Shown in pieces: positions 1 to 64,000 of a DNA stretch of 64,000 bases. Source of the DNA: Commensalibacter intestini A911 (GTDB taxonomy: Bacteria; Pseudomonadota; Alphaproteobacteria; Acetobacterales; Acetobacteraceae); the NCBI RefSeq assembly GCF_000231445.1, contig NZ_AGFR01000007.1:1-64000 (forward strand), given 5' to 3'. How positions within the stretch are numbered: position 1 is the first letter of the stretch; every line of letters begins with the position of its first letter. The translations under genes and the position numbers were made by a program. Under the pieces are notes generated by a model. That model ran no database searches and was not told the origin of the DNA. It saw only the letters and a program-made list of their open reading frames with translations.

Positions 1-1996
1 GCAGTGAAATCGTGTCAGAATGTTCTGAATTTACACCAGAGAAACCTTGGATTTGTGTTGTAACACTTGTATTCGGATCAGTGCCAACGATAGACGGATC
101 ACCAATAATAGTTAACCCACCATTATCATCTCCAACCAAGTTAATAGCACCACCATTAGACGTGGTAAGCTGTGCACTGCCGCCTTGGCTTAATGTAATA
201 TTTCCTTGAATATTAGTCTTTACAGAAACGTCTAAATACCCACCATTATTAATAGTGACATTTCCTAAATTCGCGCCATCACCTGCATAAACAGAACCAT
301 CAGTTACCGTCGTATCACTGGCAACTGCGCCACTATAAATACTTTGATAACCACCACTAATAATCGTATTGCTCGCAATTGCACCTGAAAATACAAACTG
401 ACTAGCATTATTAGTAAGCGATGTATTGTAAACAACAGCACCAGATGAAACGTTTTGCTTACCTCCAGCAAAGTAATTACTATTAACACTACCACCTGAA
501 ACATTCTGAGTTCCACTAGTAATACTGGTATTTGCTACGGTTCCACCACGAATATTTTGAACCCCACCACTATTTACGCTGGTATTAACAACACTTCCTC
601 CAGCAATACTTTGAACCCCATCATTACTTACATTAGTGTTAGAAACATTTCCTCCATCAATTCTCTGATTTCCACCACTAATAATATTAGCACTAACAAC
701 TATACCACTAAAAATATGCTGCAAAGCACCACTAGTAAGACTAATATTATTAACAGTCCCTCCCCATATATTTTGAGTATTCCCTTGTGCTATTGTAACA
801 CTATTAACATTAGCACCAGATGAAACAATTTGAGTAATGCCTGATCCTAATGATATATTATTAATTACAGCACCTGAATTAATAATTTGATAACCATAAT
901 TGCCAGCATTAGCACTAAGAGTAAAATTACTTAGATTTGCACCAGACATAATTACCTGGGAAGCATTATTACCTAAAGAAGTAATTCCACTTATTGTTCC
1001 TCCATAAAGAATCTGAGCTCCACTATTAATACTTACATTAGAAACAATACCACCATAAATCACCTGAGAACCATTATTTAAAACTGTATCCGTAACAGTC
1101 CCCCCATACACGCTCTGGTTACCACTACCTATACTTGTATAAGTAACATTCCCTGCAGAAACAGCCTGGTAACCACTATCAATACGTGTACTAACGACAT
1201 TACCACCAAAAACAACTGTTTGATATCCATTTACGATACTTGTATTGGTAACACTCAGTGGATTGCTACCCGTTTCTCTAACATCTTGATAACCACTCGT
1301 AATCCTCGTATAAGAAATCATCCCACCATTAAGTTCTTGATGTCCATTAGCTATATTTGTATAAGTCACACTTCCTAATGTAACCTTCTGGTTTCCACTA
1401 CTAATATAGGTACTAACAACATTGCTGCCCCCTGCTACACTCTGATCACCACCAAAAATACTTGTATTTTGAACAAAAGCTCCAGAAGTAATATACTGTG
1501 ACCCATTAGAAATAATAGTATTATTGACAGTTCCTCCAGAAAGATTCTGACTTCCACTATTAATATTTGTATTAATCACATTACCACTAGAAACAACAGT
1601 CTGGTTTCCACTAGTAATCATGGTGCTAACAATAGTGCCCTCTGCAATGTACTGATCGCCATTCGTAATATTGGTACTTGTAACAGTTCCAACAGAAACA
1701 TACTGACTACCATTTGTGATACTTGTGATAATCATGCTACCACTAGAAACAATGCTTTGATTACCATTTGTAATAACAGTACTTATAGCAGTCCCACCAG
1801 AAACAAACTGAGTACCACTAGTAAGAATCATATTATTAGCAACGTCACCACTATAAACATATGCATCACCAGTGACAACTAGCCCCCTATTCATATGTAA
1901 ATTCTCATTATCCACTGTTGCTGATAAATCTGATTGTGCATTACAGTTATTTGTAACGGTTGCCCCTGAAATGATATAATTACTACTGTCGCCCAT
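1..1996 (-). CDS. AIDA-type strand-loop-strand repeat protein, Hint-protein paralogue A (3' end off window)
   Basis: About 665 residues are visible, open to the left edge, so the C-terminus is missing. The ATG at 1996 follows an AGGGGG ribosome-binding site and opens MGDSSNYIISGATVTNN. From about residue 50 to 530 the protein is a run of 17-18-residue units of the type 'xxGxQxVxxGGxVxxTxI', as in autotransporter passenger strand-loop-strand repeats (AIDA/TIGR04415 type). It then has a stretch ending in SVTTQIQGFSG. The start and the post-repeat region closely match the neighbouring protein at 2179-4787, which continues into a Hint domain, so a Hint domain is expected beyond the window. There is no hydrophobic N-terminal signal peptide. 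By family it is a surface or secreted adhesin-like protein; substrate and export route are unknown. It has its own upstream region and is not obviously cotranscribed with paralogue B, which ends in a terminator. Confidence 0.85.
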   Translation of the reverse strand, partial: MGDSSNYIISGATVTNNCNAQSDLSATVDNENLHMNRGLVVTGDAYVYSGDVANNMILTSGTQFVSGGTAISTVITNGNQSIVSSGSMIITSITNGSQYVSVGTVTSTNITNGDQYIAEGTIVSTMITSGNQTVVSSGNVINTNINSGSQNLSGGTVNNTIISNGSQYITSGAFVQNTSIFGGDQSVAGGSNVVSTYISSGNQKVTLGSVTYTNIANGHQELNGGMISYTRITSGYQDVRETGSNPLSVTNTSIVNGYQTVVFGGNVVSTRIDSGYQAVSAGNVTYTSIGSGNQSVYGGTVTDTVLNNGSQVIYGGIVSNVSINSGAQILYGGTISGITSLGNNASQVIMSGANLSNFTLSANAGNYGYQIINSGAVINNISLGSGITQIVSSGANVNSVTIAQGNTQNIWGGTVNNISLTSGALQHIFSGIVVSANIISGGNQRIDGGNVSNTNVSNDGVQSIAGGSVVNTSVNSGGVQNIRGGTVANTSITSGTQNVSGGSVNSNYFAGGKQNVSSGAVVYNTSLTNNASQFVFSGAIASNTIISGGYQSIYSGAVASDTTVTDGSVYAGDGANLGNVTINNGGYLDVSVKTNIQGNITLSQGGSAQLTTSNGGAINLVGDDNGGLTIIGDPSIVGTDPNTSVTTQIQGFSGVNSEHSDTISL

Positions 1997-2061
1997 ACTA
2001 TGCCCCCTATAAACGCTTTATATTGTTAATTTTTTATATAAATACCGATATCGTTAATTTA

Positions 2062-2091
2062 TATTTTATTAAAGTATACTTTAATAAAATA
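2062..2091. repeat. perfect 30-bp palindrome upstream of paralogue A
   Basis: Bases 2062-2091 read identically on both strands, centred between 2076 and 2077 (core TTAAAGTATACTTTAA). The palindrome lies 66-95 bases upstream of the ATG at 1996 and overlaps the conserved upstream block at 2076-2130. Only part of it is kept upstream of paralogue B. A dimeric regulator site or cruciform is possible; function is inferred only. Confidence 0.7.
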
Positions 2092-2130
2092 CGTTAATAA
2101 ATAAAAATATTTACATACAATTAATAATTG
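2076..2130 (-). promoter_or_regulatory. upstream block shared by both Hint/AIDA genes (copy A)
   Basis: This 55-base block aligns without gaps to 4877-4931. Shared segments include ATACTTTAATAA, ACGTTAATAAA and AATAATTG. It lies 80 bases upstream of the paralogue A start; copy B lies 90 bases upstream of its start. Conserved AT-rich non-coding sequence at matched distance suggests a common promoter or regulator site, but no clear -35/-10 pair was identified. Confidence 0.5.
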
Positions 2131-2152
2131 GCACTTTAAAACAAACAAATAA

Positions 2153-2180
2153 AAAAGCCTGTTATATGTAACAGGCTTTT
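2153..2180 (-). terminator. Rho-independent terminator of the Hint gene B
   Basis: A 12-bp stem (arms 2153-2164 and 2169-2180) with a 4-base loop has the core GCCTGTTA/TAACAGGC. On the minus strand it is followed by a T run. It overlaps the stop codon of the gene ending at 2179, so transcription of gene B should end before paralogue A. Confidence 0.85.
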
Positions 2181-3120
2181 ATTCAGTCATTATATTGATG
2201 TTAATACACGGTCTTAACCAACCAGTGTCCATTTCATCCTCAGCCTCTGTCACGAGCTCTATATATGGCCCCTCAGATAAAATCTGTAAGGATATATAAA
2301 TCACTGAATTATCAACTAAGTGCTTGCTCTTAATAGGTAATAACGCTCTACCTTTAGTCCAACGACCTGCTTTCTTTTCTTTTGCATGCCAGCCTTCAAG
2401 TTCTTCTTCCTCACGTAAAATATTAGATAACTCATTTTTATTATCCGCAAAGATCATCACTTCACCAACCAAGACCCCTAAGAAATGACGATTATCTACA
2501 AATGGACCAATCACATCACAAAGACGACTACGTCTAGAGTTAATCCATACAGACTCTACTGTTGAAGGAACCATAAACGTTACCCACTCACCAGAAACAC
2601 GCTTATTACGAATAACTTGCCCTTGATCCGTTACTAAATGAAGATCTGAATCATTCACAAGTTGAACATGACGGCCTTTATAATCTACTTTCAATCTTTG
2701 AGCGCGTTTATTGAGTTTATTATATAACGGTTCAACAACATCTTGAGCAACCACAAGTGGCGCCGCTGCATCTACCTCCCAATCCTTGGCTGATTGGAAT
2801 GACGTCTCAATAACCTTTTGATCACGGTTAAACGCATGACGATTGCCTGTATCTAGATAACTTTCCGTGCGAACACCATCCGCAATAATCACCGCATGAT
2901 CTTGTGTTTCAAGATGATAATATTCATAAGAAGTAATCGAATAATCGTAGTAAATCGTAGAGCCATTCACCAACATCCGTGCAGGAATAAACTTATCTTC
3001 AAAGAATAAACAATGTTCTGCTGTTACTAATAAATCTTTATAAGGCACCCCTTTCGCAATCGCATCTTTCACAATACGAACAGGATACCCAGCCATATCA
3101 TCAGGAAGAGATGTATTCAC
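2179..3120 (-). CDS. C-terminal fragment of Hint-domain protein B (after frameshift)
   Basis: This 313-residue reading frame continues the protein of 3117-4787 after a one-base frameshift. The first codons shown here are probably not a real start: read without interruption, the frame gives VGKKYCRVNTSLPDD, joining the previous fragment at about 3144. It completes a Hint_2 (Hedgehog/intein-like) domain: LLVTAEHCLFF carries the block B TxxH signature (T33, H36), followed by ARMLVNG, YYHLETQDHAVIIADG and AESYLDTGNR-like text (here TESYLDTGNR), a family hallmark. The last 150 or so residues are a trailing domain I do not recognise. Hint domains catalyse autocatalytic peptide-bond rearrangement. 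Whether this split version is made as one protein depends on the frameshift being an error, phase-variable or bypassed. Confidence 0.75.
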   Translation of the reverse strand: MNTSLPDDMAGYPVRIVKDAIAKGVPYKDLLVTAEHCLFFEDKFIPARMLVNGSTIYYDYSITSYEYYHLETQDHAVIIADGVRTESYLDTGNRHAFNRDQKVIETSFQSAKDWEVDAAAPLVVAQDVVEPLYNKLNKRAQRLKVDYKGRHVQLVNDSDLHLVTDQGQVIRNKRVSGEWVTFMVPSTVESVWINSRRSRLCDVIGPFVDNRHFLGVLVGEVMIFADNKNELSNILREEEELEGWHAKEKKAGRWTKGRALLPIKSKHLVDNSVIYISLQILSEGPYIELVTEAEDEMDTGWLRPCININIMTE

Positions 3121-4787
3121 ACGACAATATTTCTTACCAACCCAGTGACTTCACGTTCAACATATTTCTTTTGAACCCAATCATACGTCGTTACAAAATC
3201 ACCCACTTGAAGTGCTTCAATATTCTTCACACCCAACTTCGTTTTAATTTGCGTCCCAGATAAGAAACAAACTGTGAGAATTAAACCAGACACTCCATCC
3301 GTAGACTCTTTAATAGAATATCCTGTTTGTTTAATCCCAAGAATATTTAATGTTAGAGCAAAACCTGTATCCATTGTCAGCGTAATATGATTTTCATCTG
3401 AGTAAGTTACACTACTTAATGTGCCAGTCTTCAGACCATCATATTCCAATAAAATACCATCGGAATGGCTTGCATCTGTACCTGCAAAACCTTGAATTTG
3501 TGTTGTAACACTTGCATTATTACCTTCCCAGTTTATTAATGGTGGCTCACCAATAATCGTTAACCCACCATTCTCGTCTCCAACCAAATTAACAACACCG
3601 CCATTAGACGTGGTAATCAATGCACTGCCACCAGGATTTAAGGTTACCTCCCCTTGAATGTTAGCACCAAGTCCTACGTCTAACCAACCACCATTATTAA
3701 TTGTTACGTTACTAACTGTTGCACCATCATCTGCATAAATCGCACCAGATGAGATAATTTGAGTGCCAGAACCACTTATAATTGCGCCACTCAAACTTGC
3801 ACCAGACATAATCACTTGAGAAGCATTTGTACCTAAATAAGTTATACCACTTATTTCACCCCCTGAGATTATCTGAGCTCCGCTAGTTATAGCCGTATCA
3901 TACACAATACCACTTAGAATATATTGATTTCCATCATTTACAAACGTACTATAAACGGAACCTCCGTAAACATATTGATTTGCATAATTAGTAAGACTAG
4001 TATTAGAAACTACTCCACTATAAATTCTCTGAAGTCCTGTATTTATAAATGTATCATAAACCTCACCTCCTGAAATATACTGACTCGTATAGTTACTAAG
4101 GTGCGTATTCGAAACTACTCCAGCAGAAATAAAGTGTCGTCCATTTATTATAGTGTTATTAAAGGCACTGCCAGCGTCAACATACTGATCCCCACTCTGA
4201 ATATATGTATCAATTACTACTCCACCAAGAACCCTCTGAAATCCATCGAAGATACTTGTATCAGAAGCTACTCCGCCATAAACTCCTTGACATCCATCTT
4301 TCTGAAACTTTGTATGAACAACTGTGCCTCCTGAAATGTACTGTGTACCAATATTAAAACTAGTATTTACAACAGATCCATTCCAGACCTCTTGTTGACC
4401 ACTATACTGTCCCCCATCAAAATTAATATTTGACGCAATTCCACTCACAACCCTTTGAAATGCTCCACTGCCTAACAAAGAAATATTTGTAGCAGTTCCA
4501 CCATAAAGATACTGAATACCATCTGTAATCGTAGCGCTATTAACATAGCCACCTTCTCGAACATACATTGCAGCAGATGAAATATTTAAAGAATTTACAG
4601 ACATACCACTAGTAATATATACATTACTCAGATTAGTAACAACTACACCTCTATTTATATACAAAGTATCATCTCCAGGAGGACAACTAATTATCGTCTC
4701 CTCAGATGAGGATGACTGGATTTCACTTCCAATACTATTATTCGTAACAGATGCTCCTGAAATGATATGATTACTACTGTTGCTCAC
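3117..4787 (-). CDS. N-terminal fragment of AIDA-repeat Hint-domain protein B (frameshifted)
   Basis: This fragment has 556 residues and starts with GTG at 4787, six bases after a strong AAAGGAG site. It opens MSNSSNHIISGASVTNN, then has about 17-18-residue strand-loop-strand repeats from roughly residue 60 to 350 (units such as NQYVYGGSVYSTFVNDG). A linker ending SVTTQIQGFAG follows. A Hint domain begins at C507 (CFLSGTQIKT), the expected nucleophile. The frame then leaves the Hint domain at about 3144 and stops at TGA after NIVV. One extra T after the ACT codon, or a -1 shift, would restore the family sequence into the frame at 2179-3120, giving about 869 residues. No N-terminal signal peptide is visible. 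A small 5' hairpin (4809-4829) precedes the ribosome-binding site. Confidence 0.8.
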   Translation of the reverse strand: MSNSSNHIISGASVTNNSIGSEIQSSSSEETIISCPPGDDTLYINRGVVVTNLSNVYITSGMSVNSLNISSAAMYVREGGYVNSATITDGIQYLYGGTATNISLLGSGAFQRVVSGIASNINFDGGQYSGQQEVWNGSVVNTSFNIGTQYISGGTVVHTKFQKDGCQGVYGGVASDTSIFDGFQRVLGGVVIDTYIQSGDQYVDAGSAFNNTIINGRHFISAGVVSNTHLSNYTSQYISGGEVYDTFINTGLQRIYSGVVSNTSLTNYANQYVYGGSVYSTFVNDGNQYILSGIVYDTAITSGAQIISGGEISGITYLGTNASQVIMSGASLSGAIISGSGTQIISSGAIYADDGATVSNVTINNGGWLDVGLGANIQGEVTLNPGGSALITTSNGGVVNLVGDENGGLTIIGEPPLINWEGNNASVTTQIQGFAGTDASHSDGILLEYDGLKTGTLSSVTYSDENHITLTMDTGFALTLNILGIKQTGYSIKESTDGVSGLILTVCFLSGTQIKTKLGVKNIEALQVGDFVTTYDWVQKKYVEREVTGLVRNIVV

Positions 4788-4808
4788 GATATGCTCCTTT
4801 GAGTAATT

Positions 4809-4829
4809 CTGAGGTTACTTAGACCTCAG
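4809..4829 (-). other. 5'-UTR hairpin of Hint gene B
   Basis: CTGAGGT (4809-4815) pairs with ACCTCAG (4823-4829) over a 7-base loop, placed just upstream of the AAAGGAG site of the GTG start at 4787. It may stabilise the mRNA leader or block ribosome access; no T run follows on the minus strand, so it is not a typical terminator. Confidence 0.4.
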
Positions 4830-4876
4830 TGAGAGGGACTTATTCGTTTTAAATAAATGAAAATTGCTTAATTATA

Positions 4877-4931
4877 ATACTTTAATAATGAACGTTAATA
4901 AAACAAAATATATACTGATACCTAATAATTG
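4877..4931 (-). promoter_or_regulatory. upstream block shared by both Hint/AIDA genes (copy B)
   Basis: Gap-free 55-base counterpart of 2076-2130, lying 90 bases before the GTG start at 4787. The match of non-coding AT-rich sequence at similar spacing suggests shared control of the two paralogues, or recent duplication that included the promoter. Confidence 0.5.
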
Positions 4932-5185
4932 ATTTATTTTAACAAAAAGTTTTTTACGCAATTAATATTTTTTTATCGAAAAATAGTGTATAATAAGCAC
5001 AAATTTAATTATGCTATTTTATACTCTTCATTTTTGTTTTATATAGCTTTTAACTTGATCCGTTTTTGCTTTATAGCCAAAACGCTATTATATTCCCTGC
5101 GTCATAACGACATCGTCGTTAAGCGTTTTCATCAACCATTTTTAGTCCATAATGGTCTATAAATAAGGATTTAGTCGTTACTGCG

Positions 5186-6745
5186 ATGATGTATTACAGC
5201 CGCAAGAAACTAGCCCTGGTTATTATTACCTGTTTTATTGGGCTATTATTATGTTTACCGAATTTTATGTCTTCTCCCTCGCCAAAAATTCCTTGGCGCC
5301 AAGTCCATTTAGGATTGGATTTACGGGGTGGATCTTACTTGTTAATGCAAATTGATTTAAATGCATTAACCAAAAATCGTTTACAAACCCTCAGTGATAA
5401 TATCCGCCAAACCTTGATCTCGAAAGATCTCGGATATAAAGATATTCACAGCTCTGACAAAGACCATAATATCAGCTTTACTTTACGCAGCCCTTCTGAA
5501 AAAGACGCTGTATTAAAAGTATTACGTGCAATGCCTAAAGCCGTTATTAATGAGTTTAGCGTGAGTGATGGCCCAAATGATCAAATTACTCTGACTCTTT
5601 CAGAAGCTGCCATGCAAAAACGGGGTAGCGATGCCATTGCACAATCTATTGAGATTGTTCGACGTCGTATTGATGCGACAGGGGCTGTTGATCCTTCAAT
5701 CACTCGTCAAGGTGAAGATCGCATTGTTGTTCAACTCCCTGGCGTTGACGATCCAGATCGTATTAAAAAGCTATTGGGCACCACTGCAAAAATGACGTTT
5801 CATCTGTTAGATGACAGTGCAACCAACCCAGATTTTCCTCCTCCTGGCGTAACTTTTATGCCAATGATGGAAGATCCAACCAGAAAACTTCCTATTCGTG
5901 ATCATGTTGAAGTCGACGGTGCTGAGCTCACTAATGCTAGTGCGGGTATGGATCAACAAAGCGGCGAATATGCGGTGAACTTCCAGTTTGATACTGCTGG
6001 CGCTCAAGCTTTTGCCAATGTAACCAGAACAAATATTGGTAAACCTTTTGCCATTGTTTTGGATAACCAAGTCATTACAGCACCGGTGATTAGAGGCGTT
6101 ATTCCTGGAGGAAGCGGACAAATCACCGGCGGCTTTACCGTACAAAAGGCAACAGATCTTGCTTTGATGTTACGCTCTGGTGCTTTACCTGCACCATTAA
6201 AAATCGTCGAGGAACGTACGATTGGTGCTTCATTGGGTGAAGATGCAATCCGTGCCGGCGCAATCAGCCTTGGCGTTGGTTTTGTTTTCGTAATTATCTT
6301 CATGCTTGTTTTCTATGGTCGTTTTGGTTTTTATGCAGATATTGCCCTTTTTGCAAACCTTATTTTAATGACTGCCATTTTATCTTTGTTCGAAGCAACT
6401 CTTACGCTTCCTGGTATGGCTGGGATGTTGTTAACATTAGGTATGGCCGTTGATGCAAATATCTTGATAAACGAGCGTATTCGAGAAGAAGTCCGTAACG
6501 GACGCACACCTTTGGATGCATTACAAGCAGGATTTAACAGAGCATTAAGCACGATTGTTGATAGTAACGTTGCTGCATTTTTATCTCACGTTATGCTGTT
6601 TGTCTTTGGTACAGGCCCTGTGCGTGGATTTGCTTTGACTATTACGATTGGTATCGTAACCACACTCTTTACGACTTTATGTTTGTCTTGGATGTTGATT
6701 GTCCGCTGGTATGCGGTTACTCGCCCCAAAGAACTACCAATTTGA
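5186..6745 (+). CDS. secD: protein translocase subunit SecD
   Basis: 519 residues, a usual SecD length. SecD acts with SecF in the inner membrane and uses the proton gradient to pull Sec substrates into the periplasm. The N-terminal membrane segment lies at about residues 9-27, the signature LGLDLRGG at 42-49, then the large periplasmic domain (IVVQLPGVDDPDRIKKLLG), and five C-terminal membrane helices from about residue 355 with GMAVDANILINERIREE. Two adjacent ATG codons (5186, 5189) could start; an AAGGA lies 16 bases before the first, which is rather far. secF follows 10 bases downstream. yajC, the common upstream partner, is absent. Confident call. Confidence 0.97.
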   Translation: MMYYSRKKLALVIITCFIGLLLCLPNFMSSPSPKIPWRQVHLGLDLRGGSYLLMQIDLNALTKNRLQTLSDNIRQTLISKDLGYKDIHSSDKDHNISFTLRSPSEKDAVLKVLRAMPKAVINEFSVSDGPNDQITLTLSEAAMQKRGSDAIAQSIEIVRRRIDATGAVDPSITRQGEDRIVVQLPGVDDPDRIKKLLGTTAKMTFHLLDDSATNPDFPPPGVTFMPMMEDPTRKLPIRDHVEVDGAELTNASAGMDQQSGEYAVNFQFDTAGAQAFANVTRTNIGKPFAIVLDNQVITAPVIRGVIPGGSGQITGGFTVQKATDLALMLRSGALPAPLKIVEERTIGASLGEDAIRAGAISLGVGFVFVIIFMLVFYGRFGFYADIALFANLILMTAILSLFEATLTLPGMAGMLLTLGMAVDANILINERIREEVRNGRTPLDALQAGFNRALSTIVDSNVAAFLSHVMLFVFGTGPVRGFALTITIGIVTTLFTTLCLSWMLIVRWYAVTRPKELPI

Positions 6746-6755
6746 AAGAAAGAAC

Positions 6756-7700
6756 ATGCTAGGCCGTCCTTTATTACATTTAGTCCCCCATGGCACTAAA
6801 ATTAACTTTATGCGTGGGCGCTTTATTGGGTTAATTACTTCTGCAGTTCTCTCTATTGCGTCTCTTATCCTCTTTTTTCACCCTGGTTTAACCCTTGGAT
6901 TGGATTTTCGTGGCGGGATCGTCGTCGAAGCTCAAACTCAAGGTCCTGCTGATTTTGCAAAAATCAGAATGGAATTAAATCAGGCTCATATCTCTGCTGC
7001 TGGCTTACAACAATTTGGTGCAAATAATAGCGTCCTTATTCGTTTAGATGCTCCAAAAGAAAATAATGCCGAAGCGACTCAAAGTTTAATTAATCAAGTA
7101 AAACAAACCATCACTGCAGCTCAAGATGGAACAAAGATTGTTCGTGCTGATGCTGTTGGTGCTTCTGTTTCTTCTGAACTATTTCATCATGGTTTACTAG
7201 CTCTGGGCTGTAGTTTGCTAATGATTATGTTTTATATTTGGTTCAGGTTTGAATGGGAATTTGCACTTAGTGCGATTATTACCCTCATTCTGGATTTAAC
7301 CAAGGCAATTGGTTTTCTTGTCATTACACACTTTGAGTTTGACTTGGTGATGGTTGCTGCACTTTTGACAATTCTAGGGTATTCTACCAACGATAAAGTG
7401 GTGGTGTATGATAGAGTAAGAGAAAATCTACGCAAATATCATTCTATGCCCATTCGTGAGCTGATTGATATGTCCATTAATGAAACCCTAAGCCGAACGC
7501 TTGCAACATCAGCCACCGTATTCTTGGCAGCACTACCCCTAGCCCTGTTTGGTGGTGCATCTCTATCAGGATTTGCATGGGTCATGTTATTTGGGATTGT
7601 TGTTGGAACATCCTCTTCAATCTTCATCGCTGCACCTTTATTACTCTTTATGGAAGAAGGCAGCCTAAGAAGAAGAACGAAAAAAACATCCTCGCAATAA
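6756..7700 (+). CDS. secF: protein translocase subunit SecF
   Basis: 314 residues from the ATG at 6756 (MLGRPLLHLV), preceded by GAAAGAAAG. A longer frame from 6699 overlaps the end of secD and adds 19 residues that do not look like SecF. It has a first membrane helix at about 23-42, the SecF motif LGLDFRGG at 47-54, a periplasmic domain, and five C-terminal helices with GYSTNDKVVVYDRVREN. It partners SecD in late steps of Sec translocation and is cotranscribed with it. A terminator follows at 7721. Confidence 0.96.
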   Translation: MLGRPLLHLVPHGTKINFMRGRFIGLITSAVLSIASLILFFHPGLTLGLDFRGGIVVEAQTQGPADFAKIRMELNQAHISAAGLQQFGANNSVLIRLDAPKENNAEATQSLINQVKQTITAAQDGTKIVRADAVGASVSSELFHHGLLALGCSLLMIMFYIWFRFEWEFALSAIITLILDLTKAIGFLVITHFEFDLVMVAALLTILGYSTNDKVVVYDRVRENLRKYHSMPIRELIDMSINETLSRTLATSATVFLAALPLALFGGASLSGFAWVMLFGIVVGTSSSIFIAAPLLLFMEEGSLRRRTKKTSSQ

Positions 7701-7720
7701 TAATTTGATTTAAACAAAAA

Positions 7721-7750
7721 GGTAGCTAAATAATTTAGCTACCTTTTTTT
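7721..7750. terminator. bidirectional terminator between secF and the lipoprotein gene
   Basis: GGTAGCTAAA (7721-7730) pairs with TTTAGCTACC (7734-7743) over a 3-base loop, with an A run before it and a T run after it. It can end both secF (plus) and the convergent gene ending at 7752 (minus). Confidence 0.9.
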
Positions 7751-7751
7751 A

Positions 7752-8084
7752 TTATAACTGCTCTTTTTGATTCGATGTGATAAAAGCGATCATTTGTTCC
7801 ATCAAATATTGAGCTTGTTCCAAATTAGTCGTCGTCGGCTGCGTTAAGACTCTAATAATCGATAATTTTGCTTGCTGATCCAACTGAGCCAATGCTGTAA
7901 ACTGTGCTTTTGTCACAGATGGATCTTGTAAATATCCCATACACATTCCATGAACAAATAGATAATTGATTGCAACAGAATGTGGCGTTGGTTTATCAAT
8001 AGAGCTGCTATCTCTTTCCATTTGACACCCTAGTAATGGCGAAATAAAAAGAGCAACAGCTAACAAACGCTTTATTTTTTTCAT
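7752..8084 (-). CDS. putative small lipoprotein of unknown function
   Basis: 110 residues. The N-terminus MKKIKRLLAVALFISPLLGC is a lipoprotein signal peptide with lipobox LLGC, so the mature protein would begin at C20 and be lipid-anchored. The rest is soluble, helical and contains FVHGMCMGYLQDPSVT, with two further Cys/Met-containing turns but no motif I recognise. It lies downstream of mscL on the same strand, 40 bases away, and may be cotranscribed with it. Function unknown. Confidence 0.75.
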   Translation of the reverse strand: MKKIKRLLAVALFISPLLGCQMERDSSSIDKPTPHSVAINYLFVHGMCMGYLQDPSVTKAQFTALAQLDQQAKLSIIRVLTQPTTTNLEQAQYLMEQMIAFITSNQKEQL

Positions 8085-8124
8085 TTATCAAAATCTTTGC
8101 GCATCGTTATACATTCTTATATGT

Positions 8125-8601
8125 TTAACGATTATCTTTCTTTTGTGCAACCAAAGCATCTCTAATTTCTCCTAACAATACTTCTTCATTAGAAGGTTTT
8201 GCAGGCGCTTCAGCTTCTTTTGCTTTAGAGCTTTTATAAAGTTTATTCAAAATTCTAACAAACCAGAAAACGGCAAACCCAACAATCACAAACTGAATTA
8301 CTGCATTGATAAACACACCTAAATTTAAGGTTACTGCACCGATTTTCTGTGCTTCAGCCAATGTTTGAACATGTGCTCCCTTTAAAGTAATAAAAAAGTT
8401 GCTGAAATCTATTCCACCAATAATCAACCCAATCACTGGATTTAAAATATCTTTGACCAAACTATTTACAATACTTGTAAATGCTGCACCAATAATGATA
8501 CCAACGGCCAAATCAATCACATTACCGCGCATAATAAAAGCTTGAAAATCCGCCAACCACTTTGGTGTTTTCGATTTTACTTGTGCCTGATTATCGCTCA
8601 T
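8125..8601 (-). CDS. mscL: large-conductance mechanosensitive channel MscL
   Basis: 158 residues, slightly longer than E. coli MscL. Inner-membrane homopentameric channel that opens under membrane tension to release solutes during hypo-osmotic shock. The pore-lining first helix is clear: GNVIDLAVGIIIGAAFTSIV at about residues 26-45, then DILNPVIGLIIGG, and a second helix at about 98-118 (AVIQFVIVGFAVFWFVRILN). The C-terminal part is a charged helical bundle rich in Lys and Glu. The lipoprotein gene follows downstream. Confidence 0.96.
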   Translation of the reverse strand: MSDNQAQVKSKTPKWLADFQAFIMRGNVIDLAVGIIIGAAFTSIVNSLVKDILNPVIGLIIGGIDFSNFFITLKGAHVQTLAEAQKIGAVTLNLGVFINAVIQFVIVGFAVFWFVRILNKLYKSSKAKEAEAPAKPSNEEVLLGEIRDALVAQKKDNR

Positions 8602-8757
8602 TCTTTATTCCTTTATTTCTATGTTAATACAATGTCGTTACAATATTATTCTTATATATATAAATTGCCAACAGAATAAAAAGAGTAGAAATAATAAAAA
8701 AGTTTTTACGGAATGGATTGATTTCAATTTATAAAAAGTTTATAAGGTAACCTGTTT

Positions 8758-8783
8758 CTCCGTCTTATAGCGGAGGTTTTTTT
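8758..8783 (+). terminator. terminator-like hairpin in the rpmE leader
   Basis: CTCCGT (8758-8763) pairs with GCGGAG (8770-8775) over a 6-base loop, followed by GTTTTTTT. No plus-strand gene lies upstream after the secF terminator, and mscL reads away from it, so this sits inside the rpmE leader about 20 bases before the start codon. It may be an attenuator controlling L31 synthesis. Confidence 0.5.
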
Positions 8784-8804
8784 ATATTCTGTGAAGAGAA
8801 AATC

Positions 8805-9032
8805 ATGAAAGCCGATATTCACCCAGAGTATCACGAAATTACTGTTGTCATGACAGATGGTACTGAATTTAAAACTCGCTCTTGCTATGGTAAAAGCGGG
8901 GACACACTACGTCTAGATGTGGACCCAAAGTCTCATCCAGCCTGGACTGGTGTGCAACGTATCAATGATTCTCGTGGTCAAGTTGCTAAATTTAATAAAC
9001 GTTTTGCTGGTATTGGTCAAAAAAAGAGCTAA
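8805..9032 (+). CDS. rpmE: 50S ribosomal protein L31
   Basis: 75 residues, usual for a zinc-free (C-minus) L31. It opens [19 protein letters not shown] and carries [18 protein letters not shown], characteristic of L31. Only one cysteine (C24) is present, so the four-cysteine zinc site is missing. The GAAGAG at 8792-8797 is a plausible ribosome-binding site. It is flanked by a leader hairpin upstream and a strong terminator downstream, so it is probably monocistronic. Confidence 0.96.
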
Positions 9033-9070
9033 TTCTCTTTCTTTTGATGGTTATTATCAAAGTGCTTTTT

Positions 9071-9108
9071 AGAGTTAAGAAGAGATCCTCTTTTCTTAAC
9101 TCTAATTT
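9071..9108 (+). terminator. terminator of rpmE
   Basis: AGAGTTAAGAA (9071-9081) pairs with TTCTTAACTCT (9093-9103), extended inwards by three pairs including a wobble, with a small loop and a following AATTTTA. It ends the rpmE transcript 38 bases after the stop codon. Confidence 0.85.
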
Positions 9109-9125
9109 TATTTGCTTTTGCCATG

Positions 9126-9175
9126 ATAATTATTATATAAAATAGGATTGATAGGATATCTTATATAATAATTAT
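9126..9175. repeat. perfect 15-bp AT-only inverted repeat upstream of trcR
   Basis: ATAATTATTATATAA (9126-9140) is exactly inverted at 9161-9175, with 20 bases between the arms. It ends 35 bases before the trcR start, so it overlaps the likely promoter region. Possible operator; chance is less unlikely in DNA this AT-rich, though 15 exact pairs is notable. Confidence 0.6.
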
Positions 9176-9210
9176 TCTAGTTAAGCCTCTCTATTATTCA
9201 TAGGACTGTT

Positions 9211-9891
9211 ATGACTTTACCTCTTATGCCAAAGGCAACCGCAGTATGGTTAATCGAAAAAACTGCATTAACTTTTACTCAAATTGCAGATTTTTGTGGT
9301 ATGCATCCTCTTGAAGTACAAGCCATTGCTGATGGTGAGGTCGCACAAAGTATAATTGGATACGACCCTGTATCAAATGGTCAACTTACCCAAGAAGAAA
9401 TTGCTCGTTGTGAAGCAGATGATTCTCGTAAACTACGATTATCTTCATCTAGAATGCAAATCGTTAGACGTTCAAAAGGTGCAAGATACACCCCTATTTC
9501 TAAAAGAAATGACCGTCCTGATGCAATTGCCTTCTTACTTCGTAACTATCCACAACTCTTGGATCCACAGGTTGCGAAATTATTGGGAACAACCAAAGAT
9601 ACAATTGCAAAAGTAAGAGATAAACAGCATTGGAATTCGCCAAATATTAAACCTCGTGATCCTGTTATCTTAGGTTTATGCAGTCAAATGGATTTAAATG
9701 CCGCTATTGCTGAAGGAAACGAACGTTTAGCTAGAGAAGGTATTGAAGTTCCTGTTGCTCCAGCTGCAGAATCTTTAGAAGAAGCTTTTGCTCATACACC
9801 TTCATCAAGTTCTCAAGAGCCTGAATATGATGTCAATCAAGTGTTTGCAAGTTATTCAGACAAATCTACAGAGTCTTCAGAAGAAGAGTAG
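9211..9891 (+). CDS. trcR: DUF1013 family cell-cycle regulator TrcR
   Basis: 226 residues. In Caulobacter the DUF1013 protein TrcR associates with transcribing RNA polymerase and influences cell-cycle gene expression (established for that homologue). The conserved N-terminal block [20 protein letters not shown] begins a helix-turn-helix-like segment ([17 protein letters not shown]), and a second one lies around [19 protein letters not shown]. The last 60 or so residues are acidic and Ser/Glu rich. purE begins 5 bases after the stop, so the three genes trcR-purE-purK probably form one transcript. Confidence 0.88.
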
Positions 9892-9896
9892 ATATT

Positions 9897-10394
9897 ATGT
9901 CTTTGTCAGCCTTCCCCTCTCCTCTTATTGGGATTATCATGGGCAGCCAATCTGATTGGGATGTCATGAGCAATGCAGTCAAATTCCTTGAAGAGTTAAA
10001 TATTCCTCATGAGGTAAAGATTGTTTCTGCACATCGTACACCTGATCGATTAAGAGAATATTCTACAACTGCTGCACAAAAAGGCATTAAAGTTATTATT
10101 GCTGGTGCTGGTGGTGCTGCACATTTACCTGGAATGACCGCTGCTTGGACGCATCTCCCCGTTCTTGGAGTTCCGATGCAAACGCATGCATTAAGTGGTA
10201 AAGATAGCTTACTTTCCATCGTACAAATGCCAGCAGGTATTCCTGTTGGAACATTGGCTATTGGTAAAGCTGGTGCCGTGAATGCTGCCATTCTAGCAAC
10301 ATCAATATTATCTTTATCAGATCAAAAAATTGAACAACGTTTAATAGAGTGGCGAACAAAGCAAACAGAATCTGTCACTCTTGAACCTGTATAA
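9897..10394 (+). CDS. purE: 5-(carboxyamino)imidazole ribonucleotide mutase PurE
   Basis: 165 residues, a class I PurE. It moves the carboxylate of N5-CAIR to carbon 4 to give CAIR in de novo purine synthesis. Motifs are GSQSDWDVM near the start, SAHRTPDR and [12 protein letters not shown], the usual substrate loops. It follows trcR by 5 bases and precedes purK, which makes its substrate, so the two-step carboxylation of AIR is encoded together. Confidence 0.97.
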
Positions 10395-10424
10395 CTCCGT
10401 CATCCATTTTTAAAAGAGGTTTTA

Positions 10425-11552
10425 ATGCTTTCTCCTAATGCTACCATTGGTATTGTTGGCGGAGGGCAGCTGGGACGTATGTCTGCTGTTGCTGCGTCTC
10501 GTCTTGGATTTCAAACGCATATTTTATCGGATATTCCTAATCCTCCAGCTGGACAAGTTGCCTCTCATACCATAATTGGTGCTTATGACGATCCAAAAAC
10601 ATTAGAATCTTTTGCAAAATCCGTTGATGTTATTACCTTCGAATTCGAAAATATCAGTGTAAAAGGGATTGATCTTTTATCCTCTATACGCCCTGTTCAT
10701 CCTTCTGGACATATTTTACGGATTAGCCAAGATCGTATCTTAGAAAAAACTTTTCTAAATGGCCATGATATTCCGACGACTAAATGGTTAAAAATCGAGG
10801 AACTCAACGATGGAGCCAAAGCAGGTTTAGAGCTAGGTTATCCTTTTATTTTAAAAACAACTCGACTTGGATATGATGGTAAAGGTCAAGCCGTTATTCA
10901 TAACCAAGAAGAATTTGAATCTGCTTTTGAAACTTTAAAACCTCACCCATTAATCGCAGAAAAGAAAGTTGATTTTTCTTGCGAAGTCAGTGTGATGGTT
11001 GTTCGCAATATTCATGGCACAGTACAAACCTTTGACGTTGCAGAAAACCAACATAAAAATGGCATCTTAGATATTAGCCTCGTCCCTGCACGTATTAATG
11101 TAGATCTACGACAAAAAGTACAAGAGCTTGCCATTCATCTTGCCAATTCATTAGATCTTATTGGGATTCTTGGTGTTGAACTCTTTATCGATCAAAATGA
11201 TAAAATTCTTGTCAATGAGATTGCTCCTCGACCACACAACTCTGGACATTGGACAATGAATGCCTGTCCAATTGATCAGTTCGAAATGCATATTCGTGCT
11301 GTGGCTGGTTTACCCTTACCTCCTGCAATCCGACATTCTGATGCTGTGATGAAAAACCTCATTGGCCCAGAAGATATGGCTCTATGGCCTAAAATTATGG
11401 CAACACCGGGACTAATCGGACATTTATACGGGAAAGACATTGCAAAAAAAGGTCGTAAGATGGGACATGTAAATATATTATTCCCATTTAATAGCCTTCC
11501 TGGAGAATTCGGTATCCAAGCTATTTTACAAGATCTTTATAAGGCGGAATAA
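10425..11552 (+). CDS. purK: 5-(carboxyamino)imidazole ribonucleotide synthase PurK
   Basis: 375 residues, an ATP-grasp enzyme that carboxylates AIR with bicarbonate and ATP to N5-CAIR. The N-terminal IGIVGGGQLGRM is the family start. ATP-grasp elements include FILKTTRLGYDGKGQ (Lys and glycine loop), AEKKVDFSCEVSVMV, and the metal-binding LVNEIAPRPHNSGHW. It follows purE by 30 bases. Its 3' end overlaps the convergent radC gene by 32 bases, with no terminator visible between them. Confidence 0.97.
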   Translation: MLSPNATIGIVGGGQLGRMSAVAASRLGFQTHILSDIPNPPAGQVASHTIIGAYDDPKTLESFAKSVDVITFEFENISVKGIDLLSSIRPVHPSGHILRISQDRILEKTFLNGHDIPTTKWLKIEELNDGAKAGLELGYPFILKTTRLGYDGKGQAVIHNQEEFESAFETLKPHPLIAEKKVDFSCEVSVMVVRNIHGTVQTFDVAENQHKNGILDISLVPARINVDLRQKVQELAIHLANSLDLIGILGVELFIDQNDKILVNEIAPRPHNSGHWTMNACPIDQFEMHIRAVAGLPLPPAIRHSDAVMKNLIGPEDMALWPKIMATPGLIGHLYGKDIAKKGRKMGHVNILFPFNSLPGEFGIQAILQDLYKAE

Positions 11553-12234
11553 CAAGGTTGTTTTCTTTAAAAGAAAAATAACAACCATTCCCAATAATAA
11601 GATGGTCTTCGACTCTGATATTGATAACTTTTAGTGCATTCATAACCGTTTCTGTAATCTTTGTATCTGCACCAGATGGTGCAGCAACACCACTTGGATG
11701 GTTATGTACTAATATCAACGAAGATGCGTTGCATTTCAGCGCACTTCTAGTAACTTCTCTTATATATAAAGAGGTTGTATTCACAGTACCATTCCCTTGT
11801 AGACTTTCTTGAATAATTTTTCCCTCTTCATCAAGAAAATATAAGAAAAAAAGCTCTGTTTGTTTTCTTGCAAGAAAAGCAATCAAATAATTCGTCAAAA
11901 AAATTTTATTCTGTAAAATATTACAATTATAAATTTTAGACTTTAATACTCTTAACGCAACCTCATGGAACAACTTTATAGTAGCTGAATCTTTTTCGCT
12001 TACGTTTAATCCATTTTGCAACTCATCTTGTGTTGCCGTTAAAATTGCAGGGAAAGATCCAAAACGAGACAAAACAAATTCTTGCCAATCAGTTACAGTT
12101 TTATTGAAATCAATCCATTTTGATAAATTTTCTAATAATTTTTTATCAGAAAAAGCATGTTTTTCTTTTAATTTTATTCTATGTTCAATGTTGACATAAA
12201 ATGAGTCGTCGTTATTTTTACACATTTTATCCAA
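11521..12234 (-). CDS. radC: RadC/JAB-domain protein
   Basis: 237 residues. A RadC-family protein with the C-terminal JAB/MPN metal-binding motif: LVHNHPSGVAAPSGADTK carries the HxHPSG signature and downstream Asp. The family is named RadC, but a role in DNA repair has not been upheld and its biochemical function is unclear. The N-terminal half has a helix-hairpin-helix-like segment (FGSFPAILTATQDELQNG) but is poorer in family features and AT-rich. It overlaps purK at the 3' end and is divergent from argH. Confidence 0.9.
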   Translation of the reverse strand: MDKMCKNNDDSFYVNIEHRIKLKEKHAFSDKKLLENLSKWIDFNKTVTDWQEFVLSRFGSFPAILTATQDELQNGLNVSEKDSATIKLFHEVALRVLKSKIYNCNILQNKIFLTNYLIAFLARKQTELFFLYFLDEEGKIIQESLQGNGTVNTTSLYIREVTRSALKCNASSLILVHNHPSGVAAPSGADTKITETVMNALKVINIRVEDHLIIGNGCYFSFKENNLVIPPYKDLVK

Positions 12235-12321
12235 ATGATTTTTTAATATTGATTGTTACTATTCTTAACCTATACAGAATCATAACAGTATACATCTAAA
12301 TATGCTAGGAGCTATAACTCA

Positions 12322-13728
12322 TTGACACAGAATAAGAGTAAAAAACTGGCCAATCAACAATGGGGCGGACGTTTTGCAGAAGGTCCTTCTGCGATTATGG
12401 AACAAATCAATGCTTCGATTGATTTTGATAAGAAACTATGGCAGCAAGATATCAAAGGATCATTAGCGCATTCAGAAATGTTGGCAAAAGTTGGCATTAT
12501 TTCTGAGCAAGATAAAAAAGCGATTCATGACGGCCTACAACAAATCAAAACTGAAATTGAAAATAATCAGTTTGATTTTAGTCGTGCTCTTGAAGATATT
12601 CATATGAATATTGAAGCTCGCCTTGCTGATAATATTGGTGAAGCAGGAAAAAGATTACATACTGGACGTTCAAGAAATGATCAAGTCGCAACGGATTTCC
12701 GTTTGTGGGTTAGAGACAATATCGATGAAATGATTGTTTCTGCTAAGCATTTAATGCTTACTTTTGCCACACGCGCACAAGAATATGCAGATACACCAAT
12801 GCCTGGTTTTACGCATTTACAATCTGCCCAACCTGTTACGTTTGGTCATCATTTATTGGCTTATGTAGAGATGCTCTCTCGTGATACAGGGCGTCTAGCA
12901 GATGCACGTAAACGTTTAAATGAAAGTCCACTAGGCGCAGCGGCATTAGCAGGAACCTCTTTCCCAATTGATCGTAAAATGACAGCAGAATTACTAGGAT
13001 TTGATCGTCCAATGGCAAATTCTTTAGATGCTGTTTCTGACCGTGATTTTGCATTAGAATATTTATCTGCTTTGTCTATTATGGCAATGCATCTATCCAG
13101 AATAGCTGAAGAAATCGTTATTTGGTGTTCTTCTCCCTTCTCTTTTATTAAACTTTCTGATGCCTACACCACAGGCTCTTCTATTATGCCACAAAAACGT
13201 AATCCTGATGCAGCAGAACTCGTTCGTGCAAAAATTGGCCGTGTTTCTGGTGCTTTAATTGGTTTGTTAACGGTTATGAAAGGGCTTCCTTTGGCATATG
13301 CCAAGGATATGCAAGAAGACAAAGAACAAGTTTTTGCAGCAACAGAAACCATGATGTTATGTTTAGCAGCATGTTCTGGCATGATTGGCGATTTAAAAGC
13401 AAATAAAGACAATATGCGTCGTTGGGCTGGATCTGGCTTTTCTACTGCCACAGATTTAGCAGATTGGTTAGTGCAAAAATTACAAATGCCTTTCCGTACA
13501 GCGCATCATGTTACAGGACAGATTGTTAGTCTAGCAGAGCAAAAAAACTTAAATCTAGATCAAGTCACTCTTGAAGATATGCAAGCTATAGAACCTAAAA
13601 TTACTCAAGATATTTTCTCAGTTTTAAGTGTGGAAGCTTCTTTAGCATCTCGCGTCAGTGAAGGCGGAACAGCACCAAGTAATGTTGCAAGCCAAGCGCA
13701 AAAATGGATTAAATTATTACAGGATTAA
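12322..13728 (+). CDS. argH: argininosuccinate lyase
   Basis: 468 residues, usual length. It cleaves argininosuccinate to arginine and fumarate, the last step of arginine synthesis. The start is TTG at 12322 (reads [18 protein letters not shown]), preceded by TAGGAG about a dozen bases upstream; the next in-frame ATG would remove the conserved WGGRF block. Signature [12 protein letters not shown] and [13 protein letters not shown] are present. lptM begins at the stop codon (TAATG overlap). Another arginine gene, argB, is in this window at 40476-41405. Confidence 0.97.
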
Positions 13729-13880
13729 TGATGAAACGTTATATTTCTTTATGCTTGTTATTCAGCTGTTTAGCTGTATTTACCATGCAACTTTCAGCTT
13801 GTGGACGTAAAGGTTCCCCTAAACCACCAGGCCCTGCAGATAAAATCACATATCCACGTGGTTATCCGCCTGCTGATTAA
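13728..13880 (+). CDS. lptM: LptM-type small lipoprotein (LppL/YifL family)
   Basis: 50 residues, starting at the ATG that overlaps the argH stop, or at the next codon, also ATG (13731). The sequence has a short signal peptide ending in the lipobox LSAC, followed by GRKGSPKPPGPADK, the conserved CGxKGxxxxP opening of the LptM family. LptM helps the LptD-LptE lipopolysaccharide translocon mature (known for E. coli). Position between argH and lysA is typical in proteobacteria, though here lysA is 4.3 kb further on. A terminator follows. Confidence 0.88.
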   Translation: MMKRYISLCLLFSCLAVFTMQLSACGRKGSPKPPGPADKITYPRGYPPAD

Positions 13881-13890
13881 TCAATACAAA

Positions 13891-13922
13891 ACTTGCCTTA
13901 AGTCAATTTAAGGCAAGTTTTT
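13891..13922. terminator. bidirectional terminator after lptM
   Basis: ACTTGCCTTA (13891-13900) pairs with TAAGGCAAGT (13909-13918), flanked by an A run on the left and a T run on the right. It ends argH-lptM on the plus strand and the protease gene (stop at 13908, inside the hairpin) on the minus strand. Confidence 0.9.
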
Positions 13923-14693
13923 TAATATTTCATGTGTCCCCTCCAATAAAGAACCAGCAATTCCACCTGCTTTTCCATCAAATGCAGCAACTTGTATGCC
14001 AACGATTGTCCATTTACCATTTGAGTCTTTAGCAAATAAGGGAGCTCCACTACTGCCATAAGTTGCCTGGCACGTATGAAATAATTTTGCTAGAGAATTC
14101 GGATAAGTTACCTGCCCTTGAATAAGACAATTTTTATCTGCGTAAAGAACTTCAATGCGATCTTGTTCGTAGCCTGCAAGCCAAACGGGGGTGTTTTCTT
14201 GAGGTAATTCTTTAGCAATTGGAATAAGCTTTGAAGCTGGTAAAATATCTTTAGGTAATACTAAGTAAATCCGATCAGAAATAATATCATCTAGTTGTTT
14301 ATTAACCATCAACTGACGATATGCTTCTGACGGCAAAACCTGCTGAATAGAAGAAGCCACTTTATATTGCTGTCGTTGATATCCCAATAAAAAGTGAATA
14401 GATTGTGGCGCAAAAAATCGTTGTGTTTTCTTTATCCACAAACAGTGCGCTGCGGTTACCACAACTCTTGGAGAGATTAGAAAGCCTGTGCATTTTTCAC
14501 CAGAATTTGTTTGCACACGCCCAATAATTTGCCAAGGAGGTTCTGAAACGTTTACAACTTGACGATGCTCATCGCTTTTATTTAATCCTGGTAATATCGG
14601 AGATTGAACCACTTGCGCCATTAGCTTGTCATGATTTAAAACAAAAGCACCAATGACACTGATAATAAAAAAGAGTGTTTTAAGTAACCGCAT
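13908..14693 (-). CDS. secreted trypsin-like serine protease (family S1/V8-like)
   Basis: 261 residues. An N-terminal signal peptide (hydrophobic LLKTLFFIISVIGAFVL) points to export. Chymotrypsin-fold landmarks are FLISPRVVVTAAHC with catalytic H83, SDRIYLVLP with D140, and TYGSSGAPLF with S215. The Ser motif reads GSSGAP rather than the common GDSGGP, similar to V8-like glutamyl endopeptidases and other bacterial secreted proteases. Substrate unknown. It lies between argH-lptM and lysA, an insertion point, and is convergent with lptM. The unknown gene at 14775-15458 lies 81 bases upstream on the same strand. Confidence 0.88.
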   Translation of the reverse strand: MRLLKTLFFIISVIGAFVLNHDKLMAQVVQSPILPGLNKSDEHRQVVNVSEPPWQIIGRVQTNSGEKCTGFLISPRVVVTAAHCLWIKKTQRFFAPQSIHFLLGYQRQQYKVASSIQQVLPSEAYRQLMVNKQLDDIISDRIYLVLPKDILPASKLIPIAKELPQENTPVWLAGYEQDRIEVLYADKNCLIQGQVTYPNSLAKLFHTCQATYGSSGAPLFAKDSNGKWTIVGIQVAAFDGKAGGIAGSLLEGTHEILKNLP

Positions 14694-14774
14694 GAATACG
14701 CTCTCTATTCTATAAAATAATTTCTATATTTAAATTAGTATCAAACAAACACGCATATAACAATTTATTCGCAG

Positions 14775-15458
14775 TTATCTTGTGAAAGAATAGCGTAAAT
14801 GCACTTGATTTAAATTTGAGCACAGTGCCAGCGCTTGGTATGAATAACCAGAATAATAACTTCCGTGAGAAAAAAAGCTTATATATAATAAATCGTTTGT
14901 AGGAGTTATTTCATAATAATCTATTTCAAAACTCTTCTTAAATTTAATTAGATTTCTAAAATAATATTCACTTTGAAACAGATCCGAATGTAAATTTACA
15001 AAAAATAACATATCAAAATACTGACTTTTAGAAGGGCTATCGGGATAATCTGGTTCATAATATGGATCAAAAAAACTATATTTTACAAGTTTACCATGAT
15101 CAATAAACATGGCTAAAGTTTTATATTCTTGACCATTAACTGTTTTATGTTTTTGAAGACCAAATGAAATTCCCGTGATTTTTTGTATATCCTGATTACT
15201 ATAATAATAGTTATATGGAAAAAAATAAGCTTTATCCCATTTAAAAGATGTAATTTCATGTAAATGAACTTTACAGGAGTAATGTGGGCCACATTTTTTA
15301 TTAACGGCCTTAAATAGTTGATCATCCAATGGTGTAAACAACCATACATACAAATAAAATGCGCCTACTGATATCCCAATAATACAAGCAAATAAAAAGA
15401 ATATGATTTTCTTTATAAAAAAATGAAGTTTATATCTAAATATTTCCATTATGATCAT
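14775..15458 (-). CDS. unknown membrane-anchored protein
   Basis: 227 residues, or 224 if the second ATG (15449) is used. One strong membrane helix lies at about residues 15-37 (IIFFLFACIIGISVGAFYLY); the rest, with many aromatic and basic residues (FKWDKAYFFPYNYYYSNQD), is predicted to lie outside the cytoplasm. Two Cys in the CGPHYSC segment could form a disulfide. I do not recognise a family. It is upstream of the protease on the same strand and divergent from rbtD. Strongly AT-rich codon use, typical of accessory genes. Confidence 0.7.
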   Translation of the reverse strand: MIIMEIFRYKLHFFIKKIIFFLFACIIGISVGAFYLYVWLFTPLDDQLFKAVNKKCGPHYSCKVHLHEITSFKWDKAYFFPYNYYYSNQDIQKITGISFGLQKHKTVNGQEYKTLAMFIDHGKLVKYSFFDPYYEPDYPDSPSKSQYFDMLFFVNLHSDLFQSEYYFRNLIKFKKSFEIDYYEITPTNDLLYISFFSHGSYYSGYSYQALALCSNLNQVHLRYSFTR

Positions 15459-15608
15459 ATCACTCTTTTGTGACTCTTGTTCGAAACCCGTAACAGTTTG
15501 TCATATTTGAATAATTAAAGATATAAAATGATGATAACTTGACAAAAGATATTGCATAAATCAGACTTGATAAATCTTATAAAAAACAAAAATTAAAAGG
15601 GTTATCAA

Positions 15609-16358
15609 ATGAGCCAAACAGCTTTTTTCAGAGATCTATCCCTCAGTGGAAAAGTTGCTGCCGTTACAGGTGCAGCATCAGGGATTGGCCTTGAATGTTC
15701 AAAATTATTATTAAAAGCTGGAGCCAAAGTCGTTCTTATTGACCGTGAAGGTGAAAAGCTTAAAAAAATAGTTGCTGAGTTAGGTGAAAATGCGTTCGCC
15801 TTACAAATTGATCTTACCAATAACAAGCAAGTTGATGGCCTTCTTGACAGCATTATCCAACTTGCTGGGCGTCTGGATATTTTCCATGCCAATGCTGGTG
15901 CTTACATTGGTGGCCCTATTGCTGAAGGTGATCCTGATGTTTGGGATCGTGTGCTTCATTTAAATAACAGTGCGGCCTTCCGGTGTGTAAGAAGTGTTCT
16001 ACCTCATATGATTGAACAAAAATCAGGAGATATTGTTTTCACAAGCTCTATTGCTGGTGTTGTTCCTGTCATTTGGGAGCCAATTTATACTGCTTCTAAA
16101 TTCGCAGTGCAGGCTTTTGTCCATACAACTCGCCGTCAAGTTTCTGAACATGGTGTGCGTATCGGTGCGGTGTTACCAGGCCCTGTGGTTACTGCTCTTC
16201 TTGATGATTGGCCAAAAGAAAAAATGGAAGAAGCTCTTGCAAATGGCAGCTTAATGCAACCTATTGAAGTTGCTGAATCTATTTTATTCATGGTAACACG
16301 CCCTAAAGGCGTTACTATTCGTGATTTAGTTGTTTTACCTAGCAGTGTCGATCTTTAA
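15609..16358 (+). CDS. rbtD: ribitol 2-dehydrogenase, short-chain dehydrogenase
   Basis: 249 residues, the length of enterobacterial ribitol 2-dehydrogenase, which oxidises ribitol to D-ribulose with NAD+. It is a classical short-chain dehydrogenase: dinucleotide motif GAASGIG at 21-27, IDREGEK at the end of strand 2 (NAD preference), NAG at 95-97, Ser around 146-147, and YTASK with Y160 and K164. Long stretches such as [13 protein letters not shown] and [18 protein letters not shown] match what I recall of Klebsiella RbtD. A ribulokinase gene follows 31 bases on, giving the two-step ribitol pathway. Confidence 0.88.
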
Positions 16359-16389
16359 TTTATTTGACTAGTATGAGGATGACAATTTG

Positions 16390-17997
16390 ATGACGAATAA
16401 CGAAAAAACAATTATTGGTGTTGATGTTGGCTCTGGCAGCGTTCGTGCTGGTGTCTTTAATCTTGACGGTGAGCTTCTTGCTCATGCTAAACAAGATATC
16501 ACTCTTTTTCGTAGTGCTGGCAGTATTGTTGAACAATCAAGCCAAGAAATCTGGCAAGCCGTTTGCTTTACAATTAAAGAAGCCATTAAACAAGCTGGAG
16601 TTTCTCCTAAATCCGTTGCAGGCATAGGCTTTGATGCCACCTGTTCTCTTGTTGTGATTGGTGATAATAAAGAACCGCTTGCTGTTGGCCCTACCGATGA
16701 TCCAAATCGTAATATCATCGTTTGGATGGATCACCGTGCGATTGAACAAGCTGAAAGAATTAATGCAACCAAGCATTCTGTTCTAAACTATGTTGGTGGC
16801 ACGATCTCTCCAGAAATGGAAACACCAAAAATCTTATGGCTCAAAGAAAATCGTCCTCATATTTATCAAAAAGCTCATCACTTCTTCGATCTTGCTGATT
16901 ACTTAACATGGCGTGCTACAGGTGATCTCGCACGTTCTGTTTGTACAGTTACTTGTAAATGGACTTATCTGGCCCATGAAAAACGTTGGGATGCAGACTA
17001 TTTCCATCAAATTGGATTATCAGAACTAGCTGATGAGAATTTCGCTCGTATTGGACAAAATGTTGTTGATCCAGGAACCCCTTGCGGTCAAGGTCTCTTG
17101 GAAGAAGCTGCTCATGAAATGGGGCTTCCTGTTGGCACACATGTTGCCGTCGGGCTAATCGATGCTCATGCAGGTGGTATTGGTACTGTTGGTATTAAAA
17201 ACGGTGCACTTGCGAATATGGCTTATGTTTTCGGCACCTCATCTTGTACAATGACCACCACTCAAAAAGAAGTCTTTGTTCCTGGTGTTTGGGGGCCTTA
17301 TTACTCTGCTATGGTGCCAGGATGTTGGTTGAATGAAGGTGGACAAAGTGCCGCTGGTGCTGCAATTGATCAACTTGTCAATTTTCATCCTGCTTCTGCT
17401 GAAGCACATCAATTAGCAAAAAAAGCAGGTGTTTCTTTGCCTGTATATCTTGCTAATTTGGTTTTAGAAAAAGTAAAATCACCTTCTGATGCGGTTAATC
17501 TTGCTAAAGGGATTCATATCGTACCAGAATTTCTAGGTAATCGTGCACCTTTTGCTGATCCTGATGCCAAAGCAGTCATTGCTGGATTGGGCATGGAACG
17601 TGATCTAGATAATCTTGTTGCTCTGTATGTAGCAGGATTATGTGGCATTGGCTATGGATTACGTCAAATCCTTGATGCTCAAAAAGCATGTGGAATTCAA
17701 TGTGAAAATATCATCATTAGTGGTGGTGCTGGACAACATCCTTTAGTGCGTCAAATTCTTGCTGATACTGCTGGTATTCCAATTGTTAGTACTCAATGTA
17801 GCGAACCTGTTTTATTAGGTTCTGCTATTCTTGGTGCCGTTGCGGGTAACGTTGCAGCTTCTTTGCCAGAAGCAATGAAACAATTCACCAAAGTAGACCA
17901 AGTTTATAATAGTGAAGCACGTTATAGCGCTGTGCATCAACGTCGTTATGAAGCCTATAAAGCGCTTCAAAAAACTGCTAAATTAATTCGTGAATAA
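16390..17997 (+). CDS. rbtK: FGGY-family D-ribulokinase
   Basis: About 535 residues from the ATG at 16390, with GAGGA 10 bases upstream; an in-frame TTG lies just before it. It phosphorylates D-ribulose to D-ribulose 5-phosphate, which enters the pentose phosphate pathway. The N-terminal phosphate-binding motif GVDVGSGSVRAGVF, the segment NIIVWMDHRA with the catalytic-base region, and C-terminal SGGAGQHPLVRQILAD are FGGY kinase features. Assignment to ribulose rather than another pentulose rests on the neighbouring ribitol dehydrogenase. No transporter or regulator gene accompanies the pair. Confidence 0.85.
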   Translation: MTNNEKTIIGVDVGSGSVRAGVFNLDGELLAHAKQDITLFRSAGSIVEQSSQEIWQAVCFTIKEAIKQAGVSPKSVAGIGFDATCSLVVIGDNKEPLAVGPTDDPNRNIIVWMDHRAIEQAERINATKHSVLNYVGGTISPEMETPKILWLKENRPHIYQKAHHFFDLADYLTWRATGDLARSVCTVTCKWTYLAHEKRWDADYFHQIGLSELADENFARIGQNVVDPGTPCGQGLLEEAAHEMGLPVGTHVAVGLIDAHAGGIGTVGIKNGALANMAYVFGTSSCTMTTTQKEVFVPGVWGPYYSAMVPGCWLNEGGQSAAGAAIDQLVNFHPASAEAHQLAKKAGVSLPVYLANLVLEKVKSPSDAVNLAKGIHIVPEFLGNRAPFADPDAKAVIAGLGMERDLDNLVALYVAGLCGIGYGLRQILDAQKACGIQCENIIISGGAGQHPLVRQILADTAGIPIVSTQCSEPVLLGSAILGAVAGNVAASLPEAMKQFTKVDQVYNSEARYSAVHQRRYEAYKALQKTAKLIRE

Positions 17998-18029
17998 AAT
18001 AATTATCGTAAAATTAATTCACTAAAAAA

Positions 18030-18083
18030 TTTGGCTGTCATCCGTAAATAGATTGTTAAACAAGTTTATGTATGATAGCCAAA
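18030..18083. repeat. 12-bp inverted repeat between rbtK and lysA
   Basis: TTTGGCTGTCAT (18030-18041) pairs with ATGATAGCCAAA (18072-18083), with one G-T wobble and a 30-base AT-rich loop. No T run follows on the plus strand. It may still end the rbtDK message, mark a junction of the inserted segment, or bind a regulator. Confidence 0.45.
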
Positions 18084-18160
18084 ATATTATCTTTTGTCTT
18101 TCTCTGACCACATTAACATTGTTTGATATTTTAGTATTTATGTAAAGGCTTTCGACTTCG

Positions 18161-19501
18161 ATGACTTCGTTAATTAAATCGCTTCCCCCTCATTTACAAA
18201 CTCTTTTGCAAACTCATCCTGATCTCAGCATTGATGCAAAAGAAGGGTTAGTTTTTGGACAAACGCCTTTACAAGCAATTGCAACAAAATATGGCAGCCC
18301 TACATGGGTCATTAATGCGGATATTTTAACAGCACGATATAAAAAATTAGATCAAGCCTTCAAAGATGAGCAACTGGATGTTTCCATTCATTATGCGATG
18401 AAAGCAAATGGACATTTAGCTATTTTAGATTTGCTGGCAAAAGAAGGTGCTGGTGCAGATATCGTTAGTGGTGGTGAGCTTCTTCGTGCTTTGAAAGCTG
18501 GTATTTCCCCTTCTAAAATTTGTTTTTCTGGTGTAGGAAAAACCGAAGAAGAACTCACTTTGGCCATTGAAACGCAAATTGCTCAAATCAATGTTGAAAG
18601 CCGAGAAGAATTACATTTACTATCTAAAATTGCTCAAAAAATCGGTAAAAATGCAGCTGTTTGCTTACGCATTAACCCTGATGTTGATGCCAAAACACAT
18701 CATAAAATTACAACAGGATTAGCCGAAAATAAATTTGGTATTGCTTATAAAGAGGCCATTTCTGTCTATAAAGAAGCGCATGAACTCCCAAACATTACCC
18801 CTCTAGGTTTTGATGTTCATATTGGAAGTCAGATCTCCTCAACCGATCCTTATCGTCAAGCTTTTGTAAAAATGGTCGATTTAATCAAAGAGGCACGAGC
18901 TCAAGGATTAGAAATTTCTACATTAGATTGCGGTGGCGGTTTTGGCATTTCTTATCATGATGAAAAAGAAGCCAGTCCAGCAGCAATTGCTACGTTGATG
19001 AAAGAAGTTTTGGCTCCATTAAACTTAAAACTAGGCATAGAACCTGGCCGTTGGTTAATTGGTCCCTCTGGAATTTTAATCAGCAAAGTTGTGATGCATA
19101 AAGATAATGGTGCTGACGCTGCCCCTTTTGTGATTATTGATGCTGCAATGAATGATCTTGTTCGCCCTGCAATGTATGATGCTTGGCATGGGATTTTACC
19201 AATTAATCCAGAAATATACCAACGTCCGTATAAATCCTTAAATATTGATGGCCCTGTTTGTGAATCCAGTGATATTTTTGCTCGGGATCGTTCTTTACCT
19301 AATTTGCAACCTGGTGATTTTATTGCTATTTTAGATGCTGGTGCTTATGGCAGTGTCATGAGCTCTACTTATAATGCTCGTCCGATGGCTGCACAAATTA
19401 TGGTTTCTGGAAAACAAGCTGCGGTCATTCAAGAACGCCAATCGGTCGAAGATCTATGGCAAGACGAAATTATTCCTACATTCTCTTCTAAAAACACTTA
19501 A
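18161..19501 (+). CDS. lysA: diaminopimelate decarboxylase
   Basis: 446 residues. A PLP-dependent fold-III enzyme that decarboxylates meso-diaminopimelate to lysine, the final step. The PLP lysine is K81 in SIHYAMKANGH. Glycine-rich phosphate binding (DCGGGFGISYHDE) and EPGRWL are typical, as are CESSDIFARDR and DAGAYGSVMSSTYNARP, containing active-site residues. It precedes the TIGR02302 gene by 17 bases, the usual alphaproteobacterial order. dapD and dapE of the same pathway lie at 38418-40432. Confidence 0.97.
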   Translation: MTSLIKSLPPHLQTLLQTHPDLSIDAKEGLVFGQTPLQAIATKYGSPTWVINADILTARYKKLDQAFKDEQLDVSIHYAMKANGHLAILDLLAKEGAGADIVSGGELLRALKAGISPSKICFSGVGKTEEELTLAIETQIAQINVESREELHLLSKIAQKIGKNAAVCLRINPDVDAKTHHKITTGLAENKFGIAYKEAISVYKEAHELPNITPLGFDVHIGSQISSTDPYRQAFVKMVDLIKEARAQGLEISTLDCGGGFGISYHDEKEASPAAIATLMKEVLAPLNLKLGIEPGRWLIGPSGILISKVVMHKDNGADAAPFVIIDAAMNDLVRPAMYDAWHGILPINPEIYQRPYKSLNIDGPVCESSDIFARDRSLPNLQPGDFIAILDAGAYGSVMSSTYNARPMAAQIMVSGKQAAVIQERQSVEDLWQDEIIPTFSSKNT

Positions 19502-19518
19502 ACTGACTTTGTAAATTA

Positions 19519-22092
19519 ATGAATATATCCCCACAATATAAAGCACAGATTAAAAAAGCCCTTTTTCTAACTAAACTCAATGCTTGGATAGAAAAATGCT
19601 GGCCTATTGTTCTTTCTTTCCTCTCTATATGGGGGATATATCTTTGTTTTGGACTGCTAGGAATTCCTCAATCCCTGCCTGATATTCTTAGAGCTTTATT
19701 ACTAGCCATCATCTCAATTGGCAGTATTGGTCTTGTTATCTATCAAGCAAAGAAAATTCCTTATCCAACCTTCCAAGAGTTATTACAACGTTTGGAAGAA
19801 CATAACAAACTTGCCCATCAACCGTTACAAACCCTATATGATACCCCTGTTCAGACAGAAAGCAAAGCGGTTTGGAATATTCATTTACAACGTATTTTTG
19901 AAGAATTTCCACATTTAAAAGCAGGCACCCCTCAAATATGTAAAGGTCACTATACACTTAATCGTATAGGTATTGTAACAGTCTGTATGTTTGCGGCTTT
20001 TTATGTCTCTCACCCTCATAGCTCTCATTCTCGTTTATTATCTGCAGTTCGTCCTGGATATGATGATGTAACAGTTCCTCTACCAACATTGCAGGCTTGG
20101 ATTATCCCACCTTCTTACAGTAATTCCGCACCAATATATATCAAATCCAACACGGAAACCGTTTCTACAGATCCAAAAGCACGGTTGCATATTGCGTTTT
20201 CTAACTTAAAGCAATCCCCTGAGATTATTAATCCTGAAAGCGATATTGTTTTAAATCAAACTTCTATTCAACAACTTGACCACCACCAATGGCAAGTCGA
20301 AGGAAGTATCCAACATTCAGGGATTTTAAAAATCAAAGCAAGAGGACGTATTCTTGCTTCTTGGACATTTAATCTACCAGCGAACCTTCCACCTCAGATT
20401 GCTTGGACAGGGCCAGTTCAAAAAAGTCCTTATGATTGGAAAACAGAATTTCCTTTTAAAGTAACACAACATTACGGAATTGAATCTTTACATCTCTCAG
20501 TGACGCTCCCTCAAAATAAAGATCATACCAAAGAAAATATTCTTTCTTTGACGTTCCCTTTTGGGGATCGCCCCAAAACAATTACTCAGACATTATATCA
20601 AGATTTAACCAGCAATATTTGGGCTGGAGATAAAGCACAGGCTGTATTAACAGCAACTGATGTGACTGGACAAACGACGACTAGCTCTAAGGTCGATTTT
20701 ATACTCCCTAAACGTCAATTTACCTCCTTATTAGCACAAAAATTAGATCAAATTCGTCAAGCATATGGAACAAATAAACTTTCAAAAGATGCTACTATTC
20801 AAGCATTAGAATCATTACAAAACATTCCAAATGCTTTTCGCGATTATGATCTGTTTCTTAATTACGTTGGAATTATTTGTTTTCTAGATAATGCAAACAA
20901 CAATAGTGATGCCATCAAAACTCAAGCTCTAACGCGCCTTTGGGAACTAACCATTGATACTGAAGAAAGAAACAACAGTAGTTCAGAGGTTGCCAGAGCC
21001 AATATGGAAATCCGTGCAGCTCAAACCAGCGTGCAAGAGCAGCTCGATAAAATGCAACGCCTAGGCAAAGATAAAATCACCAATCAAGATCGACAAGAAC
21101 TTAGCAAACGATTAGAACGTTTGCAAAATGCAGTAGCTCAAAAAATGATGGCCATGGCTAAGCAAAACGCCAAAGATCATCCTGCGAATAATGATGGGAA
21201 AGAAATCCAATTTAAAAGCACACGTTCTTTTCAAGATATGTTCCAAAATATGAGCAAAACGATTGAAAGTGGCGATATGGATAAAGCCATGCAACAATTG
21301 GAATATACAAACCAAGTTTTAAATACGATGCGCAATGCCACCGCTGAAGATTTAAAAAAATTAGAAGATCAAGTTAAAGCTCAACAAGATATGAAAAAAC
21401 TAGAGCAAGACTTAGAAGCTTTAATTAAAGATCAACAAACTTTACTAACTCAAAGTTATGCGAGACAAAACCGATCTGTACCGCTAATTTTACGTCCTAA
21501 TCAAGATTTAAATCAGCTTTCTACGCCAGAATTATTAAAACAAATTACACCACAACCTTCCCACACAGAAGGAGATAAAAAACTTCCTTCTACTCAAGAA
21601 AGTGCTCAAAAACAACAAGAGCTCATTGATAGACTGCAAAAATTACAAGAACAAATGCAGGCAATTGCAAAGCAACCTATTGAAAACCTAACACTTGCAT
21701 CCAATGAAATGGAAGATGCGTATCAATCTTTACTAAAGAAAGATGATCATAAAGCTGCCGAAGCACAAGAAAAAGCATTAGTTAACCTCCAAAAGGGCAA
21801 TCAATCTGCTAAACAAACCATGCAGAAGCAAGCACAACAATTCTCTAATTTCTTTCCTGTATTCTCTGCTAAAAATCCTCAAGAAGATCCCTCATCTGAC
21901 AATAAAGTTTCAGCCGATAAGAAAAAAGATCCATTAGGACGCTCTACAGATAAAGAAAATACAGAGATGGATTTGTCTGGAAACGCTTCCAGTGCCAGAC
22001 ATATTGAAGAGGAATTACGTAAACGTGCAGACGATCCAAATCGCTCTAACAAAGACTTAGATTATATTTATCGATTATTAAATATGTTTTAA
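19519..22092 (+). CDS. TIGR02302/DUF4175 family membrane protein
   Basis: 857 residues. An alphaproteobacterial protein of unknown function that usually follows lysA. Two N-terminal hydrophobic helices (about 27-47 and 56-75) and one near 148-165 anchor it; a beta-rich middle (roughly 190-410) follows; the C-terminal half is a long, charged, Gln/Lys/Glu-rich helical region with repeated EQLDKMQRL-like segments, low in complexity. No catalytic motif is seen. Probably cotranscribed with lysA, 17 bases apart. The downstream hairpin at 22111-22139 fits the convergent gene better than this one. Confidence 0.85.
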   Translation: MNISPQYKAQIKKALFLTKLNAWIEKCWPIVLSFLSIWGIYLCFGLLGIPQSLPDILRALLLAIISIGSIGLVIYQAKKIPYPTFQELLQRLEEHNKLAHQPLQTLYDTPVQTESKAVWNIHLQRIFEEFPHLKAGTPQICKGHYTLNRIGIVTVCMFAAFYVSHPHSSHSRLLSAVRPGYDDVTVPLPTLQAWIIPPSYSNSAPIYIKSNTETVSTDPKARLHIAFSNLKQSPEIINPESDIVLNQTSIQQLDHHQWQVEGSIQHSGILKIKARGRILASWTFNLPANLPPQIAWTGPVQKSPYDWKTEFPFKVTQHYGIESLHLSVTLPQNKDHTKENILSLTFPFGDRPKTITQTLYQDLTSNIWAGDKAQAVLTATDVTGQTTTSSKVDFILPKRQFTSLLAQKLDQIRQAYGTNKLSKDATIQALESLQNIPNAFRDYDLFLNYVGIICFLDNANNNSDAIKTQALTRLWELTIDTEERNNSSSEVARANMEIRAAQTSVQEQLDKMQRLGKDKITNQDRQELSKRLERLQNAVAQKMMAMAKQNAKDHPANNDGKEIQFKSTRSFQDMFQNMSKTIESGDMDKAMQQLEYTNQVLNTMRNATAEDLKKLEDQVKAQQDMKKLEQDLEALIKDQQTLLTQSYARQNRSVPLILRPNQDLNQLSTPELLKQITPQPSHTEGDKKLPSTQESAQKQQELIDRLQKLQEQMQAIAKQPIENLTLASNEMEDAYQSLLKKDDHKAAEAQEKALVNLQKGNQSAKQTMQKQAQQFSNFFPVFSAKNPQEDPSSDNKVSADKKKDPLGRSTDKENTEMDLSGNASSARHIEEELRKRADDPNRSNKDLDYIYRLLNMF

Positions 22093-22110
22093 TCAACCGA
22101 GTAGACTTAC

Positions 22111-22139
22111 AAAAAATCCCACAAATAATTTGTGGGATT
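22111..22139 (-). terminator. terminator of the tonB-receptor/piuC unit
   Basis: AATCCCACAAA (22115-22125) pairs with TTTGTGGGATT (22129-22139) over a 3-base loop. On the minus strand the stem is followed by a T run (complement of 22111-22116), so it ends the transcript of the gene stopping at 22161. On the plus strand no T run follows. Confidence 0.85.
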
Positions 22140-22160
22140 CAAACAGATAATCAATCTAAA

Positions 22161-22844
22161 TTATAACTCACACCATTGTCTCATCAAGTTATGATAAACA
22201 TTGGTTAACTCCAAGATCTGAGGATCGTTATCCTCCATTCGTGTCCTCAATTTCATAATCGTCATATCTAAATCAAATAGGATCTTTCTTCGATCCGCTT
22301 CTTTAATCATTGATTGCGTCCAAAAAAAAGATGCCCAACGACTACCTTTAGTGATTTGACTCACTGAATGTAAATTATATGTTGGGTAGACGATCATATC
22401 TCCTGCAGGTAATTTTATAGCCTGAGAACCACTATGATCATGAATAATTAACTCTCCTCCCTCATATTCTTCTGGGTCATTTAAGAATAATGTCGAAGAA
22501 ACATCCGTTCTAATCCGCATATTTGTTCCTGGAATAGGACGCAGTGCATTATCAACATGATCGGGGAACTCCATCCCCATATCATATCGATTAAACAAAG
22601 GTGGCACCACACGATAAGGCATCACCGCAGAATTAAAAATCGGATTACGTCCCAATGCTTTTAAAACAATTTCTCCTAACTCTTTACTTTCAGAGGAATT
22701 TTGATCAATTTGCACATTTTTCTTCACCTGCATCGATTGCTCACCAGCAGTGACTTTTCCATCAACAAACGTTGCCTTGGCAAATACTGAACGCACATAA
22801 GATAATTCTTCAGCGTTTAATACCTCTGGAATATGAATAATCAT
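22161..22844 (-). CDS. piuC: PiuC/YbiX-type Fe(II)/2-oxoglutarate dioxygenase
   Basis: 227 residues, the usual length of the PKHX/PiuC family. Iron ligands H96 and D98 lie in FPDHVDNA and H159 in YNLHSVSQ, with the 2-oxoglutarate arginine at R169 (KGSRWA). The C-terminal helical domain is also typical. Substrate is not established for the family, which is found next to TonB-dependent siderophore receptors and is iron-regulated. Here it sits 33 bases downstream of such a receptor, in the same order as enterobacterial fiu-ybiX. Likely controlled by the Fur-like sites upstream of the receptor. Confidence 0.92.
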   Translation of the reverse strand: MIIHIPEVLNAEELSYVRSVFAKATFVDGKVTAGEQSMQVKKNVQIDQNSSESKELGEIVLKALGRNPIFNSAVMPYRVVPPLFNRYDMGMEFPDHVDNALRPIPGTNMRIRTDVSSTLFLNDPEEYEGGELIIHDHSGSQAIKLPAGDMIVYPTYNLHSVSQITKGSRWASFFWTQSMIKEADRRKILFDLDMTIMKLRTRMEDNDPQILELTNVYHNLMRQWCEL

Positions 22845-22877
22845 GAGTTCACCTTGCTCCTCTGAAAAACGTTAAAA

Positions 22878-25196
22878 TTATTGTAACATATTGAGACTAA
22901 ATAAAAATGCTCTACCTGAAGATGGCGTAACACGATTACCAAATAAAGAATCATAATTTAAACGATTGGTTAAGTTATAAATATTAAAAGCAACTTTCCA
23001 ATGCTCATCGAATTTATGAGATAACATCGCATCAATACTCACATTTGCTGGGGCTTTGGCTGTATTGGTATTATTCAACCATACACTTCCTCTCCACGTA
23101 ATTCCACCGCCAACAGTTACATTATAAGGCGTTTCAGGCATAATATCATACGTCGTCCATAAGTTCCCTTGTTGTGTTGGAACATATTGCACACGACTTC
23201 CTTTGGCACCTACAGTTTGAGATGATTCAACATTACTGTGATACGCAGCAAAACCTCCGTAAACATTCCAATGTTTTGTGACATTTCCAGAAACACCCAG
23301 CTCGACCCCTTCGTTACGAACCGTATCGCCAGAACTCATTACGTCCCCTGACACTGGATCACTGACGATTTGATTGCTTTTATCTAAACGAAATAATGCC
23401 GCTGTTATACCAACACGTTGACTTAATAAACTCCATTTGCCACCCAATTCATATAAACGGCTGCGCTCTGGTTTCATACCACTTTGACCGTCGCGCATGG
23501 GTGCATAAGAGTTCGTTAGATACATTCCCAAAGGCGTTGTAGACATTGCCCATGTAAAATAATACATTTGATTATCTGTTGGATTATACATCAAACTGAC
23601 CGTTGGATTCACAATATTATTTGTCGTGCTCATGTTATTAGCCGCCCAAACACTGCCTGCACTGCCCCCTTCAGTCCCGTATTTGGCATTCCAATTATCA
23701 TAACGAACGCCGCCCTTAATAGACCATTGCTCTGTCATCCAAAATTGATCATATAAGAAAACACCCACATCTCGTGTATGTCCTTTTCTTAACGCAGGAT
23801 CTCCTGCACCCGTTGCCCCACTGATATTCGTTCCATGGGGATCCCCAGGTAAAATCGTAATTGGATAATTTATTACTGGCGTTGGATTGACTAAACTATT
23901 CGTTGGTAAAGGTGAAGAATACTCTCCATAAAATCTATTTTCACTGGCATAAGAAAAGTCAACACCACCCGTTAACTGGTGCTTAAAGCCCCATGTATGG
24001 AAATTAGCAACCGTTGATAATACATTCTGAAATGACCAAGTTCTCTGACGATAAGGCGCAGGCCCAGCTGTGCCAATAATTGCATTTTCTGGATGGCCAG
24101 TAAAATACGGGGTCACACAATTGGCAACTTGACATTGTGGACGTGTTACCGAGTATTCACGTTGATAATTCCCATAACGCGTATCATTATGAATAACAAT
24201 ATCTGGCGTTAATTCATATTTTAAACGCCCCGTTAACTGATGATCTTGTGTTTTATCACTATCCATCCAATTACCGTACCAGTTACTGCGACGAATACCA
24301 TATTCAGTAATAGGTTTTGCAATGCTTGTTCCTGGTTTTGTTACCACGGGAATACCATAGTCAGGAATACGATTATCTTGTTGATAAACATATTGGATCA
24401 CATAACTTAACTTAGTGCCCAACCCAAAACCAATCGACGGTGCCAGCCCCCAATGATGAGAGTAAATATAATCTCGTCCAACAACGTTATTACTATTTCC
24501 TACCCCAACAATACGAGCAGCAATTGTGTCTGTAATTTGTTTATTAACATCAACTGTGCCACGATAATAATCCACATTTCCTCCAGAGAAATTAACATCA
24601 TAGCGATCTGTTAATAACGGTTTTTTCGTAACAACATTAATCGCTCCACCTGTTGTTCCATTTCCAAAAACAGAAGAAGACGGCCCTTTAATGACCACTA
24701 CGCTATCATAATCAAAGCTATCTCTGGTATAAACCCCAAAATCTCTAAGTCCATCTTCGTAAATATCATTTTGTGCGGGAAAGCCTCGGATTAGAAATTG
24801 ATTGCCTGACATTCCTCCTCGCCCCTCACCGACAGAAGCGGTTACTCCAGGCACATTTTTTAACGCCTCTTCCAATGATTTTACATTTTGTTCTTGTAAA
24901 ATCTTTTGAGGCACAACATTGATATTTTGAGGTGTATGCATCACATCTTGAGGCATTTGATCCACCCCAGTATCATGGGTTAAAATATTAGAGGTTCTTT
25001 TCCCTCTAACGAGAATATGTTCATCTGACGTGGACGGATCTGCATTCTTTCCTTTTGTTTCCACTTCGCTCTTTTTACTATCTTTCAAATCATCTGAAGC
25101 CATTGTCTGTGCAACGGCAGAGCTGCCTATAAAACCAACCATCACAGTCGCCAAAGAAACTGGCCGAACAATCCTGTGAATACCAACTTTTTTCAT
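22878..25196 (-). CDS. TonB-dependent siderophore receptor (Fiu-like)
   Basis: 772 residues. Outer-membrane beta-barrel receptor that imports ferric siderophores using TonB energy. A signal peptide ends near SSAVAQ; a plug domain follows (about 75-200) with IRGFPAQNDIYEDGLRD, VIKGPSSSVFGNGTTGGAIN and VTKKP, characteristic of siderophore receptors; the remainder is barrel, ending FLFSLNMLQ. Partnership with piuC and similarity to the Fiu/PiuA group suggest catecholate siderophore uptake, an inference. Two Fur-like boxes precede it. No siderophore synthesis genes are near, so uptake of foreign siderophores is likely. Confidence 0.93.
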   Translation of the reverse strand: MKKVGIHRIVRPVSLATVMVGFIGSSAVAQTMASDDLKDSKKSEVETKGKNADPSTSDEHILVRGKRTSNILTHDTGVDQMPQDVMHTPQNINVVPQKILQEQNVKSLEEALKNVPGVTASVGEGRGGMSGNQFLIRGFPAQNDIYEDGLRDFGVYTRDSFDYDSVVVIKGPSSSVFGNGTTGGAINVVTKKPLLTDRYDVNFSGGNVDYYRGTVDVNKQITDTIAARIVGVGNSNNVVGRDYIYSHHWGLAPSIGFGLGTKLSYVIQYVYQQDNRIPDYGIPVVTKPGTSIAKPITEYGIRRSNWYGNWMDSDKTQDHQLTGRLKYELTPDIVIHNDTRYGNYQREYSVTRPQCQVANCVTPYFTGHPENAIIGTAGPAPYRQRTWSFQNVLSTVANFHTWGFKHQLTGGVDFSYASENRFYGEYSSPLPTNSLVNPTPVINYPITILPGDPHGTNISGATGAGDPALRKGHTRDVGVFLYDQFWMTEQWSIKGGVRYDNWNAKYGTEGGSAGSVWAANNMSTTNNIVNPTVSLMYNPTDNQMYYFTWAMSTTPLGMYLTNSYAPMRDGQSGMKPERSRLYELGGKWSLLSQRVGITAALFRLDKSNQIVSDPVSGDVMSSGDTVRNEGVELGVSGNVTKHWNVYGGFAAYHSNVESSQTVGAKGSRVQYVPTQQGNLWTTYDIMPETPYNVTVGGGITWRGSVWLNNTNTAKAPANVSIDAMLSHKFDEHWKVAFNIYNLTNRLNYDSLFGNRVTPSSGRAFLFSLNMLQ

Positions 25197-25213
25197 TATA
25201 TTATTACTTTATC

Positions 25214-25267
25214 AATATTAAGAATGATTCTCATTAGTGTTTAATAGTGATAATCATTCTTAATATT
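25214..25267 (-). promoter_or_regulatory. two Fur-like boxes within a 16-bp dyad
   Basis: A perfect 16-bp inverted repeat has arms 25214-25229 and 25252-25267. Two 19-base Fur-like boxes lie in it: 25220-25238 matches the classical Fur consensus at 13 of 19 positions, and 25243-25261 at 15 of 19 (my count). The first is 24 bases before the receptor start. Iron repression of the receptor and piuC is inferred. Confidence 0.72.
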
Positions 25268-25422
25268 TCAAGGGTAATATCAGCGTTAATACACAACTTT
25301 TTAAAAATAATTAAATCTTAGTTTACTGCTACTTTTATTACGATTTAATTCTAAAAAGATATTTTTTATTAATAATAATCATGATAAAGATATAAAATGA
25401 TTATAATAATGAACATTTACTA

Positions 25423-26247
25423 ATGAATGAATCTACCATGCAATTTCAAATAGAAAAAATCAGACATCCAAAAGAAAAAACATACGGAACATATGTTATT
25501 GTTTGTGGCTGTATTATCTGGGCAATTATTGCTTTAACTTTTTTATCGTATATTTTACATAAAGATTACCTGCATTTAAGTATCTTTATTATATATATCG
25601 CTGTTTTTTGGTTAGTTTCTTATATTGCTCGCGCTTTAACACGAGCATATATGTTTGGTCACTATGTTCTAATTGGCCCCAATCAATTTCCACACTTACA
25701 TAAAATGGTGCAAGAAGGTGCCAAACAAGTTGGCCTTACAGAAGCCCCTCAAGCTTTTATTTATAATTCAAATGGCGTTATAAATGCAATGGCAGTGCGT
25801 TTAATTGGTCGTCAAAGATATATTTGGTTAACTTCTGCACTGATTGATGCTGACAATGAAGAACAAGTTCGATTTGTTATTGGACATGAGCTAGGCCACC
25901 ATGTTTCTGGTCATTTAAGCGGTATAAAATGCTATTTACGACTAACAGGATCTTTTATTCCTTTTTTAGGAAAAGCCTACTCTCGCGCTAGAGAGCTTAC
26001 TTGCGATCGTGTTGGTGCTTTTGTTTCACAAAATATCTCAGCTTCCCGTTCAGCCTTGCAAATGTTAGCTTGTGGTAGTGCAAAATTAAACGATCAAATG
26101 AATCCTGATGAATTCCAAAAGCAAGAAACAATGGTTCCTCATACTGCTGGATATATTTTACATATTTTCTCTCATTACCCTAGATTAACAAAGCGTGTCG
26201 AAGAAGTCTCTCTTTGGTATGCACAGACTTTCAAAGACCATTCTTAA
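25423..26247 (+). CDS. M48-family membrane zinc metallopeptidase
   Basis: 274 residues. Two N-terminal membrane helices (about 22-45 and 51-72) anchor a peptidase domain with the zinc motif HELGHH: H155, E156 and H159, and downstream E191 in the ExxxD motif ELTCD. This is the M48 pattern of HtpX-like and YfgC-like enzymes; substrate unknown. The start could be 25423 or the ATG at 25438 (MQFQIEK). The intergenic space shared with the iron receptor gene contains AT-rich sequence with weak Fur-like resemblance near 25380-25410, which I do not count as a site. Confidence 0.88.
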   Translation: MNESTMQFQIEKIRHPKEKTYGTYVIVCGCIIWAIIALTFLSYILHKDYLHLSIFIIYIAVFWLVSYIARALTRAYMFGHYVLIGPNQFPHLHKMVQEGAKQVGLTEAPQAFIYNSNGVINAMAVRLIGRQRYIWLTSALIDADNEEQVRFVIGHELGHHVSGHLSGIKCYLRLTGSFIPFLGKAYSRARELTCDRVGAFVSQNISASRSALQMLACGSAKLNDQMNPDEFQKQETMVPHTAGYILHIFSHYPRLTKRVEEVSLWYAQTFKDHS

Positions 26248-26255
26248 AAATTATC

Positions 26256-26337
26256 TTATCCTTATTCTTTTATATCGTCCCAATATAAGCCATAATAGGA
26301 GGATAAACACTCGGCACTGATAAAAGAATAAGGATAA
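26256..26337 (+). promoter_or_regulatory. 17-bp inverted repeat enclosing the EVE gene ribosome-binding site
   Basis: The 17 bases 26256-26272 are exactly inverted at 26321-26337. The right arm contains AAGGA (26330-26334), the ribosome-binding site of the ATG at 26340. In mRNA the arm would be paired, hiding the site; the 48-base loop holds another purine-rich AGGAGGA at 26297-26303. This suggests control of translation, or less likely a terminator of the upstream gene. Confidence 0.6.
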
Positions 26338-26339
26338 AA

Positions 26340-26771
26340 ATGATGAATTACTGGTTAGTTAAATCAGAACCTGATGCATTTTCATGGCAAGAACAAATAA
26401 CAAATAACGTTGAACCTTGGACAGGCATTCGTAATCATCAAGCTAAAAAAAACTTACAATCTATGAAGAATGGAGATCTAGCATTCTTTTATCACTCTAA
26501 TGTTGGAAAAGAAATTGTTGGTATTGTTCGTATTGTCAAAGAAGCATACCCAGACCCAACCGCTCCTGATCAAAAATGGTTCTGTGTTGATGTAAAAACA
26601 GTTTGCTCCGTTCCTAATCCTGTAACATTAAAACAAATTAAAGCAACGCCAGGGCTCGAGGAAATTAGTTTGATCAAACAATCTCGTTTATCTGTTATGC
26701 CCATTGCTCCAGAACATTGGCAAATTTTATGCCAATTAGGGCATGTTTCTGAAGAAGATCTCAAAAAGTAA
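26340..26771 (+). CDS. EVE domain protein
   Basis: 143 residues, the full length of a single EVE (PUA-like) domain, a fold that binds modified nucleotides in RNA or DNA. It opens MNYWLVKSEPDAFSW, the family start, with W and the pocket-forming segments WTGIRNHQAKKNLQ, GDLAFFYHSN and KEIVGIVRI. No partner domain is attached. The start is ATG at 26340 or 26343. Its ribosome-binding site lies in a perfect 17-bp inverted repeat. The ribonuclease D-like gene follows 75 bases downstream on the same strand. Biological role in bacteria is uncertain. Confidence 0.9.
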   Translation: MMNYWLVKSEPDAFSWQEQITNNVEPWTGIRNHQAKKNLQSMKNGDLAFFYHSNVGKEIVGIVRIVKEAYPDPTAPDQKWFCVDVKTVCSVPNPVTLKQIKATPGLEEISLIKQSRLSVMPIAPEHWQILCQLGHVSEEDLKK

Positions 26772-26846
26772 AAATTATTCTTATCTTATCTAACAACATA
26801 TTATATAGTATTTTTTCTCTTAAAAGCGTAATTGGATTTTTATTTT

Positions 26847-27512
26847 ATGTCTGCAAACGATACATCTACCCCTGATTATATTCACCTTCATCAACATGAC
26901 CTGCCTGACAATATCGATTTAGGGAACATTGTCGCAATTGATACCGAAGCAATGGGGTTAAATCATCACCGTGATCGTTTATGCTTAGTTCAACTCTCTA
27001 GTGGAGATGGCCAAGTGCATCTGGTTCAATTCATTCCAGAACATCTGGGTGGAAAAGGCTTTAATGCTTGTCCAAATTTAACAAAGCTTTTAACCTCTCC
27101 TTCTGTTACAAAAATCATGCATTTTGCACGTTTTGATGTTGGTATTTTGCAACATTATTTAAATATCAAACTCTCTTCTGTCATCTGCACAAAAATTGCC
27201 GCCAAATTAGTCAGAACCTTTACAGACAAGCATGGTCTAGCTGCTTTATGCAGAGATATTCTAAAAATTGAATTGTCTAAACAACAACAAAGCTCTGATT
27301 GGGGGGCTTTAACGCTGAACTCAGATCAACTGGTTTATGCTGCTTCAGATGTTTTATATCTCCACCAGTTATGGGATGCTTTAAAAGAACTCCTCATTCG
27401 TGAAAATCGTTTAGAACTCGCTCAATCCTGCTTTGATTTTTTACCAACTCGCGCAGACTTAGATATTTTAGGCTATGACGAACCAGATATTTTTCAACAT
27501 CGTAGCTCATAA
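26847..27512 (+). CDS. rnd: ribonuclease D-like 3'-5' exonuclease
   Basis: 221 residues from the ATG at 26847, with a GGAT site 9 bases before it; an upstream TTG at 26832 adds five residues but is less likely. DEDDy exonuclease motifs are IAIDTEAMGL-like VAIDTEAMGL (Exo I), HFARFDVGIL (Exo II) and YAASDVLYL (Exo III with Tyr). It is a stand-alone nuclease domain without the HRDC domains of full-length RNase D, the short form seen in many alphaproteobacteria. Role in RNA 3'-end trimming is inferred from family. It is followed by kdsD. Confidence 0.88.
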   Translation: MSANDTSTPDYIHLHQHDLPDNIDLGNIVAIDTEAMGLNHHRDRLCLVQLSSGDGQVHLVQFIPEHLGGKGFNACPNLTKLLTSPSVTKIMHFARFDVGILQHYLNIKLSSVICTKIAAKLVRTFTDKHGLAALCRDILKIELSKQQQSSDWGALTLNSDQLVYAASDVLYLHQLWDALKELLIRENRLELAQSCFDFLPTRADLDILGYDEPDIFQHRSS

Positions 27513-27591
27513 AAGATCTATTTGATTGAAAATCATAACTGTTTTATAGTGTCAATGTTATTTGTCTATTAACCTGTAAGTGCATAAATAT

Positions 27592-28584
27592 ATGAATCCA
27601 ATCTCCGATTATGATATTCATACTGCTTGTGATGCGTTGCTGATTGAAAAGCAAGGGATTCAAGAACTTATTGATGCACTACAAAGTGATGTTGCACTAT
27701 CAACAGCCTTCAGCCAGACAATCGAACAAATCTCTACATTTCAAGGTCGAGTTGTCCTAACAGGTATTGGAAAATCTGGTCATATCGCTAAAAAAATACA
27801 AGCAACTCTGGCCTCTACAGGCACAGCATCCTTTTTTGTCCACCCTGCCGAAGCTGCCCATGGTGACTTAGGGATGATCCAACCAGGAGATATCGTTCTT
27901 GCAATTTCCGCTTCTGGTGAAACAGCAGAGCTGGCAAGCATTATCTCTCACACCAAGCGATTTGATATTTTTCTGATTTCCATTACAACCAATGCTCAAT
28001 CAACTTTGGCCATCGCTGCAAATATTGCGATAACATTACCAAAATCTAAAGAAGCCTGTCCTTTTGGATTAGCTCCCACCACGAGTACTGTTATGCAACT
28101 TGCTTTTGGTGATGCTTTGGCAATTACATTATTAAAAAAACGTCAATTTACTGCATCTGATTTTGGAATATACCATCCAGGCGGCCGTTTAGGAAGTAAA
28201 CTCAAGGCTGTTCGTGACCTAATGCATACTGGCAAAGAAATACCCTTGGGTCAATCAAACATGCCAATTCTAGAAGCTATTATGGAAATGACCAAAAAAG
28301 CATTAGGCTGTATCGGAATTATTTCTGAACAAGGTGTATTAATTGGGTTGATTACTGATGGGGATTTACGTAGAACATTGGATAAAGATATTAGAAATCT
28401 CACTGCTCAGGATGTAATGAATACCAAGCCTATGACTGTCAAAGAAGATATACTCGCTGCAGAAGCCCTCAGATTAATGAATAACCCTGAACATCCAATT
28501 ACCTGTTTGTTTGTGGTTAATCAACATCATCAACCAACAGGTGTATTACATATTCACGATCTTTTACGCGCAGGAATAGCATGA
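27592..28584 (+). CDS. kdsD: D-arabinose 5-phosphate isomerase KdsD
   Basis: 330 residues from the ATG at 27592; an in-frame GTG at 27580 could add four residues, and neither has a strong ribosome-binding site. It converts ribulose 5-phosphate to arabinose 5-phosphate, the first step to KDO for lipopolysaccharide. A SIS domain (about 40-175: LTGIGKSGHIAKKI, SASGETAEL, EACPFGLAPTTST) is followed by two CBS domains (from about 205: VRDLMHTGKEIP, QDVMNTKPMTV). The stop overlaps the lptC start by 4 bases, starting the kdsD-lptC-lptA-lptB operon. Confidence 0.95.
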   Translation: MNPISDYDIHTACDALLIEKQGIQELIDALQSDVALSTAFSQTIEQISTFQGRVVLTGIGKSGHIAKKIQATLASTGTASFFVHPAEAAHGDLGMIQPGDIVLAISASGETAELASIISHTKRFDIFLISITTNAQSTLAIAANIAITLPKSKEACPFGLAPTTSTVMQLAFGDALAITLLKKRQFTASDFGIYHPGGRLGSKLKAVRDLMHTGKEIPLGQSNMPILEAIMEMTKKALGCIGIISEQGVLIGLITDGDLRRTLDKDIRNLTAQDVMNTKPMTVKEDILAAEALRLMNNPEHPITCLFVVNQHHQPTGVLHIHDLLRAGIA

Positions 28585-29369
28585 CCGAAAATCAACCAGA
28601 TCATCCAAATACCAAAGCGCCACAAGTTGAAAGAACTGACTTTCAAGCAAAGCAAAAATATTTAAAACAACGAGCAAATACGACCATTACTCGTCGACAA
28701 GTGCCTAAAGAAGAAGATATTTTGCGTAGAAAGCAAATCATCAAATGGACGAAATGGGTGCTTCCTATTCTGGCTTTGTTATTGTTAGGATCAATTGCTA
28801 TCTGGCCAGAAATTGATCGTATCATTAATACAAATAAAGAGGTAGTTAAGCAGCTGTCACGAATCAAAGTTGAAAGTGGTACTATGGTTGGGGCTACTTT
28901 TCATGGATTAGATTCATCAGATAGGCCTTATACGATTACTTCCAGTAAAGTTATTCAAAACTCAAGCAATAGCGATATGATCCGCTTAACAGATCCTAAA
29001 GCAGATATCCTTCTGCAAGGAGGTAGCTGGCTTATGGTTACAGCTAATAATGGTATTTATATGCAACATGAACAAGACTTAAACTTGTACGATCATGTTG
29101 TTTTATATCGTGATGATGGTCTGTTTATGTATAGCGATATTGCTGATGTTGCTTTAAAAGATTCCGTCGTGACTGCTAATGACTGGATACATGCCGAAGG
29201 TCCATTTGGTCAATTGGATGCACAGGCTTATTTTTTAGATATGCATACCAACATTGCTCAATTTAAAGGGCCTGGGCGCATGATTTTAAATGATGATAAC
29301 GATAACAAGAAACCTTCCTCTCCTCCTTCGCAACCTTCCAAAACGTCGGAACAATCCCATGAACATTAA
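28581..29369 (+). CDS. lptC: LPS export protein LptC
   Basis: 262 residues. LptC is a bitopic inner-membrane protein that passes lipopolysaccharide from LptB2FG to LptA. A cytoplasmic Lys/Arg-rich N-terminus, one membrane helix at about residues 53-74 (WVLPILALLLLGSIAIW), and a periplasmic beta-jellyroll follow (YTITSSKVIQNS, MVTANNGIYMQ). The C-terminus is Pro/Ser-rich. It overlaps kdsD by 4 bases and lptA by 11 bases, indicating coupled translation. The assignment rests on architecture and position more than on a strict motif. Confidence 0.9.
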   Translation: MTENQPDHPNTKAPQVERTDFQAKQKYLKQRANTTITRRQVPKEEDILRRKQIIKWTKWVLPILALLLLGSIAIWPEIDRIINTNKEVVKQLSRIKVESGTMVGATFHGLDSSDRPYTITSSKVIQNSSNSDMIRLTDPKADILLQGGSWLMVTANNGIYMQHEQDLNLYDHVVLYRDDGLFMYSDIADVALKDSVVTANDWIHAEGPFGQLDAQAYFLDMHTNIAQFKGPGRMILNDDNDNKKPSSPPSQPSKTSEQSHEH

Positions 29370-30333
29370 ACACGCTTTATTCTTGACATTTACATCCTTG
29401 GTGGGTGGAGGACTCCTTCATACTTCCCCAGTAATGGCTCAAAATATTGATTTATCTCATGGCGGACAAATCACTATTACAGCTCTAGGTGGATTTGATT
29501 GGGATCAAAACGCAAAATCTGTAACTGCCTATGATCAAGCAAAAGCAATTAGAGGCGATGTTACTGTTACCGCTGATCGTTTAGTTGCTTTATATCGTAA
29601 AAAAGCAAATACTGGTGATAATAATCAACCCAAACCAGCCGGCGATACACAAAATAAAAGTAATGATTTGACCCAAAATGAATCAGGATCAAATGAAATT
29701 TATCGCTTGTATGCTTACGGACATGTGCATATTTATACCAATACAGATCAAGCTTGGGGCGATAAAGGGATTTATGATATCGATCAAGCTACTCTTGTCT
29801 TAACTGGCAAAAATATGAAGATAACGACACCTCAAAACGTAATGACAGCCAAAGATGCAATGGAGTATCACTCTAATACTCGTATGTCTGTCGGACGTGG
29901 AGATGCTTCTGTAACGAACCTTAAAAATGGTCATCGTATTCAAGCAGATGTCTTGGTTGGCTATAGTAAACCTAACGATCAAAAAGATCCGAACGCAAAA
30001 AATAAACAGCCTGATAACAAACAAGCCGCTGGTAATCCAGACGATATGACACGTTCTAGCAAATTAGAAAAAGTCGATGCGTTTGGTAATGTTGTGGTTA
30101 GAACACAAACAGAAACCATTCGAGGAGATCGTGGTGTTTATGTACCAGATACCAGTATTGCACGTGTTGTTGGTAATGTTCATATTACCAGAGGTGCAAA
30201 CCAGTTAAATGGACATGCGGCTATTATTAATATGAAAACAGGCATTGCGCATATGACCGAAGCGCCTGGTCGTCGTGTTCAAGGGTTAGTCGTTCCAAAT
30301 GAAACTAATAATCCAAAACCAAGTAATAAATAA
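29359..30333 (+). CDS. lptA: LPS transport periplasmic protein LptA
   Basis: 324 residues from ATG 29359 (MNIKHALFLT), which gives a clean signal peptide ending SPVMAQ. A longer frame from 29290 lies inside lptC and is rejected. LptA forms the periplasmic bridge for lipopolysaccharide. OstA-like beta-strand repeats include ITITALGGFDWDQNAKSVTA, AYGHVHIYTNTDQAWGDKG and AFGNVVVRTQTETIRGDRG. It is much longer than E. coli LptA because of two Asn/Lys/Gln-rich inserts (about 90-115 and 210-240), likely flexible loops. Confidence 0.92.
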   Translation: MNIKHALFLTFTSLVGGGLLHTSPVMAQNIDLSHGGQITITALGGFDWDQNAKSVTAYDQAKAIRGDVTVTADRLVALYRKKANTGDNNQPKPAGDTQNKSNDLTQNESGSNEIYRLYAYGHVHIYTNTDQAWGDKGIYDIDQATLVLTGKNMKITTPQNVMTAKDAMEYHSNTRMSVGRGDASVTNLKNGHRIQADVLVGYSKPNDQKDPNAKNKQPDNKQAAGNPDDMTRSSKLEKVDAFGNVVVRTQTETIRGDRGVYVPDTSIARVVGNVHITRGANQLNGHAAIINMKTGIAHMTEAPGRRVQGLVVPNETNNPKPSNK

Positions 30334-30392
30334 TTTAAACCTCAATAACTTGACATTGAAGTGACTACTTTTACAGAAGGTTCTATACCATT

Positions 30393-31169
30393 ATGAATAC
30401 TGTTCCTGATCATTCAACTCATAAACATACGAATGAGCCCCAAAATAATGAAGGTTTAATTGCAAGCAATATTGGCAAAACCTATAAAAAACGTTCTGTT
30501 GTGCAAAATGTTTCTTTGCGAGTTCATCGTGGAGAAGCCGTTGGATTATTAGGGCCAAACGGTGCTGGAAAAACAACAAGCTTTTATATGATCGTAGGCT
30601 TGGTTCAACCTGATACAGGATCAATCAAACTGGATGGTGCTGATATTACCAAACTCCCTATGTATCGTAGAGCTCGCTTAGGAATTGGTTACTTACCTCA
30701 AGAAGCTAGTATTTTCCGTGGGCTGAATGTTGAACAAAATATTATGGCTGTTTTAGAAGTTGTAGAACCTGATTATCATAAAAGACAAGAAACTTTAGAT
30801 GGCCTATTGGCTGAATTCGGTATCAGCCATTTACGTCGTTCTCCTTCTCTGTCTTTATCGGGTGGTGAACGTCGTCGTTTAGAAATCGCCAGAGCATTGG
30901 CCAGTGATCCAAACTATATTCTACTCGATGAGCCTTTAGCTGGGATTGATCCAATTGCGGTTGGCGAAATTCGTGACCTTGTGTCCCATCTTAAAGATCG
31001 TGGTATTGGCGTGTTAATTACAGACCATAACGTTCGTGAAACGTTAGAAATTATTGACCGCGCTTATATTATGAATAGTGGACAATTATTAATGGAAGGT
31101 ATTCCTTCCGAAGTTGTTGCCCATGAAGATGTTCGTCGTGTTTACTTGGGTGAAAAATTCTCTATGTAA
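30393..31169 (+). CDS. lptB: LPS export ABC transporter ATP-binding protein LptB
   Basis: 258 residues. The cytoplasmic ATPase that, as a dimer with LptF and LptG, extracts lipopolysaccharide from the inner membrane. Walker A GPNGAGKTT, Q-loop region YLPQEASIF (typical of LptB), signature LSGGERRRLE, Walker B YILLDEPLAGIDP and the H-loop in LITDHNVRET are all present. It has a short polar N-terminal extension of about 25 residues. It ends the kdsD-lptC-lptA-lptB cluster, with a terminator immediately after. lptF and lptG are not in the window. Confidence 0.97.
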   Translation: MNTVPDHSTHKHTNEPQNNEGLIASNIGKTYKKRSVVQNVSLRVHRGEAVGLLGPNGAGKTTSFYMIVGLVQPDTGSIKLDGADITKLPMYRRARLGIGYLPQEASIFRGLNVEQNIMAVLEVVEPDYHKRQETLDGLLAEFGISHLRRSPSLSLSGGERRRLEIARALASDPNYILLDEPLAGIDPIAVGEIRDLVSHLKDRGIGVLITDHNVRETLEIIDRAYIMNSGQLLMEGIPSEVVAHEDVRRVYLGEKFSM

Positions 31170-31178
31170 TATCAAAAT

Positions 31179-31205
31179 CCCCTTATTTACTAAGGGGTTT
31201 TTTTT
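31179..31205 (+). terminator. terminator of the lpt operon
   Basis: CCCCTTA (31179-31185) pairs with TAAGGGG (31191-31197) over a 5-base loop, followed by eight T bases. It ends kdsD-lptCAB. It also touches the 3' end of the convergent oxidoreductase gene (stop at 31204). Confidence 0.92.
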
Positions 31206-31740
31206 ACAAACCACGAATTATTTCAGCTAATTTTTGACTATGCTTTGCCGCTTTTGTCTGCACTTCTTCTTTGGTATTTCCTTCTACTGGGGAAACGCCA
31301 AACAAACAAATTGGCTTTAAATATTCCATTTGTGCATATTCTGCAGACTTTTGAATAGAGCGTAAAAAGTCATCAATTAAAAAATGCTCTCCATCATAAA
31401 AATTACCTTCGACTTGCCCTACGGTTAAGCTCGGAAGTAGTTTCTTGTTTTTCAGTTTATCCCCTTTGGAACCATACGCAAATTGATAGGTAAAAACACT
31501 ATCAAACCAGTACTTTAAAATTGCGGGCATACTGAACCAAAACATTGGATATTGCAAAATAATCGTATCATGACGCAATAATGCCTCTTGTTCAGCAGCG
31601 ACATCAATCTGATAGTCCGGATATAAATGGTGGATATCACGAATTTCCAGATCTAAATCTTGTTTTTGTAACTCTTGGATAATTGTTTTATTGGCCACAG
31701 AAACATCAAAATATGGATGGGCCAAGATCATCAAAGCCAT
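31204..31740 (-). CDS. flavodoxin-fold NAD(P)H oxidoreductase (KefF/MdaB-like)
   Basis: 178 residues. It belongs to the NAD(P)H dehydrogenase (quinone) flavodoxin-fold family: MALMILAHPYFDVSVANK at the start, LYPDYQIDVAAEQ, then ILQYPMFWFSMPAILKYWFDSVF and TYQFAYGSKG, which bind FMN. Such enzymes reduce quinones or regulate KefC potassium efflux; the exact substrate is unknown and no kefC neighbour is present. It lies between lptB and hpf, a position that in many proteobacteria holds rpoN. Convergent with lptB and divergent from the DUF817 gene. Confidence 0.87.
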   Translation of the reverse strand: MALMILAHPYFDVSVANKTIIQELQKQDLDLEIRDIHHLYPDYQIDVAAEQEALLRHDTIILQYPMFWFSMPAILKYWFDSVFTYQFAYGSKGDKLKNKKLLPSLTVGQVEGNFYDGEHFLIDDFLRSIQKSAEYAQMEYLKPICLFGVSPVEGNTKEEVQTKAAKHSQKLAEIIRGL

Positions 31741-31798
31741 TGTACACTCCTCATTAATAAAATAAATATTTACGTGTTCTTTTTTACTAAATCATATT

Positions 31799-32695
31799 AT
31801 GAAGAAATCTTCTATAATCAATACGCTTTCATACAGAGAACCATCAATGTCTACTTTGGAATTACTAGACGAAAAACTCATTCATCCCCCACTTATTCCC
31901 AATCTATCTGGATGGAAGCGCTTTTGTGTTGAATTCTTATTTTTTGGCATTAAAGAAGCAAGAGCTTGTTTATTCGTCGGATTATTTTTTCTCTCTATTT
32001 TTATCATTCCTAAAAGTGGTCTATTAGGAATTCCACGTTACGATGTCCTCTTCATCATTGCGATCTGTATTCAAATCGGCATGGTTTACACAAAGCTGGA
32101 AACATTAGACGAACTAAAAGCCGTCATGTTATTTCATATTATCGGCTTTGCTCTGGAAGTCTTTAAAACATCGGCCAATATTCACTCATGGAGCTATCCT
32201 GATTTTGCTTATACTAAAGTCCTCAATGTTCCTTTATTCTCTGGATTTATGTATGCAGCAATCGGCAGTTACATTATCCAAGCGTGGCGATTGCTAGATG
32301 TAAAAATCTATCACCACCCACCTTATACATTTGCCGTCATAGTTTCTTTACTCATTTATATTAATTTCTTTACACATCATTTCTTAGGCGATTATCGCTG
32401 GTATATTGCGGCAACTGTCCTAGGACTATACGCAAGAACAACGGTTATTTTTACGCCTTATGATCGTGAAAGAAAAATGCCAATGTTACTTGCTTTTATT
32501 CTGATCGGCTTTTTTATATGGCTTGCTGAAAATATCAGCACCTTCTTTGGAATATGGAAATATCCCAATCAGATTACTTCATGGTCAATGGTGCATACTG
32601 GAAAATGGAGTTCTTGGGCATTACTTGTCATTATGACTTTTACCATTACGATTTTCTTAAAGCATATTAAAAAGACCGTTTATATCCCTAAATAG
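31799..32695 (+). CDS. DUF817 family integral membrane protein
   Basis: 298 residues, or 282 if translation starts at the ATG at 31847 (MSTLELL). About eight membrane helices run through the protein, with conserved-looking EARACLFVGLFFLS, LETLDELKAVMLFHIIGF and FTPYDRERKMPMLL. This matches the DUF817 (YoaT-like) family, whose function is not known. No signal for a transport substrate is visible. Divergent from the oxidoreductase and 184 bases upstream of hpf. Confidence 0.8.
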   Translation: MKKSSIINTLSYREPSMSTLELLDEKLIHPPLIPNLSGWKRFCVEFLFFGIKEARACLFVGLFFLSIFIIPKSGLLGIPRYDVLFIIAICIQIGMVYTKLETLDELKAVMLFHIIGFALEVFKTSANIHSWSYPDFAYTKVLNVPLFSGFMYAAIGSYIIQAWRLLDVKIYHHPPYTFAVIVSLLIYINFFTHHFLGDYRWYIAATVLGLYARTTVIFTPYDRERKMPMLLAFILIGFFIWLAENISTFFGIWKYPNQITSWSMVHTGKWSSWALLVIMTFTITIFLKHIKKTVYIPK

Positions 32696-32894
32696 CTTTG
32701 ATAAAATCCGAGACGAATTTTAGCACGCTTTTTTAGAAAAAACTATGTTAAAGAACGTTTTTAGAAATATATCTATCATCACAAAAAATCTATATTGCAC
32801 AATGCCTAAACACACATTAGCTTAATAGTATAAGGTATTTAATTTATCTCATAATAATACTTCGATATTTATAATAAAGATGGAGAGAGTATTC

Positions 32895-33491
32895 ATGAAA
32901 ATATCAATTTTTGGTAAAAAAATAGAAATCCCTGAATGGTTTCATCAAAAAATTGAGGAAACATTAGCAAAAACCACTCAGAAATACTTTGATAATATTA
33001 TTGATGCGTCTGTTACTTTTAATAAACTTCCCTCTTCTTACACATGCCAAATTCATGTGCATGCCTCTCGCGACCTTTCTATTCGTGGCGAAGGTTCTGC
33101 TGCCGAGGTTCAAGCTGCCTTTGAAAGTGCAATTGAACATATCAGCAAACGACTGCGCCGTTATAAAGGTCGCCTTTTAGGTCGTCGTGGAGAAAAAGCT
33201 GCGTTCAATAAATTTGTTGAGGGTCGTCAATATATTATTAAACCAGATGCGTCTGTGGAAGAGCATGAAGTAACAGCTCAAGAAAAACTAGAGCAACAAA
33301 TTAAAGAAAGAATTGTTACAGAAAAAGCAACAGAGATTGATAATCTTACAGTCTATGAAGCCATCATGCATCTTGATTTATCAGAACGTCCTGTTTTGAT
33401 GTTTAAGAACTCTGAAAATAACCGTATTAATGTCGTTTATCGACATGTTGATGGACAAGTCATCTGGCTTGATTCCGGTGTCAGTGAATAA
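32895..33491 (+). CDS. hpf: ribosome hibernation promoting factor, long form
   Basis: 198 residues from the ATG at 32895, which has GGAGAG 7 bases upstream; the ATG at 32880 contains that site in its own codons and is less likely. The N-terminal beta-alpha domain (ISIFGKKIEIPEWF, SYTCQIHVHASRDL, SAISKRLRRYKGR-like segment) binds the ribosome decoding centre; the C-terminal domain (about 140-198) dimerises 70S to 100S particles in long-form HPF. hpf often follows lptB-rpoN; here rpoN is missing and two unrelated genes intervene. Terminator follows. Confidence 0.95.
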   Translation: MKISIFGKKIEIPEWFHQKIEETLAKTTQKYFDNIIDASVTFNKLPSSYTCQIHVHASRDLSIRGEGSAAEVQAAFESAIEHISKRLRRYKGRLLGRRGEKAAFNKFVEGRQYIIKPDASVEEHEVTAQEKLEQQIKERIVTEKATEIDNLTVYEAIMHLDLSERPVLMFKNSENNRINVVYRHVDGQVIWLDSGVSE

Positions 33492-33496
33492 GTAAA

Positions 33497-33525
33497 AAGG
33501 GAGGATCTTGTCCTCCCTTCTTTTA
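33497..33525 (+). terminator. terminator of hpf
   Basis: AAGGGAGGA (33497-33505) pairs with TCCTCCCTT (33511-33519) over a 5-base loop, followed by CTTTTA. It lies 5 bases after the hpf stop. The convergent gene DUF1150 ends at 33565. Confidence 0.9.
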
Positions 33526-33564
33526 TACAAAAAATCTTAAAATAATTTAGTAATTGACCTCTAA

Positions 33565-33831
33565 TTAATTAACCAAACTAGGAATCATTTCTTGTTGAAC
33601 AACAGCTGCAAAAGCAGTTTTTACGTTGTCTGTTACAGCCATTGGCGTCCCATCAGCTGCATGAATAGCAAAAACAACATCTCCATTAATCAGGATTGTT
33701 TTTACATAGGCCATTTGGCTAACCCCCAAAGACTTTAATTGACTTTCAGTCAAATAACGAACATCAACAACATTCTCGTCTTTTTGAGCGGCAATTAACT
33801 TAGTTTTGTCATTTATAGCACGATCATTCAT
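33565..33831 (-). CDS. DUF1150 family protein
   Basis: 88 residues. A small alphaproteobacterial protein usually found next to an Hsp20 gene; here it is 66 bases downstream of one. The core VRYLTESQLKSLGVSQMAYVK and INGDVVFAIHAADGTPMAV match the DUF1150 family. Function unknown; a chaperone-related role is suggested only by linkage. Probably cotranscribed with hsp20 under the heat-shock promoter at 34496-34527. Confidence 0.85.
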   Translation of the reverse strand: MNDRAINDKTKLIAAQKDENVVDVRYLTESQLKSLGVSQMAYVKTILINGDVVFAIHAADGTPMAVTDNVKTAFAAVVQQEMIPSLVN

Positions 33832-33897
33832 TGTATGATCCTTTTCATCAATAATATCAAAAAAGAAAATAAACCTTAAACATATTATATAAGCACT

Positions 33898-34431
33898 TTA
33901 TCTATCTTTTTCGATCGTCTGAATATTACGCTCTAGACCAGAGCGTTCAGAACGGTTTCCTTCGGCTAAATGCCCTCTATAGGCAGGAACTTTAGGATTT
34001 GTTTTTTTACGAGAGGCTGAATTCTGTATAATCTCAATCCGTCGAACCTTCATTTCTGGCTGAGGTCGCCGAATATCAATATGTAACAATCCATTATCCA
34101 ACCAAGCACTTTCAACATCTATGCCTTCTGCTAAAACAAAGGCACGTTGAAATTGTCTAGCTGCAATCCCACGATATAAAAACACGCGTTCCTGTGTAGT
34201 ATCCTCACACTGACGCCCACGAATAACCAATTGGTTATCTTCTTGAGTAATTTGCAGGTCTTCCATCATAAAACCAGCAACAGCCAATGTGATACGCAAG
34301 CTTGAAGAATCAAGTTGCTCAATATTATATGGCGGATATCCATCCGATGTAGATTTTGCCGCACGTTCTAAAATTTGTTCCAAATGGTCAAAGCCCAGGA
34401 ACATAGGCGATGTAAAAAGCCTTCCTGACAT
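33898..34431 (-). CDS. hsp20: Hsp20/IbpA-type small heat-shock protein
   Basis: 177 residues. ATP-independent holdase chaperone. The N-terminus FTSPMFLGFDHLEQILERAAK and YPPYNIEQLDSSSLRITLAVAGF match IbpA-like proteins, followed by the alpha-crystallin domain (about 40-130) with LAEGIDVESAWLDNGLLHIDI. The basic tail after residue 135 is longer than in E. coli IbpA and lacks a clear IXI motif near the end. The ATG at 34431 is preceded by AAGGAGGAGG. An RpoH-like promoter and a possible ribosome-binding-site-masking helix lie upstream. Confidence 0.93.
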   Translation of the reverse strand: MSGRLFTSPMFLGFDHLEQILERAAKSTSDGYPPYNIEQLDSSSLRITLAVAGFMMEDLQITQEDNQLVIRGRQCEDTTQERVFLYRGIAARQFQRAFVLAEGIDVESAWLDNGLLHIDIRRPQPEMKVRRIEIIQNSASRKKTNPKVPAYRGHLAEGNRSERSGLERNIQTIEKDR

Positions 34432-34436
34432 GAAGA

Positions 34437-34462
34437 GCCTCCTCCTTTATGATGAGCGAGAC
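34437..34462 (-). promoter_or_regulatory. possible RNA thermometer masking the hsp20 ribosome-binding site
   Basis: On the mRNA, GUCUCGCUC (complement of 34454-34462) can pair imperfectly with GGAGGAGGC (complement of 34437-34445), which is the ribosome-binding site. Seven pairs form, two of them G-U, with two internal mismatches and an 8-base loop. Weak mismatched pairing over this site is how ROSE-type thermometers of alphaproteobacterial small heat-shock genes work; this is inference. Confidence 0.4.
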
Positions 34463-34495
34463 GTAAAATAAGCCCACAATGGCACTTACCTACTT

Positions 34496-34527
34496 TATAA
34501 TATGGGAAAATTACCCTAATATGCAAG
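34496..34527 (-). promoter_or_regulatory. RpoH (sigma-32) type promoter of hsp20
   Basis: On the minus strand CTTGCAT (complement of 34521-34527) and CCCATATTA (within complement of 34496-34506) are separated by 14 bases. This matches the sigma-32 pattern CTTG..., then CCCATNT. It lies about 65 bases upstream of the hsp20 start, ahead of a heat-shock gene, which supports the call. Confidence 0.72.
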
Positions 34528-34636
34528 TCTATCCTGTAAAATTATGATTTATCATTATGGCAAAATATTGTAATACTAGTAGTTTATTATATATAAAACG
34601 TACACAAACACCTATTATAACGGCATAAAACTCAAC

Positions 34637-35173
34637 ATGAATACCGAAACACAAACTCCTAAAATTTTACCTATTTTGGTTGCAACCGATCCTTTTTTGC
34701 GTAAAAAATCAAAATTAGTCGAAGAAAAAGACCTTGAAGAAATCAGAAAAATTATACCGGTCATGTTTGACACCATGTATGATGCCAATGGTATTGGACT
34801 TGCTGCGCCACAAGTTGGAATCCCATTACGCTTTTTCATTATGGATTTAGCCAAAAAAGAAGGCGAAAAAGAGCAATATATCATTCTAAACCCTGAGATT
34901 ATCGAAGAATCAGAAGAATGCACAGAAGACAGAGAAGGCTGTTTGTCTGTTCCAGAACAATATTCTGAAGTTATTCGTCCAGAAAAAATCAAAGTCCGCT
35001 ATATGGATTTAGATGGCAAACAACAGGAAATGGAAGCTGATGATTTATTAGCTAGATGTATCCAACATGAAACTGATCACTTAGATGGTATTTTATTTAT
35101 TGATCATATTTCCTCACTGAAACGCAATATGATTATGCGTAAAGTAATCAAAGAACAAAAAAGACATCGTTAA
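34637..35173 (+). CDS. def: peptide deformylase
   Basis: 178 residues. It removes the formyl group from the N-terminal methionine of new proteins. All three motifs are present: GIGLAAPQ at 52-59, EGCLSVP with metal ligand C102, and QHETDHLDG with H144, E145 and H148. The loop EEYSE-like EQYSEVIRP is normal. No strong ribosome-binding site precedes the ATG. It starts the def-fmt-truA cluster; fmt puts on the formyl group that def later removes. Confidence 0.97.
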   Translation: MNTETQTPKILPILVATDPFLRKKSKLVEEKDLEEIRKIIPVMFDTMYDANGIGLAAPQVGIPLRFFIMDLAKKEGEKEQYIILNPEIIEESEECTEDREGCLSVPEQYSEVIRPEKIKVRYMDLDGKQQEMEADDLLARCIQHETDHLDGILFIDHISSLKRNMIMRKVIKEQKRHR

Positions 35174-35204
35174 TTCTGTTGATTATGCATTAAGGAAACT
35201 GAAA

Positions 35205-36140
35205 ATGCGCATTGCTTTTATGGGAACGCCTGATTTTGCGGTTCCTGCCCTGCATGCTTTACATCAAGCAGGTCATGAAATTGTTGCTGTTTATTGCCAA
35301 CCTGCACGTCCTGCCGGCAGAGGTCGTAAGATCCGTCCTTGTGCTATCCAAGAGGCTGCTGAGGTATTAAATATCCCTGTTTATGCGCCAATTAAGTTAA
35401 AAAAACATCCTGAAGAATTCGAAAAATTCAAAGCATTAAACCTTGATGTCGCTGTGGTTGCAGCTTATGGGTTAATCCTCCCTGCTGAGATGCTGAATGC
35501 CCCTAAATTAGGCTGTCTAAATATTCATGCTAGCCTTTTACCACGCTGGCGAGGTGCATCTCCTATTCAAAGTTCGATCTGGGCTGGGGATGCACAGTCA
35601 GGGGTCAGTATCATGAAGATGGATATCGGATTAGATACAGGAGATGTCTATCTCGAAGGTGCTGTACCGATTACATTACTAACAACTGCTCAATCTTTGC
35701 ATGATGATCTCTCTGCTTTAGGAGGAAAACTCATCGTTCAAACTTTGAATGATCTGGCTAATAATCCTTCTCTAACTCCAACACCTCAGCCTGAAGATGG
35801 TGTAATCTATGCACGTCAATTAACCAAAGAAGACGGAAAAATTGACTGGGCTTTAAGTGCCAAAGAAATAGATCAGCAAATACGTGCATTAACACCATGG
35901 CCTGGCACCTATACGAGTTTGGAAGGAAATCTGCTTAAAATTACCAAAGCAGCAATTAGCAAAGAAAAAAACACTTCTGTTGCTGGCACAGTTACACAAT
36001 CCTCAAACAGTTTAACTATCACTTGCGGAGATCATCACACAATAGAGCTCTTAGAAGTGCAACTCGCTGGTAAAAAAGCAATGTCTGTGCAAGATTTCCT
36101 CCGAGGAAACTCCATAAATTCTGGCACTATTCTGGGCTGA
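35205..36140 (+). CDS. fmt: methionyl-tRNA formyltransferase
   Basis: 311 residues. It formylates initiator Met-tRNA using 10-formyltetrahydrofolate. The start MRIAFMGTPDFAVPAL is the family signature; AAYGLILPAEML and NIHASLLPRWRGASPIQ hold the catalytic Asn and His; DTGDVY follows. The C-terminal OB-like domain for tRNA binding spans about 205-311. It follows def by 31 bases and overlaps truA (TGATG), so def, fmt and truA are probably cotranscribed. An AAGGAA lies before the start. Confidence 0.97.
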   Translation: MRIAFMGTPDFAVPALHALHQAGHEIVAVYCQPARPAGRGRKIRPCAIQEAAEVLNIPVYAPIKLKKHPEEFEKFKALNLDVAVVAAYGLILPAEMLNAPKLGCLNIHASLLPRWRGASPIQSSIWAGDAQSGVSIMKMDIGLDTGDVYLEGAVPITLLTTAQSLHDDLSALGGKLIVQTLNDLANNPSLTPTPQPEDGVIYARQLTKEDGKIDWALSAKEIDQQIRALTPWPGTYTSLEGNLLKITKAAISKEKNTSVAGTVTQSSNSLTITCGDHHTIELLEVQLAGKKAMSVQDFLRGNSINSGTILG

Positions 36141-36922
36141 TGATGACAATAGATATTCAAAGATGGGCTGTCAAAATTGAATATGACGGCACAGGGCTAG
36201 TCGGTTGGCAACGGCAGAAAGAAGGTCTTTCTGTTCAACAAATCCTTGAAGAAGCTGCTGAAAAACTTTGTAATAACAATTTCAAAGTCAGCAGTATTAC
36301 GGCTGGTCGTACGGATTCTGGTGTGCACGCAATAGGACAAGTCGCTCACTTAGACTTTCCTGCCCATATGTCTTTAACTGCAAAGAAAATATGTGATGGA
36401 TTAAACCATTATATGAAACCGCATGCTATTGCTATTTTACAAGCCGCACCAGTTGATCTGGAGTGGAGCGCACGCTTTACGGCAACACAGCGTAAATATA
36501 AATACGTTATTTTAAACCGTAGCAGTAGACCTGCTTTGAATGAAAACTATGTCTGGCATGTCCGTAAACCTTTAGATATCGATAAAATGTACAGAGCTGC
36601 TCAACGTTTATTAGGTCTACATGATTTTACATCATATAGAGCAACGGCTTGCCAAGCCCACTCGCCTATTCGTGAACTCGATCGTTTTGATATTTATAAA
36701 GAGGGTGACCTCATCTACTTCATTCCTGAAGCACGCTCATTCTTGCATCATCAGGTCAGAAATATGGTAGGCACTTTAAAAATGATTGGCGATGGTTATT
36801 GGCCAGAAGAACAAGCCTATACAATCCTTCAAGCAAAAGATCGCAAAGCTGCTGGCATTAAAGCTCCTGCTACGGGGTTATTCTTAACGGAAGTCATTTA
36901 CCCAATAGATCCATTTCAATAA
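36140..36922 (+). CDS. truA: tRNA pseudouridine(38-40) synthase TruA
   Basis: 260 residues, starting at the ATG overlapping the fmt stop, or at the second ATG (36143). It makes pseudouridine at positions 38-40 of the tRNA anticodon arm. The catalytic Asp is in ITAGRTDSGVHAIGQV; IEYDGTGLVGWQRQ near the start and RSFLHHQVRNMVGTL near the end are typical. No terminator was seen after it; the frameshifted gene starts 70 bases downstream. Confidence 0.96.
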   Translation: MMTIDIQRWAVKIEYDGTGLVGWQRQKEGLSVQQILEEAAEKLCNNNFKVSSITAGRTDSGVHAIGQVAHLDFPAHMSLTAKKICDGLNHYMKPHAIAILQAAPVDLEWSARFTATQRKYKYVILNRSSRPALNENYVWHVRKPLDIDKMYRAAQRLLGLHDFTSYRATACQAHSPIRELDRFDIYKEGDLIYFIPEARSFLHHQVRNMVGTLKMIGDGYWPEEQAYTILQAKDRKAAGIKAPATGLFLTEVIYPIDPFQ

Positions 36923-36992
36923 AAACGTTGTAATTATAAAACATTTATATATAAATTAATAACCTTAACAAATAAAAATCAAAGATGTTTAT

Positions 36993-37277
36993 ATGAGGAT
37001 TAATAACTATAGTGATTTCAAAAAAGCAATTAAAGAAACACCTGAAAATTTCTATATTATCCATTATTCATGTGAAGGTTTAAATGATAGAAATAAGGAG
37101 CAGTCTCCTAGAATTACATCAATCGCTATTATGCACTATCAAACAGGCCAAACAACTAGTTTTTCAACACATATGGAAGCAGAAATACTTCATATTCCAC
37201 GGAATAAAGTTTCTGATCAATTTGATGAGGTTGAAAAAGCAATATTAAAAAATTCTATAGATTTATTCAAGATTTAA
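36993..37277 (+). CDS. N-terminal part of an unrecognised protein split by a frameshift
   Basis: 94 residues, ending soon after an A run at 37247-37252. The reading frame continues in the -1 frame into 37304-37771: from AAT at 37251 a -1 step reads FYRFIQDLKGKYWIHW, a natural continuation, giving about 259 residues in total. A seventh A would also restore the frame. Text such as FYIIHYSCEGLNDRNKEQSPRITSIAIMHY looks like real, structured protein rather than chance, but I cannot name a family. Upstream is truA; no ribosome-binding site is strong. AT-rich codon use suggests an accessory gene. Confidence 0.65.
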   Translation: MRINNYSDFKKAIKETPENFYIIHYSCEGLNDRNKEQSPRITSIAIMHYQTGQTTSFSTHMEAEILHIPRNKVSDQFDEVEKAILKNSIDLFKI

Positions 37278-37303
37278 AAGGAAAATACTGGATTCACTGG
37301 AAT

Positions 37304-37771
37304 ATGAAAAATGCAACATATGGATTTCAACACATTGAACATCGATATAGTGTATTATTTCAGCAAGAAATTCCTACCAAAATTGATATTGAAAATCGTA
37401 TAAATATACATGATTTATTAACTGAAAAATATGGCGGAGACTATGCAAACGAACCATATATGGTCAATTTGATGGACATTAATAACGGTAAAAGAAGAGA
37501 TTTTTTAACTGGCAAAGAAGAAGTTGAGGCTTTTCAAAAAAAAGATTTTTTTGCTATGCATAATTCAACTTTATGTAAAGTAAAATTTTTTCAATATGTA
37601 ATTAAGCAAATGCTTGCCAATAAATTAATCGTAACATCAAAATTATGGAGTATATGGTTAGACAAATTATTTGAAAGCCGATGTAATAAATTAATAGCCT
37701 TAATATCAGGTTTCTTGGCAATTTTTGGTTTCTCATGTACAATAATAACTTATCTAATTACAATTACTTAA
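37304..37771 (+). CDS. C-terminal part of the unrecognised frameshifted protein
   Basis: 155 residues from the first ATG of this frame, but the frame is open and protein-like back to 37253, so this ATG is probably not a true start. It contains GFQHIEHRYSVLF, then DLLTEKYGGDYANEPYMVNLMDINNGKRRDFLTGKEEVEAFQ and KLFESRCNK, ending in one membrane helix (about 135-153, LIALISGFLAIFGFSCTIITYL). The soluble part followed by a tail helix would place the protein at a membrane. Function unknown. The 3' end overlaps the convergent membrane-protein gene by 8 bases. Confidence 0.65.
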   Translation: MKNATYGFQHIEHRYSVLFQQEIPTKIDIENRINIHDLLTEKYGGDYANEPYMVNLMDINNGKRRDFLTGKEEVEAFQKKDFFAMHNSTLCKVKFFQYVIKQMLANKLIVTSKLWSIWLDKLFESRCNKLIALISGFLAIFGFSCTIITYLITIT

Positions 37772-38384
37772 TAGACTTAGCTTGTTCGATTTGTTGCTGT
37801 AATTCTTGTGCCATTTGCGTCATATAACCGTAATTACAAGCAACAAAAACACCATAAATCACCATGCTAGCGATAATTAATGCCACCACAACAACAATAG
37901 ATTTTTGTGTTGTGGTTTGTAATCCGACTTTAATAACGAACCAATTTAACCATAGGCTGTAAGCAAAATATAAAACACTTACCAGTCCAAATAAGCCCAT
38001 AAAAATATTTGGATACCCAGATAAAAATAGCCCCGCAATCATAAAGAATAAAATACAATCGATAATTGGAACCCAAAAACACCACAAGACAGCAACAGTT
38101 GTTTGTTTCCAAGCCGTCTCTCTTTTCCATAGGCTAGCAAACAAATGAATAACAGTAACAGTTACCAATAAACAGCAAATTTTGACTAAAAACATAGATA
38201 TGCTGATACGCACAAGATGCATATCTTTGAAATTTGCAAAAAGAGGTAAAAGGTTCCCAACAACTGCCAACGCAATCCAAGGAGCCAACGCACTTAAAAG
38301 AGAATCAGAAGTATTAGAGAACTCATGAATACCTTCACGTTTTCCTCTACCTAACATAAACATTCCACGAATAGTGCTTTTCAC
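37764..38384 (-). CDS. integral membrane protein, possibly Yip1-like
   Basis: 206 residues with about five membrane helices (from roughly 33, 60, 95, 125 and 163). The arrangement of a short polar N-terminus and five helices resembles Yip1-domain bacterial proteins, but no motif proves it. It is the last gene of the minus-strand run after dapE, 33 bases downstream, so probably cotranscribed with dapD-dapE. Function unknown. Confidence 0.6.
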   Translation of the reverse strand: MKSTIRGMFMLGRGKREGIHEFSNTSDSLLSALAPWIALAVVGNLLPLFANFKDMHLVRISISMFLVKICCLLVTVTVIHLFASLWKRETAWKQTTVAVLWCFWVPIIDCILFFMIAGLFLSGYPNIFMGLFGLVSVLYFAYSLWLNWFVIKVGLQTTTQKSIVVVVALIIASMVIYGVFVACNYGYMTQMAQELQQQIEQAKSIK

Positions 38385-38417
38385 TTTTGCCCTCTTGATC
38401 TTTTATCTATCAGGTTA

Positions 38418-39551
38418 TTATTCAAATAATGCGTCAATGACATTCAAGTAAATTGTACTTAACTGTTTTAAATCATGAATGGATACTGCTTCATTGACTT
38501 TATGCATTGTTTGCCCTACCAGCCCAAATTCTGCAACTGCACAATATTGTGAGATAAACCGTGCATCCGAAGTCCCACCACCTGTATCTAAACGAGGTTT
38601 TACTTCATTAACTGAGTAAATCGCTTCACAAAGTGCCCTGACTTCTTTTCCTGGCTCTGTTAAAAAAGCCTCACCAGACACTGCAATATCAATCTTGCAA
38701 TGCTCTGCAACACGATGACATTGGGTAGCAATCCATCCCTTTAAAGCAGTCCCTGTATGCAGATTATTAAAGCGGATATTAACACGTGCCGTTGCCGTTG
38801 CAGGAATTAAGTTTGTAACAACATTGCCGACATCAATACTGGTAACTTGAACAGAAGATGGTTGAAACCATTCATTCCCATTATCCAATACAGGTTGGGT
38901 TAATGAGGTTAAAATTGTCATTAATTTATGAATGGGATTATCTGCCAAATGAGGATAAGCCACATGTCCTTGCGTGCCTTCGACCTCAATAACCGCATTC
39001 AAACTGCCTCTACGGCCAATTTTAATCACGTCCCCAAGGGTTTGTGCCGAAGTAGGCTCTCCCACCAAACAAAAATCAGGGATATGGTTATGCGCTTGCA
39101 TCCATTCCAGCACTTTGACCGTACCATTAATACCAGGGCCTTCTTCGTCACCTGTAATTAAAAAACTCAAAGAGCCAGTAAAATTATTTTTCTTAGATAA
39201 AAAATCCTCAACCGCAGATACAAAAGCAGCAATGCCACCTTTCATATCACAAGCACCACGACCATAAATAACATCGTCTATGATATCAGCTGAAAAAGGA
39301 TCATTATCCCAAGAGCTTTTTCCTGCAGGCACAACATCGGTATGACCTGCAAAACAAAAATGAGGATGACCAGTGCCATAACGCGCAAAGAAATTAAGAA
39401 TACGATCTTCCCCTTCACCATAAGGAAGGTCAGTAATCTCGAATCCTAATTTCTTTAATCGTGCCTTTAATACAGCTTGAGCACCAGCATCTTCTGGGGT
39501 AACCGATGGACAACGAATCAGTTCTTGTAATAAGGAAACAGGATCGCTCAT
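38418..39551 (-). CDS. dapE: succinyl-diaminopimelate desuccinylase
   Basis: 377 residues. A dinuclear zinc M20 hydrolase that removes succinate from N-succinyl-LL-diaminopimelate in lysine and peptidoglycan synthesis. Metal and catalytic residues are H70 and D72 (CFAGHTDVVP), D102 (GRGACDMKGG) and the glutamates E136/E137 (LITGDEEGPG); the dimerisation domain and GGGTSDARF follow. It lies 32 bases after dapD, two steps earlier in the same pathway. lysA (18161-19501) completes the pathway in this window. Confidence 0.97.
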   Translation of the reverse strand: MSDPVSLLQELIRCPSVTPEDAGAQAVLKARLKKLGFEITDLPYGEGEDRILNFFARYGTGHPHFCFAGHTDVVPAGKSSWDNDPFSADIIDDVIYGRGACDMKGGIAAFVSAVEDFLSKKNNFTGSLSFLITGDEEGPGINGTVKVLEWMQAHNHIPDFCLVGEPTSAQTLGDVIKIGRRGSLNAVIEVEGTQGHVAYPHLADNPIHKLMTILTSLTQPVLDNGNEWFQPSSVQVTSIDVGNVVTNLIPATATARVNIRFNNLHTGTALKGWIATQCHRVAEHCKIDIAVSGEAFLTEPGKEVRALCEAIYSVNEVKPRLDTGGGTSDARFISQYCAVAEFGLVGQTMHKVNEAVSIHDLKQLSTIYLNVIDALFE

Positions 39552-39583
39552 AATGTGATTACCCCTTTATCAATCTTTATAAA

Positions 39584-40432
39584 TTAGCTTCTTAGCAAGT
39601 CATTAATCGATGTTTTAGAACGAGTACGTTCGTCAACACGTTTGATAATCACTGCACAAGCCAACCCTGGTAATGGGTTTCCTGTTTCGCTAGTTGCTTG
39701 TTTAGGAGGTAATGTGCCTGGAACCACCACAGAGTAAGCTGGAACACGTCCCATAAATACTTCACCTGTTACACGATCAATAATCTTGGTTGAAGCACCC
39801 AAGAATACACCCATAGATAAAACGCTGCCTTTTTCAACAACAACGCCTTCTGCAACTTCACAGCGTGCACCAATAAAGCAATTATCTTCAATAATAACAG
39901 GAGCAGCTTGTAAAGGTTCCAATACGCCACCAATTCCAACGCCACCACTGATATGACAGTTTTTACCAATTTGAGCACAGCTACCAATAGTTACCCAAGT
40001 GTCAACCATAGTGCCACTATCAACATATGCCCCAACATTCACAAAGCTAGGCATTAAAATAACGTTTGGTGCAATGAACGCAGAACGACGAACAATAGAA
40101 CCTGGAACTGCACGGAAGCCAGCTTGTGCGAATTCAGCATCGCTCCAATTTGCAAATTTCAATGGAACTTTGTCATAAGCAGGAATACCAGCTTCGCTTT
40201 TCATGCCATAATTATCATATAAACGGAAAGACAATAGAACTGCCTTTTTCAACCATTCATTAATGATCCATCCATTATCACCAGGAGTTGCCACTCGTAA
40301 CTCACCTGAATCCAACATTGATAATGCTTTTTCAACAGCATCTCGTGCTGTGCCACTGGTAGCAGGGGAAATATTAGTGCGATCTTCCCATAATTTTTCA
40401 ATTTCAGCTTGCAACATTGAATGATCTGTCAT
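39584..40432 (-). CDS. dapD: tetrahydrodipicolinate N-succinyltransferase
   Basis: 282 residues from the ATG at 40432 ([18 protein letters not shown]), with GGGAAAGAAAG just upstream; a longer frame to 40492 adds 20 unlikely residues and would run into the space after argB. It transfers succinate from succinyl-CoA to tetrahydrodipicolinate, committing to the succinylase branch of lysine synthesis. The N-terminal helical domain is followed by a left-handed beta-helix of hexapeptide repeats ([39 protein letters not shown]). Adjacent to dapE. Confidence 0.97.
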
Positions 40433-40475
40433 TCTTTCTTTCCCTCTTTTCTTAAAATAAATCTTTAAATCGTTT

Positions 40476-41405
40476 CTAGGTGCGATTAGCACGAATAATC
40501 GTACCAGATCCCCCTTCGGTAAATAACTCTAATAAACATGCATGAGGAACACGGCCATCCATAATCACGGCTGCTTGTGCCCCAGCTTTTACTGCTTCTA
40601 AACAAGTTTCAATTTTTGGAATCATACCACCAGAAATCACACCGGTTGCAATTGCTTCTTTGGCTTCTTCTTCGGTTAATTCAGGAATTAAATTACCATC
40701 TTTATCCAAAACACCAGGAACATCTGTTAACATAAACAATCTTGATGCACGTACAGCACCTGCGATTGCACCAGCTGCAATATCTGCATTAATATTATAA
40801 GTCTGACCTTGTTTATCCATCCCAATAGGCGCCACAACAGGAATTAAGCCAGAACCTGACAGAGCATATAGAACTCTGGGATCAATACGAACAGGCTCCC
40901 CAACTAATCCTAAGTCAATGGTACGTTCTCTTTGAAGTTTTTCATCCCAAACGTGCTTAACCAACTTATGAGCTTCGATTAATCCGCCATCCTTACCAGA
41001 AATCCCAACAGCCAAAGCACCTGCTTGATTAATCAAGGTTGCAACTTGCTTATTAACCGTTCCTGCTAAAACCATTTCAATCACATCGATAATTGCTGCA
41101 TTCGTAACGCGCAATCCATCAATAAAAGTGGTTTCAACATCCATACGCTCAAGCATATTATTAATTTGAGGGCCACCACCATGTACAACAATAGGGTTAA
41201 TTCCCACTTGTTTTAACAAAGCGACATCATTCCCAAACGCATTAGAAAGACCATTATCAACCATTGCATGGCCACCATATTTTACAACAATCGTATCGCC
41301 TGTATAACGTCGCAAATAAGGCAAAGCGCGAGCAAGTACACTGGCCTGTTCATGAGCCTCTTTTGCTGCCTTTTTTACAGAATCTAATGATTTTTGTTTG
41401 GTCAT
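40476..41405 (-). CDS. argB: acetylglutamate kinase
   Basis: 309 residues. It phosphorylates N-acetylglutamate, the second step of arginine synthesis. The start of the core, [15 protein letters not shown], binds ATP phosphate; [13 protein letters not shown] binds acetylglutamate; [14 protein letters not shown] and [10 protein letters not shown] are family motifs. The N-terminal helix (about 20-30 residues) is present, as in arginine-inhibited hexameric forms, so feedback inhibition is plausible. In a run with engB upstream and dapD downstream. Confidence 0.97.
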
Positions 41406-41442
41406 AACTTTATAATCCTAATGATCCCTAGACATGGTCAAT

Positions 41443-42105
41443 TTAATCGGTAATTAATCTTACTAAATCTGCTCTCAAATCCTCAATACCAATATTCTTT
41501 TGGCTACTCGTCACACGAATATGAGGGTAAGCAGCAGTATGAGACTTAATCACTTCTAAAATTTCCTGCTGTTTCTTTTCTAACTTTGCTGCAGAAAGCT
41601 GATCTGCTTTCGTTAACACAATCTGAAAAGTCACTGCAGCACGATCTAATAAATCCATAATATTATGATCGCTTTGTTTTAATTCTATTCTAGCATCAAG
41701 TAACAACATAACACGCAATAAAGTGGGTCTACCTCGTAAAAAGGCAAACATCATTTTTTGCCAATCACTTTTTACATCTTTAGATGCTTTTGCATAACCA
41801 TAGCCTGGCATATCAACAAAAACGAGTTTTTCACCAATATTAAAAAAGTTTAACTGTTTCGTACGTCCAGGTTCAGAAGATGCTCTGGCCAGCATTTTAC
41901 GACCGGTAATCGCATTAATTAGGCTGGACTTTCCAACATTGGAACGCCCAGCAAAAGCAACCTCTGGTAAAGTTGCAGGCTCGAGCTGATTTAAACGCTG
42001 AGCACCAAAGAAAAACTTGGTTTCCTGAGCGAATAAAACTCGCCCAGCTTCTAGCAATCTTTGGTAATCAGCATCATCAGCTGATGGTGGTAATAATTCG
42101 GCCAC
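41443..42105 (-). CDS. engB: ribosome biogenesis GTPase EngB/YsxC
   Basis: 220 residues. GTPase required for 50S ribosomal subunit assembly. G1 motif GRSNVGKSS begins at G53; G2 region GRTKQLNFF, G3 DMPGYGYAKAS, and G4 TKADQLS are present. It starts 3 bases after the yidC stop, so expression is probably coupled. The yidC-engB-argB order is conserved in alphaproteobacteria. Confidence 0.97.
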   Translation of the reverse strand: MAELLPPSADDADYQRLLEAGRVLFAQETKFFFGAQRLNQLEPATLPEVAFAGRSNVGKSSLINAITGRKMLARASSEPGRTKQLNFFNIGEKLVFVDMPGYGYAKASKDVKSDWQKMMFAFLRGRPTLLRVMLLLDARIELKQSDHNIMDLLDRAAVTFQIVLTKADQLSAAKLEKKQQEILEVIKSHTAAYPHIRVTSSQKNIGIEDLRADLVRLITD

Positions 42106-42108
42106 AAT

Positions 42109-43896
42109 TTATCCTTTTGCCGTTTTAGTCTTGTTTTTAGCATTTTTGGCTTTTTTAGCTTTTGCTTCCATACGTTTTTGAATAACAAATTGCTGTAAAG
42201 CCGTTAAAGTATTGTTCCAGCTATAGTAAATCACCAAGCCTGCTGGCTGCATTGCCAATACAACGGTAAAGATAATTGGCATGAATTGGAACATTTTTTT
42301 CTGAACAGGATCCAAGACCGCAGGATTAAGCTTTTGTTGCACAAACATTGTCAACCCAAAGATTAATGGCCATATTCCAACATGAAGAAACGGTGAGATC
42401 GCAGAAGGATCAAAAGGTAACAGTCCAAACAGATTGAAAATATTCGTTGGATCTGGCGCAGATAAATCATGAATCCAACCAAAGAAAGGCGCATGACGCA
42501 TTTCAATTGTCACATATAGATCTTTATACAAACACCAGAAAATCGGAATTTGGATAAGGATTGGCAAACATCCGCTGGCAGGGTTAACGCCTTGAGTTTT
42601 ATAAAGACTCATCATTTGTTGATTCATCAACTGTTGATCATCTTTATACTTTTCACGAATTTCTTTCATTTTAGGCTGTAAAGACTTCATTTTACCCATT
42701 GAATGGAATTGTTTTGAAGCCAATGGATAGAAAACAGCTTTTACAATTAAGGTAAAGGTTAACAAAGCCAACCCAAAGTTACCCCAAAAATTATTCAACC
42801 AATCTAAAACAATAAAAATAGGATAAGTTAAGAAAGCAAACCAACCGAAATCAACAGCCTTCCAGAAATCTGGAATATGATATTCTTTTTCATAATGGTT
42901 CAGTAACTCAACCACTTTTGCACCTGAGAAGACATGACCAAACGTTGAAACAGTTTCACCTGGTGCCACAACCATTGCTTGACGAGAAGTAAACGAAACT
43001 TGATAAGTTCCTTTTTCTACACCATCTGCACTCGTGTTGTTAGATTGATCTTCATCTGGAACAAATCCGTAACTAACACTAACATTTTTATCTTGTTGTG
43101 GAACAATTGCCGTTAACCAATATTTATCGGTAATACCAGCCCATCCACCCGTTGTATTCTTACTCCAAGCAACATCTGTTGGTGCTTTAGAATCGTTACG
43201 AATATCTTTATAAGAACTTTGCTCTAGACGATGATCCACAATACCAATTGGGCCATCATGTACCAAATAACCACTTAACTCTTTTGGAGTATAACCGCGA
43301 CTGACACGCCCATAGAAAAATACGGATACAGGTTTATTTGACGTATTTTTAACGGATTGTTCAAATTTGAACATATAGTCTTTATCAATAGAAATTGTTT
43401 TTTCAAACAAAACGCCTTGGCCATTATCCCATGTTAATGTCACAGGATGTTCCGGGGTCAACTCTTTCTGATCTGTTTTCCATACAGAGTTAACGTCAGG
43501 TAACTTGGTTGTATCATGTTCGGCATTCATCCAACCTGTTTGTACATAATTAGGATCTTTACTCTGAACACCAGATAATACACGAACTAATGGAGAGTTC
43601 GGTTTAATCGTTTCACGATAACTTTTTAAAACCAAATCATCTAAAAGTGCGCCCTTTAGGTTAAGAGAGCCCTTTACAGCATTTGCATCAATAGGGATTC
43701 GGATCTCTGGCCCACCACTATTATCAACAACTTCTTGTTTGGGTAATTTTCCAACCTTTTGATCTAAAGATTTCGTTTGCTCTTGTTTTACTTGAGTTGT
43801 TGTTTGTTGAGTTTCTTTTTTAGGCGTGAAATATTCAAATGCAAAAAGAAGAAAAACAGAAAGCAAAGTCGCTAGGAAAAAGCGCTTGTTATCCAT
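42109..43896 (-). CDS. yidC: membrane protein insertase YidC
   Basis: 595 residues. Inserts inner-membrane proteins alone or with SecYEG. An N-terminal helix (about 7-23) leads a large periplasmic domain (about 60-345), followed by the conserved five-helix insertase core from about 350 (FGLALLTFTLIVKAVFYPLASKQF, MMSLYKTQGVNPASGCLPILIQIPIF). The Lys-rich tail (KAKKAKNAKNKTKTAKG) probably contacts the ribosome. Its gene follows yidD, which is linked to YidC function. Confidence 0.97.
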   Translation of the reverse strand: MDNKRFFLATLLSVFLLFAFEYFTPKKETQQTTTQVKQEQTKSLDQKVGKLPKQEVVDNSGGPEIRIPIDANAVKGSLNLKGALLDDLVLKSYRETIKPNSPLVRVLSGVQSKDPNYVQTGWMNAEHDTTKLPDVNSVWKTDQKELTPEHPVTLTWDNGQGVLFEKTISIDKDYMFKFEQSVKNTSNKPVSVFFYGRVSRGYTPKELSGYLVHDGPIGIVDHRLEQSSYKDIRNDSKAPTDVAWSKNTTGGWAGITDKYWLTAIVPQQDKNVSVSYGFVPDEDQSNNTSADGVEKGTYQVSFTSRQAMVVAPGETVSTFGHVFSGAKVVELLNHYEKEYHIPDFWKAVDFGWFAFLTYPIFIVLDWLNNFWGNFGLALLTFTLIVKAVFYPLASKQFHSMGKMKSLQPKMKEIREKYKDDQQLMNQQMMSLYKTQGVNPASGCLPILIQIPIFWCLYKDLYVTIEMRHAPFFGWIHDLSAPDPTNIFNLFGLLPFDPSAISPFLHVGIWPLIFGLTMFVQQKLNPAVLDPVQKKMFQFMPIIFTVVLAMQPAGLVIYYSWNNTLTALQQFVIQKRMEAKAKKAKNAKNKTKTAKG

Positions 43897-43939
43897 TCAA
43901 AGCCAGCCAATCATTCATTGAATTTAAAAAAATATCGCT

Positions 43940-44158
43940 CTATTTTTTAGGGGGAACAGGATCATAACCGCCCTGATTCCAAGGATTACACCGCAAAATA
44001 CGCCACACACCCAACATAATCCCTTTAAAGATACCGTGTGTTTGAATGGCTTTTTGAGTATAAGCACTGCATGATGGATTAAAACGACAATGATGTCCCA
44101 ATAAAGGACGTAATGTTAGCTGATAAAGATAAATTAAACCAATAAGTAAGCGTTTCAT
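43940..44158 (-). CDS. yidD: membrane protein insertion efficiency factor YidD
   Basis: 72 residues. Small membrane-associated protein with the conserved core LTLRPLLGHHCRFNPSCSAYTQKAIQTHG and CNPWNQGGYDPVP, matching the YidD (DUF37) family. It assists YidC-dependent membrane insertion in E. coli. Its ATG immediately follows the rnpA stop (TAAATG), so translation is coupled. The gene order rpmH-rnpA-yidD-yidC is standard. Confidence 0.96.
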   Translation of the reverse strand: MKRLLIGLIYLYQLTLRPLLGHHCRFNPSCSAYTQKAIQTHGIFKGIMLGVWRILRCNPWNQGGYDPVPPKK

Positions 44159-44527
44159 TTACTTATTCAATACAACTCCAGCTTTATGCAAAGCCCAACG
44201 GAAATCCTTTACAATCGCTTGATAGGATTTTTCAAAGGTGCTTTTGCGCCCTATCATTACCATATCAATACCTTGAAAAGAATTTGTTTGGGCTATCTCT
44301 TGCATGACGCCTCGTAACCGACGCTTTACGCGATTACGCACGACGGAATTTCCAACTTTTTTAGTTACGGTAAACCCTACTCTACCTGCTTCGCAATCAT
44401 TTCTATGTAACAATTGCAAGACAACACTAGAGGTAGGGACTTTCTGACCGTTTGCAGCTACATTTAAAAATTGTACCCGCTTTTTCAAACGCAAGACAGA
44501 CTGGAGCTTTTTACCTGTATCAGTCAC
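44159..44527 (-). CDS. rnpA: ribonuclease P protein component
   Basis: 122 residues, starting with GTG at 44527. It helps the RNase P RNA cleave 5' leaders from pre-tRNAs. The RNR motif is seen as VVRNRVKRRLR (about residues 67-77), preceded by GFTVTKKVGNS. It follows rpmH by 30 bases and abuts yidD. The RNase P RNA gene itself is not in the window. Confidence 0.96.
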   Translation of the reverse strand: MTDTGKKLQSVLRLKKRVQFLNVAANGQKVPTSSVVLQLLHRNDCEAGRVGFTVTKKVGNSVVRNRVKRRLRGVMQEIAQTNSFQGIDMVMIGRKSTFEKSYQAIVKDFRWALHKAGVVLNK

Positions 44528-44557
44528 AAAGTATACTCGCTTTAACGCCCAACCCTA

Positions 44558-44692
44558 CTAAGCTGAAAGACGTTTACGTCCTTTTGATCTGCGATTAGCA
44601 ATCACTTTGCGACCACCAACAGTAGCCATACGTGCACGGAAACCATGACGATGTTTGCGAACAATTTTTGAAGGTTGATATGTACGCTTCAC
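44558..44692 (-). CDS. rpmH: 50S ribosomal protein L34
   Basis: 44 residues, too short for most gene finders' cut-offs but unmistakable: [18 protein letters not shown], then [15 protein letters not shown] and KGRKRLSA. The start is GTG at 44692 with a good AAAGGAG nine bases before it. It is the first gene of the rpmH-rnpA-yidD-yidC-engB-argB-dapD-dapE run; the promoter should lie in 44705-44886. No dnaA gene or DnaA-box cluster is next to it. Confidence 0.97.
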
Positions 44693-44886
44693 GAATTTTC
44701 TCCTTTAAAGCCTCTGAAAATAGTTTAATTCTTTAAAATCTATCTTCAGTCTTAATAAACAATGATAGTCCTAAAGAGGTGGTTATAATCTGATTATCTA
44801 TAATCGTCAATCTAACTCCATAGTCAGAAATGCTTTTTTATGGTATTTATATAAAATAATTTGGTTTCCAAAGGACATTTTTACTA

Positions 44887-45285
44887 ATGACGAATACAGA
44901 ACAGCATTTATCAAAGAAAAAAAATATTTTTTCTTATCTTATTGGAATAAGTTCTGGAATCATTTCATGTGTTTTAGCATTTTCTCTATACGATGCAAAC
45001 CTACCCTTATGGTGTATCTTTTTACTAGTAGGAATCTATTGTGCTGCTTTCGTGTTTCTAATCATTATATTTTATCAACGTAAATTCGCTAAAATAGAAG
45101 AAACTCATCGCAAACAACTTTCTGTCTTGCGTCACGATGTAAAAGGAATTCTTTCTCCTGCCCTTTTAATGGCAGATCGTATTTTATTACAGAAACCAAC
45201 TGATGAAAAAATATCTCAATCCGCAGAATCTATTGCTCAATCCATTGAAAAAGTCGCTGAGTATTTAAAAGATACAAAAAAATAA
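44887..45285 (+). CDS. orphan membrane protein with a histidine-kinase-like dimerisation helix
   Basis: 132 residues. Two membrane helices (about 14-36 and 42-63) are followed by a coiled segment with QLSVLRHDVKGILSPALLMADRIL, which resembles the H-box of histidine kinases (His, Asp, and a Lys/Pro-containing continuation). No ATP-binding domain follows; the protein ends about 45 residues later in a helix rich in Ser, Gln and Glu. It could be a kinase-derived phosphotransfer or decoy protein, or the likeness could be chance. No response regulator is adjacent. It is convergent with the MmcQ/YjbR gene, with two bases between their stops. Confidence 0.7.
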   Translation: MTNTEQHLSKKKNIFSYLIGISSGIISCVLAFSLYDANLPLWCIFLLVGIYCAAFVFLIIIFYQRKFAKIEETHRKQLSVLRHDVKGILSPALLMADRILLQKPTDEKISQSAESIAQSIEKVAEYLKDTKK

Positions 45286-45287
45286 AG

Positions 45288-45641
45288 TTATTTTGTTAAG
45301 TCAAAACTCTGATTTAATAATGAAAATATTTCTTTATTGGATAGATCACTATCCAATAAAATACTAATCCAATGCTCGCGATTCATATGATAAGCAGGAA
45401 AAATACCAGATTTTTGTTGTAAAAAATAAGACGCTTCTGGATGAACTTTAACGTTTAAAATATCTAAACGCTGTGCTGCCTTTAACCCTAAACGGTCAGC
45501 AGCAACATCCATAACCAAGCCATACCATTTCCTATTCTGAGCATGCCTTAAAATCGCATAATTAGGAAATTTTTTCCATGGATAGTCCGGAACTGTTTTT
45601 AAGTGCATTGCTGCATATTTAAACAGACCTTGCCTATCCAT
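45288..45641 (-). CDS. MmcQ/YjbR family protein
   Basis: 117 residues, the usual size. It carries the family core YPWKKFPNYAILRHAQNRKWYGLVMDV, LDILNVKVHPE and PAYHMNREHWISILLD, as in the CyaY-like-fold MmcQ/YjbR proteins, suggested to bind DNA but not functionally settled. It follows gloA by 17 bases on the same strand, so it may be the last gene of the long lpx-gloA transcript. Confidence 0.88.
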   Translation of the reverse strand: MDRQGLFKYAAMHLKTVPDYPWKKFPNYAILRHAQNRKWYGLVMDVAADRLGLKAAQRLDILNVKVHPEASYFLQQKSGIFPAYHMNREHWISILLDSDLSNKEIFSLLNQSFDLTK

Positions 45642-45658
45642 AATTTATTTAATGACCA

Positions 45659-46054
45659 TTAATAAGTATCTGTTTGAATAAGCTCGATTTTATATCCATC
45701 GGGGTCTTCAACAAAAGCAATCACTGTTGTGCCAAATTTAACAGGTCCTGGCTCTCTAGTCACCTTCCCACCAAATTGACGAACAGCTTCCACCACTTCT
45801 TTAATATTATCTACGCCAAGTGCTAAATGCCCAAAACCTGTTCCAATTTCATATGGAACATCATGCCCCCAGTTATAAGTCAATTCAATTTCAGCTTGCC
45901 CAGCAGCATTATCATCAAATCCAACGTAAATTAATGTATATTTACCTTCAGGAACCTCTTTACGACGAATTTCTCTCATACCCAAACATTGATAGAATGC
46001 TAAGCTTTTGTCCAAATTATGAACACGAATCATTGTGTGAAGATATGTAACCAT
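45659..46054 (-). CDS. gloA: lactoylglutathione lyase (glyoxalase I)
   Basis: 131 residues. It converts the hemithioacetal of methylglyoxal and glutathione to S-lactoylglutathione. The metal ligands fit the E. coli enzyme: H6 (YLHTMIRV), E57 (AEIELTYN), H76 (GFGHLALGV) and E124 (GYKIELIQ). The segment LTYNWG and the C-terminal [11 protein letters not shown] are typical. It lies 12 bases after lpxI, where lpxB is often found in alphaproteobacteria; this is a notable substitution. Confidence 0.95.
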
Positions 46055-46066
46055 TTTGTTTCTCTT

Positions 46067-46927
46067 TCATTTTAAATATTTTTGCTTAAAGGTTTCTGGA
46101 TTATAACTTAACAAAAATATCTCTTTTTCATCAGCTAAGCGAATAACCTCTTCTTGATGCACGATTAATGTTCCTCCTGCTTCAAAAGCTATTCCTCTTA
46201 ATCCAGATTCTGAAGCTCTTATAACCGTTTGAGGGCCAATTGTTGGCATATCTGCCCTTCTCTCTTGGTCTGGTTTCACTTGTTTGATTAAAATAGCACC
46301 TAAGCCAGGCTGCTGACAATGCTTTGCACGCTGCAACATAGAATCAGTGCCTTCCATAGCTTCTACAGCAATGACCAAATTATTTTGAACAATACAGCCT
46401 TGCCCAATGTCTAAACGCCCTAAAACCTGGTTAACCTCTATTCCCTTGGCAATGTCGTGTAACCCTTGGATATCAGGTTTCATTTTACCAAATACACCTT
46501 CATGAACAGGATCTAGAAATTCATGTGCTCCACGAACGGTGAATCCTTCCTCGCTAAAGACACGAACCAACGCGGCCAATAATCCATCATCACCAGAAAA
46601 TAAAGCTTTGCCTATCCGAGCAAGAATTTTTGCACCTTCTGCATCAGGACGCATGTCACGCCAAGACGGACGCTTTACAGGGCCGATTAAAACAATATCT
46701 TCGCAATGATGCTCACGCAGTGAAGATAAAATACGTCCTGCTGCTGCCAAACGTATATATTCATGAGGCCATTTCTCAACGACCTCAGATTCTGCAAAAT
46801 CCTGAAAACCAACAATAAAAACAGGGCGCCCCATAGCAAAAACAGCCTCTGCAACTTTACCTGGAAGAGGCCCTCCTCCAGCTAAAATCCCAACGGCTGT
46901 TTTCTTTTGCATAAGCTGATCTTGCAT
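46067..46927 (-). CDS. lpxI: UDP-2,3-diacylglucosamine pyrophosphatase LpxI
   Basis: 286 residues. It hydrolyses UDP-2,3-diacylglucosamine to lipid X in lipid A synthesis, the alphaproteobacterial alternative to LpxH. The N-terminal VGILAGGGPLPGKVAEA and the C-terminal domain with VEAMEGTDSMLQRA, GAILIKQVKPDQERRADMPTIGPQT (a D and metal site region) and AFEAGGTLIV match the LpxI family (DUF1009). It follows lpxA by 12 bases. Confidence 0.95.
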   Translation of the reverse strand: MQDQLMQKKTAVGILAGGGPLPGKVAEAVFAMGRPVFIVGFQDFAESEVVEKWPHEYIRLAAAGRILSSLREHHCEDIVLIGPVKRPSWRDMRPDAEGAKILARIGKALFSGDDGLLAALVRVFSEEGFTVRGAHEFLDPVHEGVFGKMKPDIQGLHDIAKGIEVNQVLGRLDIGQGCIVQNNLVIAVEAMEGTDSMLQRAKHCQQPGLGAILIKQVKPDQERRADMPTIGPQTVIRASESGLRGIAFEAGGTLIVHQEEVIRLADEKEIFLLSYNPETFKQKYLK

Positions 46928-46939
46928 CGAAATACTTTT

Positions 46940-47797
46940 TTATCCTTCTTTTTCAGAAGAGGAAATCGAACGACCTACTTTAACCAACCCTCTACGACTT
47001 GGCTGCTCAATAAAATCAATAATTTCTTGAACACGATCACTATGGCCAAATTTATCTTTGACAGCCTGCAAACGCTCTTCAAAAACACATGTTTGGTTCT
47101 CTTCTCTTGGAAACAATGTACGATAAACATGCCTTAAAACATGAAGTTCTTCATTTTGAACCCCATTACGTTTTAACCATATCCAATGCATACCCACTAA
47201 ACGAGCACGATTACCTAGAACACTACCATAAGGGATTACATCAGATTCAACGCCAGTTACACCACCAACTAATGCAGCCTTACCGATTCTAACAAACTGA
47301 TGAATAGCCGCAGAACCCATTACTCTAGCATCGTCATCAATATGAACATGTCCACCTAAAACAACATTGTTCACGATGATCACACGATTACCCAAATGAC
47401 AATCATGAGCAATATGAGAGTTAACCATTAACAAACAGTCAGAACCAACGGTCGTAATTCCGTCCCCAGATTCTGTTCCACGATGAATAGTTACTTGTTC
47501 ACGAACAACAGTTCTACTACCAATTATACAACGTGTTGGCTCGCCTTTATATTTCAAATCTTGTGGTGCTAATCCAATCGTAGAAAAAGGATAATACACA
47601 GAATCTTTACCAAGCGTTGTATGTCCATCAACAACAACATTAGCAATTAATTTTACACCATCTTCGATAATGACGTCAGGCCCTACAGAGCACCAAGGAC
47701 CAATAGTAACCCCACGTCCTATTTTTGCTCCAGAAGCAATAATCGCAGATGGATGAATTTCACTATCGCTCATCGTAGCGTCTACGGCATCTACCAT
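46940..47797 (-). CDS. lpxA: acyl-ACP--UDP-N-acetylglucosamine O-acyltransferase
   Basis: 285 residues from the ATG at 47797, which has GGAGAG upstream; an ATG at 47809 precedes that site and is less likely. It starts lipid A synthesis by adding an acyl chain to UDP-GlcNAc. Hexapeptide left-handed beta-helix repeats begin at IHPSAIIASGAKIGRGVTIG; the catalytic His is in VNSHIAHDCHLG; GGHVHIDDDARVMG and the C-terminal helical part follow. Adjacent to fabZ, which supplies the same acyl-ACP pool. Confidence 0.96.
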   Translation of the reverse strand: MVDAVDATMSDSEIHPSAIIASGAKIGRGVTIGPWCSVGPDVIIEDGVKLIANVVVDGHTTLGKDSVYYPFSTIGLAPQDLKYKGEPTRCIIGSRTVVREQVTIHRGTESGDGITTVGSDCLLMVNSHIAHDCHLGNRVIIVNNVVLGGHVHIDDDARVMGSAAIHQFVRIGKAALVGGVTGVESDVIPYGSVLGNRARLVGMHWIWLKRNGVQNEELHVLRHVYRTLFPREENQTCVFEERLQAVKDKFGHSDRVQEIIDFIEQPSRRGLVKVGRSISSSEKEG

Positions 47798-47867
47798 AAT
47801 TCTCTCCATCTTTTCATATATTGTATAGACGTTATATATGTTGTACCAACATAATTACGGTCAATCA

Positions 47868-48377
47868 TTATCCCATAATCATAGCACTGAAGATCGCCTC
47901 TGCAACAGAAACACCTTCAACTTTAGCAACACCACGGAATTTCCATACATTGGCTCGTTGACGTTCTTTTACAACATCAATATGAATTTGATCTCCTGGG
48001 CCAACAGGACGTCTAAACTTAGCATTATCAATCGTCATAAAGTAAACAAGTTTACCTTCGAACTCTTTACCTAATGTTTTCACAACCAGTACAGCTGCGG
48101 TTTGTGCCATTGCTTCAATAATTAAAACACCAGGCATTACTGGACGAGAAGGAAAATGTCCTTGGAAAAAATTCTCATTTACTGAAACATTTTTAATTCC
48201 AGTTGCAGATAATCCTTTTCTTACATTGATCATACGATCAATAAGTAAAAAAGGATATCTATGTGGAATAGCACTCATAATCCCTTCAATATCAATTAAA
48301 GGAAGGTCGATTGCTACATTTTGTTCCTCTGGTGAATCACCGGTTTTATTTGCTTCTATGCTCACTTTATTAACCAC
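47868..48377 (-). CDS. fabZ: 3-hydroxyacyl-ACP dehydratase FabZ
   Basis: 169 residues, with GTG at 48377; another GTG (48365) is possible, so the first few residues are uncertain. It dehydrates 3-hydroxyacyl-ACP in fatty acid synthesis, competing with LpxA/LpxD for hydroxyacyl-ACP. HRYPFLLIDRM, then GHFPSRPVMPGVLIIEAMAQ with catalytic H74 and E88, are diagnostic. The N-terminal 25-residue extension is polar and longer than in E. coli. Position lpxD-fabZ-lpxA is canonical. Confidence 0.96.
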   Translation of the reverse strand: MVNKVSIEANKTGDSPEEQNVAIDLPLIDIEGIMSAIPHRYPFLLIDRMINVRKGLSATGIKNVSVNENFFQGHFPSRPVMPGVLIIEAMAQTAAVLVVKTLGKEFEGKLVYFMTIDNAKFRRPVGPGDQIHIDVVKERQRANVWKFRGVAKVEGVSVAEAIFSAMIMG

Positions 48378-48448
48378 TTAAAATTATATAGTTTTTACAG
48401 TTCTCTATTTATACTGATTTTACTAAAATCATCAATTCACTTTTAAGG

Positions 48449-49519
48449 CTATTCTTTACCTTTTGATGTTTTTGCTAATCGTCTCAAAAATGCAACATTC
48501 TTAAAGAACTCTTTAAAAGGCATCGCTGGACTACCAATTACATCAGACTTAGCCTCTACATCTGACATAACCCCACATTGTGCGCCAACTCTGGCACGGT
48601 CACCAATATGAATATGACCAATCAATCCAGCTTGTGCAGCAATCGTTACAAAATCACCCAACTCTGTTGATCCAGAAATACCAGCTTGAGAAACCACAAT
48701 ACAACAACGACCCATTTGAACATTATGTCCAATTTGAACCAAATTATCTAACCTTGATCCCTCACCAATAATAGTATCCCTTACCGAGCCCCTATCAATG
48801 GTTGAATTTGCACCAATTTCGACATCATTTTTCAGAACAACCTTACCGATCTGAGGAATACTGATAAATCCTTGCTCACCAACAGCAAAACCAAAACCAT
48901 CCTGACCAATTCTGGCACCAGAATATAATGTTACACGATCACCAAGCACAGCATGACTTAAAGAAACATGACTGCCAATACGACAATATTGTCCAATTTG
49001 AACGCCTTGCTCAATAACGGTATGTGCACCAACAATACATTCCTTACCAATATGCACGCCCCCCATCACCACAGCAAAAGCTTGAACTTCTGCACTAGGA
49101 TCAATAGTTGCATCAGGATGTATATAAGCCGTAGGGTGAATACCTGCTTTTGCTTTTACTTTAGGGTAAAATAATGTTGCGACTTTAGCCCATGCTAAAT
49201 ATGGGTTAGAGGTAACCAAAGCACAGCTTGTTGTAGGCACTTTATCAACAAAAGCTGGCGCAACAATCACCATTCCTGCTTTTGTTTCTGCTAATAACGG
49301 TAAATAACGTTTGTTATCCAGAAAGCTGATTTCTGTAGAAATTGCACTTTGTAATGGTGCAATCCCTGAAAATTCAACATTATTTATATCTTGATGAGGT
49401 GCTGTGAGTTGAGCACCTGTTTCCCTTACTAAATACTCAACAGTATAAGGGCCAGATTTTGAAAAAAACCGACTGTCACCAGGATGATGATCTTCTTGCT
49501 CAATACTCACGTAATACAC
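48449..49519 (-). CDS. lpxD: UDP-3-O-acylglucosamine N-acyltransferase
   Basis: 356 residues, starting with GTG at 49519, or GTG at 49510, which has AGGTG at suitable distance. The third enzyme of lipid A synthesis adds the N-linked acyl chain. The N-terminal uridine-binding domain (about 30-115) ends at AGIHPTAYIHPDA; hexapeptide repeats follow, with the catalytic His region LDNLVQIGHNVQMG and GSTELGDFVTIAAQAGLIGH. Next to ompH and fabZ, as expected. Confidence 0.96.
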   Translation of the reverse strand: MYYVSIEQEDHHPGDSRFFSKSGPYTVEYLVRETGAQLTAPHQDINNVEFSGIAPLQSAISTEISFLDNKRYLPLLAETKAGMVIVAPAFVDKVPTTSCALVTSNPYLAWAKVATLFYPKVKAKAGIHPTAYIHPDATIDPSAEVQAFAVVMGGVHIGKECIVGAHTVIEQGVQIGQYCRIGSHVSLSHAVLGDRVTLYSGARIGQDGFGFAVGEQGFISIPQIGKVVLKNDVEIGANSTIDRGSVRDTIIGEGSRLDNLVQIGHNVQMGRCCIVVSQAGISGSTELGDFVTIAAQAGLIGHIHIGDRARVGAQCGVMSDVEAKSDVIGSPAMPFKEFFKNVAFLRRLAKTSKGKE

Positions 49520-49531
49520 CTATTCTACTTA

Positions 49532-50437
49532 CTATTTTCCTGTTGGTTCAGGAGCTTTCTTTACAACGCTGCTTGGTTGTTCTTTTTGTGCGGGAGCGTC
49601 TGGATTAGCAGTTGTAGGCATAGACCCACTTTTTGCTAACTCTTCAGGATCAACATCAGCGGCAGGAATAAATACAGATGATAATGTCTTATTTAATTCT
49701 TTTGCAACTTCATTGGTAATATCCAGTTCGTTCACACTTAAAGCAACTTGCTCACGATGTAACACTAAGTTCATATTATGACTTGCAGCAACATTTTGAA
49801 TTAACTGAATTAATTCACGCTCTACTTGACCAAAAGCAACTTGTGCTGCTTCTTGAATAATACGGCTACGGTTACGAAAATCTTTTTGTGCATTCAATAC
49901 GCGAGCTTGTAATTTACGTTCACGAGATTGGATTTGATCTGCTGTCATTGTTTTAGCTTTTGCTTGGATCTGCTGTTGTTCAGCTCTCCACGCTTTTTGC
50001 TCATTTTGAACATCTTTTTGCAACTGATCACGACGCTCAACCAACACTTTTTCAGCTTCACGTGCAGCAACAGATTGACGCATAACATCAGGAACACTGA
50101 TTACACCAACCATAACAGCTGGTGGAGGATTTCCTTTTGGCAATGCTGCAGCTTTAGGAATTGGAGGCAAAGGCAATATAGGTTGTGCCTGATTTTGCAT
50201 ATCCCCTTGATCTGGGGCACCTTCTTCATCCATAGGAGCTGGTGCAGGAACAACTGCTCGCGGCGCATGTCGCACCTCAGTTTTTTGAGGTGCCGCGGCT
50301 TGCTTTGGTTGACTATTCTTAGGGATAAACCAACCATTATTTGCATCTGCTGCTTGTGCTGGTGCAATTGTGCTAGCTATAGAAGGAGCCAACAAAACTC
50401 CAGCAACAGCTAAATAAAACCCAAACTTATTAACCAT
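49532..50437 (-). CDS. skp: OmpH/Skp-family periplasmic chaperone
   Basis: 301 residues, about twice the usual Skp size. A signal peptide ends near TIAPAQA. Residues 30-105 are a Pro/Ala-rich low-complexity extension; the Skp/OmpH domain begins at VMVGVISVPDVMRQSVAAREAEKVL and runs as a long coiled coil (about 130-205) to VLHREQVALSVNELDITNEV. The tail is again Pro/Ala/Lys-rich. Skp carries outer-membrane proteins across the periplasm to BamA, whose gene is 9 bases upstream. Confidence 0.92.
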   Translation of the reverse strand: MVNKFGFYLAVAGVLLAPSIASTIAPAQAADANNGWFIPKNSQPKQAAAPQKTEVRHAPRAVVPAPAPMDEEGAPDQGDMQNQAQPILPLPPIPKAAALPKGNPPPAVMVGVISVPDVMRQSVAAREAEKVLVERRDQLQKDVQNEQKAWRAEQQQIQAKAKTMTADQIQSRERKLQARVLNAQKDFRNRSRIIQEAAQVAFGQVERELIQLIQNVAASHNMNLVLHREQVALSVNELDITNEVAKELNKTLSSVFIPAADVDPEELAKSGSMPTTANPDAPAQKEQPSSVVKKAPEPTGK

Positions 50438-50446
50438 TATTTATCC

Positions 50447-52897
50447 TTAAAACTGTTGTCCGAATCCAAATCTGAGCAATTGTTTACGATCATGTTTCTC
50501 TCTAACCAAAGGCAGAGCAGCATCAACATTTAACAGACCAAATGGACTTTTCCAAGAAACACCTACACCAGTACTAACACGAGGAGACATACTATCCCCA
50601 TAAACACCGGTATACTTATCACCTGCTGTCGCAGGATTAGTATATTTGTGTTTTACTCTTAACCCATCTAACGCACCCATATCAACAAAATAACGTCCGG
50701 TTAATCCAAGGTCTCTAGCAGCTGGCATTGGAAAGTTCACCTGTGCAGAAGCCGTATACATACGACGTCCACCCAAGAAATCTTCTTGATCGTGACCATA
50801 AATAGCATGACTTCGCGGCCCAACACCACCATCATAGAAACCTCTAAGGTTATTACCTCCAAGGTAGAAGTTATCGATCACCATGGTATCTTTTTTACTA
50901 CCCATGTCACCAATATACCCAGCGCCAGCTGTCAAACTTAATGTCCAGTCACGGTTCCCTGTAATCTCATCAAGGGGAATATAGTGAGACACATCAATTT
51001 TACCACGATAATATTTAGCATCACCACCAAGACCTGCAATATCACCACCGATCTTAACCATGGATCCTGTATGTGCATTAAAACGTGCATCCCGCGTATC
51101 ATAAGCAATCGTTGTGCTTAACTGGGACAGTAAAGATGATCCTTTTTGATCTAAAATATAATAAGACGAACGATCCCAAATATCATGAACGCGACGATTA
51201 ATGATTGAATATGTCCATTGTTGGGAAAGCACGTTATTAAATGCATACCCTAAACGAAAAGAGGCACCATAACGATCTTCACTATAGTTCTGATAGGTTT
51301 GGTAACTATTTTGAATATAAAAAACATCAACACCAGCAACCATATTTTTATTCATAAAATATGGGTCTGTAACAGAGAGGTTTACCTGTTTGGCATAATA
51401 AGCAGCAGTTCCAGAAATACCAGCATCAACACCTGTACCGAGGAAGTTACGTTGCCTTAAACCAATATTCCCCAATACACCAGAATCTGTTGAGTAACCA
51501 CCCCCCAAAGAAAATTCACCAGTTGGTTTTTCTTGGACATTTAGTGCCACAGAACGTTTATCAGGAGCAGAACCTTGGGCTTGTTCAACTTTAACTTCTT
51601 TAAAATATCCCAAATCCTCTGCTGCCATTTTCATGTATTTTTCAGTGGTGTTTGTATACGGATCATTTTCAGCTACTGGCAACTCACGACGAATAACATT
51701 ATCTTTTGTTACTGTATTACCATTAATATCAATGCGCTCCACATAAACACGAGGCCCTTCCATCACATCAAATAAGAGGTCAACTCTTTTCTTTTCTGGA
51801 TTACGTGCGATTTCAGGCCTAACCACAGCAAAAGGATGCCCTTGAGCTTGTAAGTTTTCTTGGATACTTTTAGCTACGTCTTCGATCTCTTTACCATCAT
51901 AAATTTGACCTTTACGCATCGCAATCATATCTCTAATTTTGTCGGCTTGAACACCTTCAAGATTCGATCTAACGTCAATTTTACCCAAACGATATTGTGG
52001 ACCTTCACTCATCGTATAAGTAATATAGAATGATTTATGATCAGGAGACAATTCACCTGTTGCATTAATCATTTTAAAATCAACGAAACCATTACGAAGA
52101 TAAAAACGACGAAGCAATTCTGCATCATATTTTACTCGTTCTGGATTATATTCATCTGCAGAAGACAAAAAGCGATACCAAGCTGTTTCTTTAGAAGAGG
52201 TAACTTGCGCCAAGCGTGCTTCACTAAATGCGTGATTACCAACAAAACTTAGCTTTTCAATCGCTGTTTTAGGGCCTTCGTTAATTTTATAAATAACATC
52301 TACACGATTTTTTGACAAATGAATGATCTGTGGGGTAACCGTTACAGAATAACGTCCTTTAGCTGCATACATTGCCAAAATATGTTGACGATCTGACGAA
52401 ATCAGCGCAGGTGAATATACTGCACGCGGCTTTAAAGACGTATATTTAAGAAGATCGCCATCTTTAATCTTACGATTACCTTCAAAAGCGACAATATTTA
52501 CAACTGGATTCTCTACGACTTTAACTTGCAAATCATTACCAGAGCGATGGAACGTAATATTTTTAAATAACCCTGTTGCATAAAGGGTTTTCAGAGAACG
52601 ATCCAATAAATCCTTATTAAAAGGATCTCCAGGTTGTGCCAACATATAAGAAAGCACCGTAGGCGTTTCAACACGATCATTCCCAATCACTTGGATCGAT
52701 TGAATGATACCACCTTGTTTAGTTACGTGTTTACTTACACTCCCTTTCTTCGCATGAGATGAGCTTTTTACAGCTTTTTTCGCATGCGTAGAATGAGATA
52801 CATTACCTGTCGTTTGCGCGTGCACAGCACTACATACAAACGGAAACATACATACAGAAGCAAACAGCGCCGAACGTTTACCTGACAAATCAGCCAC
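50447..52897 (-). CDS. bamA: outer membrane assembly factor BamA
   Basis: 816 residues. Core of the BAM complex, which inserts beta-barrel proteins into the outer membrane. A signal peptide ends near SAVHAQ; five POTRA domains run from about 60 to 445 (first one IQSIQVIGNDRVETPTVLSYM); the barrel follows, with the VRGF/IRGF-type lid motif as NNLRGFYDGGVGPR, and the chain ends in Phe (GFGQQF), as outer-membrane proteins should. rseP lies 147 bases upstream and ompH directly downstream. Confidence 0.97.
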   Translation of the reverse strand: MADLSGKRSALFASVCMFPFVCSAVHAQTTGNVSHSTHAKKAVKSSSHAKKGSVSKHVTKQGGIIQSIQVIGNDRVETPTVLSYMLAQPGDPFNKDLLDRSLKTLYATGLFKNITFHRSGNDLQVKVVENPVVNIVAFEGNRKIKDGDLLKYTSLKPRAVYSPALISSDRQHILAMYAAKGRYSVTVTPQIIHLSKNRVDVIYKINEGPKTAIEKLSFVGNHAFSEARLAQVTSSKETAWYRFLSSADEYNPERVKYDAELLRRFYLRNGFVDFKMINATGELSPDHKSFYITYTMSEGPQYRLGKIDVRSNLEGVQADKIRDMIAMRKGQIYDGKEIEDVAKSIQENLQAQGHPFAVVRPEIARNPEKKRVDLLFDVMEGPRVYVERIDINGNTVTKDNVIRRELPVAENDPYTNTTEKYMKMAAEDLGYFKEVKVEQAQGSAPDKRSVALNVQEKPTGEFSLGGGYSTDSGVLGNIGLRQRNFLGTGVDAGISGTAAYYAKQVNLSVTDPYFMNKNMVAGVDVFYIQNSYQTYQNYSEDRYGASFRLGYAFNNVLSQQWTYSIINRRVHDIWDRSSYYILDQKGSSLLSQLSTTIAYDTRDARFNAHTGSMVKIGGDIAGLGGDAKYYRGKIDVSHYIPLDEITGNRDWTLSLTAGAGYIGDMGSKKDTMVIDNFYLGGNNLRGFYDGGVGPRSHAIYGHDQEDFLGGRRMYTASAQVNFPMPAARDLGLTGRYFVDMGALDGLRVKHKYTNPATAGDKYTGVYGDSMSPRVSTGVGVSWKSPFGLLNVDAALPLVREKHDRKQLLRFGFGQQF

Positions 52898-53044
52898 CCT
52901 TTTTCACTAATGGAAAACCACCAAATTGCATATCACAAGAGTTTTATACACAAATACAAAATCGTCTTATTTTATTCTTATTTCGTGAGTAACCGTTTTT
53001 TATACCTTTTGACAAGTCGTTACTTGCAATAAACCGCATAGAAA

Positions 53045-54169
53045 TTAATTACTGTGACCTGTAAGCCAACGAAACCACGAAAATTGAGAGATATCATTGT
53101 AGGTAGAAAATAAAAAAAGCATCAAAATCAAGACAAAACCAATTTGAAATGCTCGTTCCTGTATCGGTTTTGGCACAGGTCGTCTAAAAATAGCTTCAAA
53201 CGTATAAAATACCAAACGTCCACCATCCAAAACAGGAATCGGAAATAAATTAATTAATCCTAAGCTAATAGACAAAAGCGCCATAAAGCCAACTAAGTCT
53301 GCAAAGCCACCTTTAGAAACCTGACCAGACAATTGTGCAATTTTAATCGGCCCACCCAAATCTTTGGCAGAACGTTGCCCTATAATCATTTGACCAAGGC
53401 CTTCAACTGTTTTTGCACTTACATCCCATGTTTCTTCTACAGCAGCAACTGCAGCATTACCAACAGACATTGGCTTGCCTTCGATAATATTAGCCCCCAG
53501 CTGCACACCTAATAAGCCAATCTTTTTTCCATCTTGTTCTTTGCTGCCAATGATGATGGGTAAGACCATATCTTTACCATCTCTTTTAACCGTGACTGTC
53601 GTCGATAAATCGGGGTGTTGCTGAGCAAATAAAACAAGTTTCTCAACACCAGGTTGATTAATATCAGCAATCTTAATAATAGTATCCTTAGTTTGAATAC
53701 CAGCTTTTGCAGCAGCACTATCTGCTACAATCGCTTGAGCAACAGGATCCCCTAAAGAATGCTTTCCAACAGTTAGAAATAATCCAAAATATAAAATAAT
53801 CGCCAGTAAAAAGTTAAAAATAGGCCCGGCAGCAATCACAATCGCTCTGCTACCAACCCCTTTACCATGAAATGTTTTGCCAGAGATATAAGTCGCACGT
53901 TCCTCTTCACTAACGTCCTCTGGATCTGCAAATCCATGAGGACGAACATACCCCCCCAAAGGAATAGGGCAAAGACGCCACTCTGTTCCAACTTTGTCAT
54001 GCCAACGATATAAAGGTTTGCCAAAACCAATTGAGAACACATCAACATGCACACCTCGCCAGCGTGCTGCTAAATAATGCCCCAATTCGTGAATAAAAAC
54101 GAGCACACCTAAAACAAAAACAAATGAGATAATCATTCGTAAGAAGTCATATATAGCCAACATAGACAT
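53045..54169 (-). CDS. rseP: site-2 intramembrane protease RseP
   Basis: 374 residues. Membrane zinc protease that cleaves anti-sigma factors and signal-peptide remnants. H27, E28 and H31 form the zinc motif in LVFIHELGHYLAARWRG; a single PDZ domain lies around 130-215; the second catalytic motif LFPIPVLDGGRL, with Asp, is in a C-terminal helix. E. coli RseP has two PDZ domains, so this shorter form fits the alphaproteobacterial type. Between dxr and bamA, as in most proteobacteria. Confidence 0.96.
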   Translation of the reverse strand: MSMLAIYDFLRMIISFVFVLGVLVFIHELGHYLAARWRGVHVDVFSIGFGKPLYRWHDKVGTEWRLCPIPLGGYVRPHGFADPEDVSEEERATYISGKTFHGKGVGSRAIVIAAGPIFNFLLAIILYFGLFLTVGKHSLGDPVAQAIVADSAAAKAGIQTKDTIIKIADINQPGVEKLVLFAQQHPDLSTTVTVKRDGKDMVLPIIIGSKEQDGKKIGLLGVQLGANIIEGKPMSVGNAAVAAVEETWDVSAKTVEGLGQMIIGQRSAKDLGGPIKIAQLSGQVSKGGFADLVGFMALLSISLGLINLFPIPVLDGGRLVFYTFEAIFRRPVPKPIQERAFQIGFVLILMLFLFSTYNDISQFSWFRWLTGHSN

Positions 54170-54196
54170 ATCTTTACCCTAAATTTTATTCTTTAA

Positions 54197-55357
54197 TTAC
54201 ATACTGTTACGGTTTTTAATCCATGCTTCAGCATGTTTTCTGGCCTCTTGATCCCAATGAATAACTTCTTGAATGCTATTTGCTTCTGGAGCCCCTAATT
54301 TTTGCATAACCGCTTCTACTGATTCAGGAATATCTAAAAATCCAATTTGTTCTTTTAAGAACGCATCAACAGCAACTTCATTTGCAGCAGAAAGAATAGT
54401 CGGCGCACATTTACCAGCTTTTAAAGCTTCACGAGATAAGCGTAACGCAGGGAAACGCACTTCATCAGGTGCTTCAAATTCCAACTTTGCAACTTCAGTT
54501 AAATTTAAACGATCTACATTTGAATGCATTCTATGAGGCCATGCTAATGTATGCGCAATCGGAATACGCATATCAGGAGCCCCTAATTGTGCAATCATAC
54601 TGCCATCTTCATACTGTACCATGCTGTGAATGATCGATTGAGGATGAATTAACACATCAATTTTATGCTCTGGCATATCAAACAAACGTGCTGCTTCAAT
54701 AATTTCCAATCCTTTATTAAACATGCTTGCAGAATCAATAGTGATCTTTGCACCCATCGTCCATGTTGGATGTTTTAATGCTTGTTTTAACGTGACCTTT
54801 TTCATGTCTTCCAAAGACGTATTGCGGAAAGGCCCACCAGAAGCTGTTAAAATTATTTTCTCAATAGATTGAATTTGCTTGTCAGCCATAGATTGAAAAA
54901 TAGCATTATGTTCAGAATCTACAGGCAGCAATGTTGCGCCTGCCTCCTGAACCGCTTTTAACATAACATCACCAGCAGAAACTAAAGCTTCTTTATTCGC
55001 TAAAGCAACATACTTACCGTTTTTAACCGCTGCCATGGTTGGTTCTAAACCAATCGCACCCGTAATTGCAGCCATCGTCCAATCAACAGAAATTGCTGCA
55101 ACTTCTAACACAGCTTGTCGCCCACCACTTACTTTTGTTGAATGTCCTGCTAATAATTCTTTCAATTCTGGCAAATAATGCTCATCAGCAATAACAGCAT
55201 ATTCTGCATTTAATGCAATGGCTTGTTCTGCTAGTTTTTTTACGTTTTTTCCACCAACCAAAGCAATTGTTTTAAATGCAGCGGGATCTTGCAATAGCAA
55301 ATCAACTGTTGAACATCCAATACTGCCTGTACATCCGAGTATAGAAACCGTTTTCAT
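54197..55357 (-). CDS. dxr: 1-deoxy-D-xylulose 5-phosphate reductoisomerase
   Basis: 386 residues. It converts DXP to MEP, the committed step of the non-mevalonate isoprenoid pathway. It has the NADPH motif ILGCTGSIGCSTVDLL, then ANKEALVSAG, PVDSEHNAIFQ and ASGGPFR, and IDSASMFNKGLEIIEA, which bind substrate and metal. Its products feed uppS (undecaprenyl carrier) two genes upstream. 27 bases precede the rseP start. Confidence 0.97.
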   Translation of the reverse strand: MKTVSILGCTGSIGCSTVDLLLQDPAAFKTIALVGGKNVKKLAEQAIALNAEYAVIADEHYLPELKELLAGHSTKVSGGRQAVLEVAAISVDWTMAAITGAIGLEPTMAAVKNGKYVALANKEALVSAGDVMLKAVQEAGATLLPVDSEHNAIFQSMADKQIQSIEKIILTASGGPFRNTSLEDMKKVTLKQALKHPTWTMGAKITIDSASMFNKGLEIIEAARLFDMPEHKIDVLIHPQSIIHSMVQYEDGSMIAQLGAPDMRIPIAHTLAWPHRMHSNVDRLNLTEVAKLEFEAPDEVRFPALRLSREALKAGKCAPTILSAANEVAVDAFLKEQIGFLDIPESVEAVMQKLGAPEANSIQEVIHWDQEARKHAEAWIKNRNSM

Positions 55358-55393
55358 TCTTTGAATATCCTCTTACACATTTAATCAATTATT

Positions 55394-56272
55394 TTATTTA
55401 AAAAGAGTTAGTGGAATGAATTGAAGTTGTGCTGTCTCTACTTGTTTTGTAGATAACAACTCCCCACCCCATTTAGATAATTTATCATCAGAAGGTAACA
55501 CACAAGAAACAACTGCAACAAAAATAGAAACAAATATTAAAGCATCAAAACGATCTAATACTCCTCCATGGCCAGGAATAATTTTACCAGAATCTTTAAC
55601 GCCTAATTCTCTTTTTAACTTACTTTCTAATAAATCACCAATTTGCGCGACAACACCTGTAACCATTGAGAATAATGCACCCCCAATAAAAGCGGTATAT
55701 AGACCACCACATAAATATCCGACAATCCCACCACCAACACAACCTGCACCAACTAAACCACCAATCGCGCCAGACCATGTTTTGCCAGGAGAAACAGAAG
55801 GAATTAATTTTGGCCCACCAAATGTTTTACCTGTTATGTAAGCAAAACTGTCACTTGCAATTACGACAGCAACGATAAAAATAACAGTCCACATTTCAAA
55901 ATGAGTCATAAAACGTAGCCAAAACAACGAAAGTCCCGAACCACCGATAATGACTGATCCCATCCATAAGCGAGGGCCAAAAACAAAAGGAGCCCATCCA
56001 ACAATCAAAATTGCTTCCCACCACATCCCGTTCATTGCTGCTGCATAAGCAATCAACGGCCAGATTAAAAAGGCACAAACACGATAATTAGATAGTTTCA
56101 CCTTAAATAAATTAGCCCACTCAAGAGTCATTGCCACACTAGTTAAGGTCAACAGAAAAATAAAAAACCATCCACCATAAATAATACAAAAAAGGGCAAT
56201 AGGAATAATGACTAAGGCAGATGCAATACGCAAAGGTAAATCTTGCCAAGAAGATTTAGTTTTATTTGTCAC
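55394..56272 (-). CDS. cdsA: phosphatidate cytidylyltransferase
   Basis: 292 residues with about eight membrane helices. It makes CDP-diacylglycerol from phosphatidate and CTP for all phospholipids. The C-terminal signature is clear: SPGKTWSGAIGG, then KLKRELGVKDSGKIIPGHGGVLDRFDALIF, with the paired Asp residues. The start overlaps uppS by 11 bases, so translation is coupled. The order uppS-cdsA-dxr-rseP-bamA is conserved in proteobacteria. Confidence 0.96.
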   Translation of the reverse strand: MTNKTKSSWQDLPLRIASALVIIPIALFCIIYGGWFFIFLLTLTSVAMTLEWANLFKVKLSNYRVCAFLIWPLIAYAAAMNGMWWEAILIVGWAPFVFGPRLWMGSVIIGGSGLSLFWLRFMTHFEMWTVIFIVAVVIASDSFAYITGKTFGGPKLIPSVSPGKTWSGAIGGLVGAGCVGGGIVGYLCGGLYTAFIGGALFSMVTGVVAQIGDLLESKLKRELGVKDSGKIIPGHGGVLDRFDALIFVSIFVAVVSCVLPSDDKLSKWGGELLSTKQVETAQLQFIPLTLFK

Positions 56273-57041
56273 TGATTTTCAATCCTGGCCGAGTACCAAA
56301 ACGTCGCTCACGGCGAATATAAACACTTAAAATATCATTAAAATGATCTTCGTTAAAATCTGGCCATAATGTTTCGACAAAAATCAGTTCAGCATAAGCA
56401 GATTGCCATAATAAAAAATTAGACAAGCGAGATTCGCCACTCGTCCTAACGATCAAATCTGGATCTGGGACATCAGGTGCAAATAAATAATTAGAAAATA
56501 AATCTTCTGTTATTTGTTCTGGATCAATCTGTTGCGCTTGAACATCTTGAACAATCCGCTGAACTGCTTGAATAATCTCACCTCGCCCACCATAGGACAA
56601 CGCTAATGTTAAAATCAAACGAGTATTATTCTTGGTTAACGCTTCAATTTCATCAAATTGTTTCTGTAACTTTGGATCAAAACGCTTACTATCACCAATA
56701 ATGCGTACACGAACACCTTCTTTGTGCAGCTTACGCGCTTCGAATTTTAAATAAAAGCGTAAAAGAGCTGTTAAATCCGCAACTTCTTCTGGTGTTCGAC
56801 GCCAGTTTTCAGAAGAGAACGCATAAAGTGTCAACCACTGAATATCATTGCGGATTGCCCCTTGGATACATCGTTTAACAGCTTGCGCCCCTTCTTTATG
56901 TCCAGCAACTCTGGGCAAAGATTTTGCCTCTGCCCAACGGCTATTACCATCCATAATAATTGCAACATGCCGAGGCAGAGTGTTTTGACTAGACAATTTT
57001 AAACATTCGTCAGAAGGATCCAAAGAAGAAAAAGCCACCAT
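56262..57041 (-). CDS. uppS: undecaprenyl diphosphate synthase
   Basis: 259 residues. A cis-prenyltransferase making the C55 lipid carrier for peptidoglycan and lipopolysaccharide. Catalytic D31 lies in HVAIIMDGNSRWAEAK; GHKEGAQAVKR, LTLYAFSSENWRRTPEEV, and PDLIVRTSGESRLSNFLLWQSAYAE are family motifs. The gene lies 24 bases after frr. An N-terminal extension of about 20 residues is slightly longer than in E. coli. Confidence 0.97.
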   Translation of the reverse strand: MVAFSSLDPSDECLKLSSQNTLPRHVAIIMDGNSRWAEAKSLPRVAGHKEGAQAVKRCIQGAIRNDIQWLTLYAFSSENWRRTPEEVADLTALLRFYLKFEARKLHKEGVRVRIIGDSKRFDPKLQKQFDEIEALTKNNTRLILTLALSYGGRGEIIQAVQRIVQDVQAQQIDPEQITEDLFSNYLFAPDVPDPDLIVRTSGESRLSNFLLWQSAYAELIFVETLWPDFNEDHFNDILSVYIRRERRFGTRPGLKISDK

Positions 57042-57065
57042 ACAATATCAATTCAATCTATAAAA

Positions 57066-57632
57066 CTAGACTTGTTTGATATCACGTTCTTTTTCACTGA
57101 AAATTTCATCAATTTTACTTATATATTGGTCTGTAATCTTTTGAATTTCATCAGACCAATCTTTAACATCATCTTTACTGATGTCACCATTTTTTTCTGC
57201 CGCTTTGGTTTTATCCATACCGTCACGTCGTACACCACGAACAGAGACTTTTGCTGCTTCAGTATAACGTCCAGCGGCTTTCACCATTTCATTACGGCGT
57301 TCTTCTGTCAATTGAGGAATAGGCACACGGATAAGCTGCCCGTCTGGCATAGGATTTAATCCCAATCCACTTTCACGAATAGCCTTATCAACAGCACTCA
57401 CCATTGTTTTATCCCAAACTTGCACAGCCAACATTCTGGCTTCTGGTGCAGTAATTGATGCAACTTGAGTAATTGGAGTGACACTCCCATAAGCTTCAAC
57501 ACGAATAGGTTCTAACAAAGCAGCTGTTGCACGGCCAGAACGTAAACCCGCCAAGTCATGCTTAAAAGAATCAATCGCACTATTCATACGACGTTCTATA
57601 TCTTTTTTAAGGCTCTCAATATCATCAACCAC
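57066..57632 (-). CDS. frr: ribosome recycling factor
   Basis: 188 residues, usual length. With EF-G it splits ribosomes after termination. The signature is seen in MNSAIDSFKHDLAGLRSGRA near the start, IRVPIPQLTEERRNEMVK in the middle and VRGVRRDGMDKTK. It follows pyrH by 46 bases. Long alpha-helices form the L-shaped tRNA mimic. Confidence 0.97.
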   Translation of the reverse strand: MVDDIESLKKDIERRMNSAIDSFKHDLAGLRSGRATAALLEPIRVEAYGSVTPITQVASITAPEARMLAVQVWDKTMVSAVDKAIRESGLGLNPMPDGQLIRVPIPQLTEERRNEMVKAAGRYTEAAKVSVRGVRRDGMDKTKAAEKNGDISKDDVKDWSDEIQKITDQYISKIDEIFSEKERDIKQV

Positions 57633-57678
57633 AGAATAAATCCTTGTATTTTAAACTAACTATTTCCAGTGTCACTGA

Positions 57679-58416
57679 TTAATCCTCAGAAACAACCACC
57701 TTTGTAAATATGCCCTCATTACGTAAAACACGACTGAAATTACCTTTTTCATGAACATCAAATACAATAATCGGTAATTCATTATCACGAGCTAAACTTA
57801 ACGCTGTCGCATCCATAACATTCAATCCTTTTGACAACGCCTCAGTATAAGTCAGGATATCATATCGTTTTGCATCAGGGTTTTTCTTTGGGTCTGAATC
57901 ATAAACACCATCAACTTGCGTCCCTTTTAACATAAGGTCACAATCCATTTCAATGGCGCGTAATGCTGCTGCTGTATCTGTTGTAAAATAAGGGTTTCCT
58001 GTACCTGCTGCAAAGATAACAACATGCCCCTTATCCATATGACGCATGGCTTTATCACGAATATACATTTCAGCAATTTGTGGCATCGAAATTGCAGACA
58101 TAATATAACTGTCTATATTATGCTGTTGTAAAACACTATTCATCACAACGGCATTAATAACCGTTGCCAACATGCCTGCATAATCACCTTGGACTCTATC
58201 CATTCCTTTAGCCGCAGCGGTCATGCCGCGAAAAATATTTCCGCCGCCAATAACCAAGCACACCTCTACTCCAGAATTAGCAACACTTGCCACGTCTTCA
58301 GCAATAGCATTCGCAATTTCAGGATCTACACCATACATCCCACGCCCCAACAGGGCCTCTCCGGAAATTTTTAATAACACACGTTTTGGAGTATAGCTTT
58401 TTGAAGAAGTCATCAT
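57679..58416 (-). CDS. pyrH: UMP kinase
   Basis: 245 residues. It phosphorylates UMP to UDP in pyrimidine synthesis; bacterial UMP kinases are hexameric and feedback-regulated by UTP. The N-terminal [12 protein letters not shown], then [31 protein letters not shown] and [14 protein letters not shown], are diagnostic. In most bacteria it follows rpsB-tsf; here era precedes it by 111 bases instead. Confidence 0.97.
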
Positions 58417-58527
58417 TTTTTCACATCTGGTTTTATATTTGTCGTCGGTAAAGAATATTACAACAGCACAGCTTTTTTTTAAAGTATGAAATCAATTTTA
58501 TCAAAGTTTCTTACTTAAAAGAAAATT

Positions 58528-59409
58528 TTAGTCTTCTAAACCAATGGCTTTTAAACGTGCTGTTTCGCTATCCCAGCCCTTACGCTCTTTCACGATCAAG
58601 AACAAATGACAATTACGATCTAACAAACGACTTAACTCTTTACGAGCACGCTCTCCGATCATCCGTATTTTTTGCCCTTTGTCCCCAATGATAATGGCTT
58701 TATGATTGGCGCGCAAAACATAAATTGTCACATCAATGCGAACTGATCCATCAGGTCTTTCTTTGAAACTTTCTGTTTCAGCTGTTACTGAATAAGGAAC
58801 CTCTTCATGTGTTTGCATGAAGATTTGCTCTCTAACCAGCTCTGCTGCCAATAAACGATCAGGCAAGTTCGTTAAATCATCTTCTGGATATAACCACGGC
58901 CCTTTAGGCAACTCTTCAGCCAAAGAATCTAGCAAATCATCCACACCACTACCTGTTTTGGCGCTTACCATAAAACTCTTTTCAATAGAAAGCATAGAGG
59001 TAATTTCTTCAGTTAATGGGAGTAATTTCTGCGGATTAATTTTATCAATTTTATTAAATACCAACCAAATACGACGAGAATTCTCTTTTAAATGATTGAT
59101 AATATCTCTATTTTCATCTGTCAGCCCAAGGTTTGCATCAATTAATAACAACGTAATATCTGCATCCACAGCACCCGTCCAAGCTGCTGCAACCATAGCT
59201 TCATCAAGTTTTCGCTTCGGTTTAAAAATACCAGGGGTATCCATCAACAAAATCTGTGTTTGTTGACGCATCACAATCCCTAAAATACGCATCCGAGTTG
59301 TTTGAGCTTTTGGACTGACAATCGATAATTTAGCACCTGCCATTTTATTTAATAAGGTTGACTTACCCGCATTTGGTGCCCCAATCAAAGCCACAAACCC
59401 ACAATGCAT
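58528..59409 (-). CDS. era: GTPase Era
   Basis: 293 residues. A GTPase that binds 16S rRNA and helps 30S maturation. G1 GAPNAGKST starts at residue 10; G3 is DTPGIFKP; G4 is NKID. The C-terminal KH domain follows from about 205 (LRANHKAIIIGDKGQKIRMIG). It is 15 bases after rnc, the usual pairing. Start codon ATG at 59409. Confidence 0.97.
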   Translation of the reverse strand: MHCGFVALIGAPNAGKSTLLNKMAGAKLSIVSPKAQTTRMRILGIVMRQQTQILLMDTPGIFKPKRKLDEAMVAAAWTGAVDADITLLLIDANLGLTDENRDIINHLKENSRRIWLVFNKIDKINPQKLLPLTEEITSMLSIEKSFMVSAKTGSGVDDLLDSLAEELPKGPWLYPEDDLTNLPDRLLAAELVREQIFMQTHEEVPYSVTAETESFKERPDGSVRIDVTIYVLRANHKAIIIGDKGQKIRMIGERARKELSRLLDRNCHLFLIVKERKGWDSETARLKAIGLED

Positions 59410-59424
59410 ATTTTCTATCCTACT

Positions 59425-60162
59425 TTATTTTTTGTTTTTAATTGAATCTAATTTAATCAGCAAATCTTTTGCAGCAGCGCTCTCAGCAGCGCGCTTATTA
59501 CGCCCTTCACCACGCCCCTCGTAATTTTTTGCAACGACTTTAATCACAAAAATTGGTGTATGAGATGGCCCCTCTTGAGAAACCAATTCGTAAACAGGCA
59601 AAGGTAACCCTCTAGCTAAAACCCATTCTTGTAATGCTGTTTTTGAATCTTTAGGAGGTAAAGGTTGAGATTCAATAATCTTTGCCCATACTTTATGAAC
59701 TAATTTTTGAACAGGGTTTAAGCCACCATCCAAATACATCGCTCCTAAGATCGCTTCGACAGCATCTGCCAAAACACTATCTGTATGGTGCACACCAGCC
59801 TTTTCTTCATGAGAGGCCACATGAATAGCTTCTGAAATATTTAAGATTTCAGCAATCTGAGCCAACACTGTTTTAGAAACAAGATGTGCATGCCTGGGAC
59901 CTAAATCCCCTTCTTGCTCATTGGGATAACGCTTTAATAACCATTCAGCCATCACCAATCCCAACACTCTATCACCAATAAACTCTAACCGTTCATTAGA
60001 GCTTACTCGCTTTACCTTTTTACGAGGCGTCCGATGCTCATAAATCGCAGAGCGATGGGTTAAAGCCTTTTGCAATAGTGCTTTTGATTGAAATGAATAT
60101 CCAAGCTTACTTTCTAATGTTTTTTCAGAAAAACCAAGTGTCTTTTTTGTATCTAATGTCAT
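59425..60162 (-). CDS. rnc: ribonuclease III
   Basis: 245 residues. Double-strand RNA endonuclease for rRNA and mRNA processing. The catalytic signature NERLEFIGDRVLGLVMAEWL has E60 and D64, and DAVEAILGAMYLDGG has the second acidic cluster; a dsRNA-binding domain runs from about 170 to 240. The start overlaps the lepB stop by 4 bases, and era follows closely. The N-terminal residues before about 20 are not conserved. Confidence 0.97.
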   Translation of the reverse strand: MTLDTKKTLGFSEKTLESKLGYSFQSKALLQKALTHRSAIYEHRTPRKKVKRVSSNERLEFIGDRVLGLVMAEWLLKRYPNEQEGDLGPRHAHLVSKTVLAQIAEILNISEAIHVASHEEKAGVHHTDSVLADAVEAILGAMYLDGGLNPVQKLVHKVWAKIIESQPLPPKDSKTALQEWVLARGLPLPVYELVSQEGPSHTPIFVIKVVAKNYEGRGEGRNKRAAESAAAKDLLIKLDSIKNKK

Positions 60163-60995
60163 TTTACAGTCTTAAACAATCGATTCCAGCGAATTTCTTG
60201 AGGCCAATGCCAAATTTGCCATACAGGATACTTACTATCATAAGAGTAAAAAATAAATTGAACTTTTCCAATTAAATTTTCAATCGGCACAAACCCTAAA
60301 TAATCAGGACTGTCTGCATTATTAAAACGACTATCTGCACTATGATCCCGATTATCGCCCATAGCAAAAAAATAATCCGCAGGAACATGGTAAGGAATTG
60401 TATAATTCGGATTAATCCCACCACTCATAAACGTCACATTAGGATCATAATCACCCGTTTTTTCTTGTAAAATTTTATGCTCTACAATGCTACCATCTTT
60501 GCGTGGCAAATACTCAGTATATAAATATTCAGTAATCGGATCTGCACCAGGAGCCTCTTGATAAGTATAAGGCCCATCTAAACGACGCTTAACGGGTTGA
60601 TCATCAATATAAAGAACACCATCCTTAACTTGAATCGTGTCACCAGGCAAACCAATCAACCTTTTAACGTAATAATCAAACGGCGGTTTTGTACTTCTAA
60701 ATACGACAACATCTCCTCTTTGAGGAGCCGTATACCAAATACGGCCTTTGAAATCCGGTTGTGAAAAGAAAAAAGAATATTTTGAAAAACCATAACTATA
60801 TTTACTGACGAAAATATAATCCCCAATTAACAACGTGGGAATCATAGAGCCAGACGGAATATTAAAAGGTGCAAACAAAAAGCAACGGACAACGACAATA
60901 ATCAATGCTGCCCAAAAAACAGTTGAAACCATCTCCATGATTCCACCAGACTTTTTCTTGATCTCTTCTGGAGTTTTATCCATATTATTATTCAT
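60159..60995 (-). CDS. lepB: signal peptidase I
   Basis: 278 residues. It removes signal peptides from Sec and Tat substrates at the outer face of the inner membrane. One N-terminal membrane helix lies at about 24-44. Box B NIPSGSMIPTLLIGDY has catalytic S50; box D YVKRLIGLPGDTI has K111; box E GDNRDHSADSR follows. It overlaps rnc by 4 bases and lies in the rel-acpS-lepB-rnc-era block. A start at ATG 60983 is an alternative. Confidence 0.97.
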   Translation of the reverse strand: MNNNMDKTPEEIKKKSGGIMEMVSTVFWAALIIVVVRCFLFAPFNIPSGSMIPTLLIGDYIFVSKYSYGFSKYSFFFSQPDFKGRIWYTAPQRGDVVVFRSTKPPFDYYVKRLIGLPGDTIQVKDGVLYIDDQPVKRRLDGPYTYQEAPGADPITEYLYTEYLPRKDGSIVEHKILQEKTGDYDPNVTFMSGGINPNYTIPYHVPADYFFAMGDNRDHSADSRFNNADSPDYLGFVPIENLIGKVQFIFYSYDSKYPVWQIWHWPQEIRWNRLFKTVK

Positions 60996-61074
60996 ATTCT
61001 CTTATCAATCAGGTTACTTAAATACATAAATTAAAATTATAATTGCTAGTCAATTCAATTATAACCTCTTTTAT

Positions 61075-61485
61075 CTATTCCTTGTTTGGCAATAATTCAA
61101 TCATTACTTGTGCAAATGCATAAGGATGTTCATCAGTCATCGTCAACAAAATATTAGATATATATCCATCTTTTCCAAGGCGTTGCAACTGCTTTAATGC
61201 TCCATTCGTTAACTTTAAAGAAGGCTGACCACTTGGTAAATTTATTACTTCAATATCGTGATAAAAAACCTCATCATTAAATCCAGTCCCTAATGCTTTC
61301 GCACAAGCTTCTTTCGCAGCCCAACGTTTAGCATAAGTCCCTAAACGCGTTTGACCATAACGCCCTTCAGCTTTTTTTATTTCATTAACTGTAAAAATGC
61401 GTTGCATAAAGCGTTCACCATGACGCTCTAACACACCTTCAATCCGCCTCATATCACATAAGTCAGAACCTATTCCAACAATCAT
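61075..61485 (-). CDS. acpS: holo-ACP synthase
   Basis: 136 residues. It attaches 4'-phosphopantetheine to acyl carrier protein. The N-terminal MIVGIGSDLCDMRRIEGVLERHG carries the metal-binding Asp; KRWAAKEACAKALGTGF carries the Glu and Lys of the active site. It lies between rel and lepB, as is usual in alphaproteobacteria. Its upstream and downstream gaps are 11 and 79 bases. Confidence 0.96.
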   Translation of the reverse strand: MIVGIGSDLCDMRRIEGVLERHGERFMQRIFTVNEIKKAEGRYGQTRLGTYAKRWAAKEACAKALGTGFNDEVFYHDIEVINLPSGQPSLKLTNGALKQLQRLGKDGYISNILLTMTDEHPYAFAQVMIELLPNKE

Positions 61486-61496
61486 ACCTATCTTCC

Positions 61497-63767
61497 TTAT
61501 GCCATAGACCGCTCTACGTGAATGATTCCTTTAACGCCTTGTAGACCCGAAATAATTGAGTTTAAATGATCTACGTCTTTCACTTCCAAATCGAGTAAAA
61601 TTTCTATAAAATCAATATGACGATTCAGAATTTTGAGATTTAAAATACTTCCATTATGTTGAGCTGCACGGTTTGTAATACTAGCCAAAATATCCGTAAC
61701 ATTTTCACCCACAACCTTTACACGTCCTACATAGTTTTTCTTTGCATCAACATGAGCTAAAACATCATAATCCCAATCCATACTCATAAAACGTTCAGGC
61801 ATCGATGCATAATTACTGAGCATCGAACAAGATTTACAATGAACAGTAATCCCTTTACCGGTGGCAACAATTCCCACAACGTCGTCCCCAGGCAAAGGAT
61901 GACAACAGCCAGCAAAATGAACACTAATTCCTTTGGTCATCCCTTTTAAAGGAATCACATTATGCAGATGCGCACCATTACTCGATAAAGAAGACGACGA
62001 AGGTGATTTTTTTTCTGTTAATCCAGTAACGAAACGAGGGGCACGTTTCGTCGGACGCAACTCTGGATAAGCAGTATAAACCACATCTTTCGCTAATAAA
62101 GCGTTACTACCCACAGCAACATATAAATCTGTTATAGAAGATTGTTTTAATGGTTTCAAAACCGTTTCTAAGATTTTTTGAGACCCATCAATTCCCTCTT
62201 GTCGGAAGGCTTTCGCTAATGCAACTCGCCCCGCCTCAATTTTAATTTCTTTTTGTTGACTACTAACAAAATGGCGAATACGCGCCCTAGCCTTACCAGT
62301 AACAACAAATCGTTCCCATGACGGAGAAGGATTCCCCTCTCTTGCTGTCATAATCTCAACTTGAGCACCGTTATGTAATTGCTCTCTTAATGGTACCAAA
62401 CGACCATTAACCTTAGCTCCAACGCAACGATCACCAACTTGACTATGAACTGCATACGCAAAATCAACAGGCGTTGCACCACGAGGAAGCTGTATCAACT
62501 CTCCTCTTGGCGTAAAACAAAAAACTAAATCTTGATAAAGTTCTAATTTCGTATTTTCTAAAAACTCATCAGGCGCCGCAGAATCTTCTAAAATATCCAA
62601 CAGATCCTGAACCCAACGCAATTTTTTAAATTTAGGCGCTGCCTCTCCGACTTCAGCGTTGGCATCCTTACCCGCAACAGGCAGCTGCTTATAAACCCAA
62701 TGCGACGCAACCCCATTCTCTGCAATATCATGCATTTCTCGAGTGCGGATTTGAATTTCAATTCGTTGATTACGAGGGTGCCTGAGAGTAACCCCAGTAT
62801 GAATACTTTGATATCCGTTTGCCTTTGGCGTAGAGATATAGTCTTTAAACCGCCCAGCAACAACGGGATAACTGCTATGCACAACCCCTAGGGCCGCATA
62901 ACAATCCTCTTTCGTATCCACAATAATACGAAATGCCATAATGTCAGATAATTGTTCAAAAGCGACTTGCCTTCTATTCATTTTTTCCCAAATAGAATAA
63001 CAAGATTTTTCACGACCTGTCGTTTCAACATTACGCAATCCAGCATCTTCACAGATCTCTTTAAGTTCCTGACAAACTTCTTCAACAATATCTGCTCCTT
63101 GCCCACGCAAGAAATTTAATCGAGCACGAATGGATGCATCTGCTTCTGGCTCTAAAACAGAAAAAGCAATATTCTGTAATTCCGTTTTAACATTATCCAT
63201 ACCGATACGTTCGGCCAATGGCGCATAAATATCCATGGTCTCACGTGCAATACGTTGCTTACGATCTAACCTTTGAACATAATGTAACGTTCGCATATTA
63301 TGCAAACGATCAGCTAACTTTACAATTAAAACACGGATATCTTTTGACATTGCCAAAACAAGCTTACGAAAATTTTCCGCCTGTTTTGTTCGGTCTGATT
63401 GCAACTCTAAACGAGTTAACTTGGTAACACCATCAACAAGGTCTGCAACAACAACACCAAACTCTTTTTCTAAGAATTCGCGAGTAACTTCTGTATCCTC
63501 AATAGTGTCGTGAAGTAATCCTGTGATAATAGAAGTAATATCCACTCTTAAATGTGCTAGAATATTTGCAACGGCAAGAGGGTGAATAATATACGGGGCA
63601 CCATTATCACGAAACTGCTGTTCGTGGGCCTTAAATGCGACTTGAAACGCTTTTTCGACAAGTGAAAGGTCTAAATCGGGCTCATATTTTCGAATATGCC
63701 GAATTAAACCTTCGCAATCAACGTGATCACTTTCACTTAATGTCGTGGGAAGATAAATATTTTCCAC
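61497..63767 (-). CDS. rel: bifunctional (p)ppGpp synthetase/hydrolase Rel
   Basis: 756 residues. The single long RelA/SpoT homologue of alphaproteobacteria, which makes and degrades the stringent alarmone. The HD hydrolase is intact: H62 in YIIHPLAVANIL, H86-D87 in LLHDTIEDT, and D153 in LADRLHNMRT. The synthetase has DIMAFRIIVD at 275-284 and RFKDYISTPKANGYQSIHTG at 306-325; RFKD is the RxKD form of bifunctional enzymes, not the ExDD of monofunctional RelA. TGS (about 410-470) and C-terminal ACT domains follow. Confidence 0.97.
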   Translation of the reverse strand: MENIYLPTTLSESDHVDCEGLIRHIRKYEPDLDLSLVEKAFQVAFKAHEQQFRDNGAPYIIHPLAVANILAHLRVDITSIITGLLHDTIEDTEVTREFLEKEFGVVVADLVDGVTKLTRLELQSDRTKQAENFRKLVLAMSKDIRVLIVKLADRLHNMRTLHYVQRLDRKQRIARETMDIYAPLAERIGMDNVKTELQNIAFSVLEPEADASIRARLNFLRGQGADIVEEVCQELKEICEDAGLRNVETTGREKSCYSIWEKMNRRQVAFEQLSDIMAFRIIVDTKEDCYAALGVVHSSYPVVAGRFKDYISTPKANGYQSIHTGVTLRHPRNQRIEIQIRTREMHDIAENGVASHWVYKQLPVAGKDANAEVGEAAPKFKKLRWVQDLLDILEDSAAPDEFLENTKLELYQDLVFCFTPRGELIQLPRGATPVDFAYAVHSQVGDRCVGAKVNGRLVPLREQLHNGAQVEIMTAREGNPSPSWERFVVTGKARARIRHFVSSQQKEIKIEAGRVALAKAFRQEGIDGSQKILETVLKPLKQSSITDLYVAVGSNALLAKDVVYTAYPELRPTKRAPRFVTGLTEKKSPSSSSLSSNGAHLHNVIPLKGMTKGISVHFAGCCHPLPGDDVVGIVATGKGITVHCKSCSMLSNYASMPERFMSMDWDYDVLAHVDAKKNYVGRVKVVGENVTDILASITNRAAQHNGSILNLKILNRHIDFIEILLDLEVKDVDHLNSIISGLQGVKGIIHVERSMA

Positions 63768-63841
63768 TTAACCCCTGATACTGATTATTACCTTAATTTA
63801 ATCAATTATAAGCATAAAAACCAATATGAAAAGAAGGTTTT

Positions 63842-64000
63842 TTAAAAATTATCAGATCCCGAACGACGACGGTCAAGTTCACTCATAATCTCATTAATAT
63901 TTTCAAATGAATTATGAGACATATTCCGTTTTTCTTCTTCAGCAGTCACATCTTGAAGGCCAAAAATATTTTTTTCAGTTGGAATAATATCAACAACCTC
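63842..64000 (-). CDS. rpoZ: probable C-terminus of RNA polymerase omega subunit (gene continues past right edge)
   Basis: 52 residues, open to the right edge with its stop at 63842, 74 bases before the rel start. The visible part is acidic and polar (EKNIFGLQDVTAEEEKRN, then EIMSELDRRRSGSDNF) and shows no domain by itself. The assignment rests on position: rpoZ directly precedes rel in alphaproteobacteria, and omega subunits there have a variable acidic tail. The N-terminal conserved core is outside the window, so this is tentative. Confidence 0.45.
   Translation of the reverse strand, partial: EVVDIIPTEKNIFGLQDVTAEEEKRNMSHNSFENINEIMSELDRRRSGSDNF

What the first reader, a model, noticed from the sequence alone, without database searches (positions are those of the whole stretch)
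1..4787. Tandem AIDA-repeat/Hint proteins duplicated with their control region
Two adjacent minus-strand genes share their first 17 or so residues, 17-18-residue strand-loop-strand repeats, and the block before the Hint domain. Both are preceded at similar distance by a 55-base AT-rich block (2076-2130, 4877-4931). The pairing of AIDA-type repeats, normally autotransporter passengers and heptosylation targets, with a self-processing Hint domain is unusual. Conservation of non-coding sequence suggests shared control, not just duplication.
Basis: partly seen in the sequence, partly recalled or inferred. Interest (0 to 1): 0.7.

Follow-up and report, generated by a model that had tools for sequence, protein, structure and literature searches.

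The report
Adhesin-repeat proteins with intein-like ends
This acetic acid bacterium carries about two dozen related surface-type proteins that end in a domain resembling self-cleaving inteins instead of the usual outer-membrane anchor, and many carry adhesin repeats that a sugar-adding enzyme of the same genome probably decorates, which suggests a second way to build sugar-coated adhesins.

Summary
The two tandem genes are real, but the window starts at a contig end, so copy A is cut before any Hint domain, and copy B's Hint domain is split between two frames (3117-4787, 2179-3120). They belong to a paralogous family: this 2.45-Mb Commensalibacter genome has 22 visible Hint_2 loci plus copy A; 13 of these 23 carry AIDA-type repeats. 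Behind Hint lies a ~200-residue C-terminal domain (CTD) without a Pfam name. The pairing is usual in this family: of 120 Acetobacteraceae genomes, 33 have the repeats and all 33 have Hint_2. An Aah/TibC heptosyltransferase is in 31, of which 29 have the repeats; it keeps TibC's catalytic base and iron cysteines and lies directly before a Hint frame in 9 of 43 regions. 18 of those 31 genomes, this one included, lack a PF03797 barrel; all 31 have a marker of a type I secretion/glycosyltransferase operon. Best reading: heptosylated beta-helix adhesins, exported without a Sec signal, probably by type I secretion, and cut at the Hint cysteine. The 55-base block is non-random but was found only at A and B; it looks like a kept promoter region. 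Nothing biochemical is shown.

The parts
2..1996 (-). copy A: AIDA-type repeat passenger, 665 aa visible, runs off the contig before any Hint domain
   Evidence: ORF; TIGR04415 101 bits, 11 stretches; window = start of contig C20
3117..4787 (-). copy B, first frame: AIDA-type repeat passenger (556 aa) and the first part of the Hint domain
   Evidence: matches solved Ag43b and TibA passengers
2179..3120 (-). copy B, second frame (313 aa): rest of Hint_2 and the C-terminal domain
   Evidence: Hint 67.5 bits
3180..3272 (-). Hint_2 profile positions 1-31, with the N-terminal Cys
2848..3144 (-). Hint_2 profile positions 39-146, with the TxxH motif
2230..2868 (-). C-terminal domain (CTD), no Pfam family; AlphaFold2 gives a beta-sandwich
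2..290 (-). block before the Hint domain in copy A (approximate limits)
3274..3740 (-). block before the Hint domain in copy B (approximate limits)
2076..2130 (.). 55-base AT-rich block before copy A
4877..4931 (.). 55-base AT-rich block before copy B; a promoter-like -35/-10 pair (4898-4871) overlaps its start-proximal end
   Evidence: promoter-like sites in the region are not more frequent than in shuffles: 14 against 15.0
2153..2180 (-). terminator-like hairpin just after copy B, before copy A
   Evidence: 1 found, 1.2 expected by shuffles; z -5.4
5186..6745 (+). secD-like gene (name recalled), marker of the syntenic site; not part of the system

Best explanation
A and B are two members of a large family of secreted surface proteins built as [beta-helical passenger]-[Hint_2]-[CTD]. 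SHOWN by sequence: 13 of 23 loci of this genome have AIDA/TibA-type repeats; the Hint domain keeps the N-terminal Cys and the TxxH motif but has Thr-Glu where, by my reading, inteins have the terminal His-Asn; the CTD is shared among paralogues; no own member has a signal-peptide-like stretch at its first candidate start; the genome encodes an Aah/TibC heptosyltransferase and a type I secretion operon with glycosyltransferases but no PF03797 barrel. INFERRED: the repeats are heptosylated in the cytosol; the chain leaves through the type I exporter, with the C-terminal part as signal or folding block; the Hint domain then forms a thioester at its Cys and cuts the chain there, so that the sugar-coated beta-helix is freed from the Hint-CTD cassette (or handed to a nucleophile at the surface). 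Member B, as assembled, has a broken Hint frame and is probably not processed.
Against: In this genome the enzyme gene is beside a polyketide synthase and an acyl-AMP ligase, not beside a Hint gene, and 31 of 43 enzyme regions have no Hint frame in the fetched stretch. Hint_2 occurs in 65 genomes without the enzyme, so heptosylation cannot be general for Hint_2 proteins. One repeat protein next to an enzyme gene (L162, 1920 aa) has no Hint. Two enzyme genomes lack the repeats. The type I link rests on co-occurrence and one adjacency; the ABC protein scores below the curated cut-offs of the type I models; relatedness of genomes is not corrected for. The CTD resembles no known secretion signal that I know of. 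The signal-peptide test was a simple hydropathy scan. No cleavage, glycosylation or secretion was measured.
Confidence: 0.55

Rival explanations
1. Barrel-less autotransporter debris: the family is a set of decaying passengers that lost their beta-barrel; Hint and CTD are remnants without function, and the tandem pair is drifting.
For: B is frame-broken in Hint; C18:241645 and C15:90317 have their CTD in pieces in more than one frame, and two more loci (C18:22371, C20:236940) have repeats in other frames upstream; a CTD-only remnant exists (L203:5931-6596); only 2 of 9 genus genomes have the gene at this site.
Against: 17 of the 21 other own loci have a whole Hint domain and a nearly whole CTD in one frame; the three Hint residues are kept in 29 to 31 of 31 members; the Hint-CTD architecture is shared with Acetobacter and Gluconobacter.
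Confidence: 0.15
2. Polymorphic-toxin-like proteins: the Hint domain is a pretoxin HINT that releases the C-terminal domain as an effector in competition, as proposed for some MafB proteins.
For: Hint domains of Neisseria MafB stand before a C-terminal toxic domain (passages of PMC4524018); a weak PT-HINT match exists in a relative (E 0.022, below cut-off).
Against: The CTD is shared, not polymorphic: a profile built from the window's CTD and 18 relatives outside this genome matched all 10 own candidates that were scored (window, 8 other loci and one orphan). It is a predicted beta-sandwich with no significant structural match, toxin or other. MafB Hint domains are described as type A, whereas these seem to lack the terminal His-Asn.
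Confidence: 0.07
3. The Hint domain does not cut but acts as a folded stop or assembly module: the CTD, a beta-sandwich, holds the protein in the envelope or in polysaccharide, and the protein works uncut.
Confidence: 0.18

Closest known systems
AIDA-I / TibA / Ag43 self-associating autotransporters with Aah/TibC heptosyltransferases
   Same: strand-loop-strand beta-helix passenger, heptosyltransferase of the same family with conserved catalytic and iron-finger residues, enzyme gene directly before the passenger gene in 9 of 43 regions (that aah and tibC lie so in E. coli is recalled)
   Different: no signal peptide by hydropathy, no barrel by Pfam in copy B and none in the genome by PF03797; a Hint domain and CTD stand in the barrel's place
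Bacterial intein-like (BIL) domains, B-type
   Same: Hint fold, N-terminal Cys and TxxH kept, C-terminal His-Asn absent by eye, inside variable proteins (definition from passages of PMC7765530)
   Different: Pfam Hint_2 subfamily with a shared ~200-residue CTD behind it; activity not tested
Hedgehog-type Hint proteins
   Same: N-terminal passenger, Hint without C-terminal splice residues, then a further C-terminal region (hedgehog side from passages of PMC7765530, and recall)
MafB / polymorphic toxins with PT-HINT
   Same: large secreted-type protein with a Hint domain towards the C-terminus
   Different: shared CTD instead of variable toxin tips; Hint seemingly not of the type A said of MafB

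Membership tests
Hint_2 (PF13403) | profile match over the curated cut-off | tested here: met
   copy B second frame 67.5 bits against 28.4; first frame 25.1, below; copy A not testable, contig end
Hint_2 (PF13403) | N-terminal Cys and TxxH block | tested here: met
   Cys 30/31, Thr 29/31, His 31/31 in the aligned members, copy B not among them; copy B itself shows CFLSGT and TAEH by eye, in separate frames
B-type bacterial intein-like domain | intein motifs kept except the C-terminal one | tested here: inconclusive
   Thr-Glu at the end of the domain in 28/31 and 30/31; that these columns are the intein His-Asn position is read by eye only
B-type bacterial intein-like domain | self-cleavage at the N-terminal end | not testable with these tools
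   needs expression
Classical (type Va) autotransporter such as AIDA-I/TibA | AIDA-type repeat passenger | tested here: met
   TIGR04415, Ag43b/TibA structures
Classical (type Va) autotransporter such as AIDA-I/TibA | Sec signal peptide | tested here: not met
   maximum hydropathy near the N-terminus: A 0.72, B 0.44; three controls 2.1-3.2 (a simple scan, no trained predictor)
Classical (type Va) autotransporter such as AIDA-I/TibA | C-terminal beta-barrel | tested here: not met
   none by Pfam in B; genome has 0 PF03797 matches; other barrel families not searched genome-wide; the end of A is not visible
Substrate of a BAHT heptosyltransferase | enzyme in the genome with intact active site | tested here: met
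Substrate of a BAHT heptosyltransferase | heptose on the repeats | not testable with these tools
   needs mass spectrometry
Type I secretion substrate | no N-terminal signal peptide and a type I system in the genome | tested here: met
   (HlyD over cut-off, ABC protein below); operon marker in 78 of 96 Hint genomes
Type I secretion substrate | C-terminal signal recognised by that ABC/HlyD pair | not testable with these tools
   needs deletion and secretion assay
Polymorphic toxin with PT-HINT | variable C-terminal toxin domain | tested here: not met
   CTD profile made without the other own members matched 10 of 10 own candidates scored (29 found); (profile made from the members themselves) 20 of 21 other loci match at least in part, the 21st ends at a contig end
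Hedgehog-type sterol transfer | sterol-recognition region and sterol-activating residue | not tested
   CTD has no significant sequence or fold relative; the residue was not mapped

The most novel reading that the evidence does not exclude
A bacterial counterpart of Hedgehog logic: the Hint domain does not merely cut but transfers the sugar-coated beta-helix, through its thioester, to a nucleophile presented by the CTD beta-sandwich (a glycan or lipid of the envelope), giving a covalently surface-anchored, heptosylated adhesin without any autotransporter barrel. Two dozen variable passengers would share one anchoring cassette.
Probability: 0.15. Interest if true: 0.9.

Novelty: new variant of a known kind. 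Interest (0 to 1): 0.6.

Why it matters
AIDA-type repeats and their heptosyltransferases are known from autotransporters. Here the same pair recurs in a family in which 18 of 31 enzyme-encoding genomes have no PF03797 barrel, the repeats are fused to a Hint cassette, and both co-occur with a type I secretion/glycosyltransferase operon. If right, heptosylated beta-helix adhesins have a second export and maturation route, and a genus known (by recall) from insects carries it in many variable copies. It gives a direct test of what bacterial Hint_2 domains do: cut, or attach.

Tried and rejected
Shared control element: the 55-base block was compared with 21 other paralogue upstream regions and with the syntenic site in 8 congeners; it is not a family element. 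Some of those upstream regions were taken from stop-to-stop frames whose true start is uncertain, so a distant copy could be missed. It is simplest read as the promoter region kept after an old duplication; the promoter scan itself found no excess (14 against 15.0 in shuffles), nor the terminator scan (1 against 1.2), though the hairpin folds well.

Recent duplication: rejected, B is closer to the C. papalotli copy than to A.

Hint-less repeat protein L162: its end looks by eye like the block before the Hint domain, but a profile of that block, made from 18 of 32 sequences picked by a pattern, did not find it at E 1; claim dropped.

CTD outside the family: 3 genomes of the window's genus and one of another family (19.4 bits, weak) match among 289 class genomes; at most 10 candidates per genome were scored, and how many of the 265 unlisted genomes are Acetobacteraceae is not shown.

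Literature (open-licence PMC only): searches listed no paper that by title or start of abstract treats AIDA-type repeats with Hint; some searches were swamped by unrelated hits. Papers seen: passages only of PMC4358343, PMC7765530, PMC4524018 and PMC8156966; all others in listings only.
Full report
What is there. The window is the first 64 kb of contig C20 of a 2.45-Mb, 26-contig genome. The genus is Commensalibacter: genome G124, marked 'same genus' by the tool, has a contig of the same length as C. papalotli MX01. Copy A (2-1996) runs off the contig start before any Hint residue. Copy B is two overlapping frames, 3117-4787 and 2179-3120, because the reading frame breaks inside the Hint domain. 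I left the two frames apart. Whether the break is a sequencing error, a decayed gene or a switch cannot be told from one assembly; intact copies of the domain exist in the genome and in relatives. The first 17 residues agree in 13 places (by eye), the block before the Hint domain in 61 of 95, and both carry AIDA/TibA-type repeats. Copy B's passenger matches the solved passengers of Ag43b (1.3e-9) and TibA (8.4e-8).

The 55-base block. Its match is far above shuffles (0 of 1000 reach it; 80% identity). None of 42 comparisons (21 other paralogue upstream regions against A and against B) stands out clearly; the best are reached by 2, 3 and 5 of 200 shuffles, which 42 tries would give. At the syntenic site next to the secD-like gene, 9 genus genomes were compared: only this genome (two copies) and G124 (one copy) have a Hint gene there. 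Before the G124 copy only a 44-column partial match to A's region and a 16-base identity with B's block remain. In the block before the Hint domain B is 77% identical to the G124 copy, A 69%, and A to B 64%, so the A/B split is old. A terminator-like hairpin (2153-2180, z -5.4) ends B before A's upstream region. A promoter-like pair overlaps the end of B's block (4898-4871), but such pairs are no more frequent than by chance. The modest reading is a kept promoter region.

A family, not a pair. PF13403 finds 23 matches, that is 21 whole or nearly whole domains and copy B in two pieces: 22 loci, plus copy A. All 64 TIGR04415 matches lie in 13 loci (150 of 163 candidates scored): 11 have repeats and a whole Hint domain in one frame, one is split copy B, one is truncated copy A. 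The other ten loci have other passengers or repeats too far from the model. By a CTD profile made from the members themselves, 17 of the 21 other loci have Hint and a nearly whole CTD in one frame; C18:241645 and C15:90317 have it in pieces, C13 up to its contig end, and at C18:80 the contig ends 26 residues after Hint. A profile made without those members (the window's CTD and 18 relatives outside this genome) matched all 10 own candidates scored: the window, 8 other loci and one orphan CTD. In 31 aligned members (21 own, 10 named; the split copy B left out) the Cys is kept in 30, the Thr of TxxH in 29, its His in 31, while Thr (28) and Glu (30) stand where, by my reading, inteins end in His-Asn. 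That predicts thioester formation and cutting at the N-terminal side only, as described for B-type intein-like domains (passages of PMC7765530).

Heptosyltransferase. The genome encodes one Aah/TibC-type enzyme (555 bits, cut-off 200). Aligned to TibC (4rb4, E 2.7e-114) it keeps Lys230, Arg286, Trp305 and Cys339/342/358/370, and has Asp at the place of the base Asp110 (the structure carries D110A); Thr226 is Ser, and Pro300, which sets sugar selectivity, is Ser as in AAH (positions counted by eye; roles from passages of PMC4358343). In 120 Acetobacteraceae genomes, drawn evenly by the tool, the enzyme is over cut-off in 31 (13 more have weaker matches), repeats are in 33, Hint_2 in 96, PF03797 in 59. 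Enzyme and repeats: both 29, enzyme only 2, repeats only 4, neither 85. All 33 repeat genomes and all 31 enzyme genomes have Hint_2. Enzyme and barrel: 13/18/46/43, p 0.41 (all; relatedness not corrected). This genome has no PF03797 match. I fetched 43 regions around enzyme genes, covering all 31 genomes. In 12 a Hint frame lies within the fetched stretch; in 9 the Hint or repeat-Hint frame is the next frame downstream (L132, L133, L134, L170, L172, L174, L176, L183, L187), L183 being frame-broken. Three more have a repeat frame without visible Hint directly downstream (L162, L171, L178), the last two cut by a contig or stretch end. In the others, this genome's included, there is no such neighbour downstream. 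Several stretches were short because contigs end.

Export. At the first candidate start the 21 own loci score -0.15 to 1.84 in a hydropathy scan, A 0.72 and B 0.44; three signal-bearing controls score 2.1-3.2, and some internal candidate starts reach 2.2. The genome has one HlyD over cut-off, in a gene run with an ABC protein of the type I kind (best model 503 bits, below its cut-off), a Sel1 protein, a 1016-aa and a 430-aa glycosyltransferase and a 367-aa protein. With the last as marker, 83 of 120 genomes match: with Hint 78, marker only 5, Hint only 18, neither 19, p 5e-8; all 31 enzyme genomes and all 33 repeat genomes have it; 28 of 29 genomes with 8 or more Hint matches have it. The marker match is weak or partial in some genomes. 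In G053 the heptosyltransferase gene directly follows this run of genes (L184): one region of 43, but it joins the two halves of the model. Co-occurrence is not proof.

Reading. These are probably heptosylated beta-helix adhesins, exported without Sec by a type I route, and freed from a Hint-CTD cassette by self-cleavage, or attached by it. The cassette would do for variable passengers what the barrel does for autotransporters. Shown: architecture, residues, co-occurrence, linkage. Inferred: glycosylation, export route, cleavage, function in adhesion. I found no paper on the pairing in the searches named under Tried and rejected, which cover open-licence PMC only.

Noticed in passing
L079:9502-19674 (own contig C14) and L135, L180, L186, L190, L191, L193: The heptosyltransferase gene sits beside a fatty-acyl-AMP ligase and a large polyketide synthase in 7 of 43 enzyme regions (ligase alone in L189 and L192): perhaps a lipid or polyketide tied to the same sugar pathway.
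   Followed up: partly
L080:2247-13656 (own contig C20): Type I secretion ABC and HlyD genes in one run with a Sel1 gene and two glycosyltransferase genes; the 367-aa marker is found in 83 of 120 Acetobacteraceae.
   Followed up: partly
window 3117-3150 and own loci C18:241645, C15:90317, C18:22371, C20:236940: Three of 22 visible Hint loci have Hint or CTD split over frames, and two more have repeats in other frames upstream: assembly errors, decay or switching.
   Followed up: no
starts of contigs C13, C18 and C20: Three of 26 contigs begin inside members of this family, so repeated Hint/CTD DNA probably breaks the assembly.
   Followed up: no
L203:5931-6596: A CTD without Hint, near a resolvase-like gene and genes that look (by recall) like a contact-dependent inhibition locus: probably a remnant left by rearrangement.
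   Followed up: partly
L132:1026-4505: One frame holds a Hint match and ends in a group 1 glycosyltransferase domain, beside a heptosyltransferase gene.
   Followed up: no
L162:2929-8688: A 1920-aa AIDA-repeat protein directly after a heptosyltransferase gene, without Hint; its last 500 residues match only the AIDA family in Pfam, and its genome G065 has no PF03797 match.
   Followed up: partly
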